Part shown: in pieces, positions 1-47,278 of the stretch | Numbering within the stretch: the first letter of the stretch is position 1 | Layout of the letters: each line of letters opens with the position of its first letter | From: Bacteroidia bacterium | GTDB taxonomy: Bacteria; Bacteroidota; Bacteroidia; UKL13-3 | Direction: 5' to 3' | Assembly: GCA_025454875.1 (NCBI GenBank) | Contig: JALONP010000023.1 | Span: 1-47,278, forward strand | DNA: 47,278 nt | Program-made: the position numbers and the translations under genes | Notes under the pieces: model-generated | The model's database searches: none | What the model was told of the DNA's origin: nothing | What the model saw: only the letters and a program-made list of their open reading frames with translations

Positions 1-48
1 ATGCAGCTTTAAGTTTTAAAACTCCAATTCAATTATTGGAAAATATGT

Positions 49-729
49 ATGTTTGAAATTATACTTTTAACTGGCCCAGAAAACGGGGAAGCTTACAACC
101 TTGGATTATTTATCAATTATAGAGCTGGTATTATTGACACTGACTCCTTTCAAGTTATTAACATTTATACCGCAACTGGGGATGTAAATCAAAAGAGTCG
201 TCTTGGATTAGATAAGCAAAATTTCAAATACCCCGTTTTTGCAAAAAAACCTAAAATGTCAAGCGGCTCAATCACGTACTATCAAAATACCCTTCCTAAA
301 GAATCCTTTTTGAGTCATACTTATTATTTTAATCTTAGTTACTCGTTATTTAAAACTTCGTATGGAATTTATGCAACAGAAAAAATGCAACCCTATATCT
401 ACCTAGTTGGAGATACTTCTATAAAATTTTTTTTAAGCAATAATATTGAACAATATTCGAATCCATATTCTATTGGTGCGAGCACTAAGTATAAAATTGT
501 ATACGCAGCTACCTTAAACGATATGATTGTGATATGCAGTTATGAAAATAAAAAGTACTACCTATCCCTATTTTCAACTACCATTAATAAACTTACATAC
601 AAGCAACGTCTACACTTGCGAAATCCTACTTTTAACATGGTAGGTAATTGTTTAACCACATTGGATATTAGCGGTAGCAAACTCAAGAATCTTTACCTAG
701 GTCAATTTATAATTACAAGTAAGGAATAA
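49..729 (+). CDS. Hypothetical AT-rich protein
   Basis: A 226-residue protein that I do not recognise. It is rich in Tyr, Asn, Ile, Lys and Ser and has no clear signal peptide, no membrane segment and no catalytic motif I can name. Aromatic residues and alternating beta-like stretches suggest a mostly beta fold. ATG at 49 is the first start after an in-frame stop at position 10, so the gene is not cut by the window edge in this frame. It could still be the surviving part of a longer, decayed gene. Its codon use is more AT-rich than dnaG and the lipid A genes, and it lies just beyond the 3' end of a tRNA-Arg gene, a usual landing place for mobile DNA. Confidence 0.55.
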   Translation: MFEIILLTGPENGEAYNLGLFINYRAGIIDTDSFQVINIYTATGDVNQKSRLGLDKQNFKYPVFAKKPKMSSGSITYYQNTLPKESFLSHTYYFNLSYSLFKTSYGIYATEKMQPYIYLVGDTSIKFFLSNNIEQYSNPYSIGASTKYKIVYAATLNDMIVICSYENKKYYLSLFSTTINKLTYKQRLHLRNPTFNMVGNCLTTLDISGSKLKNLYLGQFIITSKE

Positions 730-865
730 TTAAGCCCAGTTCCTCGTTCTCGCGCATTTGCAATTCGTGAGAGAGCATCAATAAATAAACCAAAGCTGCC
801 CCTCGAGCATCTAAGCTCGTGCATATTAAGAATACTCTCTAGTAAAATAAACAAAATTGGAAAAG

Positions 866-937
866 TGGCCTTGCCGGGAATCGAACCTGGATCGAGAGCT
901 TCGGAAACTCTAGTACTATCCATTGTACTACAAGGCC
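866..937 (-). tRNA. tRNA-Arg (anticodon CCG)
   Basis: Read on the minus strand, this gives a 72-nt cloverleaf. The acceptor stem is GGCCTTG/CAAGGCC, the D-arm stem is GTAC/GTAC, the anticodon stem AGAGT/GCTCT closes the loop TTCCGAA (anticodon CCG, reading CGG), and the T-arm loop is TTCGATT. The discriminator base is A at 866, and CCA is not encoded. It lies directly downstream of the terminator that follows the other tRNA-Arg. Confidence 0.93.
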
Positions 938-946
938 AATTGGATT

Positions 947-979
947 AAAACAAAAACCACGCCCCGAGTACTCGGGGCG
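947..979 (-). terminator. Palindromic terminator between the two tRNA genes
   Basis: Positions 960-979 form a perfect 20-bp palindrome (CGCCCCGAGT and its complement). On the minus strand it is followed by GTGGTTTTTGTTTT. A GC-rich hairpin with a following T tract, just past the 3' end of tRNA-Arg(TCT), fits a rho-independent terminator for that tRNA. Confidence 0.7.
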
Positions 980-989
980 CGGTTAGGTG

Positions 990-1063
990 TAGTCCCAGCA
1001 GGATTCGAACCTGCGACCTACGGTTTAGAAAACCGGTGCTCTATCCAGCTGAGCTATAGGACC
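990..1063 (-). tRNA. tRNA-Arg (anticodon TCT)
   Basis: A 74-nt cloverleaf on the minus strand. The acceptor stem is GGTCCTA/TGGGACT with a G-U pair at each end of the first strand's G1 and T6 positions, the D-stem is GCTC/GAGC, and the T-arm is GCAGG-TTCGAAT-CCTGC. The anticodon loop TTTCTAA carries TCT, which reads AGA. The first pair of the anticodon stem (C27-T43) is mismatched. The discriminator is A at 990 and CCA is not encoded. Confidence 0.94.
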
Positions 1064-1239
1064 ATGTAAACGTTTTCATTTTAATCAGTGAAAACCGTTT
1101 TCCGTTATCATTGCTGATATGCTTCCATTAAACAATACCAAACACCACAATAGCGCTAAAAGTGTTGTTAAATAGGATGGCAAATTAAGGATATTTTTTG
1201 TTTCGAATCAAATTTATTCCCAATTAAGCGCGCTTACAC

Positions 1240-1271
1240 TTTGGCTTTAAGGCATAAAATAAATACTTTTA
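1240..1271 (+). promoter_or_regulatory. Probable dnaG promoter
   Basis: TTTG at 1240-1243 is followed after 20 bp by TACTTTTA at 1264-1271, a 7 of 8 match to the Bacteroidota -7 box TAnnTTTG. Only six bases separate the box from the dnaG ATG, so the transcript would have almost no leader. Confidence 0.5.
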
Positions 1272-1277
1272 CCGCAA

Positions 1278-3206
1278 ATGATTCCACGCAGTAAAATAGA
1301 TGAAATAATTGGCGCAGCATCGATTGAAGATGTGGTGGGCGAGTATGTTTCATTAAAAAAGCGTGGAGCAAATTTGCAAGGGCTCTGCCCTTTTCACAAC
1401 GAAAAAACCCCTTCTTTTAATGTTTCGCCTGCCAAAGGAATCTATAAATGTTTTGGTTGTGGCAAAGCTGGAAACGTGGTGAATTTTGTAATGGAGCATG
1501 AGCATTTGGAGTATATTCCTGCTCTCAAGTTTTTAGCTGAAAAATACCGAATTGATTGGCCCGAACAACAATTAACAGACGAACAACTCGCAGCCGAAAA
1601 GCAACGGTCAAGCGAAAGGGAATCGCTCCAAATCATTAATAATTTTGCCGAAACGTATTTTGCCAATACGCTTCAACATGACGAAGAAGGGCAAACCATT
1701 GGTTTATCCTATTTTGAAGAGCGCGGTTTTAGACCTGAAACCATCGAAAAGTTTAAGCTCGGATATAGCAAAGATTCTTGGGATCACTTTACCCAAACCG
1801 CCATTTCGCAAGGATTTAACAGCGAGTTGCTAAAAAAAAGTGGGCTAGTAAAAGAGAGTGAACAAGGCAAACTGTATGATGCCTACCGAGGTCGGGTAAT
1901 GTTTACCATACACAACCTTAGCGGCAAACCGATTGCCTTTGCCGGAAGGTTTTTAAAAAAGGACCCTAAAAGTCCTAAATATGTAAACTCTCCCGAAACG
2001 GTTTTATACCATAAAAGCAACGAGTTGTATGGCATGTATTATGCACGCAACGCCATCAGCAAATTAGGTTATGTGTATTTGGTTGAAGGGTATACTGATG
2101 TTATAAGTTTACACCAAGCAGGTGTTGAAAATGTGGTTGCTTCATCTGGCACCTCGTTAACCGAAAACCAAATTAAACTGATTAAACGGTTTACTGAGAA
2201 TGTAGTGGTTTTGTATGATGGTGATGCTGCCGGTATTAAAGCCTCGTTGCGTGGAATAGATATGTTGCTTGAGGGGGGACTAAATGTAAAAACCGTACAG
2301 TTCCCCGAAGGCGAAGACCCAGATAGCTATTGTCAAAAGCTCGGCCCAGAAGCATTTGCAACTTACTTAGATGAGCATAAAAAAGATTTTATGCTCTTTA
2401 AAACGAACTTGCTTTTAGAAGATGCCGGGAACGACCCCATTAAACGAGCCCAACTGGTGCGTGAAATTGTAGAAAGCATTAGCAAGATTCCAGATGCGTT
2501 TAAGCGGATGAGTTTTATCCGTGAAACAAGCAAGTTACTCGCTGTTGATGAACAATTATTGGTAACGGAATCAAATAGGCTTGTTCGCACTAAACTGTCT
2601 GGTGAGGCTAAAACGTCAATCCCACCAATAGAGTCATCGCTTCCAACCTACCAACAAGAGTTGCGCGAACTAGTAGATGTGCAACACCACGATGCCCAAG
2701 AAAAAGATTTAATAAGGGTATTGCTTTGGTACGGTAACCAGCCTGTTGAAGGATTTCACCATGTAGCACATTATATCCTTCATCATTTAGCTGCTGAAGA
2801 AATTGCTTTAGAACATCCAATTGCCCTTGCCATTATTGAAGAGCTGAACGAGCAACTTTCAAAAGAAGCCGAATTTAACAGTAACTACCTTATACACCAC
2901 AGCAATCCTGAAATTAGCAAGTTTGCTGCCGATATTTTAGCGCAACCGCTCGAGATTAGTCCAAATTGGGAGCGCCTTTATGATATTATTATTGACCCGC
3001 CTGGGAGTAATTATTTGCAAGATGCCAATGCTGCTTTGGCCGCTCTGCAGTTGAAAAACATCGACAAAATGATTCGGCACAACCAAGACTCTTTTAACTC
3101 AGCAGAAACAGATGAGGAAATAGAAAACCTGCAACGGACGCATATCCATTTAAAAGAACTGCAAGCAAACCTTACCCATAAATGGGGCACGGTGATAGTG
3201 AAGTAA
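1278..3206 (+). CDS. dnaG: DNA primase DnaG
   Basis: The primase makes the RNA primers for chromosome replication and works with the DnaB helicase. The 642-residue length is normal for the family. The N-terminal CHC2 zinc finger is visible with C37, H40, C58 and C61. The TOPRIM domain follows, with E270 in the VEGYTDV motif and the metal-binding D314 and D316 in YDGDAAG. The poorly conserved helical C-terminus (about 440-642) is where the helicase-binding domain lies. ATG at 1278 fits the family start (IPRSKIDEI) and is preceded by a promoter-like pair. It appears to be transcribed alone: the tRNAs upstream run the other way and 244 bp separate it from the next gene. Confidence 0.97.
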   Translation: MIPRSKIDEIIGAASIEDVVGEYVSLKKRGANLQGLCPFHNEKTPSFNVSPAKGIYKCFGCGKAGNVVNFVMEHEHLEYIPALKFLAEKYRIDWPEQQLTDEQLAAEKQRSSERESLQIINNFAETYFANTLQHDEEGQTIGLSYFEERGFRPETIEKFKLGYSKDSWDHFTQTAISQGFNSELLKKSGLVKESEQGKLYDAYRGRVMFTIHNLSGKPIAFAGRFLKKDPKSPKYVNSPETVLYHKSNELYGMYYARNAISKLGYVYLVEGYTDVISLHQAGVENVVASSGTSLTENQIKLIKRFTENVVVLYDGDAAGIKASLRGIDMLLEGGLNVKTVQFPEGEDPDSYCQKLGPEAFATYLDEHKKDFMLFKTNLLLEDAGNDPIKRAQLVREIVESISKIPDAFKRMSFIRETSKLLAVDEQLLVTESNRLVRTKLSGEAKTSIPPIESSLPTYQQELRELVDVQHHDAQEKDLIRVLLWYGNQPVEGFHHVAHYILHHLAAEEIALEHPIALAIIEELNEQLSKEAEFNSNYLIHHSNPEISKFAADILAQPLEISPNWERLYDIIIDPPGSNYLQDANAALAALQLKNIDKMIRHNQDSFNSAETDEEIENLQRTHIHLKELQANLTHKWGTVIVK

Positions 3207-3450
3207 CAATACCCATTCCGATAATGATTAGCCCGCAAGAGTAAAATTACCTAAGGATATTTTACTCCTGCTTCCCTCCTCCTACCTACCATAAGTGAAT
3301 AATCAAATTATGAAAATCATAGCTAATACAATCGGCTTTTAATATTGTATCAACGATTTAGTAGCATTAAAATACTCTTAATACGATCCCAATAACAAAG
3401 CAGGTTTAGGCATATTGAATGTTAAATAAAGATGAAGACAAACGATTATT

Positions 3451-6400
3451 TTGAAAACACTTAGGTTAGTCTTAATTTCACAGCGATTGAAAGTTAACTC
3501 ACCCTATATCGTATTTTTAATCCTGTTATTGAGCTTTAAGGCCTTTTCGCAACCGGTGGCAAATTTTACTGCAAACCGTACATCAGGCTGCAGTCCAGTA
3601 ACGGTTCAATTTACCAACACGTCAACAGGTAACCCAACTACCTTTTTATGGGACTTTGGTAACGGCAATACTTCTACTTTACCCAACCCATCTGCAATTT
3701 ATGTAACTCCAGGAACCTATACTGTTACCCTTACCGTTGGCAATGGCTCGGTAACCAATACCAAGGTGGTAAATGCATACATCACTATTTACAACAACCC
3801 TATTGCTGAATTTGCTGCTGCACCAGTTTCAGGTTGTATCCCATTACCCGTTACATTTACCGACAATACAACTGTTGGAGGTGCTCCAATTACCTCTTGG
3901 ATATGGGACTTTGGGAGCGGGGTAACTTCTACCCAACAAAATCCAACAAACGTATACAGTGTTGCTGGAACTTACACAGTTACTTTAATTGTAACTGATG
4001 CAAATGGATGCCAAAGTTCAAGAAGCAAAGCGGGCCTTGTTACAGCAACTGTCCCATTTACTACAAGTTTTAGCGCATCACCTACTTCAGCTTGCGCTCC
4101 ACCTCTCACAACAACCTTTACGCCAACAGTTAGCCCACCTGGAAGCTACACGTACGCTTGGAACTTTGGAAACAGCAATACGTCAACAACGCAAAATCCA
4201 GCGCATACGTATACCAGCAATGGCAACTATACTGTAGAATTAGAAGTAACTTCGGCATCTGGATGTAAGCAAAAAATAACACAAACCGGCCTTGTCCAAA
4301 TTGGCGGAATCACTCCAGATTTTGATATTGTGGCCGCAGGAGTTTGTGCTCCTACAAATGTTACTTGCCAAAACAAAAGTACGCCCGTTGCACCAACCAA
4401 TTCGTTCACATGGACTTCTAGTTTTCCGACACAAACAAGTACCAATGCGTTGTATAACTACACCCAAACGGGTTCGCATTCCATAACCTTAACTGCACAA
4501 TCAGCTGCCGGTTGTATATCCAGCATCACCAAATCCTTTTCTCTTGCGCAAAAACCAACCGCTAGTTTTACTGTTTCCAAATCCAATTTTTGTGAAACCC
4601 CAGCTTCAGTTAGTTTCTCCAACACTTCTGTAGGATCCACCTCTCAAAACTGGAATTTTGGGAATGCCGTTACTTCAACTTTGGTAAATCCCTCTGTTGT
4701 ATATAATGCAGAAGGTACTTTTAGACCCCGTCTTTTTGCTATTGGGCCGCAAGGAAGCAATTGCAGAGACACTGCCATTGCTACAATTACCGTTGCCAAA
4801 CCCAAAGCGGAAATAGTGAGACGGAACCAAAAAAAAGGATGCGCCCCTTTAACGGATACCTTTGAAGTTATTGACCAAAGTTTAATCCCCCTCACATCAT
4901 GGAAATGGGAATTAAATGGCGTAACGATTTCAACAAACCGATTATTTATTAGAACATTTACCGATACAGGTGTATTTGTTTTGAAACTCACCGGAACCAA
5001 TAGCGAAGGTTGCGAGATTGTGTTGTTTGATGAAGTTCAAGTTGGGATAAAGCCGATTGTAAACTTTACAGCTGATAAATTGAATGGTTGCTTCAATCGA
5101 ACAATGATAACCTTCACGCCTACATGGACTGGTGTAAAACCCTTAGAAATGCGTTGGGATTTTGAGGATGGAAGCTCTGATGAATTTATACCTATTAGAT
5201 TATTTACCGACACGGGGCTTTATACCATTGGATTAACCGCTACGTATCGTGGATGCAGTACCGAAGTTATTAAGCGAGATTACATTGAAATTTTCCCTCC
5301 AATAGCCGATTTTTCCTTTAAAATCGACTCTTGCCAAACAGACTCCGTTCAGTTTATTCAACGGAGCATTGGACGCAATGCGTACGTATGGAATTTTGGT
5401 GATGCAACCACTAGCAACTTATCGAATCCGAGAAAAGTATACGTTACTCCTGGAACCTATAAAGTACAAATGATAGCCCGTGATACTGTTCACAATTGTT
5501 ACGATACCCTTAGCCGAAGTATTATCATCATCAATAAACCTCAAGTGAAGTTTTCGCCTCTCGATTCTGCAGGGTGTAGTCCACTAAGACCACAATTGAG
5601 GGACTTATCTATTGTGGATTCGAGTAGAACAATCCGAAGTTGGGCATGGAGGGTAACACCTGGCAATACTATACTTACAGGTCGAAATCCCAATTTAAAC
5701 CTCTCTAGTCCTGGCCTATTTTACGTAAAACTCGAAATTACTGACAACCTTAATTGTCGGTATTTCGGAACCGACTCAAGTAAATTTAAGGTGTATGGAG
5801 GCTCCGCTAATTTCTCATTATCTGCAAACAAGGGATGTGTACCATTTGTGTTGAATGTAAAAGATTCTGCCAAAGCCGAAAATGGTATCCAATCTCGTAA
5901 GTGGTTATGGGGCAATGGAGATAGCACATTAGTATCAGACACATTTGCAACTTATACCTATGCAGACGCCAACAAAACAAACCAGTCACTTGGGTTTTCT
6001 GTTCGGCTTGTTGTAACCGATAGCCAAGGATGTTCATTTACCAGCACTCGTTTGGTTGTACCTACCAAACCAGTTGTTACATTTACCGAAACAAGGTTTA
6101 AAACGTGCGGCAAAGATTCTATACGATTTGGTACTACATTTAGTGCAGGATCAATCCTTTCACCCGCAACAGCTTTATGGAGGTTTCCAAACAATACACA
6201 GGCAACAGGTACTTCTACTTTTTACAATGCCTCAGGCGATACTTTGTTGCCTTTTAAACTCACGCTAACAGATGCCAACGGTTGTATTGATAGTTTAGTT
6301 AAACAATTACGAATTAATACGAAGCCCCCTACCATTCAGTTTGATGCTACTCCACGAAATATTCCTTGCTATAAGAGTAATACCAAAGTCAGGTTTTTTG

Positions 6401-8487
6401 ACCAAACCATTAATGGAGGAAATGGCATTCGATTCAGAAGGTGGTTATTTGGAGATAATACAGGAGCTGACAGTTTGCCTTCGCCTGAGAAAATATATTT
6501 TATACCAGGTAGGTATACCGTATCGTTAATGGTTGAAGACAGCGCAGGATGCAGGGATACGAACACCATACCTGATTTTGTTGTTGTTGGTGGCCCGTTT
6601 GGTTCGTATTCATTTACCCCTAAAAAGGGTTGTACCCCAACTGAAGTATTTTTTGATGTAAACACACCCAATGCCCGGTTAATTATTTGGGACCATGCAG
6701 ATGGTGTTGTCGACACCTTTGCCATAGATACCCATAGGTACGTGTATACGCGACCAGGAGTGTATTATCCACGATTAACCTTAATTGACAGTTCGCTCAC
6801 ATGTGATTTTGGTTATGATGCAATCGACTCGATTGTGGTTACACCACTTCCCAATCCTGACTTTGAAAGTAACAGAACAATTATTTGCAAAGGCACGTCA
6901 GTATTGTTAACCAATACCACAGCTCCACATAGCAGCATTATCAACAAATGGAAATGGAAACTTGGAACAGGCGATAGCATTATGATGCAGGGCCCCCTCA
7001 CCTATACTTATAATACAGAAGGTGTATTTTCCATTTCATTACAAGCAACCGATACCCTTGGATGCACAAATACCATTGTTAAGCCTGATTATATCACAGT
7101 AAATAACGATACCATCCCACCTGCTACACCTTTGGTTAAGAGAGCAACGGTAATGAGCAATGATAGTGTATTGTTTGAGTACAAACCAAATGCTGAGTTT
7201 GATTTTGCCAAGTATGTTATTTACCACAACACAAGTGCCACCCAAAAAGATAACATAAACGATACTGCATTTTTTGAAACGGGTCTTAACACCACTGAAT
7301 TTACTTACCAATACCAAATGGCAGCGGTGGATGTTTGCAACAACCAATCACCCACGAGTGAAATACACCGAACCATTGAGCTAAAAGCAATTCCAGATAC
7401 CAATGCCATTCGATTAGCTTGGACGCATTACTTAGGATTTGATACTTTGTTTCAATATGCAATTTGGCGCAAAGGAGTAAACGATGCTGATTACGTGGTA
7501 TTGGATACTTTGCCAGCACAAATTAACCAATATAAAGACACAAGCGTACTTTGTTACAGTTACTACACGTACCAAATAAAAGCAATTGAAACAAGTGGTT
7601 ATCTTCAGTTTTCGTGGAGTGACACAAGCGGTGCTGCACCTATTTATATCAATACCCTTCCATTTACCCAAAACATAAGAGCTACTGTAATAGGAAATGC
7701 TGTGCGCTTAGAATGGAACTTAAGGACCCACTACCGTTCGTTTGAATACCAAATATACCGTGCTGTTGATGGAAACCCACCAAGCTATTTTAAAACGATG
7801 CCTTCAACAGATACGGTGCTCATCGATACGGACGTTGATGTAAATGCACATACTTATTCGTATACGACATACCTTGTAGATGCTTGTGGTGGAATGAGCC
7901 AACCAAGTAATGTGGCAAGAAGCATCTTGTTAACTGTGTATATGGTAGACAATGATATTTTAAAACATGATCCTAAACTAACTTGGACACCTTACACAAA
8001 ATGGGATAATGGCGTACACCACTACAATGCAACATTTTTAAACGAGGTTGATAGCCGCACCGACTTGGTTACTCGCACCGATTCATTAACCTTAACAGCA
8101 ACACATAAGTATATTAATTTGGTTCAGGATGATTACTGTTATTTGATTACCGCTTACCAACAAGGAGATACATCCATTATTAGCGAGTCGAACCTTGCTT
8201 GTGTATCAACTGAACCTCGGTTGTTTGCTCCAAATGTGTTTACTGTAAATGGAGATAATTTGAATGATGTGTATTATATAAGGGGACTGTTTATTGAAAC
8301 CTTTGAACTCTCTATCTATGATCGATGGGGCAAAATGGTTTTTCAAACCAATAATATCAACCAAGGTTGGGACGGTACCATAAACGGTGAAATTGCAAAA
8401 TCGGATGTGTATGTTTACAAAGCTGAAGCAACCGGAAAGAAAGGCCAACGTATTTCCATTACAGGAAACATCACTTTGATGCGCTAA
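3451..8487 (+). CDS. Giant PKD-repeat protein with T9SS type B sorting domain
   Basis: A 1,678-residue secreted surface protein. A hydrophobic signal segment (about residues 19-34, cleavage after AFSQ) opens it. About fourteen PKD-like units follow to about residue 1215, recognised by repeats of W-x-F-G...P...Y...G-x-Y-x-V-x-L. Next come about three fibronectin-III-like units, and the last 85 or so residues (PNVFTVNGD... to NITLMR) match the gliding-motility-associated/T9SS type B C-terminal domain. Such proteins cross the outer membrane through the type IX system and serve as adhesins or matrix proteins; the ligand cannot be told. The start codon is a TTG: 3451, or the TTG at 3487, which would give a more standard signal peptide. 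No ATG is available. The convergent neighbour is porX, a regulator of the same secretion system. Confidence 0.9.
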   Translation: MKTLRLVLISQRLKVNSPYIVFLILLLSFKAFSQPVANFTANRTSGCSPVTVQFTNTSTGNPTTFLWDFGNGNTSTLPNPSAIYVTPGTYTVTLTVGNGSVTNTKVVNAYITIYNNPIAEFAAAPVSGCIPLPVTFTDNTTVGGAPITSWIWDFGSGVTSTQQNPTNVYSVAGTYTVTLIVTDANGCQSSRSKAGLVTATVPFTTSFSASPTSACAPPLTTTFTPTVSPPGSYTYAWNFGNSNTSTTQNPAHTYTSNGNYTVELEVTSASGCKQKITQTGLVQIGGITPDFDIVAAGVCAPTNVTCQNKSTPVAPTNSFTWTSSFPTQTSTNALYNYTQTGSHSITLTAQSAAGCISSITKSFSLAQKPTASFTVSKSNFCETPASVSFSNTSVGSTSQNWNFGNAVTSTLVNPSVVYNAEGTFRPRLFAIGPQGSNCRDTAIATITVAKPKAEIVRRNQKKGCAPLTDTFEVIDQSLIPLTSWKWELNGVTISTNRLFIRTFTDTGVFVLKLTGTNSEGCEIVLFDEVQVGIKPIVNFTADKLNGCFNRTMITFTPTWTGVKPLEMRWDFEDGSSDEFIPIRLFTDTGLYTIGLTATYRGCSTEVIKRDYIEIFPPIADFSFKIDSCQTDSVQFIQRSIGRNAYVWNFGDATTSNLSNPRKVYVTPGTYKVQMIARDTVHNCYDTLSRSIIIINKPQVKFSPLDSAGCSPLRPQLRDLSIVDSSRTIRSWAWRVTPGNTILTGRNPNLNLSSPGLFYVKLEITDNLNCRYFGTDSSKFKVYGGSANFSLSANKGCVPFVLNVKDSAKAENGIQSRKWLWGNGDSTLVSDTFATYTYADANKTNQSLGFSVRLVVTDSQGCSFTSTRLVVPTKPVVTFTETRFKTCGKDSIRFGTTFSAGSILSPATALWRFPNNTQATGTSTFYNASGDTLLPFKLTLTDANGCIDSLVKQLRINTKPPTIQFDATPRNIPCYKSNTKVRFFDQTINGGNGIRFRRWLFGDNTGADSLPSPEKIYFIPGRYTVSLMVEDSAGCRDTNTIPDFVVVGGPFGSYSFTPKKGCTPTEVFFDVNTPNARLIIWDHADGVVDTFAIDTHRYVYTRPGVYYPRLTLIDSSLTCDFGYDAIDSIVVTPLPNPDFESNRTIICKGTSVLLTNTTAPHSSIINKWKWKLGTGDSIMMQGPLTYTYNTEGVFSISLQATDTLGCTNTIVKPDYITVNNDTIPPATPLVKRATVMSNDSVLFEYKPNAEFDFAKYVIYHNTSATQKDNINDTAFFETGLNTTEFTYQYQMAAVDVCNNQSPTSEIHRTIELKAIPDTNAIRLAWTHYLGFDTLFQYAIWRKGVNDADYVVLDTLPAQINQYKDTSVLCYSYYTYQIKAIETSGYLQFSWSDTSGAAPIYINTLPFTQNIRATVIGNAVRLEWNLRTHYRSFEYQIYRAVDGNPPSYFKTMPSTDTVLIDTDVDVNAHTYSYTTYLVDACGGMSQPSNVARSILLTVYMVDNDILKHDPKLTWTPYTKWDNGVHHYNATFLNEVDSRTDLVTRTDSLTLTATHKYINLVQDDYCYLITAYQQGDTSIISESNLACVSTEPRLFAPNVFTVNGDNLNDVYYIRGLFIETFELSIYDRWGKMVFQTNNINQGWDGTINGEIAKSDVYVYKAEATGKKGQRISITGNITLMR

Positions 8488-8570
8488 TTGTGTTGGAACT
8501 TCTATTAGTTTAGCTAAACTCAACTAACCTGTTTGAAAGGATATTGAGCATGTTTTAATTACCATCCATG

Positions 8571-10124
8571 CTATTTGGTTTCCATATGTACAAATGGAAC
8601 CAGCATTTCTTCTAAACTAATTCCACCATGCTGAAATGAGTTTCGATATAGGTTTACATGGTAATTGTAATTGTTTGGGTATGCCATAAAATGATCTTCA
8701 GTTGCAAACACAAAACGCGAACTGATGTTTTGTTTAGGCAAGTAGCCTTCTAAAGGATCTTTAATGGTAAACAATTCGGATTCGTTATAATTTAAATTAC
8801 GCCCTTGTTTGTAGCGCAAATTGGTACTTGTTGCTTTATCACCTACAATCTTTACAGGGTCTTTCACGCGTATTGAACCATGGTCTGTGGTGATAATAAG
8901 TTTTACTTTGTGCTGAGCCAACCGTTTGAGTGCATCAAACAGAGGTGAATGTTCGAACCAACTTTGAGTGATGCTTCGGTAAGCAGCCTCATCTTCGGCA
9001 AGTTCTTTCATCACATTCATTTCGGTTCGCGCATGGCTAAGCATATCTACAAAATTGTATACGATAACATTAAGCTTATTGGCAAGTAAATTAGGGATAT
9101 CATCCACCAATCTTTTACCTGCATCCAAATTGGTAATCTTGGTATACGACACTTTTTCTTTGTAACCAGCACGTTGGAGTTGTGCTTTAAATAAAGTTTC
9201 CTCATGAAGGTTCTTCCCTTCTTCTTCCTCTTCGTCAACCCATAAATTGGGCGTAGTTTTGGCAATTTCAGAAGGCATCATTCCTGCAAAAAAAGCATTA
9301 CGAGCGTAATGGGTAGTGGTTGGCAAAATAGTAAGGTATACATCTTCATCAATGGTTTTGTAATATTCTCCCAACATTGATTGAATTACTTTCCATTGAT
9401 CAAAACGAAAATTATCAAGCAATAAAACAAATACTGGCTGCGGTGTTTGCACAATTGGCAATAGCTTGCGCCTAATAGCGGTATGGCTCATCACTGGAGC
9501 TTGCTCACTGTTGTTTCGAATAAATTGAAGATAGTTTTTTTTGATAAATTTTGTCCATTCACGGTTGGCTTCACTTTTTTGCATCAGTAAAATTTCATCC
9601 ATTCCTGTTTCTCCGCTATTAGCTAATTCCAACTCCCAGTAAATCAATTTTCGGTATAGGTTTACCCAACCTTCATAGTCGAGGTTATCGGAAAGTTCCA
9701 TTCCAATTTGCCTAAATTCTTGTTGGTAGTTTTGTGCCGTTTTTTCAGTTACGAGCCGTTTGTTATCCAATAGCTTTTTAATTGACAATAAAATTTGATT
9801 GGAGTTAACTGGCTTAATTAAATAGTCGGCAATTTTACTACCAATTGCCTCCTCCATAATATGCTCCTCCTCGCTTTTGGTAATCATCACTACTGGTACA
9901 TCGGGTTTTGCATTCTTAATTTGGGTCAAGGCTTCTAAACCTGAAATACCAGGCATATTTTCATCTAAAAAGATGATATCATAATCAGCTTGTTTACAAG
10001 CCTCAATGGCATCAAGTCCATTGGTTACTTTATGCACTTCATATCCTTTGTTGTTTAAAAACAATATATGTGGTTTTAACATTTCAATTTCATCATCGGC
10101 CCAAAGGATTTTTGTTGTTTGCAT
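8571..10124 (-). CDS. porX: PorX-type response regulator with PglZ domain
   Basis: A 517-residue two-domain regulator of the type IX secretion system. Residues 1-120 are a receiver domain with the acidic pair D10/D11, phosphoacceptor D54 (FLDENMPG), T82 and K104. About residues 225-517 are a PglZ domain of the alkaline phosphatase superfamily. Candidate metal ligands and nucleophile are D237, T271/T272, D360, H364, D414 and H415. In studied Bacteroidota, PorX is paired with the kinase PorY and the sigma factor SigP and controls T9SS genes. The PglZ domain has been reported to cleave oligonucleotides. No histidine kinase lies nearby, which is usual. It converges on a T9SS cargo gene and diverges from the lipid A operon. 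Confidence 0.93.
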   Translation of the reverse strand: MQTTKILWADDEIEMLKPHILFLNNKGYEVHKVTNGLDAIEACKQADYDIIFLDENMPGISGLEALTQIKNAKPDVPVVMITKSEEEHIMEEAIGSKIADYLIKPVNSNQILLSIKKLLDNKRLVTEKTAQNYQQEFRQIGMELSDNLDYEGWVNLYRKLIYWELELANSGETGMDEILLMQKSEANREWTKFIKKNYLQFIRNNSEQAPVMSHTAIRRKLLPIVQTPQPVFVLLLDNFRFDQWKVIQSMLGEYYKTIDEDVYLTILPTTTHYARNAFFAGMMPSEIAKTTPNLWVDEEEEEGKNLHEETLFKAQLQRAGYKEKVSYTKITNLDAGKRLVDDIPNLLANKLNVIVYNFVDMLSHARTEMNVMKELAEDEAAYRSITQSWFEHSPLFDALKRLAQHKVKLIITTDHGSIRVKDPVKIVGDKATSTNLRYKQGRNLNYNESELFTIKDPLEGYLPKQNISSRFVFATEDHFMAYPNNYNYHVNLYRNSFQHGGISLEEMLVPFVHMETK

Positions 10125-10273
10125 AAATTATGTATTACTGAGTTTTCGAAAGTAAACGTATAAGTTCAAATTTATTGTGTTAAGATATAAATTTCGATTT
10201 TAAGTATTCTGTCTTACAGCTAAAATGCATTTGCAAACTGTATATTGCAATCCCATTCAACTAGTTATTTGCT

Positions 10274-11497
10274 TTGAATAAGAAAAAAATCATCAATGAT
10301 CCGGTTTACGGTTTTGTAGCCATCCCCTCTGATTTGATATACGACCTAATTGAGCACCCGTATTTTCAAAGGTTGCGCAGAATTAAACAATTAGGTTTAA
10401 GCAGTTGGGTATATCCTGGCGCCTTGCATACACGGTTTCAACATGTAATTGGCGCCATGAGCTTAACCGTTCAAGCTGTAGATGTGCTTCGCAACAAAGG
10501 GATAATCATCACTGATGCCGAAAAGGAGGCAGTGTGCGCAGCCGTATTGTTGCATGATATGGGACATGGGCCATACTCACATACGCTTGAACAAGTGATT
10601 ATTCCCAACGTACACCATGAAGCCATATCACTTGCCTTTATGCATGTGTTAAACAAAACGTTTAATGGCAAACTTGATATGGCTATTGCCATCTTTACCA
10701 ATACCTACCCCAAACGATTTTTGCACCAGTTGGTTTCGAGCCAACTTGATATGGATAGGCTTGATTACCTAAGAAGAGACAGCTTTTATACTGGAGTGCA
10801 AGAGGGTGTAATTGGCCACGACCGCATCATTAACATGCTCAACGTGCACAATGATGAAATGGTAATTGATGAAAAAGGGATTTACTCAATCGAAAAATTC
10901 TTAATTGCCCGCAGACTGATGTACTGGCAAGTATATTTACACAAAACGGTAATAGCCGCAGAGAGTTTGTTGGTAAAAATCATGGAACGTGCCGTATGGC
11001 TTGCCAATCAGCGCACACCCTTATTTGCTACGCCCGCTTTTGAGGCGTTTTTAACCAAAAGACCAAATGCAAATGCATTTGCTTCAGATCCACAATGGCT
11101 AACATTGTATAGTGAATTAGACGATTACGATGTATTTACTGCCGTAAAAGTATGGAGTAACCACCAAGACCTTATTTTATCACAGCTTTGCAAGCAACTG
11201 GTTAACCGCGATTTACCCAAAATTGAAATCAGTTCCGCTCCTTTTGACGATCAACATATTACCGAAATACGTTTGAAAGTAGCAGCTAAATATGGCATTT
11301 CATTAAGTGATGCTCAATACTTAGTATACAGTGAGAGTGTAATGAACAAGGCTTACAGCCCAGAAGGATTTAACATTAAGGTGCTTTATAGAACTGGTGC
11401 AGTAAGCGATATCACAGAAGCATCAGATCAATATAACATCTCGGCCCTTGCCAAACCTGTTACTAAATACTTTTTATGTTATCCGAAAAATGTATAA
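10274..11497 (+). CDS. HD-domain phosphohydrolase (SAMHD1/dGTPase-like)
   Basis: A 407-residue HD protein. H57 (RFQHVIG), H94-D95 (LLHDMGH) and D161 (SQLDMDRLDYLRRDS) form the metal-binding set typical of SAMHD1-like and EF1143-like nucleotide triphosphohydrolases. The LDMDRLDYL signature is characteristic of that branch. Its substrate in Bacteroidota is not settled; dNTP hydrolysis is the family expectation. The start is a TTG at 10274 giving MNKKKIINDP, which matches the conserved N-terminus; no ATG fits. It is the first gene of a tight operon with lpxD 30 bp downstream, so its expression is linked to lipid A synthesis, although no direct functional link is known. Confidence 0.88.
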   Translation: MNKKKIINDPVYGFVAIPSDLIYDLIEHPYFQRLRRIKQLGLSSWVYPGALHTRFQHVIGAMSLTVQAVDVLRNKGIIITDAEKEAVCAAVLLHDMGHGPYSHTLEQVIIPNVHHEAISLAFMHVLNKTFNGKLDMAIAIFTNTYPKRFLHQLVSSQLDMDRLDYLRRDSFYTGVQEGVIGHDRIINMLNVHNDEMVIDEKGIYSIEKFLIARRLMYWQVYLHKTVIAAESLLVKIMERAVWLANQRTPLFATPAFEAFLTKRPNANAFASDPQWLTLYSELDDYDVFTAVKVWSNHQDLILSQLCKQLVNRDLPKIEISSAPFDDQHITEIRLKVAAKYGISLSDAQYLVYSESVMNKAYSPEGFNIKVLYRTGAVSDITEASDQYNISALAKPVTKYFLCYPKNV

Positions 11498-11527
11498 ATT
11501 GCTCGGCTAAACAAGCAAGAATACTAC

Positions 11528-12562
11528 ATGCAAATAACTGCTGCCGAGTTGGCTGCGTTGCTCCAAGGTGAGTTAGTTGGAGACGGATCCACAGTATTAA
11601 ACAAAGTTGCCAAAATTGAAGAGGGTGAAACGGGAGCGCTATCCTTTTTAGCCAATCCTAAATATGAGGCTCACGTGTATACCACCCAATCTTCGGCAGT
11701 GCTTGTAAACAAATCGTTTGAACCAGCACAACCCGTGCAAGCAGTGCTTATTAAAGTTGATGACGCGTATGCTGCGTTTACACAGTTGCTTGAGCAATTT
11801 GCCCAAATCTCTCTTCACAAACATGGTATTGCTACCTCAGCTTCCATACATGCCTCGGCAACTATCGAACCGAATGTATACGTTGGTGACTGCACCATTA
11901 TTGAACCAGGTGCTTCGATAGGAACAGGAAGCAAGTTGTTTCCGCAGGTATATATTGGGGATCGGGTAAAAATTGGTAAAAACTGCGTGATTTACCCAGG
12001 CGTAAGAATATACCACGATAGTGTGCTTGGCGATGGTTGCATTATTCATGCGGGCACAGTTATCGGCAGCGATGGTTTTGGCTTTGCGCCCTTGCCTGAT
12101 AAAAGCTATAAAAAAATTCCGCAAACAGGAATAGTTATCCTAGAAAACAATGTAGAGATAGGTGCCAACAGTGTTGTTGATAGAGCAACAATGGGCGCCA
12201 CCATTATACGTGAAGGAGCAAAAATTGACAACTTGGTTCAAATTGCACACAATGTTGAAATTGGCAAACACACGGTTATCGCTGCACAATCAGGTGTTGC
12301 AGGCAGTACCAAAATAGGCAACTACTGTGTTGTAGGCGGCCAAGTTGGTTTTGCCGGACACATAACCATTGCCGATGGATCAAAATTTGGCGCGCAAACT
12401 GGCGTTTCAGGATCGATAAAGGAAGAAGGCAAAAGTTGGTTCGGATCTCCTCATTTTGAATACCTGAGTGCCCAACGTTCAAATGCCCTATTTAGACGTT
12501 TACCTGAATTGGAAAAAAGACTTTTAGAACTTGAAAAATTATTAAATACCTCGAAACCGTGA
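11528..12562 (+). CDS. lpxD: UDP-3-O-acylglucosamine N-acyltransferase LpxD
   Basis: The third enzyme of lipid A synthesis: it adds the N-linked hydroxyacyl chain to UDP-3-O-acyl-glucosamine in the cytoplasm. The length of 344 residues is normal. The N-terminal uridine-binding domain (1-100) carries the typical SFLANPKY motif near residue 39. It is followed by a left-handed hexapeptide helix (about 105-310) with the catalytic His241 in QIAHNVEIG, and a short C-terminal helix. The stop codon overlaps the GTG start of lpxC by four bases (GTGA), so translation of the two is likely coupled. Confidence 0.97.
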   Translation: MQITAAELAALLQGELVGDGSTVLNKVAKIEEGETGALSFLANPKYEAHVYTTQSSAVLVNKSFEPAQPVQAVLIKVDDAYAAFTQLLEQFAQISLHKHGIATSASIHASATIEPNVYVGDCTIIEPGASIGTGSKLFPQVYIGDRVKIGKNCVIYPGVRIYHDSVLGDGCIIHAGTVIGSDGFGFAPLPDKSYKKIPQTGIVILENNVEIGANSVVDRATMGATIIREGAKIDNLVQIAHNVEIGKHTVIAAQSGVAGSTKIGNYCVVGGQVGFAGHITIADGSKFGAQTGVSGSIKEEGKSWFGSPHFEYLSAQRSNALFRRLPELEKRLLELEKLLNTSKP

Positions 12563-13953
12563 GCTTAAACGATAAACAAACAACAATCAAAAAAACCGTT
12601 TCATTAAGCGGTGTTGGATTGCATACAGGTGTAGAAGTAACCCTTACTTTTATGCCTGCTCCAGAAAACCATGGCATCAAATTTCAACGCATTGATTTAC
12701 CAGGCAAACCAATTGTAAATGCAGATGTTGACAATGTAACCGACCTTTCACGCGGAACCACAATAGAACAAAATGGTGGGAAGGTAGCAACGGTTGAGCA
12801 TGTAATGGCATCACTTGCTGGTTTGGAAATAGACAATTGCCTAATCCAAATTGATGCAGAAGAAACCCCCATTATGGATGGCAGTGCACGCTTTTTTATC
12901 AAAGCACTCAAAGAAGCCGGCATTGAAAAACTTGAAGCAGATAGAGAGTACTTTACCTTACCGCAAAACATTTATTACCACGAAGACGATCGCTCGGTGG
13001 AAATGATTGCCATGCCTTTAGATGATTACCGCTTAACGGTGATGGTTGATTACAATTCGCCAGTTTTGGGAAGCCAGCATGCTTCAATTACAAGCCTTAA
13101 AGAGTTTGAAACCGATATAGCTTCATGCCGCACATTTTGCTTTTTGCATGAACTTGAAATGTTGTATAACAACAACCTAATTCGTGGAGGCGACTTGAAC
13201 AATGCAATCGTTATTGTAGACCGTGTGATTGAAGACGATGAACTTGACCACTTGGCTAAAATGTTCAACAAACCCAAAGTTGAAATCAAAAAAGAGGGTA
13301 TCTTAAACAGCGATTTGCGTTTTCACAACGAGCCTGCTCGCCATAAGTTGCTCGACTTAATTGGCGATTTAGCCCTGATCGGAACACCAATTAAAGCCCA
13401 AATTATGGCTGCCCGACCAGGGCACGCAGCCAATGTTGCTTTTGGTAAAAAAATCAAAGCCCTTATCAAAAAAACCAAAGCCAATATTAATGTTCCGCGT
13501 TATGACCCAAACAAAGAGCCTGTGTACAATGTGCAGCAAATAAGCCGCATGTTACCGCATAAGTATCCTTTTTTGCTGGTTGATAAAGTTACTGAAATGA
13601 GTTCGAACCATGTGGTTGCTATTAAAAATGTAACCATGAATGAGCCATTTTTTCAAGGACATTTTCCAGGTAATCCGGTAATGCCGGGTGTACTTATTAT
13701 TGAGGCAATGGCGCAAGCCGGTGGAGTGTTGATTTTAGCGCAGGTAGAAGACCCAGAAAACTACAACACTTACTTTATGAAAATAGACAATGCCAAGTTT
13801 AAAGAAAAGGTACTTCCAGGTGATACGCTTATTTTCAGACTTGATTTAATCGGACCCATTAGAAGGGGTGTGTGTATGATGAAAGCTGCTGCATATATTG
13901 GCGACAAAATGGTATGCGAAGCAGAGTTGATGGCCCAAGTAGCAAAAAAATAA
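12559..13953 (+). CDS. lpxC: Bifunctional LpxC deacetylase / FabZ dehydratase
   Basis: A 464-residue fusion. Residues 1-305 are UDP-3-O-acyl-GlcNAc deacetylase, the committed step of lipid A synthesis, with zinc ligands H81, H262 and D266, the general base E80 and the conserved H289. Residues 325-464 are the beta-hydroxyacyl-ACP dehydratase FabZ, with catalytic H368 (QGHFPGNPVMPG) and E382. The fusion is characteristic of Bacteroidota and physically links the lipid A branch to fatty acid elongation, which compete for the same hydroxyacyl-ACP pool. GTG at 12559 overlaps the lpxD stop and gives the conserved N-terminus. lpxA follows after 25 bp. Confidence 0.97.
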   Translation: MSLNDKQTTIKKTVSLSGVGLHTGVEVTLTFMPAPENHGIKFQRIDLPGKPIVNADVDNVTDLSRGTTIEQNGGKVATVEHVMASLAGLEIDNCLIQIDAEETPIMDGSARFFIKALKEAGIEKLEADREYFTLPQNIYYHEDDRSVEMIAMPLDDYRLTVMVDYNSPVLGSQHASITSLKEFETDIASCRTFCFLHELEMLYNNNLIRGGDLNNAIVIVDRVIEDDELDHLAKMFNKPKVEIKKEGILNSDLRFHNEPARHKLLDLIGDLALIGTPIKAQIMAARPGHAANVAFGKKIKALIKKTKANINVPRYDPNKEPVYNVQQISRMLPHKYPFLLVDKVTEMSSNHVVAIKNVTMNEPFFQGHFPGNPVMPGVLIIEAMAQAGGVLILAQVEDPENYNTYFMKIDNAKFKEKVLPGDTLIFRLDLIGPIRRGVCMMKAAAYIGDKMVCEAELMAQVAKK

Positions 13954-13978
13954 AACAAACGAACTAATTCAAACAAAA

Positions 13979-14761
13979 ATGATTCAAACATTATCCTATA
14001 TAGATGCCCAAGCAAAACTAGCCGAAAATGTAGTTGTAGAACCATTTTCGGTCATTCATAAAAATGTAGAAATTGGTGAAGGCACTTGGATTGGCTCTAA
14101 TGTAACCATTTTTGAAGGAACCCGCATCGGCAAAAACTGCCGGATATTTCCTGGTGCTGTTTTAGGAGCCGTTCCTCAAGATTTAAAATTTGATGGAGAA
14201 CAAACAACTGTTACCATTGGCGACAACACCACCATTAGAGAATGCGTAACTGTTAACCGCGGAACAAAAGATAAATTTACCACAGCCATAGGAAGCAATT
14301 GTTTATTAATGGCATACACCCATATAGCTCACGATTGTATTGTAGGCGATAATGTGATTATTGCAAATGGAGTGCAAATGGCAGGGCATGTTACGGTGCA
14401 CAACAACGCGCGTATAGGTGGACTTTCAGCAATTCACCAATTTGTAAAGATTGGCAAACACGTGATGATTGAAGGAGGCAGTATGGTGAGTAAAGATGTA
14501 CCACCTTACGTAAAAGCAGGTAGGTATCCATTGGCTTACGAAGGAATCAACTCAGTTGGATTACGTAGATCAGGCATGGATAACAATACCATTAACTTGA
14601 TTCAAGATATTTACCGCATCTTGTTTATCCATAACCGAAACTTAAGCAAAGCCATGAAAATTGTGGAAACAGAAATTCATGTTTCACCAGAACGAGATGA
14701 GATTTTGCAATTTATTGGCAATAGCGAACGTGGCGTATTAAAGGGATTTAGCGGTAGGTAA
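13979..14761 (+). CDS. lpxA: UDP-GlcNAc acyltransferase LpxA
   Basis: The first enzyme of lipid A synthesis: it transfers a hydroxyacyl chain from ACP to the 3-OH of UDP-GlcNAc. The length of 260 residues is normal. A hexapeptide left-handed helix covers about residues 1-185, with the catalytic His118 in THIAHDC and the LpxA sequence LGAVPQDLKF at 62-71. The helical C-terminus (190-260) includes the conserved GLRRSGMD. It sits inside the HD-lpxD-lpxC/fabZ-lpxA-ABC operon. ATG at 13979 starts directly at the conserved N-terminus. Confidence 0.97.
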   Translation: MIQTLSYIDAQAKLAENVVVEPFSVIHKNVEIGEGTWIGSNVTIFEGTRIGKNCRIFPGAVLGAVPQDLKFDGEQTTVTIGDNTTIRECVTVNRGTKDKFTTAIGSNCLLMAYTHIAHDCIVGDNVIIANGVQMAGHVTVHNNARIGGLSAIHQFVKIGKHVMIEGGSMVSKDVPPYVKAGRYPLAYEGINSVGLRRSGMDNNTINLIQDIYRILFIHNRNLSKAMKIVETEIHVSPERDEILQFIGNSERGVLKGFSGR

Positions 14762-14763
14762 CC

Positions 14764-15363
14764 GTGGAAATAATACTCGATCATATCGGTAAAAAGTTTG
14801 GACGCAACTGGCTGTTTCAGAGCATTTCAGCTACTATTCACTCCAATCACCTTGCGGCAATAACCGGTAGAAATGGCAGTGGAAAATCTACTTTATTACA
14901 GCTAATAATGGGTTACCAAGTGCCTAGTCAAGGAAAAGTTATTATTAACCCTCATAAACCAATTGAAAGCTCTGAACTGCATAAATCAATCTCATTTGTT
15001 GCTCCTTATCTCGAATTACCAGAAGAACTTACGCTTGAAGAGTTTTTGCAATTTCATTTTCAATTTAAAAAAGCAGCAATCTCTTTTTCCGAAATGTTAT
15101 CACTTGCCTCGTTAAGTGATGCCAAACACAAACAACTGCGTCATTTCTCGTCTGGAATGAAACAACGGGTAAAGTTAATTGCCGCATTTTACGCACAAAC
15201 ACCAATATTGTTACTCGATGAACCAACTAGTAACCTTGATGAGGCTGGAATAAACTGGTACCAAACAACGTTAGCTACACAACTTGGAACACGCACCATC
15301 ATTGTTGCTTCCAATGCACAACATGAATATGTTGGCCATAATTCAATAATCGAAATTGGCTAA
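14764..15363 (+). CDS. Orphan ABC transporter ATP-binding protein
   Basis: A single 199-residue nucleotide-binding domain. Walker A is GRNGSGKS (35-42), the signature is SSGMKQR (129-135), and Walker B is ILLLDEP (148-154). The usual switch histidine is not in its normal place: the sequence after Walker B reads IVASNAQHE, with Asn where His is expected and a His three residues later. No permease lies nearby. The GTG start is 2 bp after the lpxA stop, so it belongs to the lipid A operon; a role in envelope export or outer-membrane assembly is only a guess. Its stop codon abuts that of convergent lpxB. Confidence 0.88.
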   Translation: MEIILDHIGKKFGRNWLFQSISATIHSNHLAAITGRNGSGKSTLLQLIMGYQVPSQGKVIINPHKPIESSELHKSISFVAPYLELPEELTLEEFLQFHFQFKKAAISFSEMLSLASLSDAKHKQLRHFSSGMKQRVKLIAAFYAQTPILLLDEPTSNLDEAGINWYQTTLATQLGTRTIIVASNAQHEYVGHNSIIEIG

Positions 15364-16479
15364 TTAAGCTTTAATCGCTTTTGCCAATGCAATAACCTGC
15401 GCAGCGGCTCGTTTGCTTGCTCCTTCTCCTCCAAGTATATTTCGAAGTTCCGCATAATCAGCTAACATTCGTTCACGCTCAGGTTTGCCAGGCATTAAGG
15501 AACTCAATGAACGTTGCAAATTGCTTGTTGAAAAATTGGATTGCAACAATTCTTCAATACAATAACGACCCAGGTTTAAATTCACAAGTGAAATGTATTT
15601 TACCTTAATCACCAACATTGCCAACCAATAAGTGATTGGATTTGCAATGTATCCACAAACTTGGGGGATATTGAATAACGCTGTTTCCAGTGTAGCTGTT
15701 CCGCTACACACAACTGCCAATTCACTTTGTTTTAAAACATCATACGTTTGATTGTATACTACCTTAATTTGATTGGAAAGATACGGCTGGTAAAAAGCAG
15801 CATCAATTGCAGGTGCGCCTGCTACCACCAATTGGTAATTAGAAAACGAGGCAGTAGCTTCAATCATTTTAGGCAACATGGTGGTAATTTCTTGCTTACG
15901 ACTTCCTGGTAAAAGCGCAATAATGGGTTTATCGTCCAATTGGTTTTGTTGCCTAAACTTGGGATTGGGTTGAAACTGTGCAATGGCATCCAACAATGGA
16001 TTGCCCACGAATACACTGTTCACTTTCCACTTTTTGAAATAAGAAACCTCAAATTCAAAAATGAGCATTAAGGTATCAACATATTTTTCCAACTTCTTCC
16101 CTCTAGCCTCATTCCATGCCCATATTTTAGGCGAAATATAGTATGCCGTTTTATAACCGTTCTTTTTGCAAAACTCAGCAATACGCATATTAAATCCAGG
16201 GTAATCTATGAGCACTACAACATCAGGTTGAAATGCTTCTATGTGTTGTTTGCAGGTTGCGATGTAATTTTTAATGCTCCTTAATTTTCGGATTATTTCA
16301 ATGAAGCCATATATACTCGTATCCTTATAATGTTTTAACAATCCCGGAGCCTGCGCTGCCATTGCATCTCCACCCCAGAATTGAAACTGTGCATTAGCAT
16401 CTTCTTCACAAATCGCTTTCATTAAATTGCTTCCATGTAAATCACCTGAAGCCTCTCCTGCAATGATGAAATATTTCAT
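15364..16479 (-). CDS. lpxB: Lipid A disaccharide synthase LpxB
   Basis: A 371-residue GT19 glycosyltransferase that joins lipid X to UDP-diacylglucosamine to make the beta-1,6 lipid A disaccharide at the membrane surface. Conserved marks are the N-terminal AGEASGDLHG (7-16), the YISPKIWAWNEAR segment, and the nucleotide-binding LLPGSRKQEI and VVCSGTATLE stretches. Unlike the other lpx genes here it is on the minus strand and has its own promoter. Its TAA abuts the TAA of the ABC ATPase with no base between them. Confidence 0.96.
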   Translation of the reverse strand: MKYFIIAGEASGDLHGSNLMKAICEEDANAQFQFWGGDAMAAQAPGLLKHYKDTSIYGFIEIIRKLRSIKNYIATCKQHIEAFQPDVVVLIDYPGFNMRIAEFCKKNGYKTAYYISPKIWAWNEARGKKLEKYVDTLMLIFEFEVSYFKKWKVNSVFVGNPLLDAIAQFQPNPKFRQQNQLDDKPIIALLPGSRKQEITTMLPKMIEATASFSNYQLVVAGAPAIDAAFYQPYLSNQIKVVYNQTYDVLKQSELAVVCSGTATLETALFNIPQVCGYIANPITYWLAMLVIKVKYISLVNLNLGRYCIEELLQSNFSTSNLQRSLSSLMPGKPERERMLADYAELRNILGGEGASKRAAAQVIALAKAIKA

Positions 16480-16508
16480 TATGTTTGTTTACGTTCTTGT
16501 TTAAATAC

Positions 16509-16516
16509 CAAAGTTA
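16509..16516 (-). promoter_or_regulatory. Candidate -7 box for lpxB
   Basis: On the minus strand this reads TAACTTTG, a perfect TAnnTTTG, about 30 bp upstream of the lpxB ATG. I see no TTG at the normal spacing upstream, so the call is weak. Confidence 0.35.
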
Positions 16517-16608
16517 CTGCGCGCACTAATGTATAATTTTTAGTACTTCCCACAACCTTGAGACCGAAACAAATGTATACAATGCTGCGTAAAAGCGAAT
16601 TGCTTATG

Positions 16609-16616
16609 TACTTTTG
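16609..16616 (+). promoter_or_regulatory. Candidate -7 box for the coiled-coil gene
   Basis: TACTTTTG is a perfect TAnnTTTG box 30 bp before the ATG at 16647. Because it covers the in-frame TTG at 16614, transcription would begin past that codon, which favours the downstream ATG as the true start. Confidence 0.4.
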
Positions 16617-16646
16617 ATTTCAATTAATTACTTAACATCGCACAAT

Positions 16647-17564
16647 ATGGAACAACAATCAAAAAACAACAACCAAAACAAAATGGCAACCTTGTTGCTC
16701 GCACTTTTGCTGCTTGGATCGGTTGGATTTAATGTGTATCAATGGCAATCACAGAGCGCTCCAGATAATATTTCGGAAGGTGCACAAGTAAAAATTGATA
16801 GCTTAATGAGCGTTCGTGTGGAGTTAGAGAAAGAATTAGCCACAGCTACACTTGAGCTCGAAAAATACAGAGGCATGTCTACATCCCTCGATAGCTTGCT
16901 GAATGATGCAAATGCAAAAATAGCTGCACAAGAAAAAACCATTCGTGAGTTAATTTCGAAAGAAAAAAATACTGCTTCTTTAAACGAAAAATTAAAACGA
17001 GAGTTAGCGGAGTTACGTAAACTAAAAGATGAGTATTTTGAAAAAATAGACCAATTGCTTGCAGAGAACAAAGAGCTCAAAGCACAAAATGAAATTCTCC
17101 AAGAAAGTGTTGGTGGATTAAAGAAAGAAAAAACAGTATTGCAACGCAAAGTCACCCAAGCTTCTCAGCTTAAAGCTGAATACTTAAAAGTAACAACCTT
17201 TAAAAAGAAAAGCAATGGAAAATTTGTTGAATCAACAACAGCCAAGCGTACCAACAAAATTGATTTGTGTTTCACTGTAATGGACAATATGGTTGCCGAA
17301 CGTGGCGAGCGAATGGTGTATGTTGTAATGAAAGAGCCTACAGGTAAGCCTTTAGCAGGTTACAGTAAAACAACCTTTAATGATGCCGAAACAGGGGAGG
17401 AAATTCAAGCTACCGCATCTCAAAAAATTGATTTCAATGGCAATAAACAAAACTTGTGTTTGAATTTTGAATCAGACAAACGCATCCTAACTTCGGGTAA
17501 TTATACTTTCTTAGTTTATATTGACGGAACATTGGTAGCAGAAACTGCATACTCATTGAAATAA
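16647..17564 (+). CDS. Membrane-anchored coiled-coil protein
   Basis: A 305-residue protein of unknown function. A polar Asn/Gln-rich head is followed by one membrane segment (about residues 13-31), a long heptad-rich coiled coil rich in Glu, Lys and Leu (about 43-170), and a compact beta-rich C-terminal domain (about 180-305). The most likely topology puts the coil and C-terminal domain in the periplasm, anchored to the inner membrane. Similar proteins are common in Bacteroidota and are usually annotated only as hypothetical or SMC-like; the coiled coil alone does not show a chromosome role. The ATG at 16647 is preferred to an upstream TTG that lies inside a promoter box. Confidence 0.75.
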   Translation: MEQQSKNNNQNKMATLLLALLLLGSVGFNVYQWQSQSAPDNISEGAQVKIDSLMSVRVELEKELATATLELEKYRGMSTSLDSLLNDANAKIAAQEKTIRELISKEKNTASLNEKLKRELAELRKLKDEYFEKIDQLLAENKELKAQNEILQESVGGLKKEKTVLQRKVTQASQLKAEYLKVTTFKKKSNGKFVESTTAKRTNKIDLCFTVMDNMVAERGERMVYVVMKEPTGKPLAGYSKTTFNDAETGEEIQATASQKIDFNGNKQNLCLNFESDKRILTSGNYTFLVYIDGTLVAETAYSLK

Positions 17565-17574
17565 ACTTGTTTCA

Positions 17575-17616
17575 CCCCATAAAAAAAGCCGCTCAATAGC
17601 GGCTTTTTTTATGGGG
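17575..17616. terminator. Perfect bidirectional rho-independent terminator
   Basis: Two perfect 19-bp arms surround a CAAT loop. The GC core GCCGCT/AGCGGC is flanked by A7 on one side and T7 on the other, and further by CCCCAT/ATGGGG. It works in both directions and lies between two convergent genes, ending 10 bp after the coiled-coil gene and 16 bp before the end of the acetyltransferase gene. Confidence 0.93.
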
Positions 17617-17631
17617 TTTGAATACACTCAA

Positions 17632-18210
17632 TTAAGATATCCTGCTTACTTCACCATTTACCAATTGGTATTGTTGTCCACTTTCTTCGCATATTGCTTT
17701 TCCTTGCTCATTAAAAACCAATCGGTGTCCGTATTCGCTCATCCAACCAATTTGTTTGGATGGATTTCCCACCACCAAGGCATAATCTGGAACATGCTTG
17801 GTAACAACTGCACCAGCTCCAATAAAGGCAAATTTGCCAATATCATGTCCGCATACAATGGTTGCATTGGCTCCAATTGAAGCGCCTTTACCAACATGTG
17901 TTTTGGCATACTGGCCTCTTCTGTTCACACCACTTCGAGGGTTGGTTACATTGGTAAATACGCATGACGGACCTAAAAAAACATCATCCTCACAAATAAC
18001 TCCAGTATAGATTGATACATTGTTCTGTACCTTAACATTATTACCTAAAACAACCTCGGGACTCACAACTACGTTTTGTCCCAAGTTGCAATTTTCGCCA
18101 AGTACACAATTACTCATGATATGCGAAAAGTGCCAAATCTTTGTACCCTTTCCAATTGTACAACCATCATCAATAACTGCGGTTGGATGCGCGTAATACT
18201 CTTTTTCCAT
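17632..18210 (-). CDS. WbpD-like nucleotide-sugar N-acetyltransferase
   Basis: A 192-residue left-handed beta-helix acyltransferase, close in length and motifs to WbpD/WlbB, which acetylate the 3-amino group of UDP-amino-sugar uronates for O-antigen. Hexapeptide turns run from HPTAVID (about 7) to the C-terminal [14 protein letters not shown], and the TNVTNPRS segment near residue 89 is typical. I start at ATG 18210 and not further upstream because a -33/-7 promoter pair lies in the intervening sequence and the protein then begins at the conserved [10 protein letters not shown] DegT aminotransferase that could supply the amino sugar is in the operon at 19.2-22.7 kb; a WbpB-type 3-dehydrogenase is not visible. 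Confidence 0.85.
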
Positions 18211-18215
18211 TGAAG

Positions 18216-18246
18216 CAATACTACAACACAACACTTTCAAATCAAA
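18216..18246 (-). promoter_or_regulatory. Promoter of the acetyltransferase gene
   Basis: On the minus strand, TTTG (18246-18243) is followed after 19 bp by TAGTATTG (18223-18216), a 7 of 8 match to TAnnTTTG. Only five bases separate it from the ATG, which predicts a leaderless or nearly leaderless mRNA. Confidence 0.55.
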
Positions 18247-18254
18247 ATACCCTA

Positions 18255-18286
18255 TTGCCAATTCACCATACAAAGTTGTATACTTG
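18255..18286 (+). promoter_or_regulatory. Promoter of the K+ channel gene
   Basis: TTG at 18255-18257 and TATACTTG at 18279-18286 (7 of 8 match) are 21 bp apart. The ATG of the channel gene is four bases after the box. The divergent acetyltransferase promoter lies just to its left in the same 80-bp gap. Confidence 0.5.
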
Positions 18287-18290
18287 AAAA

Positions 18291-19241
18291 ATGGCTACCA
18301 TACGATTTTCGAACCGAAAAGCAACCACTACAGGTTTTGGCACCCAAGCATCCAACCAAGGCGAACGGTTGGTGCGCAAAGATGGATCTTACAATGTGAT
18401 TCGCTCGGGCATGCCTTTTTCGAGCCGATTTAACCATTACCATGATTTGATTACCATGAAGTGGTGGAAATTTTACCTATTGGTTATTACATTTTACACT
18501 TCAATGAATATCCTATTTGCATTGATATTTATGGCGGTTGGTATGGAACAAATTGAAGGTGATTTAGGGCTAACTACAGCCGAGCATTTTTGGGATGCAT
18601 TTTTTTTTAGTTCGCAAACAATGACCACAGTTGGCTATGGCCGAACAAGCCCTATCGGATTTGCAGCGAACTTAGTAGCAGCTATCGAGTGTTTAATTGG
18701 TTTAATGAGTTTTGCCATCTTAACGGGTGTATTGTATGGGCGTTTTTCAAGACCACGCGCAAAATTAGCAAGTAGCGACCAAGCTGTTATTGCTCCGTTT
18801 GAAGGAGGAACAGCTCTGATGTTTCGTATAGCAAACGCAAGATCAAACCAATTAATTGAATGCGAGGCACAACTGCTTATGAGTTATATTGACCGCGCAA
18901 CAAATCGTAGGGAATTTGAAACACTTACGCTTGAATATAATAAAATTTCGGCATTGGCTTTAAGTTGGACCGTAGTGCATCCTATTGTTGGAGACAGCCC
19001 GTTGGTTGGCCTTTCTTTAAATGACTTAAAAGAAATGGATTGTGAATTTGTTTGCAATTTTAAAGGGTTTGACGAAACCTATTCACAAGTTGTATATACG
19101 CGGATATCTTACAATAGCAACGAAATTGTATGGGGCGCCAAATTTACCCCTATGTTTCACAGAGCTCAAAACAGCGCTGCAACTGTGCTTGAAGTAGATA
19201 AAGTAGGCGACTATGAATTAATGGCCTTACCAACGTCTTAA
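18291..19241 (+). CDS. Inward-rectifier type (KirBac-like) K+ channel
   Basis: A 316-residue two-helix potassium channel. A basic N-terminus and slide-helix region precede TM1 (about 58-83). The pore helix (99-111) leads into the selectivity filter TVGYG (113-117), and TM2 spans about 122-150. The remaining residues form the cytoplasmic immunoglobulin-like Kir domain, with conserved [14 protein letters not shown]. Prokaryotic Kir channels pass K+ across the inner membrane and are blocked or gated by lipids and pH. The gene starts an acetyltransferase-divergent unit and ends 3 bp before the convergent decarboxylase gene; no K+ pump or regulator lies nearby. Confidence 0.93.
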
Positions 19242-19244
19242 TGC

Positions 19245-20219
19245 TTATCCAAAACGATGCGCAGTTTTACGAAGTTCTTCTGGCGACAGATTTTTAAAAT
19301 AATCATAGGTAATTTTTAATCCTTCTGCCCTGCTTACTTTAGGCTCCCAACCAAGCAATGCTATTGCCTTGCTAATATCTGGTCTACGTTGTTTAGGATC
19401 GTCTTGAGGCAGTGGCATAGAAACCAGCTTTTGATTGGTACCCGTTAACTTGATAATTTCTTCGCCAAACGCTTTGATACTGATTTCATCAGGATTGCCA
19501 ATATTTACAGGATATACATAATCACTCATGAGCAAACGGTAAATGCCCTCGATTAAATCATCAACATAACAAAATGAACGTGTTTGCGAACCATCACCAA
19601 ACATCGTTAAGTCTTCACCACGCAATGCCTGACCTATAAATGCAGGCAATACACGACCATCATTGAGTCGCATTCGGGGACCATACGTATTGAAGATACG
19701 CACAATTCGGGTTTCCAATCCATGGTACGTATGGTAAGCCATGGTCATTGCTTCTTGAAAACGCTTGGCTTCATCGTACACTCCTCTTGGTCCCACAGGG
19801 TTTACATTGCCCCAATACTCTTCAGGTTGTGGGTGTACTGTAGGGTCTCCATAAACTTCAGATGTACTCGCTACCAAAATACGGGCTTGTTTTTCTTTGG
19901 CTAATCCCAAACAATTATGGGTACCGAGCGATCCCACTTTTAATGTTTGGATGGGTATTTTTAAATAGTCAATCGGAGAGGCTGGAGAAGCAAAATGAAG
20001 AATATAATCCAACTTACCAGGCACATGAATAAATTTGCTTACATCATGATGGTAAAACTCAAACTCTTTGAGCTTAAACAAATGTTCAATGTTTTTTAAA
20101 TCACCTGTAATTAAGTTATCCATGCCCACAACATAGTATCCTTCCTTCACAAAACGGTCGCATAAATGTGACCCTAAAAATCCGGCAGCACCCGTAATTA
20201 AAATTCTTTTTTGTGTCAT
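19245..20219 (-). CDS. UDP-glucuronate decarboxylase (UDP-xylose synthase)
   Basis: A 324-residue short-chain dehydrogenase that converts UDP-glucuronate to UDP-xylose with bound NAD+. The Rossmann motif GAAGFLG lies at 10-16, the active-site STSEVYG at 118-124 includes E121, and Y148-x3-K152 is the catalytic pair. The segment [10 protein letters not shown] is typical of the UXS branch. It is the last gene of a minus-strand operon, 3 bp after ugd, which supplies its substrate. UDP-xylose, or the 4-keto intermediate, would feed surface polysaccharide or glycoprotein glycosylation. Confidence 0.93.
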
Positions 20220-20222
20220 GCC

Positions 20223-21554
20223 TTAATTGTTAACTGATTGCTGAATGCCAATTCCGTAGTAAGCAAATCCCAATTCCAACATCTCTTCGCGATCATAAAT
20301 ATTGCGTCCGTCAAAAATAACTTTCTGCTTAAGCAATTTGGCAATTACATTAAAATTAGGCGACCTAAACTCAGGCCATTCAGTTGCTACCAGCAATGCA
20401 TCTGAATCAATTAATGTGTCATATTGGTCCTTGCAGTAAGTAATTTGTTCACCCAAAATTTTCTTAGCTTCATGCATAGCAACGGGGTCAAATGCCTTTA
20501 CATTAGCGCCTGCTTTAAGCAATTGCTCGATAATAACCAACGAAGGCGCCTCACGCATATCATCGGTTTTAGGTTTAAACGACAATCCCCAACAAGCAAA
20601 TGTTTTTCCTTTAAGTTGACCTCCAAAATGAGCAACTACTTTTTGAAAAAGCTTCAACTTTTGATCGTTGTTCACGTCTTCAACTGCTTTTAAAATGCGC
20701 ATGCTGTGACCGTTTTCCTGGGCTGTTTGGATTAATGCTTTTACATCTTTTGGAAAACAAGAACCACCATACCCAATACCTGGGTAAATAAATTTGTTGC
20801 CAATACGTGGATCACTTCCAATTCCTTTCCGAACCATGTTTACATCAGCCCCCATTATTTCGCACAAATTAGCAATATCATTCATAAAGCTAATCTTGGT
20901 GGCAAGCATTGCATTGGCAGCATACTTGGTCATTTCTGCGCTAGGTATATCCATAAAAATAATAGGATGCCCATTTAGTAAAAATGGCTTATATAATTTG
21001 CGCATTAAATCCTCGGCACGTTTGCTTTCAACACCCACCACAATTCGGTCAGGCTTTAAAAAATCATCAACTGCTGCTCCTTCTTTTAAAAACTCAGGAT
21101 TGGATGCAACGTCAAAAGCGATATCCATATTGCGCTGTGCCAATGCTGCACTTACAGCTGCTTTAACTTTTAATGAGGTTCCAACAGGAACAGTACTTTT
21201 GGTAACCACCACACAATAGTCATTTAACAAAGACCCAATTTGTGATGCAACAGCCAATACATATTTCAAATCAGCACTTCCATCTTCTCCTGGTGGTGTT
21301 CCTACTGCAATAAAAACAGCATTGCAATCTACAAGCGCTTCTTCCAATGATGTTGAAAAAACAAGTCGTTTGGCTTGTGTGTTCCGCTCCACCAATTCTT
21401 CAAGACCTGGCTCATATATGGGTAAATGTCCTTTGTTAAGCTGAGCTATTTTATGTTGATCAATATCAACACAAACCACTTCTATTCCCACTTCAGCAAA
21501 ACATGTTCCTGTAACAAGACCTACGTATCCGGTTCCTACGATAGCTATTTTCAT
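20223..21554 (-). CDS. ugd: UDP-glucose 6-dehydrogenase
   Basis: A 443-residue enzyme that oxidises UDP-glucose twice to UDP-glucuronate. The N-terminal NAD-binding motif is GTGYVG (7-12), E156 lies in the conserved NPEFLKEG segment, and the catalytic Cys266 lies in GYGGSCFPKD. The C-terminal UDP-binding domain carries WGLSFKPKTDDMREAPS. It sits between the aminotransferase (9 bp upstream) and the decarboxylase (3 bp downstream), so the operon makes UDP-glucuronate and turns it into UDP-xylose. A UDP-GlcNAc dehydrogenase (WbpA-like) reading is possible but less likely, given the partner decarboxylase. Confidence 0.93.
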   Translation of the reverse strand: MKIAIVGTGYVGLVTGTCFAEVGIEVVCVDIDQHKIAQLNKGHLPIYEPGLEELVERNTQAKRLVFSTSLEEALVDCNAVFIAVGTPPGEDGSADLKYVLAVASQIGSLLNDYCVVVTKSTVPVGTSLKVKAAVSAALAQRNMDIAFDVASNPEFLKEGAAVDDFLKPDRIVVGVESKRAEDLMRKLYKPFLLNGHPIIFMDIPSAEMTKYAANAMLATKISFMNDIANLCEIMGADVNMVRKGIGSDPRIGNKFIYPGIGYGGSCFPKDVKALIQTAQENGHSMRILKAVEDVNNDQKLKLFQKVVAHFGGQLKGKTFACWGLSFKPKTDDMREAPSLVIIEQLLKAGANVKAFDPVAMHEAKKILGEQITYCKDQYDTLIDSDALLVATEWPEFRSPNFNVIAKLLKQKVIFDGRNIYDREEMLELGFAYYGIGIQQSVNN

Positions 21555-21563
21555 TTATGCGAG

Positions 21564-22703
21564 TTATTGTGTTTGTTGGTTGCAAAATTCGTTTACATGC
21601 TTAACAATATAAGCTAATTGTTCTTCTTCCATTTCGGTGCTTATTGGCAATGAAATAACACATTTACAAAGCTGTTCAGTGATGGGAAGTTTCCCTAATG
21701 GATAATCAGGCGAAGCATATGCTTTTTGCGCATGGAGCGGAATTGGGTAATACACCATGCTCGGAATATCATGTTGTGCAAGATAAGCGCGCAGTTCATC
21801 TCGATTAATACCACACGTTTGCAAGGTATATTGGTGAAATACATGGGTGCTGTTCGCAACCCGAACAGGAGGCAACAAATGAGCACTTCCTGCAAAAGCC
21901 TTATCGTAATAGTCGGCTACCTTTTGCCTAGCTGCTGCGTAGCTGTTTAAATGGCGAAGTTTAACGTTTAAAATAGCCGCTTGTATCGTATCTAATCTTG
22001 AATTTACGCCAATATCATCGTGTTGGTACTGGATGCTTTGCCCATGGTTGGCTATCATTTTCAATCGTTTTGCAAGTACTTCGTTGGTTGTATACATTGC
22101 TCCGCCATCACCCATGCAACCTAAATTTTTAGACGGGAAAAATGATGTACAACCCACATCTCCCATGGTACCTGCTTGCTTTTGGCTACCATTGGTAAAT
22201 GTGTATACCGAACCAATTGCTTGGGCCGTATCTTCAATAACAAATAGTTTGTGCTTGTGTGCAATGGTTAAAATCGTTTCCATATCAGCGCATTGCCCAA
22301 AAAGATGAACGGGTACAATTGCTTTTGTGCGTGGAGTGATCGCTGCTTCAATAGCGTTTGTATCAATTAAAAAATTATGTGGATGAACATCAACAAGCAC
22401 CGGCTTGAGCTTTAACAATGCAATTACCTCCGCGGTAGCCACATAAGTAAATGCTGGCAAAATAACTTCATCGCCAGGCTCAAGGTTTAATGCCATCATG
22501 GCAATTTGCAAAGCATCGGTGCCATTGGCACAAGGAATTACATAAGGAACCCCCAAGTAAGCAGCCAAAGCATCACTGAATTCTTTAACTGCAGGGCCAT
22601 TAATAAACTTTGTTGAATGAATAACATCCAAAACGGCAGCGTCAATTTCGGGTTGGATGCGTAAATATTGGTTGGTTAAGTCAACCATTTGTATTGGTCT
22701 CAT
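21564..22703 (-). CDS. DegT/DnrJ/EryC1 sugar aminotransferase
   Basis: A 379-residue PLP enzyme that transaminates a keto group on a nucleotide sugar. The PLP lysine is K192 in SFFPSKNLGCMGDGG. The cofactor-binding CANGTDAL (58-65) and EDTAQAIG (157-164) are intact. It resembles the WbpE branch that makes 3-amino-3-deoxy sugars, which would match the WbpD-like acetyltransferase at 17.6 kb. It is first in the operon with ugd and the decarboxylase. The exact keto-sugar substrate cannot be read from sequence. Confidence 0.93.
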   Translation of the reverse strand: MRPIQMVDLTNQYLRIQPEIDAAVLDVIHSTKFINGPAVKEFSDALAAYLGVPYVIPCANGTDALQIAMMALNLEPGDEVILPAFTYVATAEVIALLKLKPVLVDVHPHNFLIDTNAIEAAITPRTKAIVPVHLFGQCADMETILTIAHKHKLFVIEDTAQAIGSVYTFTNGSQKQAGTMGDVGCTSFFPSKNLGCMGDGGAMYTTNEVLAKRLKMIANHGQSIQYQHDDIGVNSRLDTIQAAILNVKLRHLNSYAAARQKVADYYDKAFAGSAHLLPPVRVANSTHVFHQYTLQTCGINRDELRAYLAQHDIPSMVYYPIPLHAQKAYASPDYPLGKLPITEQLCKCVISLPISTEMEEEQLAYIVKHVNEFCNQQTQ

Positions 22704-22725
22704 CTACGGTATAAAGTATAAAGGG

Positions 22726-22733
22726 CAAATATA
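22726..22733 (-). promoter_or_regulatory. -7 box of the nucleotide-sugar operon
   Basis: On the minus strand this is TATATTTG, a perfect TAnnTTTG, 22 bp before the aminotransferase ATG. The nearest TTTG upstream is only 15 bp away, shorter than the usual 17-23, so the -33 part is uncertain. Confidence 0.45.
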
Positions 22734-22758
22734 ATTGAACACCATATTCAAAACTTGT

Positions 22759-22788
22759 TTTGTGGTTATTTTTAAACAAATACTTTTG
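22759..22788 (+). promoter_or_regulatory. Promoter of the OMP-like/waaA/prfC run
   Basis: TTTG at 22759-22762, an 18-bp spacer and TACTTTTG at 22781-22788 match the Bacteroidota consensus exactly. The ATG at 22795 follows after six bases, so the transcript likely begins at or within a few bases of the start codon. Confidence 0.7.
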
Positions 22789-22794
22789 TACTGA

Positions 22795-23559
22795 ATGAGA
22801 ACAGTTTGGCTCGTAGTATTAACCGCGCTGCATTTATTTGCCAGTGCACAACAATCCAAAAGGAAACCTGCTGAGGCCGATCCTATTGTGAATATTCAGT
22901 TCAACTATGTTTGGAATGAACCTTCGGCTGATTTGGCTAAAAGATTTGGCTCTTTTCATACCATTGCAGCTGGTGTAATGTACAAAACCCAACGGAATTG
23001 GGTAGGTACTGCTGATGTTGCATATCAGTTTGGTAGTAATGTGAATGACTTAAACTTTTTGGTAAACTTAACAAACAGCAATGGCGTAATTTTAAATAGT
23101 AGCGGATTTCCAGCTAATTACAATGTTGGCATGAGGGGTATGGGTGCATTTGTAAAAGGCGGTAAATTGTTTCCAGTTACGAGAGCAAACCCCAACTCTG
23201 GTATTTTGCTTTTGGCAGGTGGTGGTTGGTATGCTCATAAAATCAATATTGCAACACCCCGCAATGATATTCCTACGTTAACCGAATCACTCAAAAAAGG
23301 ATACGACCGCCTCAGCTCAGGAATGGCCTTAACCCAATTCATTGGTTATTCGTATCAAAGTGCCAATCGTTTTTACAACTTTTACATTGGGGTTGATGCT
23401 ATGCAAGCCTTTACTCAAAGTGTACGCAAATACAATTTTGATACCCAACTACCCGATACAGAAAAGCGATTGGATGCAACTTTTGGAATTAGAGTTGGTA
23501 TCATGATTCCAATTTATTTACAAGCCAAAAATTTTGATTACGAATACGAATACAGATGA
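22795..23559 (+). CDS. Probable outer-membrane beta-barrel protein
   Basis: A 254-residue protein with a clear signal peptide (hydrophobic core to LHLFASA, cleavage near residue 18). The rest alternates hydrophobic and polar residues with many Gly, Tyr and Asn, and a C-terminal strand pattern (ATFGIRVGIMIPIYLQ), which suggests a small outer-membrane barrel. No specific family is recognised. Its stop overlaps the start of waaA (ATGA at 23556-23559), so the two are co-translated. A link to lipopolysaccharide assembly is plausible from the coupling but unproven. Confidence 0.72.
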   Translation: MRTVWLVVLTALHLFASAQQSKRKPAEADPIVNIQFNYVWNEPSADLAKRFGSFHTIAAGVMYKTQRNWVGTADVAYQFGSNVNDLNFLVNLTNSNGVILNSSGFPANYNVGMRGMGAFVKGGKLFPVTRANPNSGILLLAGGGWYAHKINIATPRNDIPTLTESLKKGYDRLSSGMALTQFIGYSYQSANRFYNFYIGVDAMQAFTQSVRKYNFDTQLPDTEKRLDATFGIRVGIMIPIYLQAKNFDYEYEYR

Positions 23560-24797
23560 TGAATTTGCTTGGATTTGTATTGTACACCATTGGTACTCGT
23601 TTGTATGTTTTGTTGGTTAAAATTGTAGCTATTTGGAATCCCAAAGCCAAACAAATGATTGTAGGCAGAGCATCTACTTTTGAAACTCTGGCACAAGCAG
23701 CTAACCAATGGAAAGGCAAATCTGTAGCTTGGTTTCACTGTGCATCGTTAGGTGAGTTTGAGCAGGCACGACCGATTATTGAAGCTTTTAAACAAAAACA
23801 TCCAAATTGGGTAATAACCATTACTTTTTTTTCTCCATCTGGTTTTGAAATCAGAAAAAACTATGCAGAGGCAGCATGGATTGGCTACTTGCCATTCGAT
23901 GGTGGAATAAATGCAAAAAAGTTCATACAGTTGATGAACCCGCAAATAGCGTTTTTTGTAAAGTACGAGGTTTGGTTTCACTACCTCAAACAACTTAAAT
24001 TAGCTAAGGTGCCTGCGTATTTAGTTTCTGCACATTTTAGACCTTCCCAACCTTATTTTAAGTGGTATGGTCACTTCTTTAGGACAATGCTACATAACTT
24101 CACCCATGTTTTTTGCCAAAACGCTCCTTCCCTTTCTTTGCTTAACCAAATTGGGATTACCAACGGAACTGTGAGCAACGATACCCGTTTCGACCGCGTT
24201 TGGGAACATGCGCAAACACCAATAACACTGCCTACAATTGCCCAATTTAAAAACAACCAACCTTTGCTTGTTGCAGGTAGCAGCTACATGAACGAAGAAC
24301 TTTTAATTGCGCAAGTATTGGATTCGTTACCCAACTGGAAAGTAGTGATTGCGCCACATCATATCAACGAGACTCGACTAACCCAAATTGAGCATACCTT
24401 TAGCAATTACACAATAACTAGATTTAGTCAATTTAATCCAACTCACCCTACACAAGTATTGATTATTGACAATATTGGGATGTTATCGTCTATTTACGCA
24501 TATGCAAATGCTGCATTTATTGGTGGTGGTTATGGTACGGGAGGATTACACAACACATTAGAACCTGCTGCCTTTGGTATGCCCATTTGCTTTGGCCCCA
24601 AACACGTACACCGATTTCCAGAAGCTGAATCGATGGTTGAGCAGCGAATAGCCACTATTATAAACCATTCGAACGACTTGAAACAATTGCTATCATTGCC
24701 ACTTACTGAACAGCAAGAAATTGGGACACGTTGCAAAAACTGGGTTCAAAGCCAAACTGGTGCTACAAACAAGGTACTTTCAGCACTTCAGCTTTAA
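23556..24797 (+). CDS. waaA: Kdo transferase WaaA
   Basis: A 413-residue GT30 enzyme that attaches Kdo to the lipid A precursor at the inner membrane. The N-terminal hydrophobic segment (about 4-28) is the membrane anchor. The catalytic Glu67 sits in [13 protein letters not shown], followed by TFFSPSGFE. The C-terminal CMP-Kdo-binding half has the [19 protein letters not shown] stretch. The start overlaps the stop of the preceding gene by four bases. With the lpx operon 10 kb away, it completes much of the Kdo-lipid A pathway in this window. Confidence 0.95.
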
Positions 24798-24841
24798 CTT
24801 TCATTCCTTTTGGTTATCTTGGCGGCCGTTTTCATTTAACC

Positions 24842-26464
24842 ATGAGTCAAGAATTGTTATTACGCAAGCGCAGAACCTTTGGCATTATTTCGCATCCCGA
24901 TGCCGGTAAAACCACATTAACTGAAAAGCTTTTGCTTTTTGGGGGAGCCATTCAATCAGCGGGTGCTGTTAAAAGCAACAAAGTAAACAAAACGGCCACT
25001 TCTGATTTTATGGAAATTGAAAAACAACGCGGTATCTCGGTGGCTACGTCTGTAATGGGGTTTGAATACAATGGTTATAAAATTAACATCTTAGACACTC
25101 CCGGACACAAAGATTTTGCCGAAGACACTTACCGAACACTTACTGCTGTAGATAGTGTAATCTTAGTAGTCGATTGTGTGAAAGGTGTTGAAGAACAAAC
25201 ACGCAAACTCATGGAAGTGTGCCGTATGCGTAACACACCAGTAATTGTGTTCATTAATAAACTTGACCGCGAAGGACAAGATCCTTATGATTTATTAGAA
25301 GAAATCGAAAAAGAACTGAACATCCACACTCGTCCTATGAGTTGGCCTATTGGTGTTGGATCTTCTTTTCAAGGCGTATACAATTTGTATGAAAAAGAAC
25401 TGCAACTTTTTGCTCCTAACCGAAGCAAAATAAGCAATGAAATTGTCGCCATTCAAAATATCAATGATGGTGTACTTGATCTAGAAATTGGAGATAAAGC
25501 TGCGGCTAAATTGCGTGATGACGTAGAGCTGATTGAAGGTGTTTACGAACCTTTTAACCACGAGTTGTATTTAGAAGGATATTTGGCTCCCGTATTTTTT
25601 GGCAGTGCCATTAACAATTTTGGGGTAAAAGAACTACTCGATACATTCGTTAAAATTGCACCCGAGCCACGGCCTCGTTTTACAGAAGAACGTGAGGTAG
25701 TGCCAACCGAAAAAACCTTTACTGGTTTTATCTTTAAAATTCACGCAAACCTTGATCCGAACCACCGCGACCGAATTGCCTTTTGCCGAATTGTTTCAGG
25801 TAAATTCGAACGCAATAAGTTTTACCAGCATACCCGCCTTGATAAAAAATTAAGGTTCTCCTCTCCAACGAGTTTTATGGCAAATGAGAAGAGCATTGTT
25901 GAAGAAGCCTACCCTGGTGATGTTGTTGGACTGTATGATACTGGAAATTTTAAAATTGGTGATACACTAACTGAAGGTGAGAACATTCACTTTAAAGGCA
26001 TCCCTAGTTTTTCACCAGAAATTTTTAAGGAGTTGGTAAATAAGGACCCCATGAAAACCAAACAACTCGAAAAAGGTATTCAACAATTAACAGATGAAGG
26101 AGTTGCGCAGCTTTTTACCCAACAACCCGGTAATATCAAAATTATAGGAACTGTAGGTGAACTTCAGTTTGAAGTAATTCAGTTTCGATTATTAGCTGAG
26201 TATGGAGCATCTTGTGCGTTTAGACCGTTAACTTACCAAAAAGCTTGTTGGTTTACTTCTGATCAAAAGGCTGCTTTAGATAAATTCAATACCATTAAAA
26301 AACACAATATTGCTTTTGATAAAGAAGGTCGCCCAGTATTTTTGGCTGACAGTTTATGGTCGCTAAAAATGACACAAGACAATTATCCAGATATTCAGTT
26401 TCATTTTACCTCAGAGTTTAAAACAGACCAAGCTAGCATACAGCAGGCAAATGCCTGGAAGTAA
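24842..26464 (+). CDS. prfC: Peptide chain release factor 3
   Basis: A 540-residue translational GTPase that removes RF1 and RF2 from the ribosome after termination. The G1 loop is HPDAGKTT (18-25), followed by the switch region with [10 protein letters not shown]3 DTPGHKD and G4 NKLD. The C-terminal RF3 domains follow. ATG at 24842 gives the family start [24 protein letters not shown]; longer readings would overlap waaA and add unconserved residues. The gap to waaA is 44 bp. The TAA abuts the TAA of the convergent MFS gene. Confidence 0.96.
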
Positions 26465-27667
26465 TTAAAACCGCATTCCGTCTTTGTTTCGCAACCGTTG
26501 GGCTAGATATAAGCAAAATAAAGTAGCTCCAATTGAAATATATCCAACGTATTCATAGTTAAGCAATGTTCCATTAGGTTGTTTTACTACAATGAGTCCA
26601 GCTATATAAGACGCGGCACCCGCACATACTTGTTGCAATGAAGAACTGATGCTCATAAAACTTCCTCTTGTTTCGGGGCTCACGGTTGCGGTTACCATGG
26701 CTTGGGCTGGAATAAACCTACCACCCGAAAATACGAAAAATGAGCCGCTAATACTGAGTGCAATCCACAATGCCATTGGCGAAGCGTTGGTGATTAAATA
26801 AATGGGAATGGTACACAACAATACAAACACCGAAAACACCTTAAGCTTTCCAACTTTATCTGACCATTTTCCAATAAGTGGTGATGAGAAAATAGTAAGT
26901 GCTCCACCTACTGCATACACATAGGCCAGTTGCGACTCTTCAAAACCAACATTGCTAACCAAGTATGGACTCAAAAAAGGTATGATACTAAAGTGTCCAA
27001 ACATTAATACCATCATCAAAAAAATAGCCCTACGTTGGTTTACATCTTCTATAATTGAGCCTAGTATTTTAAATGGATGCGGCCTATCCGCTTTTTGGTG
27101 AATATGAGCTGTTAAATTGGGAATATAACGCCATACAAAATAGGTAACTGGCAGCCCACAAATAACCAAAAATAAAAAAGGTGCATGCCAACTAAAATGG
27201 CTTGCTATAAACAACCCAAATGGTACCCCAAACACAGAGGCAACAGAAAAGGCTGCCATAATCATTCCCATGGCTTGCCCTCTGCGCTCAAATGGAATTA
27301 CATCGCCAACAATTGATAATACCAAAGCCCCTAAAACACCGCCAAATAAGCCGGTAAAAATACGTGCGGCAAGCAACCACCCATAAGTTGGTGCTAAAGC
27401 ACACGCCAAGGTTCCCAGTAAAAAACCTGCATATAAAAACTGCAAAAAACGCTTTCGGTCAAAACGATCAACAATAAACGCAGAAAAAAATCCAGAAACA
27501 CCTGCACTTAGCGTGTAAGCAGAAACAACCAACCCAAACTGTTGAGGAGTAATATCAAAAATGCGCATTAACTGAGGTCCCAATGGCATCATGATCATAA
27601 AATCCATAATATTGGTAAAGTTGATGGAAGCAAGGGTTAAGAGTAAAATGCGTTCTTGTTTTTGCAT
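26465..27667 (-). CDS. MFS transporter, drug/sugar exporter type
   Basis: A 400-residue major facilitator with about twelve membrane helices. The loop 2-3 motif reads VDRFDRKRF (66-74), a variant of the usual GxxxDRxGR. The layout and the NFTNIMDFMIMMPLGPQ start of helix 1 resemble the AraJ/DHA1 exporter group. The substrate is unknown. It is a single gene between two unrelated neighbours, with its stop touching that of prfC. Confidence 0.9.
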   Translation of the reverse strand: MQKQERILLLTLASINFTNIMDFMIMMPLGPQLMRIFDITPQQFGLVVSAYTLSAGVSGFFSAFIVDRFDRKRFLQFLYAGFLLGTLACALAPTYGWLLAARIFTGLFGGVLGALVLSIVGDVIPFERRGQAMGMIMAAFSVASVFGVPFGLFIASHFSWHAPFLFLVICGLPVTYFVWRYIPNLTAHIHQKADRPHPFKILGSIIEDVNQRRAIFLMMVLMFGHFSIIPFLSPYLVSNVGFEESQLAYVYAVGGALTIFSSPLIGKWSDKVGKLKVFSVFVLLCTIPIYLITNASPMALWIALSISGSFFVFSGGRFIPAQAMVTATVSPETRGSFMSISSSLQQVCAGAASYIAGLIVVKQPNGTLLNYEYVGYISIGATLFCLYLAQRLRNKDGMRF

Positions 27668-27724
27668 GGTGCAACCTACAATTGTTTCGATAAAAAAAAT
27701 GAAAGAGTAGGTAAAATAACGATT

Positions 27725-30700
27725 TTATCTAATTAACGTAATGGTGCCATCTACTGATTTTTCAGACTCGTCAGTAAGTAGCTGGTATTTAAAAATAAAA
27801 TAATAAACTCCAGCAGGACAAATAACTCCTTCGTTATGGTCTTTGCCGTTCCAGTTGATACCGTCATTGCCAAAACCATCTTTTAAACTATAGTATACTT
27901 CAGCACCCCAACGGTTAAATACCTGCAATTCATAACGGGTATAACCCATAATATCGATATCAAATGCATCGTTTTTATCATCTGCATTATCTGGAGTAAA
28001 CACATTTGGAATAAAAAGACGGACCTGTGGTTTGGTTTCTTTGCAAATAGAATCCCAACAACCCAATGCATCAAATGCTGTTAGGCATATTTTAAATACA
28101 CCCGTATCTCCTTCATAATTAAAACTTGCATTGGTTGTAGTGGCACTATTAGCCGCGCCTGCAGCTGGCTTGCCAAAATTCCACTCATAACGCACAGCTC
28201 CTGTTGAAGTATTGTTCATTGCATAAACAGGAGCCTGATCACTATTTAAATCAAAATTGGCTTCTGGGGATAAAATAGTAACTACAGCTGAATCCTTCTG
28301 AATGCATTGATAACCACCAGCAGAAGGTTCAAGTTTGACCAAATAAGTTCCTTTGCTTGTATATGTATGAGTAATGGTTGTATCAGGAACCAAATTAATA
28401 CCCGTAGCTCCATCTCCAAAATCCCAGTTAAACTGCGTGTAAATACTATCAAACAATGGGCGAAACACAATGGGTTCATTCGGACAAATACTGTCTTTAA
28501 ATCCAATATCAATGGCTGGTGTAGCCAAAACAACTACTTTACGGGTAGGCAATAACGTAACCGGATCTGGGAAAAACTGATTGCAATTAATGGTATTACC
28601 TGTGTTGGGGTTAAATATACTCTGAACGCCAAGCAACCTTACATCATAGGTTCCCGCTGGATAGGTAAAGGTAATGTTTGTATCAAGAGCTGTACCCAAT
28701 GTGGTTGAAGCATTGTCGCCAAAATACCAAGTAAAACTTTGCACCCCTGCAGCAGATGTATTATCAAATACGGCTGTAAATGGTTCACAACCTGTGCTGT
28801 CTAAAATAACAAAACTTGGTTGAGGACCAATAATATCAACCTGCAAAGAGTCGGTTGATTTGCAACCCAACTTGGTTGTAACATTAAGCACTACCCAAAA
28901 CTTTCCGTTAGAAGTATAATTGTGAGCTGGATTTTTGAGTACACTCTCTGCTTTGTTATCGCCAAAATTCCAAACACGGGTACTTACACTATCACCGCGG
29001 GCTGGCGTAATGCTTCCAACACTGTCTATGATTAATGTCGAATCTCTAAAAAACACCAGTTGAGGAGCACAATAATATTCGTTTGATAACAACCCAATAT
29101 TAGCATTCACATCATGAACGGTAAAATAATCAGGCTTCACCAAGGTATCCGCGCAACCTAAACTATCTTGGGTAAATAGGGTAACCGTATATTTCCCAGG
29201 TTTGGTATACCGCACCGTAGGATTCGAACCTTGGAGTAAAGGAGTGGTACCATCTCCAATATCCCACCAAATCCTTTCAAGGTTTAACCTATTTCGAGAA
29301 GTGTCTTTCCAATAAGGAACCGGATTTAAAAAGTCGAAGGTGTTTTTATCATAATAATTTACTTGGTCTAGTAGCACCTGTGTATCGCCCAAACACAAGT
29401 CTGTTTCAAAAGATCCAAACCTAGATACATAACCAAAGTTCACGTTGCGTAGATCAAAACCTCCACATCCAAGCTGGTTGGTTAAATTCATTTGAATTTG
29501 GTACACTCCACTAATGGGAGCCGTAAAACGAGGTGTTCGAATAATGCTATCATTAGGGCCAAAAAACTGACTAATGGAATCGATGAATACAAATTGCCCG
29601 CCTAAAAATTGATCGATATAGTAAAAATTCCACTTAACCTGTTTGAGGTTTTTCATAACCGAATCAACAGGAACAGCATCCACTAAAAATGGCTTACAAC
29701 CTGGCAATACCTTAGGATCAAAAATACCTTCTACGGGCAAGATTCTTAGAAAACGATGATACCAAGCTGTATCGTAACAGATGTTCCCATTCGCATCTCT
29801 ACCATTTTGAATAATCACACCAACAGTAACCCACCCATTGGGATCACAAATCGTATCATAGGCATGAAACACTTCGCGTACGCTTAAGGTATCTACCAAT
29901 ACCCACTTATTAGGATTACACGCAGAATCAAAATTCATATATGCCCTTTCATAACCACATATCGGTAAGGTTTCGTTTAATAAAAACTTTAGGTTTTGGC
30001 CAATACATGGAGAGCCTTCAAAAATAAGGCCTCTACGTGGAGGACTTGCGCTTAAATCAGGACCTGCATCAGGCGATGTTAGTGCCAGGTAAGCGGTATC
30101 AGTATGTGTGCAGCCTGTTGTAGGATCTGTTATTTTTAAACGTGTGGTATAACACTGCTCTCTTCCGGGGGTATACACATGCTTTACCTGCATCGAATCG
30201 AGTGAATAATTACAGTTGGTATTTACATTTAACCCGTTTTTGGTATCCGTTGTGCAAGGTGGTGCCCAAGCATCGCCAAAATCCCAAAGATGTTGCATGG
30301 CTCCATTTCCTTCTCTACAACTTAAATAAGGAACGGGCGTTTTAAAAAAAACGGTATCATCAATTTCACATTGTGATCTGTTTACAATTTTTTCAATTTG
30401 TGTTTGGATAATTGACCTAGGGCCATTTACCGTAACAATAGTATCTGAGATGATGGTGCATGATGGGTAAACTGCTTTTAATTGAACCCTGTATTTGCCG
30501 CAAGTTAAAAAACGATGTTGCATTCCATTCACGGGTGGTGTAGAACCTGTTTTTAAAACAATATCCCCAGCCATATTAAAAATTGTCCACTCAACCGGAA
30601 CCGAATTCGTGGATCTAAAGGCAAATGCATTGCTATCAAAACACTGAATAAATGGACTTTCACCATAAATTGTATCGTTAGGATTGGCGATGGATAAACT

Positions 30701-31546
30701 TGCTGAAGCATTCGCAGTGTCTATGCACCCACTTGTATCTATGGTTACCAAAAGTGGCTTGTATTGGCCTGATTTCGCATACACTATACTTGTAGACAAC
30801 CAATTGACACTGTCGATTGCTCCGTTATCAAAAACCCAATAAAACTTTTGGATAGCCCCACGCGGACGCAACGAAGCGTTGGTAAACGTAGAAGTTGTAA
30901 CCGAACAAGCTAGCACATTGGATACCGAAAACTGAATAGGTAATGGCTCAGGTAATAAATAAACTGAGTCGTTTTTTTGAATGCGGTGTACACAATTATT
31001 AGAATCGGTAACCTCAACTACAATATCGTATAAATGACCAATACGCTCCGTATTGTTTCGGTAACAAATCTGACTTGTAAAGGGTGCATTTTCGGTTTGC
31101 ACATACCCATTGTTTAACTGAAAAATACGCTTGGTAATTGGAGCTCCAGATGGACCAGGGGTTGATTGGTCGGTAATGCACAACTCATTGTTTTTAAAGC
31201 ATAATGTATCGGAACTTGCAATCACAAACCTAGCCTGCGGTAATGCGTAAATAGGAAGTGCACTTCCTATTGAAGTGCAAGTTGCTCCGCCTGCAAAGGT
31301 AACTGTTACGGTTGGGTTGTAAACACCTGCTGTAGTGTACGTGTAGAGAGGGCTAGGCAAAGTTGAGGTAAATCCATCTCCAAATGCCCAATTATACCCC
31401 GTGGGTGTTCCGCCTGTGGTATTCACCGAAAAGTTGATGGTATTGCCAACACATGCTTTGTTTACCGAAACCTGAATGGTACAGGTTTGTGCAAAAGCGC
31501 CTAGTTGCACAAGGCATAACATAAGCACAGAAAGGAGTTTATTCAT
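27725..31546 (-). CDS. Second giant PKD-repeat protein with T9SS type B sorting domain
   Basis: A 1,273-residue secreted protein. The signal peptide is at 1-19 (cleavage after AFA), using ATG 31546; an upstream in-frame GTG at 31570 would only add eight residues. A series of at least eight PKD-like or related Ig-like units follows, some marked by W-x-F-G-D...Y...G-x-Y-x-V. They include a long Cys-rich middle part (about 390-680) with many paired cysteines. The final 95 or so residues (PNVFTPDNADDKNDAF to DGTITLIR) form the T9SS type B/gliding-associated C-terminal domain. It is likely exported by the type IX system and attached or released at the surface. Confidence 0.9.
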   Translation of the reverse strand: MNKLLSVLMLCLVQLGAFAQTCTIQVSVNKACVGNTINFSVNTTGGTPTGYNWAFGDGFTSTLPSPLYTYTTAGVYNPTVTVTFAGGATCTSIGSALPIYALPQARFVIASSDTLCFKNNELCITDQSTPGPSGAPITKRIFQLNNGYVQTENAPFTSQICYRNNTERIGHLYDIVVEVTDSNNCVHRIQKNDSVYLLPEPLPIQFSVSNVLACSVTTSTFTNASLRPRGAIQKFYWVFDNGAIDSVNWLSTSIVYAKSGQYKPLLVTIDTSGCIDTANASASLSIANPNDTIYGESPFIQCFDSNAFAFRSTNSVPVEWTIFNMAGDIVLKTGSTPPVNGMQHRFLTCGKYRVQLKAVYPSCTIISDTIVTVNGPRSIIQTQIEKIVNRSQCEIDDTVFFKTPVPYLSCREGNGAMQHLWDFGDAWAPPCTTDTKNGLNVNTNCNYSLDSMQVKHVYTPGREQCYTTRLKITDPTTGCTHTDTAYLALTSPDAGPDLSASPPRRGLIFEGSPCIGQNLKFLLNETLPICGYERAYMNFDSACNPNKWVLVDTLSVREVFHAYDTICDPNGWVTVGVIIQNGRDANGNICYDTAWYHRFLRILPVEGIFDPKVLPGCKPFLVDAVPVDSVMKNLKQVKWNFYYIDQFLGGQFVFIDSISQFFGPNDSIIRTPRFTAPISGVYQIQMNLTNQLGCGGFDLRNVNFGYVSRFGSFETDLCLGDTQVLLDQVNYYDKNTFDFLNPVPYWKDTSRNRLNLERIWWDIGDGTTPLLQGSNPTVRYTKPGKYTVTLFTQDSLGCADTLVKPDYFTVHDVNANIGLLSNEYYCAPQLVFFRDSTLIIDSVGSITPARGDSVSTRVWNFGDNKAESVLKNPAHNYTSNGKFWVVLNVTTKLGCKSTDSLQVDIIGPQPSFVILDSTGCEPFTAVFDNTSAAGVQSFTWYFGDNASTTLGTALDTNITFTYPAGTYDVRLLGVQSIFNPNTGNTINCNQFFPDPVTLLPTRKVVVLATPAIDIGFKDSICPNEPIVFRPLFDSIYTQFNWDFGDGATGINLVPDTTITHTYTSKGTYLVKLEPSAGGYQCIQKDSAVVTILSPEANFDLNSDQAPVYAMNNTSTGAVRYEWNFGKPAAGAANSATTTNASFNYEGDTGVFKICLTAFDALGCWDSICKETKPQVRLFIPNVFTPDNADDKNDAFDIDIMGYTRYELQVFNRWGAEVYYSLKDGFGNDGINWNGKDHNEGVICPAGVYYFIFKYQLLTDESEKSVDGTITLIR

Positions 31547-31637
31547 TTTCAAAACAGTTGTAAAATACACTTTTTAACATAAATAATGCATGTCCGAGAA
31601 TATTTTAAGAAATTAACAACAATCGTTACTTTGCATT

Positions 31638-32039
31638 ATGGAAATTTCATTTAATACCCCTGCCCTTTTATTCCCTGCAATTACCTTGCTCATGTTGGCG
31701 TATACAAATAGGTTTTTAGCCATTGCCAACCTCATACGTAACCTCCACTCAAAATACAATGCCACCATGCAAAACCTATTAATTGAGTCGCAAATTAAAA
31801 ACCTGCGTAAGCGACTCAAGTTGATTAAATATATGCAGTTCATGGGTGTATTTAGTTTTTTGTTATGTGTATTAAGCATGCTCTTTTTTTACAGCGGTCA
31901 TTCAACAGCAGCATCTGCATTGTTTGGATTAAGTTTACTTGCCTTGCTATGTTCCTTACTGCTTTCATTGTACGAAATTCAAATTTCAACCCAAGCACTC
32001 GAATTGGAACTAAGCGATATGCAAAACGACCATTCATAA
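31638..32039 (+). CDS. DUF2721-like membrane protein
   Basis: A 133-residue integral membrane protein. Helix 1 covers about residues 9-28 (ALLFPAITLLMLAYTNRF), a charged, probably cytoplasmic loop follows (30-63), and two more helices lie at about 68-88 and 92-112. The N-terminal pattern A-x-LFPAI-x-LLMLAYTNRF-x-A-x-A-x-LIR is typical of the DUF2721 family, whose function is unknown. It lies about 110 bp upstream of mtaB on the same strand, but mtaB has its own promoter. Confidence 0.75.
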   Translation: MEISFNTPALLFPAITLLMLAYTNRFLAIANLIRNLHSKYNATMQNLLIESQIKNLRKRLKLIKYMQFMGVFSFLLCVLSMLFFYSGHSTAASALFGLSLLALLCSLLLSLYEIQISTQALELELSDMQNDHS

Positions 32040-32105
32040 TCGCTTGTATGCTAATGGCTTGATGTTTGTTAGTATCCGATATAAACCCATTATTTATAAG
32101 CAGCA

Positions 32106-32140
32106 TTTGGTTAAAGATTACATTCAGTATATTATATTTG
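32106..32140 (+). promoter_or_regulatory. Promoter of mtaB
   Basis: TTTG at 32106-32109 and TATATTTG at 32133-32140 (perfect TAnnTTTG) are separated by 23 bp, the upper end of the accepted spacing. The ATG is seven bases after the box, again implying a very short leader. Confidence 0.55.
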
Positions 32141-32147
32141 CCGCCCA

Positions 32148-33455
32148 ATGACTAAAAGTGTTGCTTTTTACACATTAGGTTGCAAGCTCAACTTTTCAGA
32201 AACTTCAACGATCGGAAGACAATTAACCGAACAAGGTTATACCAAAACTGATTTTGAAGCTGGCGCTGACGTATACGTTATCAATACCTGCTCGGTAACT
32301 GATAATGCTGATAAAAAATGCAAGCGTATAGTAAAAGAAGCACTTAGGCACAATCCAGAAGCATTTATTGCCATTATTGGGTGTTACGCACAACTTAAAC
32401 CCCAAGAAATTGCCCGCATTCCCGGAGTAGATTTGGTATTGGGAGCTGCCGAAAAATTCAACATCAATGCCTACTTAGAAGACACACACAAAAAGCCAGT
32501 TGCCGAAATCAAAGAGGGCAAAATCAAAGAGGTGTTGGAGTACCATGCTTCATACTCATTAGGCGATCGCACACGTACCTTCTTAAAGGTGCAGGACGGT
32601 TGTGATTACTTCTGTTCATTTTGTACCATACCACTGGCAAGGGGTAAAAGCAGAAGTGATCTGATTGTGAACATTGTTAAGCAAGCAGAGCAAATTGTAA
32701 ACGGTGGCATTAAAGAAATTGTACTTACAGGTGTAAATACTGGCGACTTTGGAGCCCAAACAGGCGAAACTTTCTTGCAATTGCTTCAAGCCCTAGAAAA
32801 GGTTCCCAACTTGGAGCGCCTTAGGATTTCTTCTATTGAGCCGAATTTACTTACTGATGATATTATACAATGGGTTGCCCAATCAAAAATAGTGGTTCCT
32901 CATTTTCACATTCCCTTGCAGTCAGGTTCTGATAAAATATTAAGCCTCATGCGCAGGCGTTACCTCACTGATTTATACACTTCACGCGTGCAAACCATCA
33001 AAACGCTTATGCCACATTGCTGCATTGGCGTTGATGTGATTGTTGGATTCCCAGGTGAAAGTCACGAAGATTTTTTAGACACTTACACGTATTTAAATGA
33101 ACTTGATATTTCATACTTGCACGTGTTTACTTACAGTGAAAGGGTAAATACTACTGCATACAAAATGCAGGGAAAAGTTCCTTTAGATGAACGCGCACAG
33201 CGCAGCAAGATGTTGCATATTTTAAGCGATAAAAAACGCAGACATTTTTACGAGCAACACCTTGGCACAACCCGACCAGTGCTATGGGAAGCAGAAAACA
33301 GCGGGCAGACCATGTTTGGATTTACAGACAATTACATTAAAGTACAACGCCCATACGACCCACTTTTTGTTAATGAAGTAATGCGTGCCGAGTTGATTTC
33401 AATTAATGAAGAAATGGTAGCCGAAACAAGAATGCCTGAGTTGGTTATTCACTAA
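32148..33455 (+). CDS. mtaB: tRNA ms2t6A37 methylthiotransferase MtaB
   Basis: A 435-residue radical-SAM methylthiotransferase that adds a methylthio group to t6A at position 37 of ANN-decoding tRNAs. The N-terminal iron-sulfur ligands are C12, C48 and C79. The radical SAM cluster is C152-x3-C156-x2-C159 (CDYFCSFC), and a C-terminal TRAM-like domain follows. The GCKLN and NTCSVT motifs separate MtaB from MiaB and RimO. Transcribed from its own near-leaderless promoter. Confidence 0.95.
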   Translation: MTKSVAFYTLGCKLNFSETSTIGRQLTEQGYTKTDFEAGADVYVINTCSVTDNADKKCKRIVKEALRHNPEAFIAIIGCYAQLKPQEIARIPGVDLVLGAAEKFNINAYLEDTHKKPVAEIKEGKIKEVLEYHASYSLGDRTRTFLKVQDGCDYFCSFCTIPLARGKSRSDLIVNIVKQAEQIVNGGIKEIVLTGVNTGDFGAQTGETFLQLLQALEKVPNLERLRISSIEPNLLTDDIIQWVAQSKIVVPHFHIPLQSGSDKILSLMRRRYLTDLYTSRVQTIKTLMPHCCIGVDVIVGFPGESHEDFLDTYTYLNELDISYLHVFTYSERVNTTAYKMQGKVPLDERAQRSKMLHILSDKKRRHFYEQHLGTTRPVLWEAENSGQTMFGFTDNYIKVQRPYDPLFVNEVMRAELISINEEMVAETRMPELVIH

Positions 33456-33493
33456 TATTGTTTCGATACTCATATAGGAAGCAGTCCACTTGA

Positions 33494-34150
33494 TTAGATT
33501 AATAATCCCTTTTTAGCATTTGCTTGGTACATTTTGCAAAAAGAGGTTATTGCACATTCATTGCATTTTGGGTTGCGCGCAACGCAAACATAACGTCCAT
33601 GTAAAATTAACCAATGGTGAGCCCTGGCAATGTATTGTTCGGGTATGAATTTCACTAGTTGTTTCTCAGCCTGGTTTGGATTTTGTGCCCTCACGGTTAA
33701 GCCCAAGCGTGCGGCAACCCGAAATACATGCGTATCTACCGCCATAGCTGGCTTATCAAAAATAACTGAAACTACCACATTTGCTGTTTTGCGCCCTACC
33801 CCTGGAAGCTTAACCAAGTCTTCAACTTTGTTAGGCACCTCGCTATTGTATTCGTTTAGCAATAAAGTGGCCATGCCAACCAAATGTTTGGCTTTGTTAT
33901 TGGGGTAACTAATGCTGCGGATATACTCAAAAACCTCGGTCACATCAGCATTTGCCAATGCCTGGGGTGTTGGAAAAGCTTTAAACAATACTGGGGTTGT
34001 TGCATTTACACGCTTATCGGTGCATTGTGCTGATAAAATAACCGCAACTAAGAGTTGAAAAGGATTTTCGTAATAAAGCTCGGTTTCGGCTTCGGGTTGG
34101 TGCGTTGCAAAATGCTGAATAAACTGTGCAAACCGCTCTTTCCGGGTCAT
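33494..34150 (-). CDS. nth: Endonuclease III
   Basis: A 218-residue base-excision repair glycosylase/AP lyase for oxidised pyrimidines. The helix-hairpin-helix LPGVGRKTANVV has the catalytic Lys121, and Asp139 lies in AVDTHVFR. The iron-sulfur cluster cysteines C189-x6-C196-x2-C199-x5-C205 are all present. It follows a 61-residue membrane protein gene by 3 bp on the same strand, which suggests co-transcription. Confidence 0.97.
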   Translation of the reverse strand: MTRKERFAQFIQHFATHQPEAETELYYENPFQLLVAVILSAQCTDKRVNATTPVLFKAFPTPQALANADVTEVFEYIRSISYPNNKAKHLVGMATLLLNEYNSEVPNKVEDLVKLPGVGRKTANVVVSVIFDKPAMAVDTHVFRVAARLGLTVRAQNPNQAEKQLVKFIPEQYIARAHHWLILHGRYVCVARNPKCNECAITSFCKMYQANAKKGLLI

Positions 34151-34153
34151 GGA

Positions 34154-34339
34154 TTAAAACAAATTGCGGATAGCTTCGGCCCCAAAAACAAATACTGCTA
34201 TCCAAACAAGGCCCTTAATTAAAAAAAACAGAAAACCTGCTACACCCAAACGTTTTACCCAACGCATCATTTTATTGCGCTCCCCGTGTGGAACAGGGCA
34301 TTCAAGAGGCTTCTTGGTGGTATGATCGAGCTGCTTCAT
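34154..34339 (-). CDS. Small single-pass membrane protein
   Basis: A 61-residue protein with a hydrophilic N-terminus containing a Cys, Pro and His cluster (LECPVPHGERNKM), a basic patch (RWVKRLG) and one membrane segment (about 32-54). The arrangement predicts a cytoplasmic N-terminus. The function is unknown. It ends 3 bp before nth starts, and its coding-like composition and tight spacing make it likely to be a real gene. Confidence 0.6.
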   Translation of the reverse strand: MKQLDHTTKKPLECPVPHGERNKMMRWVKRLGVAGFLFFLIKGLVWIAVFVFGAEAIRNLF

Positions 34340-34431
34340 GGATATAAATCAGGAACGCAAGGTAGGGGCATATTTGCTTTTAACCAAAAGGTATACGTAC
34401 TTGCTATGTAAAAATAAATTGACCAAATAAC

Positions 34432-34917
34432 ATGGCCCGAAAAATCGAATTAAGTCCTATTGGATTAAGCAAAACCGCAAGCAATACCTTGGCTATTAAA
34501 TTGAATTCATTGCTAGCAAACTACCAGCAGTTTTACATGAATGCGCGCGGGTATCACTGGAATATTAAAGGTGAAAAGTTTTTTGAGCTTCACCTTAAGT
34601 TTGAAGAGTTATACACCGATGCCCAGTTAAAAGTAGATGAAATTGCGGAGCGTATTCTCACTTTAGGTCATACTCCACTGCACTCATATACAGATTATTT
34701 AAAAGGCGCTGCCATTCCAGAATACAAAAATGTTTCGGATGGTAAAAAAGCAATTGAGCAGGTACTTAAGGCGTTCAGTGTATTTATCGGGATTGAACGC
34801 GAGCTACTCACATTATCAGCTGACGCAGGTGATGAAGGCACCAATGCCTTAATGAGTGATTATATCAGAGAACAAGAAAAACTTGTTTGGATGTACTCTG
34901 CTTACCTTAACAAATAG
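34432..34917 (+). CDS. dps: Dps-family ferritin-like DNA-protection protein
   Basis: A 161-residue four-helix protein. The ferroxidase signature is complete: H42 and W43 (YHWNIKG), H54 (ELHLKFEELY), D69 and E73 (DEIAER). Dps proteins form dodecamers that oxidise Fe2+ with peroxide, store iron and often coat DNA in stress. The following gene starts 5 bp after its stop, so a two-gene unit with the SixA-like phosphatase is likely. I see no clear OxyR-type operator. Confidence 0.93.
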   Translation: MARKIELSPIGLSKTASNTLAIKLNSLLANYQQFYMNARGYHWNIKGEKFFELHLKFEELYTDAQLKVDEIAERILTLGHTPLHSYTDYLKGAAIPEYKNVSDGKKAIEQVLKAFSVFIGIERELLTLSADAGDEGTNALMSDYIREQEKLVWMYSAYLNK

Positions 34918-34922
34918 CCACA

Positions 34923-35417
34923 ATGAAACAACTGCTGCTTATGAGGCATGCCAAGGCAAGCATTGGCGATATAGGTATTACCGACTGGGATAGACCGTTG
35001 AATGAACGTGGCAAAAAAGATGCGCCAGAAATGGGCAAACGCATCAAACAGTTTGGATTTAAACCCGATCTAATTGTAAGTAGCCCTGCCAAACGCACGT
35101 CAAAAACGGCAAAAGCCATTGCCAGTGAATTGCATTATGCGGAGCATCATATTCAATTTGAAGAAAGCATTTACGAAGCCCATATTGATGAAGTGCTTCA
35201 GTTAATTAGGCAATTACCTCCTGAAGCAAAACATGTTATTCTTGTTGGACATAACCCAACATTTACCGGATTGGTTGGCTACCTTTCAAGTAGTTTTATT
35301 GAACAATTGCCAACGGCAGGCGTTGCCCTAATCAAATTTGATGCACCTGATTGGAAAATGATTACCCAGCATTGTGGTTCGTTGGTATGGTTCGATTTCC
35401 CTAAAAGCAAGGTTTAA
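34923..35417 (+). CDS. SixA-like histidine phosphatase
   Basis: A 164-residue histidine-phosphatase superfamily protein. The catalytic RHG-type motif is R8-H9-A, the supporting Arg is R58 (SPAKRTS), and the second histidine is H110 (VGHNP). The short single-domain form is like SixA, which dephosphorylates phosphohistidine in signalling proteins; the substrate here is unknown. It lies 5 bp after dps. Confidence 0.9.
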   Translation: MKQLLLMRHAKASIGDIGITDWDRPLNERGKKDAPEMGKRIKQFGFKPDLIVSSPAKRTSKTAKAIASELHYAEHHIQFEESIYEAHIDEVLQLIRQLPPEAKHVILVGHNPTFTGLVGYLSSSFIEQLPTAGVALIKFDAPDWKMITQHCGSLVWFDFPKSKV

Positions 35418-35464
35418 ATCAAACCAAGAAACCATCAGCTACTGAAAAGCAGTTATCCTATATA

Positions 35465-35494
35465 TTGAAACGCGGATTGTATGCACTACTTTTG
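35465..35494 (+). promoter_or_regulatory. Promoter of priA
   Basis: TTG at 35465-35467, a 19-bp spacer and TACTTTTG at 35487-35494 match the Bacteroidota consensus. The priA ATG follows 51 bp later, so unlike several promoters in this window it gives an ordinary leader of about 45 nt. Confidence 0.65.
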
Positions 35495-35545
35495 TATTGA
35501 ACCACTCAACACAAATTGATTGCGATGGTCTCCATTTAGTTAAAT

Positions 35546-38002
35546 ATGAGCGAGCAATTTGCCACCTTTATTGACATTATTTTGCCCCTGCCCTTAGCAA
35601 ACCAATATACTTATCGCGTTCCTACCGCATTTGTATCTGAACTTAAAATAGGCCAGCGGGTTGCGGTTCAATTTGGTAAACGCAAAGTATATGCTGGTTT
35701 GGTTTACAAAATACACCACACCCCACCTAAAGGTTATGAAGCCAAGTACATTGTTGATGTATTAGATGATGCTGCTTTGGTAAATGAATCACAAATTCGA
35801 TTTTGGGAATGGATTGCAGCTTATTATATGTGTTCTTTAGGCGAAGTTATGATTGCCGCTTTACCTGCTGCATTTCGCATTGAGAGCAGTACCATTATAC
35901 AACTTAACCCAGCATTTGAAATAGATGCTGAGCAATTAAGCGATAAAGAATTTGTGGTCCTTGAGGCACTTTCACTGCATCCTCAACTAAACATGGAGCA
36001 GTTGAGCGAAATTATTCAACAAAAAAATGTGTTCCCGTTGCTCAAAAGTTTGTATGCAAAGGATGCGATTTGGATGAGTGAAGAACTTAATGCTACCTAC
36101 AAACCGAAACAAATTACCTGTGTAAAATTAGATGAGCAATACGCAGATGAAACACGCTTACACGAACTGTTTATAAAACTTGATAAAAAAGCCGCACAGA
36201 CCGATGCATTGCTAGCATTGATACAGCTGCAACAACAACACGAACATGTAGCAAAAAGCAAATTGACGGAATATGATGGTATTAGCGCAAGCGCTATTCA
36301 AACACTGCTCAAAAAAAACATCATTGTTTCATATAAATTATCCATTGATCGTATTGCTCCTGTTACCAACCCTTTGCAATCATTTGAACTGAATCCACAT
36401 CAACAAATTGCGTATCAGCAGTTAAAACAGCAATTGCTTTCGCATGATATTGTTTTATTGCATGGTATTACTTCGAGCGGGAAAACCCATGTATACGTAA
36501 AACTCATTGAAGAAGCTATTGCTTCTGGCAACCAAGTATTATTACTTTTACCCGAAATTGCACTCACTTCTCAAATTGTTGCACGAATACAAAAGTACTT
36601 TGGCGATAAAGCCATTTCCTTTCACTCAAAATATTCGCAAAACGAACGTGTTGAAATTTGGCATAAAATTCAATCAGGCGATTATCAAATTGTAATTGGT
36701 GCACGCTCTGCAGTATTTTTACCTTTTCACAAATTGCAATTGGTAATTGTAGATGAAGAACATGAGTCGAGTTACAAACAACAAGATAAGGCCCCAAGGT
36801 ATCATGCTCGTGATGCCGCTATGGTTCTTGCTTCGATTTGGCAATGTAAAACCATTTTAGGTAGTGCTACCCCATCATTTGAATCATACCACCACGCTCA
36901 AAACAACCGGTATGGTTTGGTGCATTTAAACCAACGTTGGGGCGAAATTGCAATGCCCAAAATGCTTACTGCAAATATTGCAAAAGCGCAACGTACCAAA
37001 ACCATGAAGGGAAACTTCACCACAGTTCTCTACAACCATATCGAACATGCCCTTTCGCAAAACAAACAAGTTATTTTATTCCAAAACAGACGCGGATACG
37101 CACCTGTTCTCGAGTGCCAGCAATGCCATTGGACACCTAAATGCCAAAACTGCGATATTCATTTAACGTATCATAAATTCAACGACTCACTTAAGTGCCA
37201 CTATTGCGGATTTACCTTACATCCACCTAAAAGTTGTACTGCTTGTGGTTCTCATGCCCTTGTGCTTAAAGGGATTGGAACCGAAAAGATTGAAGATGAA
37301 TTGGGAGCGTTATTTCCAAATGCGCGTATAGCGCGACTCGACTTGGATACAACAAAATCAAAAAATGGGCATGAGCAAATTATCCAATCGTTCGAAAACC
37401 ATGAAGCTGATATTTTAGTGGGAACACAAATGCTAAGCAAAGGGCTCGACTTTGGAAAAGTAGTATTGGTTGGAGTAATAAATGCAGACGCTTTGTTGTA
37501 TTTCCCCGATTTTAGGGCCAATGAACGTGCCTATCAATTGCTTACCCAAGTGAGCGGCAGAGCAGGACGCAAAGCTGAACAAGGTTTAGTGGTAATCCAA
37601 ACATCACAACCTGACCACCATGTTATTCAAGAAGTATTGCATCAACAATATCTACAATTGTATGCCAATGAACTTGAAGACCGCAAGCAATATGGATATC
37701 CTCCATTCTATAGACTTATTAAACTCACCGTAAAACACCAAGATTATACCACGGCTTCAGAGGCAGCATTCTTTTTGCAAAAAGCATTGCATGCGCGTTT
37801 AGGAGATGGAATTGTTGGTCCTGAAAGCCCGTATGTATCAAGAATTAGGAACTTACACCTAAAAGAAATGTTGATTAAAGTAAGCCGTAACGTGCAATCG
37901 TTAAATCGAATCAAACAGTTTATTGCAGCTCAAATTTACCGCACCTTAACAGAGCCTGCATTTAAAAAAGTTGTGGTAGCAATTGATGTAGACCCTATTT
38001 AA
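35546..38002 (+). CDS. priA: Primosomal protein N', replication-restart helicase PriA
   Basis: An 818-residue SF2 helicase that reloads the replisome at stalled forks. The N-terminal DNA-binding domain (about 1-270) binds the 3' end of the leading strand. Walker A is GITSSGKT (307-314) and Walker B is DEEH (403-406), followed by the aromatic-rich loop. The zinc-binding region has eight cysteines: C524, C527, C533, C536, C551, C554, C564 and C567. The family length in Bacteroidota is about the same. The TAA abuts the stop of the convergent MFS gene. Confidence 0.97.
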   Translation: MSEQFATFIDIILPLPLANQYTYRVPTAFVSELKIGQRVAVQFGKRKVYAGLVYKIHHTPPKGYEAKYIVDVLDDAALVNESQIRFWEWIAAYYMCSLGEVMIAALPAAFRIESSTIIQLNPAFEIDAEQLSDKEFVVLEALSLHPQLNMEQLSEIIQQKNVFPLLKSLYAKDAIWMSEELNATYKPKQITCVKLDEQYADETRLHELFIKLDKKAAQTDALLALIQLQQQHEHVAKSKLTEYDGISASAIQTLLKKNIIVSYKLSIDRIAPVTNPLQSFELNPHQQIAYQQLKQQLLSHDIVLLHGITSSGKTHVYVKLIEEAIASGNQVLLLLPEIALTSQIVARIQKYFGDKAISFHSKYSQNERVEIWHKIQSGDYQIVIGARSAVFLPFHKLQLVIVDEEHESSYKQQDKAPRYHARDAAMVLASIWQCKTILGSATPSFESYHHAQNNRYGLVHLNQRWGEIAMPKMLTANIAKAQRTKTMKGNFTTVLYNHIEHALSQNKQVILFQNRRGYAPVLECQQCHWTPKCQNCDIHLTYHKFNDSLKCHYCGFTLHPPKSCTACGSHALVLKGIGTEKIEDELGALFPNARIARLDLDTTKSKNGHEQIIQSFENHEADILVGTQMLSKGLDFGKVVLVGVINADALLYFPDFRANERAYQLLTQVSGRAGRKAEQGLVVIQTSQPDHHVIQEVLHQQYLQLYANELEDRKQYGYPPFYRLIKLTVKHQDYTTASEAAFFLQKALHARLGDGIVGPESPYVSRIRNLHLKEMLIKVSRNVQSLNRIKQFIAAQIYRTLTEPAFKKVVVAIDVDPI

Positions 38003-39217
38003 TCAATCCAACTCATAATAGTCGAGGTCTTTTGAAAAAGATTCAGCAACAAACCAAGTACCTAATACAGCAAGCAACAAACAAACCAATCCAACGGTAA
38101 AGGCTGCATTGAACAAGCCCATATAAGGAATCAACGATTTAAAACTTAAGGTAATGGGAACAACAGCACCCCTTACAAAATTAGGTACAGTATTGGTTAC
38201 CGTGGAACGGATATTGGTTCCAAACTGCTCTGAAGCAATGGTAACAAACAATGCCCAATAACCAGTAGATGCGCCTAACAAAAAGCACATCCACTTGTAA
38301 TAAAAAACATCCACTTGGGTGTTAAACACAAAAACGATGATAAGCACAAAACAAGCCGCCAAATAACCCATCACCACTTTTTTACGGCTTCGAAGCCATT
38401 GACTCAATATACCACTTAACAAATCACCGATAGATAATCCAAGATATGCATACATCACGCTATCCGCAACATCAATGCTTACTCCATTTTCCAAACCAAA
38501 TCTATTTGATAAATTAATGAGCACTCCTATCACAAACCAAATTGGCAGACCAATAACAATGCAGGCTAAATACTTTAACACATTTTGTTTTGTGGAGAGG
38601 AGGGTGAGTAAACTTCCTTTTTTAACATTTAATTGTTTCTTGGCATTTTCATATAGTCCACTCTCAAATGCACCTGCTCTGAGTAACAGAAGGAGCAAAC
38701 CCATGCAACCGCCAACAATATAAGTGGTTTGCCAACCAAATGATTTTCCAACCAAAGATGCTACTACAGCACCTAATGCGCCAAATGTTACAATAATCAT
38801 TGTTCCGTAACCTCGCTTTTCGCGGTGCATACTTTCGCTCACCAAGGTAATTCCTGCTCCTAGTTCTCCAGCCAATCCAAGTCCTGCCACAAAACGCCAA
38901 AATGCATATTGGTCAATACTGGTTACAAATGCATTTGCAATATTGGCTGCAGAGTACATAAAAATGGATCCAAACAAAACAGATACCCTACCTTTCTTAT
39001 CTCCTAATACTCCCCATAATAAACCACCGAGCAACATCCCAGTCATTTGAATATTAAACAAATAAATCTCGTTGCTTTTGAGCGCCTCTCCTGTGAAACC
39101 TAAAGCCATCAAGCTTTCGTTTTTTACAACATTAAATACGATGAGATCATAAATATCAACAAAGTAGCCTAAGGCGGCTACCATAATCAAACCAATAACC
39201 TTTTTTTCTGATTGCAT
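38003..39217 (-). CDS. MFS transporter, MHS/sugar-porter-like
   Basis: A 404-residue major facilitator with about twelve helices. The loop 2-3 motif is intact (G69-V-L-G-D73-K-K-G76-R77). Asp21 and Asp24 in helix 1 (FVDIYDLIVFNVV) and the FVAGLGLAGELGAG stretch in helix 4 resemble the metabolite/H+ symporter branch (proline, betaine and dicarboxylate porters). The substrate cannot be told. It is separated by 30 bp from the upstream msrC, and may be read with it. Confidence 0.88.
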   Translation of the reverse strand: MQSEKKVIGLIMVAALGYFVDIYDLIVFNVVKNESLMALGFTGEALKSNEIYLFNIQMTGMLLGGLLWGVLGDKKGRVSVLFGSIFMYSAANIANAFVTSIDQYAFWRFVAGLGLAGELGAGITLVSESMHREKRGYGTMIIVTFGALGAVVASLVGKSFGWQTTYIVGGCMGLLLLLLRAGAFESGLYENAKKQLNVKKGSLLTLLSTKQNVLKYLACIVIGLPIWFVIGVLINLSNRFGLENGVSIDVADSVMYAYLGLSIGDLLSGILSQWLRSRKKVVMGYLAACFVLIIVFVFNTQVDVFYYKWMCFLLGASTGYWALFVTIASEQFGTNIRSTVTNTVPNFVRGAVVPITLSFKSLIPYMGLFNAAFTVGLVCLLLAVLGTWFVAESFSKDLDYYELD

Positions 39218-39247
39218 TAGGGCAATATAATAAATAGAACTTGGTAT

Positions 39248-39730
39248 TTAGGTAAGCAGAGAAGCGATGAACGGCATTATGGATTCGAGGCCCTTACGAT
39301 CTGTTTCATCAAAATGATTGAGGTATTCGCTATCTACATCCAATACGCCTAATACCTCTCCATTAGCAATGATTGGCACTACGATTTCTGATTGTGACTC
39401 GCTGCTGCATGCAATATGACCAGGGAACAAATGAACATTGGGAACAACAATTGTTTGCTTTTGCTGCCATGCAGATCCACAAACACCTTTTCCTTTAGCA
39501 ATTCGGGTGCATGCTACTGGGCCTTGAAACGGGCCAACAACAAGCTCATTGTCAATAACCAAGTAAAAACCTACCCACCACCAATTGAACAACTGTTTAA
39601 GTGCAGCAGCAATATTGGCAAGGTTTGCAGTAGTATTGTTCTCGCCTGCACACAATGCTTGCAATTGAGGCAATAACGCAGCATAATTTGCCTCTTTGCC
39701 AGAAGCGGTATCGAAAGAATTTAGCTGCAA
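39248..39730 (-). CDS. msrC: Free methionine-(R)-sulfoxide reductase, GAF domain
   Basis: A 160-residue single GAF-domain enzyme that reduces free Met-R-sulfoxide, a stress-repair function. The three catalytic cysteines C74, C84 and C108 have the spacing (10 and 24) of the E. coli enzyme. The GPFQGPVACTRI, GVCG and PGHIACSSESQSEIVVP stretches and the C-terminal GVLDVDSEYLNHF are typical. It starts 3 bp after a small lipoprotein gene on the same strand. Confidence 0.94.
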   Translation of the reverse strand: MQLNSFDTASGKEANYAALLPQLQALCAGENNTTANLANIAAALKQLFNWWWVGFYLVIDNELVVGPFQGPVACTRIAKGKGVCGSAWQQKQTIVVPNVHLFPGHIACSSESQSEIVVPIIANGEVLGVLDVDSEYLNHFDETDRKGLESIMPFIASLLT

Positions 39731-39733
39731 AGG

Positions 39734-39934
39734 TTATTGAGTGCTATCAACTGGAGCTGCTTCTGCTTTGGGAGCGTCACCTCCAGCGCGGTTAACAGAG
39801 TATTCAGCCTTTTCAGACTTGTATTGCTCGTTTCTTTCCAATGTTTGTTTGGCTTCATCTTGACCATAGTGGCATGATGCGATAGAAAATGCAAAGGCTG
39901 CAAACGAAAGAAGAGTAATCGCTGTTTTTTTCAT
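39734..39934 (-). CDS. Small lipoprotein
   Basis: A 66-residue protein with a lipoprotein signal peptide (KKTAITLLSFAAFAFSIASC, lipobox ending at Cys20). The mature part is short, charged and probably disordered, ending in a Pro/Ala-rich tail. The ATG at 39934 is chosen because it gives the signal peptide; the longer upstream reading adds unlikely sequence. The function is unknown. It is followed after 3 bp by msrC. Confidence 0.7.
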   Translation of the reverse strand: MKKTAITLLSFAAFAFSIASCHYGQDEAKQTLERNEQYKSEKAEYSVNRAGGDAPKAEAAPVDSTQ

Positions 39935-40120
39935 GGTATTAAAATTATCTACCTGTATTCGCATTCTGTTATTTGTGTTTGCTGCTGGCTTTCTTTTAAC
40001 TTTTACAATCAAGATAACAGCAACACAGTGTACAACTATTTCAAACATCAATGGTTATTTTAACACATCTCAATGTTAATCTAGCTTTTAACGGCCATTG
40101 TAAGTATAAATTACAAAACC

Positions 40121-40276
40121 ATAGTACTCAAGGCAGTCCTAATTACTATCGGGATTGAACCCGCATAATATCAGAATTAACCAAAAGTCTTTAGTACCCG
40201 AGGCGGTCCCGATAACTATCGGGATTGAACCCGCATAATATCAGAATTACCCAAAAGTCTTTAGTACCCGAGGCGG
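40121..40276. repeat. 70-bp tandem repeat at the island edge
   Basis: Units begin at 40121, 40191 and 40261, an exact 70-bp period. The first 62 bp common to the unit at 40145-40206 and the unit at 40215-40276 differ at one base. The leftmost copy is degenerate (about 7 changes in its first 33 bp). Each junction carries a palindrome, best seen at 40207-40224 (TCCCGATA-AC-TATCGGGA). On the minus strand, units contain GCGGGTTCAATCCCG and CCGCCTCGGGTACT, which resemble a tRNA T-arm and acceptor 3' strand. There are no unique spacers, so it is not a CRISPR. Confidence 0.85.
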
Positions 40277-40284
40277 GACTTGAA
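40262..40284 (-). other. tRNA 3'-end fragment, possible attachment site
   Basis: On the minus strand this reads a T-loop TTCAAGT, T-stem CCCGC, acceptor strand CTCGGGT and discriminator A. This would fit a tRNA beginning GCCCGAG, as many tRNA-Leu genes do, but the 5' T-stem strand to its right is wrong (TCGGA in place of GCGGG) and no anticodon or D-arm follows. A truncated tRNA 3' end next to phage-like genes is the usual mark of a tyrosine-recombinase attachment site. Confidence 0.45.
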
Positions 40285-40363
40285 TCCGACTTGGGTTGTT
40301 TTTCATTGGGGCAATAATACTGGTTTTGCTGGGTTTTCTCATACTTTTTATTAATTATTTTTT

Positions 40364-40388
40364 TGACGATAACTGACGATGACTGACG
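40364..40388. repeat. Short direct repeats TGACGATRAC
   Basis: TGACGATAAC (40364-40373) and TGACGATGAC (40374-40383) are tandem and followed by a third partial copy TGACG (40384-40388), just past the stop codon of the repressor. The role is unknown; they could be recombinase arm sites. Confidence 0.4.
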
Positions 40389-40817
40389 TTAGAAAACAAC
40401 CGATTGATTTACAAGCACATTTAACAGGTTATCTTTGTAGATTAATGCCGCTCTTAGCATATTAATCTCTGCAATTGCTAATTGTAACTTTTGTTTATAA
40501 TCATCTTCATTGACTTTTGTGCGAATAGATTCATAATCAAGGAAAAAATTTGAAGTTGGGTCGGTAAGGTTGTATAAACTCCCGACCCCAGTCCGTATCC
40601 ACTCAACATTAATGAACCTGTTTATTTCTGATAATTTTTGATAAAAGCTTTCAGGAACTGGTGTCTCATCAGATTCGTACCTCTGTATGGTTCGCATTTT
40701 CACACCGACTTGATTTGCAAGTTTTTCCTGCGAAACGTGCAATACCCGCTTTCGCACCTCTGCAATTCTCCTTCCCCTACTTGTGAGTAAATTTTGGCTT
40801 TTTTCTGTGTTCTTCAT
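40389..40817 (-). CDS. CI-like XRE-family repressor
   Basis: A 142-residue protein with an N-terminal helix-turn-helix of the XRE type (about residues 13-65), with VSQEKLANQVGVKMRTIQRYE as the helix 2-3 region. A helical C-terminus (about 90-142) may oligomerise it. ATG 40817 is preferred to a TTG seven codons upstream. It is divergent from a small HTH protein across a 317-bp AT-rich gap, as phage and element immunity repressors often are. A TACAATTG box lies five bases before the ATG. No peptidase domain is present, so it is not a LexA/S24 type. Confidence 0.82.
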   Translation of the reverse strand: MKNTEKSQNLLTSRGRRIAEVRKRVLHVSQEKLANQVGVKMRTIQRYESDETPVPESFYQKLSEINRFINVEWIRTGVGSLYNLTDPTSNFFLDYESIRTKVNEDDYKQKLQLAIAEINMLRAALIYKDNLLNVLVNQSVVF

Positions 40818-41134
40818 TTTTTCAATTGTAACAAACAAGATGTCGTATAAATGTCATAACTATTTACAATCATATTTGATTATCATTAATCGAATATAAT
40901 CATCTGCAATTAAAAAATAAGCGAAAGTGTATATAAAATCTATATTCAGTACTTTTTACCTGATAAACAGCTATTTTTGGCCATTTTTTACCGTCCATAA
41001 AATTAAGAAAAATTTCCGAATTGAATCTGAGAGTTTTATAAATATTAGGTTTAGATAAACGTACTCAAAGTCATATTTATAAGACACAATTGCCATATCC
41101 TTGCCAATCATAATGTAATTGAAACAACGGTTCT
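40818..41134. promoter_or_regulatory. AT-rich divergent control region
   Basis: This 317-bp stretch lies between the divergent repressor and HTH genes and holds no credible ORF. It contains GATTAT (40878-40883) facing ATAATC (40896-40901), an operator-like inverted repeat, and several A/T runs. It is a plausible switch region; I cannot assign individual promoters with confidence. Confidence 0.4.
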
Positions 41135-41410
41135 ATGTACCATTCCAAAACCAAAACGACCCGGTTACATGATTTACTTATCCGGGTTCCATTAGACACA
41201 AGAGAAGCTATTATTAAACTTTCAGAAGCTACTCAGATACCTGCTCAAAAAATCAGACGTATTAAGCGTGGTGATACAAAAACATTATCACTAACTGATG
41301 CGACATTAATCGCACGTTGGTTTAACCAATATTTCCCTTGCAATGCGGAAGATTTAATCACCAAAAATCTTTTAATAGCCAAGGCTCATAAGTTAAAATT
41401 TGTCCGATAG
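41135..41410 (+). CDS. Small HTH protein (Cro-like position)
   Basis: A 91-residue, basic protein. The middle (about 24-70: LSEATQIPAQKIRRIKRGDTKTLSLTDATLIARWF) fits a compact XRE-like helix-turn-helix in which the second helix is IPAQKIRRI. It is divergent from the repressor and 11 bp upstream of the next gene, the position of a Cro or activator in a phage switch. Specific family uncertain. Confidence 0.55.
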   Translation: MYHSKTKTTRLHDLLIRVPLDTREAIIKLSEATQIPAQKIRRIKRGDTKTLSLTDATLIARWFNQYFPCNAEDLITKNLLIAKAHKLKFVR

Positions 41411-41421
41411 GCTTATTGGGT

Positions 41422-42249
41422 ATGATAATTAGGCTTAAAATACCTCAGGGCTTATCACGTAGCATTGTGGCCGATAGGCAGCTAAGAAACACTTATCAAA
41501 CGAATAGGTCAATAAAATACTATGGATTTTACTGTGCTTTAAAGAGCTTGACTTCTTCAGGTTTGATAAAGGATTATGCTGAACAAATCGAGCTATTGTG
41601 CGAAGTTGCAAAGAAAAGCCGAAGTTCATTTTATACTTATTTGAATGAGTGTATAAAGCTGAATCTCATTCAGAAAAATAACGACCATTTAAGACTAACC
41701 TGCTGGGATAATCTGATTGAACGGTTCAATCTAAAAGACAAAGTTTTTACCGAATACACGTATGATACAGAACAGAAAGGGCAAACACCGGAATACTACT
41801 TAGCAAGTGCAGAAATTCAGGAAAATCAGCAATACCAAGCAAGTAATGTTCTAAAACAAATACGTCAAAATCCACATATAAAAAGCATTCTGAACGAAAA
41901 GGAAACAAACGTAAACACGGTAGAAAAACTACAATGGCTACAAATGAAAACCTTTGTAAACGGGTGTGGTGGGTCTGAGGCTATTTACAGCGTATTACAC
42001 AGCCTGAATGCTGATATACACAGGTCAGTACCAAAGCTAAGAAAAGCATTTAACCTGAAAAGCAATAGAAGCGTGGGTTACCTCAAAGGCCAGTTAGAGG
42101 AAAGAGGATTTGCCGTTATCAAAGGAAGGCTTTTAAAAAGCCCGGAAAGAATGCGTAAAAGCAGGGTGTTCTATCATACTGGTTGGGATAAAACCACCTT
42201 GGAAAGTACGTGGCAACTGCCCGATTCAATCACGATAATTATTTCATAA
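41422..42249 (+). CDS. HTH/replication-type protein of the element
   Basis: A 275-residue protein with a winged-helix-like N-terminal half (about 20-105: KYYGFYCALKSLTSSGLIKDY... to LRLTCWDNLIERF) and a second HTH-like part near 190-215 (IHRSVPKLRKAFNLKSNRSVGYLKGQLEERGF). No catalytic motif is visible. Proteins of this build are common next to repressors in Bacteroidota prophages and plasmids, where some start replication; that role is only possible here. ATG 41422 is used rather than a TTG two codons earlier. The tandem ATTCNGAAT array downstream could be its binding site. Confidence 0.5.
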   Translation: MIIRLKIPQGLSRSIVADRQLRNTYQTNRSIKYYGFYCALKSLTSSGLIKDYAEQIELLCEVAKKSRSSFYTYLNECIKLNLIQKNNDHLRLTCWDNLIERFNLKDKVFTEYTYDTEQKGQTPEYYLASAEIQENQQYQASNVLKQIRQNPHIKSILNEKETNVNTVEKLQWLQMKTFVNGCGGSEAIYSVLHSLNADIHRSVPKLRKAFNLKSNRSVGYLKGQLEERGFAVIKGRLLKSPERMRKSRVFYHTGWDKTTLESTWQLPDSITIIIS

Positions 42250-42325
42250 AAATGGATAAAAACTGGTTCAGTCCAAAAAATGGTTAACACTTTAGTGGAA
42301 TAGCATTTCATGCTGTATTCAGGTA

Positions 42326-42346
42326 TTAAGTCCTTAAGAACTTAAG
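42326..42346. repeat. Paired CTTAAG palindromes
   Basis: TTAAG-TC-CTTAAG-AA-CTTAAG covers 42326-42346, giving two full CTTAAG hexamers and a facing half. It lies directly before the ATTCNGAAT array and may be part of the same control site. Confidence 0.4.
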
Positions 42347-42348
42347 AT

Positions 42349-42383
42349 ATTCAGAATATTCGGAATATTCAGAATTTCAGAAT
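42349..42383. repeat. Four-unit ATTCNGAAT array
   Basis: Four head-to-tail copies: ATTCAGAAT, ATTCGGAAT, ATTCAGAAT and TTCAGAAT. Units are 9 bp (the last lacks its first A), and each full unit is itself palindromic around its centre. The array ends 25 bp before the next gene. This build is typical of a protein-binding array, either an operator or a small replication iteron set. Confidence 0.65.
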
Positions 42384-42408
42384 AAGGCGCAAAAATGAAT
42401 TTTAAAAA

Positions 42409-42756
42409 ATGACTGAGAAAACATTTAAAAATCTGACCCATGAGGTTATGGGCGAAATCAAGCAGGAAGCCGCAAAGTCAACTGGTAAGAACAACCCCAC
42501 TTTCCGCTTAGTAGCCTATTTTAAACCGGGTTCAAAACATCCCAAATGGATGTGGAATAGCGAATGGCTATTGACTTACTATCGCACCTATTTCGGTTTT
42601 ACTCAGGGAACAGAGTTTGGAGCGGTCAAAATGAAAATTCAGGAGATAATTAATGCCACGACCAGGATAGTTGTTTACGATAACCGAGCCGGGAAAATTC
42701 CCGTGTTACTGGAATATGTGAACGGTAAACTCAGAGTTGATAATACTCAACGATAA
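42409..42756 (+). CDS. Hypothetical small element protein
   Basis: A 115-residue protein without a recognised family. It begins with a helical, charged stretch (KNLTHEVMGEIKQEAAK), then an aromatic-rich part (KHPKWMWNSEWLLTYYRTYFGF), and ends beta-like (TRIVVYDNRAGKIPVLLEYVNG). The array of ATTCNGAAT units lies just upstream. A five-codon ORF (42395-42412) ends on its start codon (ATGA), which could couple translation. The next gene starts 4 bp after its stop. Confidence 0.55.
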   Translation: MTEKTFKNLTHEVMGEIKQEAAKSTGKNNPTFRLVAYFKPGSKHPKWMWNSEWLLTYYRTYFGFTQGTEFGAVKMKIQEIINATTRIVVYDNRAGKIPVLLEYVNGKLRVDNTQR

Positions 42757-42760
42757 GGAT

Positions 42761-42976
42761 ATGGCAAGCAAAAAACACCGCATTATTTTGGAGGTTTCCG
42801 ACCTGTGTGTATTAACAAACCGTTCTATGTCGCAATGTTACCGAACTTATCAGTTATACAGGGATATGTTAGGAAAGCAAAAGGAACAGAGCATTACCAT
42901 TCGTGAGTATTGCAAACTGGAAGGTATAGAGGATGTAAATGAGGTTTATGAGGCATTAGGAATAAAGATAGAATGA
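42761..42976 (+). CDS. Small helical, possibly DNA-binding protein
   Basis: A 71-residue basic protein (from ATG 42761; an upstream reading overlaps the previous gene). It reads as three to four short helices: LEVSDLCVLTNRSMSQCYRTYQLY looks like a helix-turn-helix with the recognition helix near SMSQCYRTYQ, and ITIREYCKLEGIEDVNEVYEALG resembles the C-terminus of small element regulators in Bacteroidota. It is 4 bp downstream of the preceding gene, so the two form one unit. Confidence 0.5.
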   Translation: MASKKHRIILEVSDLCVLTNRSMSQCYRTYQLYRDMLGKQKEQSITIREYCKLEGIEDVNEVYEALGIKIE

Positions 42977-43023
42977 AATCATCATCTAAAATCATATCTT
43001 TGAACAAGAAAATATTATATTTA

Positions 43024-43190
43024 TTTAGCGTTTGCTAAAGCTCCTTGACCTCGAAATCTGGTAAATTTCAATCACACAAGGGCAGCTTATGCGAGCGCTC
43101 ACGGTATGCGTGGGCGGTTGCTATGCTTTGTGTGTGGGCTTACCAGAGCCTCGAGGCAAGCTGGCAATTTAGCCCGCGCTGTTTTTAGGC
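43024..43190. other. GC-rich foldable element, candidate ncRNA or mobile repeat
   Basis: A 167-bp GC-rich stretch in AT-rich DNA, with no convincing ORF. TTTAGC (43024-43029) and GCTAAA (43034-43039) make a small hairpin. A larger nested structure follows: CCTCGA (43049-43054) with TCGAGG (43151-43156), CTGGTAA (43058-43064) with TTACCAG (43140-43146), and CACACAA (43073-43079) with TTGTGTG (43128-43134). The loop holds the palindrome GAGCGCTC (43093-43100) and TATGCG twice. It could be a structured RNA, a MITE-like repeat or an origin/transfer site. The 42977-43193 gap is otherwise AT-rich. Confidence 0.5.
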
Positions 43191-43193
43191 ACT

Positions 43194-43748
43194 ATGAACA
43201 CCATTTTATACTCCTTACTTGTGGGGATTGACATTGCTGCAATCACTCTCTTAATTATCGTTATTAAACCTTATCTGAAAAGGTCCATTTTTAACCGTCC
43301 AAAACTGGAAATAGAGCTTCGTCCAGCAGAGGGGTTTTACTTACTCAAAAAATGGCAGGTAAATGAGAAAAAAAACACAGAAGAACCTATTTATGTTTAT
43401 GAAGCCTGCTGGTGCTATGATATTGTGATAAAGAATGTTTCAGCCCACGATGCATTTTCACCTGTTATTAAGTCCAATTTAGCATTACCATACAGCACCC
43501 AAATGAGTTCTCTAAATCCATTTATCCCTATTCGTTCCGCTTCTCAAGCAACAATTAATGTTACCTACAAAGTACTTCACCAGTCAACTGAAAGTAAACG
43601 TTTGATACCTGAAGGGATTCCAGCAGAAATTAGAAAGGTTAAATTCCTGCTGGAATACGCAAATGAACACGGAAAGAAATTTTATACGGTTTTTGAATGT
43701 AAAACTGATTCAAACACTAAGCACTTTACAAGGCCATCCGGCTTTTAA
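43194..43748 (+). CDS. Membrane-anchored hypothetical protein
   Basis: A 184-residue protein with one N-terminal membrane helix (about 5-27) followed by a basic segment (KRSIFNRPK) and a soluble domain of beta character that includes an aromatic/Trp region (EACWCYDIVIKNVSAHDAF). The basic segment after the helix suggests the soluble part is cytoplasmic. No family is recognised. It is preceded by the GC-rich element and followed after 63 bp by the HEPN-like gene on the same strand, so the pair may work together. Confidence 0.5.
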   Translation: MNTILYSLLVGIDIAAITLLIIVIKPYLKRSIFNRPKLEIELRPAEGFYLLKKWQVNEKKNTEEPIYVYEACWCYDIVIKNVSAHDAFSPVIKSNLALPYSTQMSSLNPFIPIRSASQATINVTYKVLHQSTESKRLIPEGIPAEIRKVKFLLEYANEHGKKFYTVFECKTDSNTKHFTRPSGF

Positions 43749-43811
43749 TCTGAAATAAGAAACCGGAAATCCAATCTTTTTAATAAATTGCTTTTACAAA
43801 GCAATCCTCTT

Positions 43812-44603
43812 ATGAAAACAAAACATCTAATTAAGTTTTTGGGCACGGCTGCGCACTTAGATGCTGACTTGGAATTTGTAGATGTTATTCAAATTGCTGT
43901 TGATCGGGGAAACCTTAAAACAGACCAGTCAAAATTCATATTTGATTATGTGAAGGAAACGCACTCAAAGTTATCAATTAGAGCAAATTCCCATCACAGT
44001 CGTAATACGGCAGCGAGTCATTTAAAAAATTCCATAAGAGCGGCTTTTATAAAAAGCATTTATGAAGCTGCTTCAACTTATTTTCAAGACATTCTAAAAG
44101 CTGCAATGCGAAAAGGGATAAATACAGAAAGGCTTTTAGGAAAACATTCAAGGAATTTCTCATGCAAAGAACTTATTGAAATTGGAAGCTATCCGAAATT
44201 ATTAGAAACAATCGCAGCTTCGATTTTTCGTCAGCTTGAAAATGAGAAATCCACCAAAACACTTATCGAGGAAATGAAAAACAAGCTAGACTTAAATATT
44301 CCAGATGAGTTAATATCTAAAGCATTACCTTATTTCGAGATTAGACACAGAATAGTTCATGCAGAAGGCATTGCTGACAAGGAATTTTGTTCTCGATTCC
44401 CTAATATTATTGCTAAACCAAACAAAACTATTCGTTTAAGCTATGAAATAGTTAGTGAAGCAAAGCATAGTATAAGCAATCTAATCTTGGAATTTGATAA
44501 ACAAATTACAAGTAATGGTATAGTAGCTTCCTCAGAATATAATCCCAATAGTATTAAAAGAAAAACTTCACCAGCTTCAAAGCGTACATCAATTCAGGGT
44601 TAG
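43812..44603 (+). CDS. HEPN-like protein, candidate RNase
   Basis: A 263-residue, mainly helical protein. The C-terminal third carries R178-H179-x3-H183 (FEIRHRIVHAEG), which fits the R-[NDH]-x3-H catalytic motif of HEPN RNases such as the RiboL-PSP-HEPN branch. A helix before it (EELISKAL-type) and the helix after it are in the expected places. Residues 1-60 and the basic tail (last 20) are not assigned. HEPN proteins are often toxins or effectors of anti-phage systems. I start at ATG 43812; an upstream TTG would add eight residues. No adjacent nucleotidyltransferase (MNT) antitoxin is visible. Confidence 0.5.
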   Translation: MKTKHLIKFLGTAAHLDADLEFVDVIQIAVDRGNLKTDQSKFIFDYVKETHSKLSIRANSHHSRNTAASHLKNSIRAAFIKSIYEAASTYFQDILKAAMRKGINTERLLGKHSRNFSCKELIEIGSYPKLLETIAASIFRQLENEKSTKTLIEEMKNKLDLNIPDELISKALPYFEIRHRIVHAEGIADKEFCSRFPNIIAKPNKTIRLSYEIVSEAKHSISNLILEFDKQITSNGIVASSEYNPNSIKRKTSPASKRTSIQG

Positions 44604-44650
44604 GTTTTCAGAGTATATAAATCTCAAAAGGAATATATAGAAATATATGC

Positions 44651-45187
44651 TCACTGAAACAGCCCTATTGTTCTAACATAATGCAACGCACTGTAAAGCT
44701 CATTATGCGAAATTTGCCAGTCTTGCTTTTTTAGCATTAACTCATTGTACAACTCTGCATCAACATCTCCTGATTTAAGTTTTGAGGTGTATGTATTCTC
44801 TGCTTCCAAAAAAAGATTCTGTTTTTCTGCATTGTCATCAATTAGCTGTTGTAGCCATTTAATGTAATCTTCTTTACTTTCAAACGTAGGATAAGGCTCA
44901 GGCTCTTCCAGAGATAGTATTGATTTACCGGGTTCAGAAAATGAGGTATTCTCAACAAATCTCACACCTTCATCAGTTATTTGTCCGCGGTAATCCTTTC
45001 CTCTTTCAGGTTGAAAAACAGCTAATCTTCCTTCTGTTAAAATTTGTTGGATTTGCTCAAGTTCAGCATACTGGAGATATTCTCCCTGAGATTGAAAAGC
45101 CTCAATAATTGATACCATTCCTCGCTCCTTTGTTTCTTTGTACAAAATGAGTAGCGTGAAGTCCTTTTTTTCTTCAAAATTCATCAT
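44651..45187 (-). CDS. Winged-helix-like protein, third gene of the HNH operon
   Basis: A 178-residue acidic protein. The N-terminal part (about 8-78) has the pattern of a winged helix, ending in a basic beta turn (GKDYRGQITDEGVRFVE). The C-terminal part (about 100-178) is helical and probably mediates dimerisation or partner binding. The family is not recognised. It lies 18 bp after the HNH gene on the same strand, so it is likely the last gene of a three-gene operon, perhaps as a partner or regulator. It is convergent with the HEPN-like gene. Confidence 0.55.
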   Translation of the reverse strand: MMNFEEKKDFTLLILYKETKERGMVSIIEAFQSQGEYLQYAELEQIQQILTEGRLAVFQPERGKDYRGQITDEGVRFVENTSFSEPGKSILSLEEPEPYPTFESKEDYIKWLQQLIDDNAEKQNLFLEAENTYTSKLKSGDVDAELYNELMLKKQDWQISHNELYSALHYVRTIGLFQ

Positions 45188-45205
45188 ATCACTTTTGTTT
45201 TATTG

Positions 45206-46333
45206 TTATTTGTTCGACCTATTTATAAACTCAACGTATTTTTCAGCAAGTTCTATACATAACCGCTGAACCATATCCTCTGTAATTATTGTACCTTCAG
45301 GTACTGTTGAAAATACTTTATCCCACACATTTTTAGTAATCCGTTCTAACTCTAAGTCCCATGCTATTTTATTTCCTATCTGTATAACACGACCACCCTT
45401 TTCTGAAACCGAGCCTCTGTAATCGGTTTTATTATCAAAGATTTCTTTTAACTGTGCTTTGTTCAAATCTAACTGTACGGTTTTATCAACTTTTTCACCT
45501 TTGATAACGTCATAACTATATGTTTCTGTAAAACTATCACCTGAGTAGTTTTCTGAAAGGAGTACAATGAATGAATACGAACTAAAAAACTCAACAAAAC
45601 AGTACAAGATTTTATCTTCGGCATTACCAACTAAATGCAAAAGGTGTAGTACTTCATTTTCGTCCATTTCGTAAGCACCTGAAACGTGATAATGCTGAAC
45701 TACGTCAAGTGTTTCTTTTCCTTTAAGATAAGGAATCAAATGTTTGATTTGTTCCCTTTCCCCATTGTTTAACATATAGAAGTTAACCGCTGATTTGGCT
45801 ATTGATTGAAACGCTGGTTCACCACCGATTGTTATGGGGATAGAAACTTGTTCGTTCAGGTATTTTTCAGTCCATTTAAAATGTTTTTTAGCCTCATCAA
45901 CGCTGAATCCCGGATACTTTTTCTCAAGGCCTTTCAAGTTCTTGGTCAATTCTTCCTCACTACGGGCAGTAAAATGTAGGTCTGTCCCCTTGTCGCCCGG
46001 GGTTACTTTATGAGTCGGTTTTGCTGGTATGGGTTTACCTCGCAAACCGATATTGTATTCTTCACCGTTTGCTGTCTTTGCTCCCTTAATTATTTTGTTC
46101 GGCTCTTTATCATCACGTTCAACTGCAAGGAAAGTTGCAAGAAAAGCAAGTTGATGAGCAAGTTCTTGGTCAGCACCATGACCCATTTCTGAATTACATT
46201 TTTTACAAATCAATTCGCGGGATTTGAGTTTTCCTCCAATTGAATTGAGCAAAATATGTTCAATACTTTTATTGCCTTCATGAGTTGGGCTTTTCTCAAG
46301 CAGTTCAGTTTCGCATATGTAACACCTACCCAT
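45206..46333 (-). CDS. HNH endonuclease (HNH_5-like)
   Basis: A 375-residue protein whose N-terminus is a zinc-braced HNH fold: C4-x2-C7, the E25-H26 pair (SIEHILLNSIGG), C43-x2-C46-N47 (CKKCNS) and D55. It matches the layout of HNH_5-type nucleases, which have the EHI...GG and C-x2-C-N segments. The remaining about 310 residues, with an unidentified mixed fold, may sense a ligand or bind a partner. It is 2 bp downstream of a membrane protein gene and 18 bp upstream of the winged-helix gene, so it is the middle gene of an operon. Several anti-phage systems use such nucleases; the role here is inferred. Confidence 0.72.
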   Translation of the reverse strand: MGRCYICETELLEKSPTHEGNKSIEHILLNSIGGKLKSRELICKKCNSEMGHGADQELAHQLAFLATFLAVERDDKEPNKIIKGAKTANGEEYNIGLRGKPIPAKPTHKVTPGDKGTDLHFTARSEEELTKNLKGLEKKYPGFSVDEAKKHFKWTEKYLNEQVSIPITIGGEPAFQSIAKSAVNFYMLNNGEREQIKHLIPYLKGKETLDVVQHYHVSGAYEMDENEVLHLLHLVGNAEDKILYCFVEFFSSYSFIVLLSENYSGDSFTETYSYDVIKGEKVDKTVQLDLNKAQLKEIFDNKTDYRGSVSEKGGRVIQIGNKIAWDLELERITKNVWDKVFSTVPEGTIITEDMVQRLCIELAEKYVEFINRSNK

Positions 46334-46335
46334 TT

Positions 46336-47100
46336 TTATACTGTTTGATGTTTAGAAATATATTCTGTGACCTCCTTGTAAAATCTTCTTACAAGTGCAG
46401 GCAGAATTCCAAGAAAACAATGAGCAATAACAGTTAAGAACATTGCAATTACTGCCAAGATTAAAGTGAGGGAGTACAGAATCCAGCCAAAATCAGGTAA
46501 CGATATAAAATAGATTGTTATGGCTATTATTCCTTTAAAAGCAAAATGAAAACTCGCCTCAAGGTCACGTTTAGGCTTAGATAAGTCTTTTTCTATTTTA
46601 TCATAGGTTTCATTAGTGATTTTTTCCTTTAATTCCTTTCCTACTTCAATCAACATTTGTTCATTAAGCTGCATTGGTGTCACTATGCCGGAAACTTCTA
46701 TTACTCTGTTTACGCCATCATCAATACTTTCTTTCTGCAATTCATAATTGACTATTGTTCTCGTCCATTTCACCGTAACAAAATGGCTAATCGGAATAAA
46801 CACCAAGTTAGAAATACCCTGAATTAATAAGTTAACAACTATAAAGATGCTAAAGGGTATGAAGAACTTACCTTTTATAATAAAATCCAGTAAAGATTTA
46901 TAATCATTATAGTCTAACCATGCATAATTTCCGTAAGCACTTTCGTAAAAGAAAGAAGAAATACTAACCGCAAATAACAGGTTTAACATCCTCCTGACAG
47001 GTGGATAAATAGACTTCCCTTTTAGGTAATCTGAAAGGATTAATAATGCATCTTGAATAGCAGACATAGGCACTACAATATTACCAAAATTCATTTGCAT
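46336..47100 (-). CDS. Four-helix membrane protein, first gene of the HNH operon
   Basis: A 254-residue integral membrane protein. Helices lie at about 37-54, 79-108, 186-202 and 204-234. A charged, largely helical loop (110-185) contains VNRVIEVSGIVTPMQLNEQMLIEVGKELKEKI and is probably cytoplasmic. The C-terminus is basic (RRFYKEVTEYISKH). No transporter or channel motif is recognised. Its stop lies 2 bp before the HNH gene, and the upstream divergent promoter region (47101-47196) is shared with a gene running off the window. Confidence 0.65.
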   Translation of the reverse strand: MQMNFGNIVVPMSAIQDALLILSDYLKGKSIYPPVRRMLNLLFAVSISSFFYESAYGNYAWLDYNDYKSLLDFIIKGKFFIPFSIFIVVNLLIQGISNLVFIPISHFVTVKWTRTIVNYELQKESIDDGVNRVIEVSGIVTPMQLNEQMLIEVGKELKEKITNETYDKIEKDLSKPKRDLEASFHFAFKGIIAITIYFISLPDFGWILYSLTLILAVIAMFLTVIAHCFLGILPALVRRFYKEVTEYISKHQTV

Positions 47101-47161
47101 TTTTCACTGTTTTTTACCATTCCTACGCATCCTTAACTATCCTTTTCAGACCCCACTTTCT

Positions 47162-47197
47162 TGTTCCGCAGTTTTGTTTTCGCAAACCAGCGGAACA
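47162..47197. promoter_or_regulatory. Inverted repeat in the divergent control region
   Basis: TGTTCCGC (47162-47169) and GCGGAACA (47190-47197) are exact 8-bp inverted arms over a 20-nt loop, with a weaker inner pairing of GTTTTG and CGCAAAC. It touches the start of the next ORF and lies in the gap between the divergent genes, so an operator or attenuator is plausible. Confidence 0.45.
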
Positions 47198-47278
47198 TGC
47201 ATCAAAAATTCATTTCAGGCATTTATGACACACTCAGTTTTGCGGGCGGAGCAATAGCTGGAGTAGTATCATTTGAAC
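47197..47278 (+). CDS. Partial ORF cut by the window edge
   Basis: From ATG 47197 the reading frame stays open to the end of the window (27 codons). The residues after MHQKFISGIYDTLS are rich in Gly and Ala (FAGGAIAGVVS), as in a membrane or signal segment. The start lies directly at the inverted repeat and diverges from the membrane protein gene. Too short to name. Confidence 0.35.
   Translation, partial: MHQKFISGIYDTLSFAGGAIAGVVSFE

Follow-up and report, generated by a model that had tools for sequence, protein, structure and literature searches.

An HNH nuclease gene and a four-TM membrane protein gene in a putative tRNA-Leu island of a Bacteroidota-type genome: a candidate modular conflict cassette

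Results

Three minus-strand genes near a contig end

The stretch of DNA analyzed here (the window; 47,278 nucleotides) comes from a Bacteroidota-type genome of 2.98 Mb, in which it forms contig C35. Close to its end, genes for a membrane protein, an HNH nuclease and a 178-aa protein follow each other on the minus strand (Table 1), with 2 bp between the first and the second and 18 bp between the second and the third. The original prediction had listed these three open reading frames with the same coordinates, strand and gaps, all of which proved correct. When the region was shuffled (n = 300), the longest open frame comprised 169 codons (mean 90), compared with 254, 375 and 178 aa for the three genes. 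Because homologs exist for the membrane and HNH proteins, and because both exceed the frames in the shuffles in length, these two reading frames are genes beyond doubt. The membrane protein probably starts at Met12 (ATG at 47067; 243 aa) rather than at 47100 (254 aa), since its relatives begin at or near this position. The contig stops 178 bp upstream of the membrane gene and, thus, a further member of the operon may precede it. Judged from the sequence, the genes are predicted to be cotranscribed; a scan with sigma-70-type models, which do not cover Bacteroidota promoters, found neither a clear promoter nor a terminator, and promoter-like sites were rarer than in the shuffles. For the 178-aa protein, no homolog was found by tblastn, phmmer or genome searches; it had been described as winged-helix-like, for which Pfam, NCBIfam, PADLOC and PDB sequences gave no support.

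Table 1. Features in the right part of the window
Feature	Coordinates	Strand	Remarks
Four-TM membrane protein gene, first visible gene of the unit	46336..47100	-	254 aa; homologs in six other Bacteroidota genomes
HNH_5 nuclease gene	45206..46333	-	375 aa; zinc-binding HNH residues 1-62, conserved C-terminal region ~80-300; PF14279, 1.5e-12
178-aa orphan protein gene, third of the three	44651..45187	-	no family or homolog found
271-aa protein with HEPN-type RHRIVH (Rx4H) motif, convergent neighbor of the three genes	43788..44603	+	sequence inspection
att-like 25-nt copy of the tRNA-Leu(taa) 3′ end, right end of the island	40260..40284	-	96% identity

The genes occupy the presumed right end of an island

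In a genome of the same genus (G001), the core genes matching those beside the region adjoin tRNA-Leu(taa), tRNA-Gly and mutS. In the genome of the window, mutS, tRNA-Gly and tRNA-Leu are found on another contig (C7), directly followed by a tyrosine-integrase-like gene (PF02899, 2.4e-5) and by other genes up to the end of that contig. The att-like sequence in the window has its counterpart in the tRNA-Leu 3′ end on C7 (L036 4645-4669), beside the integrase. Owing to the tRNA-Leu and the integrase on C7 and the att copy in the window, we interpret positions 40285-47278 as the right-hand end of an island that inserted at tRNA-Leu(taa) and whose left end is on C7; the middle part is either not in the assembly or on other contigs. 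The G+C content of 40285-47278 is 0.357, versus 0.395 in bases 1-40000. The earlier proposal that the genes reside inside an element was, thus, upheld and could be narrowed down to this island end. A search of the genome for Terminase_6N gave no hit; although this test is weak, it makes a complete prophage of the usual kind less likely.

Positions 40103-40284 of the window consist of about two 70-nt units that repeat the tRNA-Leu 3′ end in tandem, and G001 has a longer tandem array, with 63-nt units (L032 14085-15001); perhaps such copies were left by repeated integration at this site. The left part of the island on C7 (L036:7179-12568, minus strand) encodes a transglutaminase-like protein together with a collagen-repeat protein in which 'AYVYIAYADDxxGxGF' units recur. 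The 271-aa protein carrying the RHRIVH motif, for which no convincing Pfam or PDB match was found, is preceded by the gene for a 184-aa protein with one TM segment (43194-43748), likewise lacking a convincing family match; together they possibly constitute a second conflict gene pair of the island, outside the HNH unit.

The HNH protein carries a long conserved C-terminal region

The HNH motif originally reported (C4, C7, H26, C43, C46) was borne out by its match to PF14279 (HNH_5), which is above the cutoff, and by conservation. In an alignment of 12 sequences, all of which match PF14279, no variation is seen at C4, C7, E25, H26 and C46, and almost none at C43 and N47. The protein therefore has the zinc-binding CxxC pairs, the catalytic EH and the CxxCN that define HNH_5, described as an abundant, integron-associated endonuclease family (PMC7370490), and is predicted from these residues to cleave DNA. 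While the zinc-binding core (CxxC...EH...CxxCN) is shared with HNH_5, the protein differs from it by a conserved C-terminal part of ~300 residues, which lies outside any model, PF14279 spanning only ~56 residues. Within this part, K180 is invariant and H230, E248 and Y263 are nearly invariant in the 12 sequences. The protein was modeled well (pLDDT 82.5, pTM 0.77). No clear match for the C-terminal fold was obtained with Foldseek in the PDB or BFVD, nor with VIA-align: the best Foldseek hit had an E-value of 6e-3 with a TM of 0.12, and VIA Z-scores stayed below 6, nearly all on helices 322-375. The C-terminal part, thus, has no recognized fold.

The HNH family is sparse, mobile and variable in its partners

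Counting the genome of the window itself, relatives of the HNH protein were present in 4 of the 196 genomes searched and in 7 of 395 genomes of the phylum. They also occur on 18 plasmids (<60% identity) and at five loci in the GTDB collection, and distant relatives lie within an integrase-adjoining gene block of three viral or prophage contigs. The family is sparse and mobile, being found on plasmids, in prophages beside integrases and in genomic islands. In 50,697 phage genomes, neither the HNH protein nor the membrane protein found a match, and a phage gene proper was dismissed despite the distant HNH relatives in the three viral contigs.

The relatives mostly stand alone, so the nuclease may need no partner; some have tight partners, which vary by locus. 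A gene for a DpnII/MboI-type nuclease is 45 bp away from the relative at one locus (L018), a DUF2971 gene 47 bp away at another (L025), and a DUF6119 protein is encoded some 300 bp upstream of a third (L019). At L021 (7147-8972, plus strand), a trypsin-like gene overlaps the HNH relative by 4 bp, possibly a protease-nuclease pair. In a Clostridiaceae bin (L022:4740-9248, plus strand), genes for a protein with two HATPase domains, a receiver-like protein and the HNH relative follow each other with gaps of 3 and 27 bp, and this row may be a sensor-regulator-nuclease cassette. Among 97 proteins encoded near HNH relatives, matches to 63 PADLOC families were recorded, compared with 15 families among 88 control proteins. 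Overlapping models inflate these counts, and the test set includes plasmids and prophages, while the controls come from the chromosomes of some of the same genomes; the enrichment is, thus, only suggestive of a conflict context.

An unnamed four-TM family recurs close to effector-like genes

The membrane protein has four hydrophobic segments, as the description of a four-helix membrane protein had implied, and these are conserved in seven family members. A first search of 395 genomes of the phylum yielded one weak match; a search at the class level then returned members with 47, 29, 25, 23 and 20% identity. A profile built from three members, leaving out the loci L055, L057, L056 and L059, recovered all four of these (4.5e-40, 3.4e-30, 6.6e-24 and, for L059 in genome G559, 1e-7, respectively), and the frame in L057 (genome G091) is intact, with 240 aa. 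The family is sporadic, with seven intact members in Bacteroidota including that of the window. All share one layout (TM1, TM2, a hydrophilic helical stretch of 80-90 aa, TM3, TM4); the family as defined here combines a significant profile match and this layout with a close effector-like neighbor in most members. Modeled alone, the window protein gave a poor structure (pLDDT 48). No name for the family was found in Pfam, PADLOC, NCBIfam or PHROGs, scans of viral contigs gave no match, and the queries tried did not retrieve it from plasmid and phage collections.

The closest relative of the window protein (47% identity) is encoded at L053. Its gene lies 12 bp behind a DUF4917/SIR2_2 gene; the cluster further encodes an 8xMP membrane protein (PF24838) and two more proteins in which inspection revealed SIR2-like motifs. 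At L054, the member follows a DUF4411 PIN gene and an XRE/IrrE gene at 14 bp. It lies 21 bp after a gene with an RHGIMH HEPN-type motif at L057, which itself comes after PIN-like and IrrE-like genes (by inspection), and 27 bp after a DnaJ gene at L056, near XRE/IrrE and PIN-like genes (by inspection). The member at L059 has the gene for a 1243-aa protein 22 bp upstream and a SIR2-like gene 26 bp downstream, an arrangement that looks like a three-gene conflict operon; this member carries an extra C-terminal domain of ~110 aa (L059:6779-7804, minus strand). At L055, the neighbors are not effector-like: the member lies 39 bp after a dnaE2-like gene and is convergent with a different HNH_5 gene. 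This region (L055:7929-12953, minus strand) contains dnaE2-like and dinB-like genes, with an SRAP-like gene nearby and the other HNH_5 protein (6342-7466) facing them, and a link of this member to SOS mutagenesis is possible.

Pairing of the four-TM family with the HNH family of the window was seen once. The one further genome found to contain both families (G139) has them ~100 kb apart. The original prediction had treated the three genes as one system and named scattered homologs as the finding that would speak against it. For the set of three this is what emerged, as relatives of the HNH and membrane proteins occur apart and the third protein is without a detected homolog, and a conserved trio was rejected. 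The scatter is not random, however: both families recur in settings that are mobile or conflict-related, and their partners there are exchangeable.

Discussion

Comparison with known systems

Units that combine a nuclease and a membrane protein are already known. No PADLOC family matched any of the three proteins at E ≤ 1, so a named defense system was rejected, in line with what had been proposed initially. In Zorya type II, an HNH nuclease is paired with membrane proteins. That system consists of the MotAB-like ZorA and ZorB and the HNH protein ZorE, whereas none of the three proteins matches PADLOC, and relatives of the membrane protein of the window are found in unrelated cassettes; Zorya type II was therefore discarded. 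Septu, composed of the ATPase PtuA and the HNH protein PtuB, was likewise discarded, there being no PADLOC match and no match of the other two genes to an ATPase family. Colicins and polymorphic toxins carry the HNH toxin domain at the C-terminus, along with export or receptor domains, and are accompanied by an immunity gene, whereas the HNH domain of the window protein is N-terminal (residues 4-62) and no export domain was found with Pfam. As for type II restriction-modification, no methyltransferase family was detected among the ten island proteins between 40389 and 47100, although this is not absolute because only 178 bp of contig remain upstream of the unit. Membership of the HNH protein in a restriction-modification or colicin-type set, which had been named as the other finding against a new system, was thus not observed, with this limit on the former. 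SIR2-like and membrane protein cassettes (L053 with 8xMP, PF24838) are also units of an enzyme and a membrane protein, but with a SIR2-like instead of an HNH effector.

A modular cassette and its alternatives

The island location, the sparse and mobile HNH family, its varied tight partners and the closeness of the membrane family to effector-like genes together suggest that the HNH and membrane genes are an acquired, modular conflict cassette of two functional genes, probably directed against phages, a reading to which we give a probability of about 45%. The anti-phage role initially ascribed to the three genes is, thus, retained for the tightly spaced, mobile HNH and four-TM pair and abandoned for the trio; owing to the non-random recurrence of both families, the idea of defense, which we infer for the pair, survives in a modular form. 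Against this reading stand the single observation of the HNH pairing, the many HNH relatives found alone, and the member beside dnaE2-like and dinB-like genes at L055.

The last but one of these objections leads to the possibility, tentative but to be taken seriously, that the HNH protein is a stand-alone defense nuclease (type IV-like or a self-contained restriction factor) and the other two genes are incidental passengers of the island. Most HNH relatives, in plasmids and genomes, indeed lack a tight partner. A single-gene precedent exists in E. coli NILS69, where an HNH endonuclease that resembles EcoKMcrA restricts phage and plasmid transfer and sits by two methyltransferases, which limit it (PMC12409345); the likeness to the window protein is one of description, and the latter has no adjacent methyltransferase. 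McrA-like type IV enzymes combine HNH with a modified-base recognition domain; for the C-terminal region of the window protein, no clear fold match was obtained. The 2-bp spacing to the membrane gene, the 4-bp overlap with the trypsin-like gene at L021 and the repeated closeness of the membrane family to effector-like genes do not fit mere passengers. HNH genes are commonly homing endonucleases, and the sparse, horizontally scattered distribution would suit a selfish element of this kind devoid of a defense role; however, the gene is not in an intron or intein and has no constant insertion target, and the long conserved C-terminal region and co-directional tight partners at several loci render this reading very improbable.

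The roles within the pair could also be reversed, the membrane protein being the killing effector (a pore or depolarizer) and the HNH protein a DNA-sensing trigger or a second effector. Known anti-phage systems include small membrane proteins believed to act as effectors of cell suicide (PMC9122126), and the four conserved TM segments would be compatible with this, but at other loci the family is found next to enzymes that are of the effector type themselves (SIR2-like, PIN, HEPN-motif, HNH), which makes a regulator or anchor more likely and a reversal of roles unlikely. We consider similarly unlikely that the genes form a toxin-antitoxin or addiction module, in which the HNH toxin would be held inactive by the membrane protein or the 178-aa protein encoded downstream. 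Some membrane relatives do adjoin pairs of XRE/IrrE and DUF4411 PIN genes resembling such modules; the HNH relatives, in contrast, occur alone or without a constant partner, so a mandatory antitoxin is improbable for this family.

Under the preferred reading, that of a modular conflict cassette, the simplest division of labor is a soluble enzyme as the effector and a membrane protein that senses, anchors or restrains it. The HNH protein would cut DNA, and its conserved C-terminal region may recognize a target or trigger, or restrain the nuclease. The membrane protein, as sensor and anchor, would bind the effector via its cytoplasmic stretch and couple it to an event at the inner membrane, such as entry of phage DNA or membrane damage. 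In other genomes, a SIR2-like, PIN or HEPN-type enzyme would take the place of HNH beside the same module. As the four-TM protein is the part common to the HNH, SIR2-like, PIN and HEPN-motif gene contexts, it is conceivable, if still doubtful, that different conflict systems have recruited it as an exchangeable control subunit in the membrane, which would link soluble toxic enzymes to events at the inner membrane and so act as one "membrane trigger" for unrelated effectors.

To our knowledge, little is settled about how anti-phage systems detect infection through their membrane components. An unnamed membrane family found beside HNH, SIR2-like, PIN and HEPN-motif genes offers a way into this question, as partner swaps could test for a shared trigger. 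The present analysis also contributes an HNH family that is sparse and mobile and has a conserved domain still to be explained. If the cassette reading is true, the membrane family would be a handle on new cassettes that nuclease-based searches miss.
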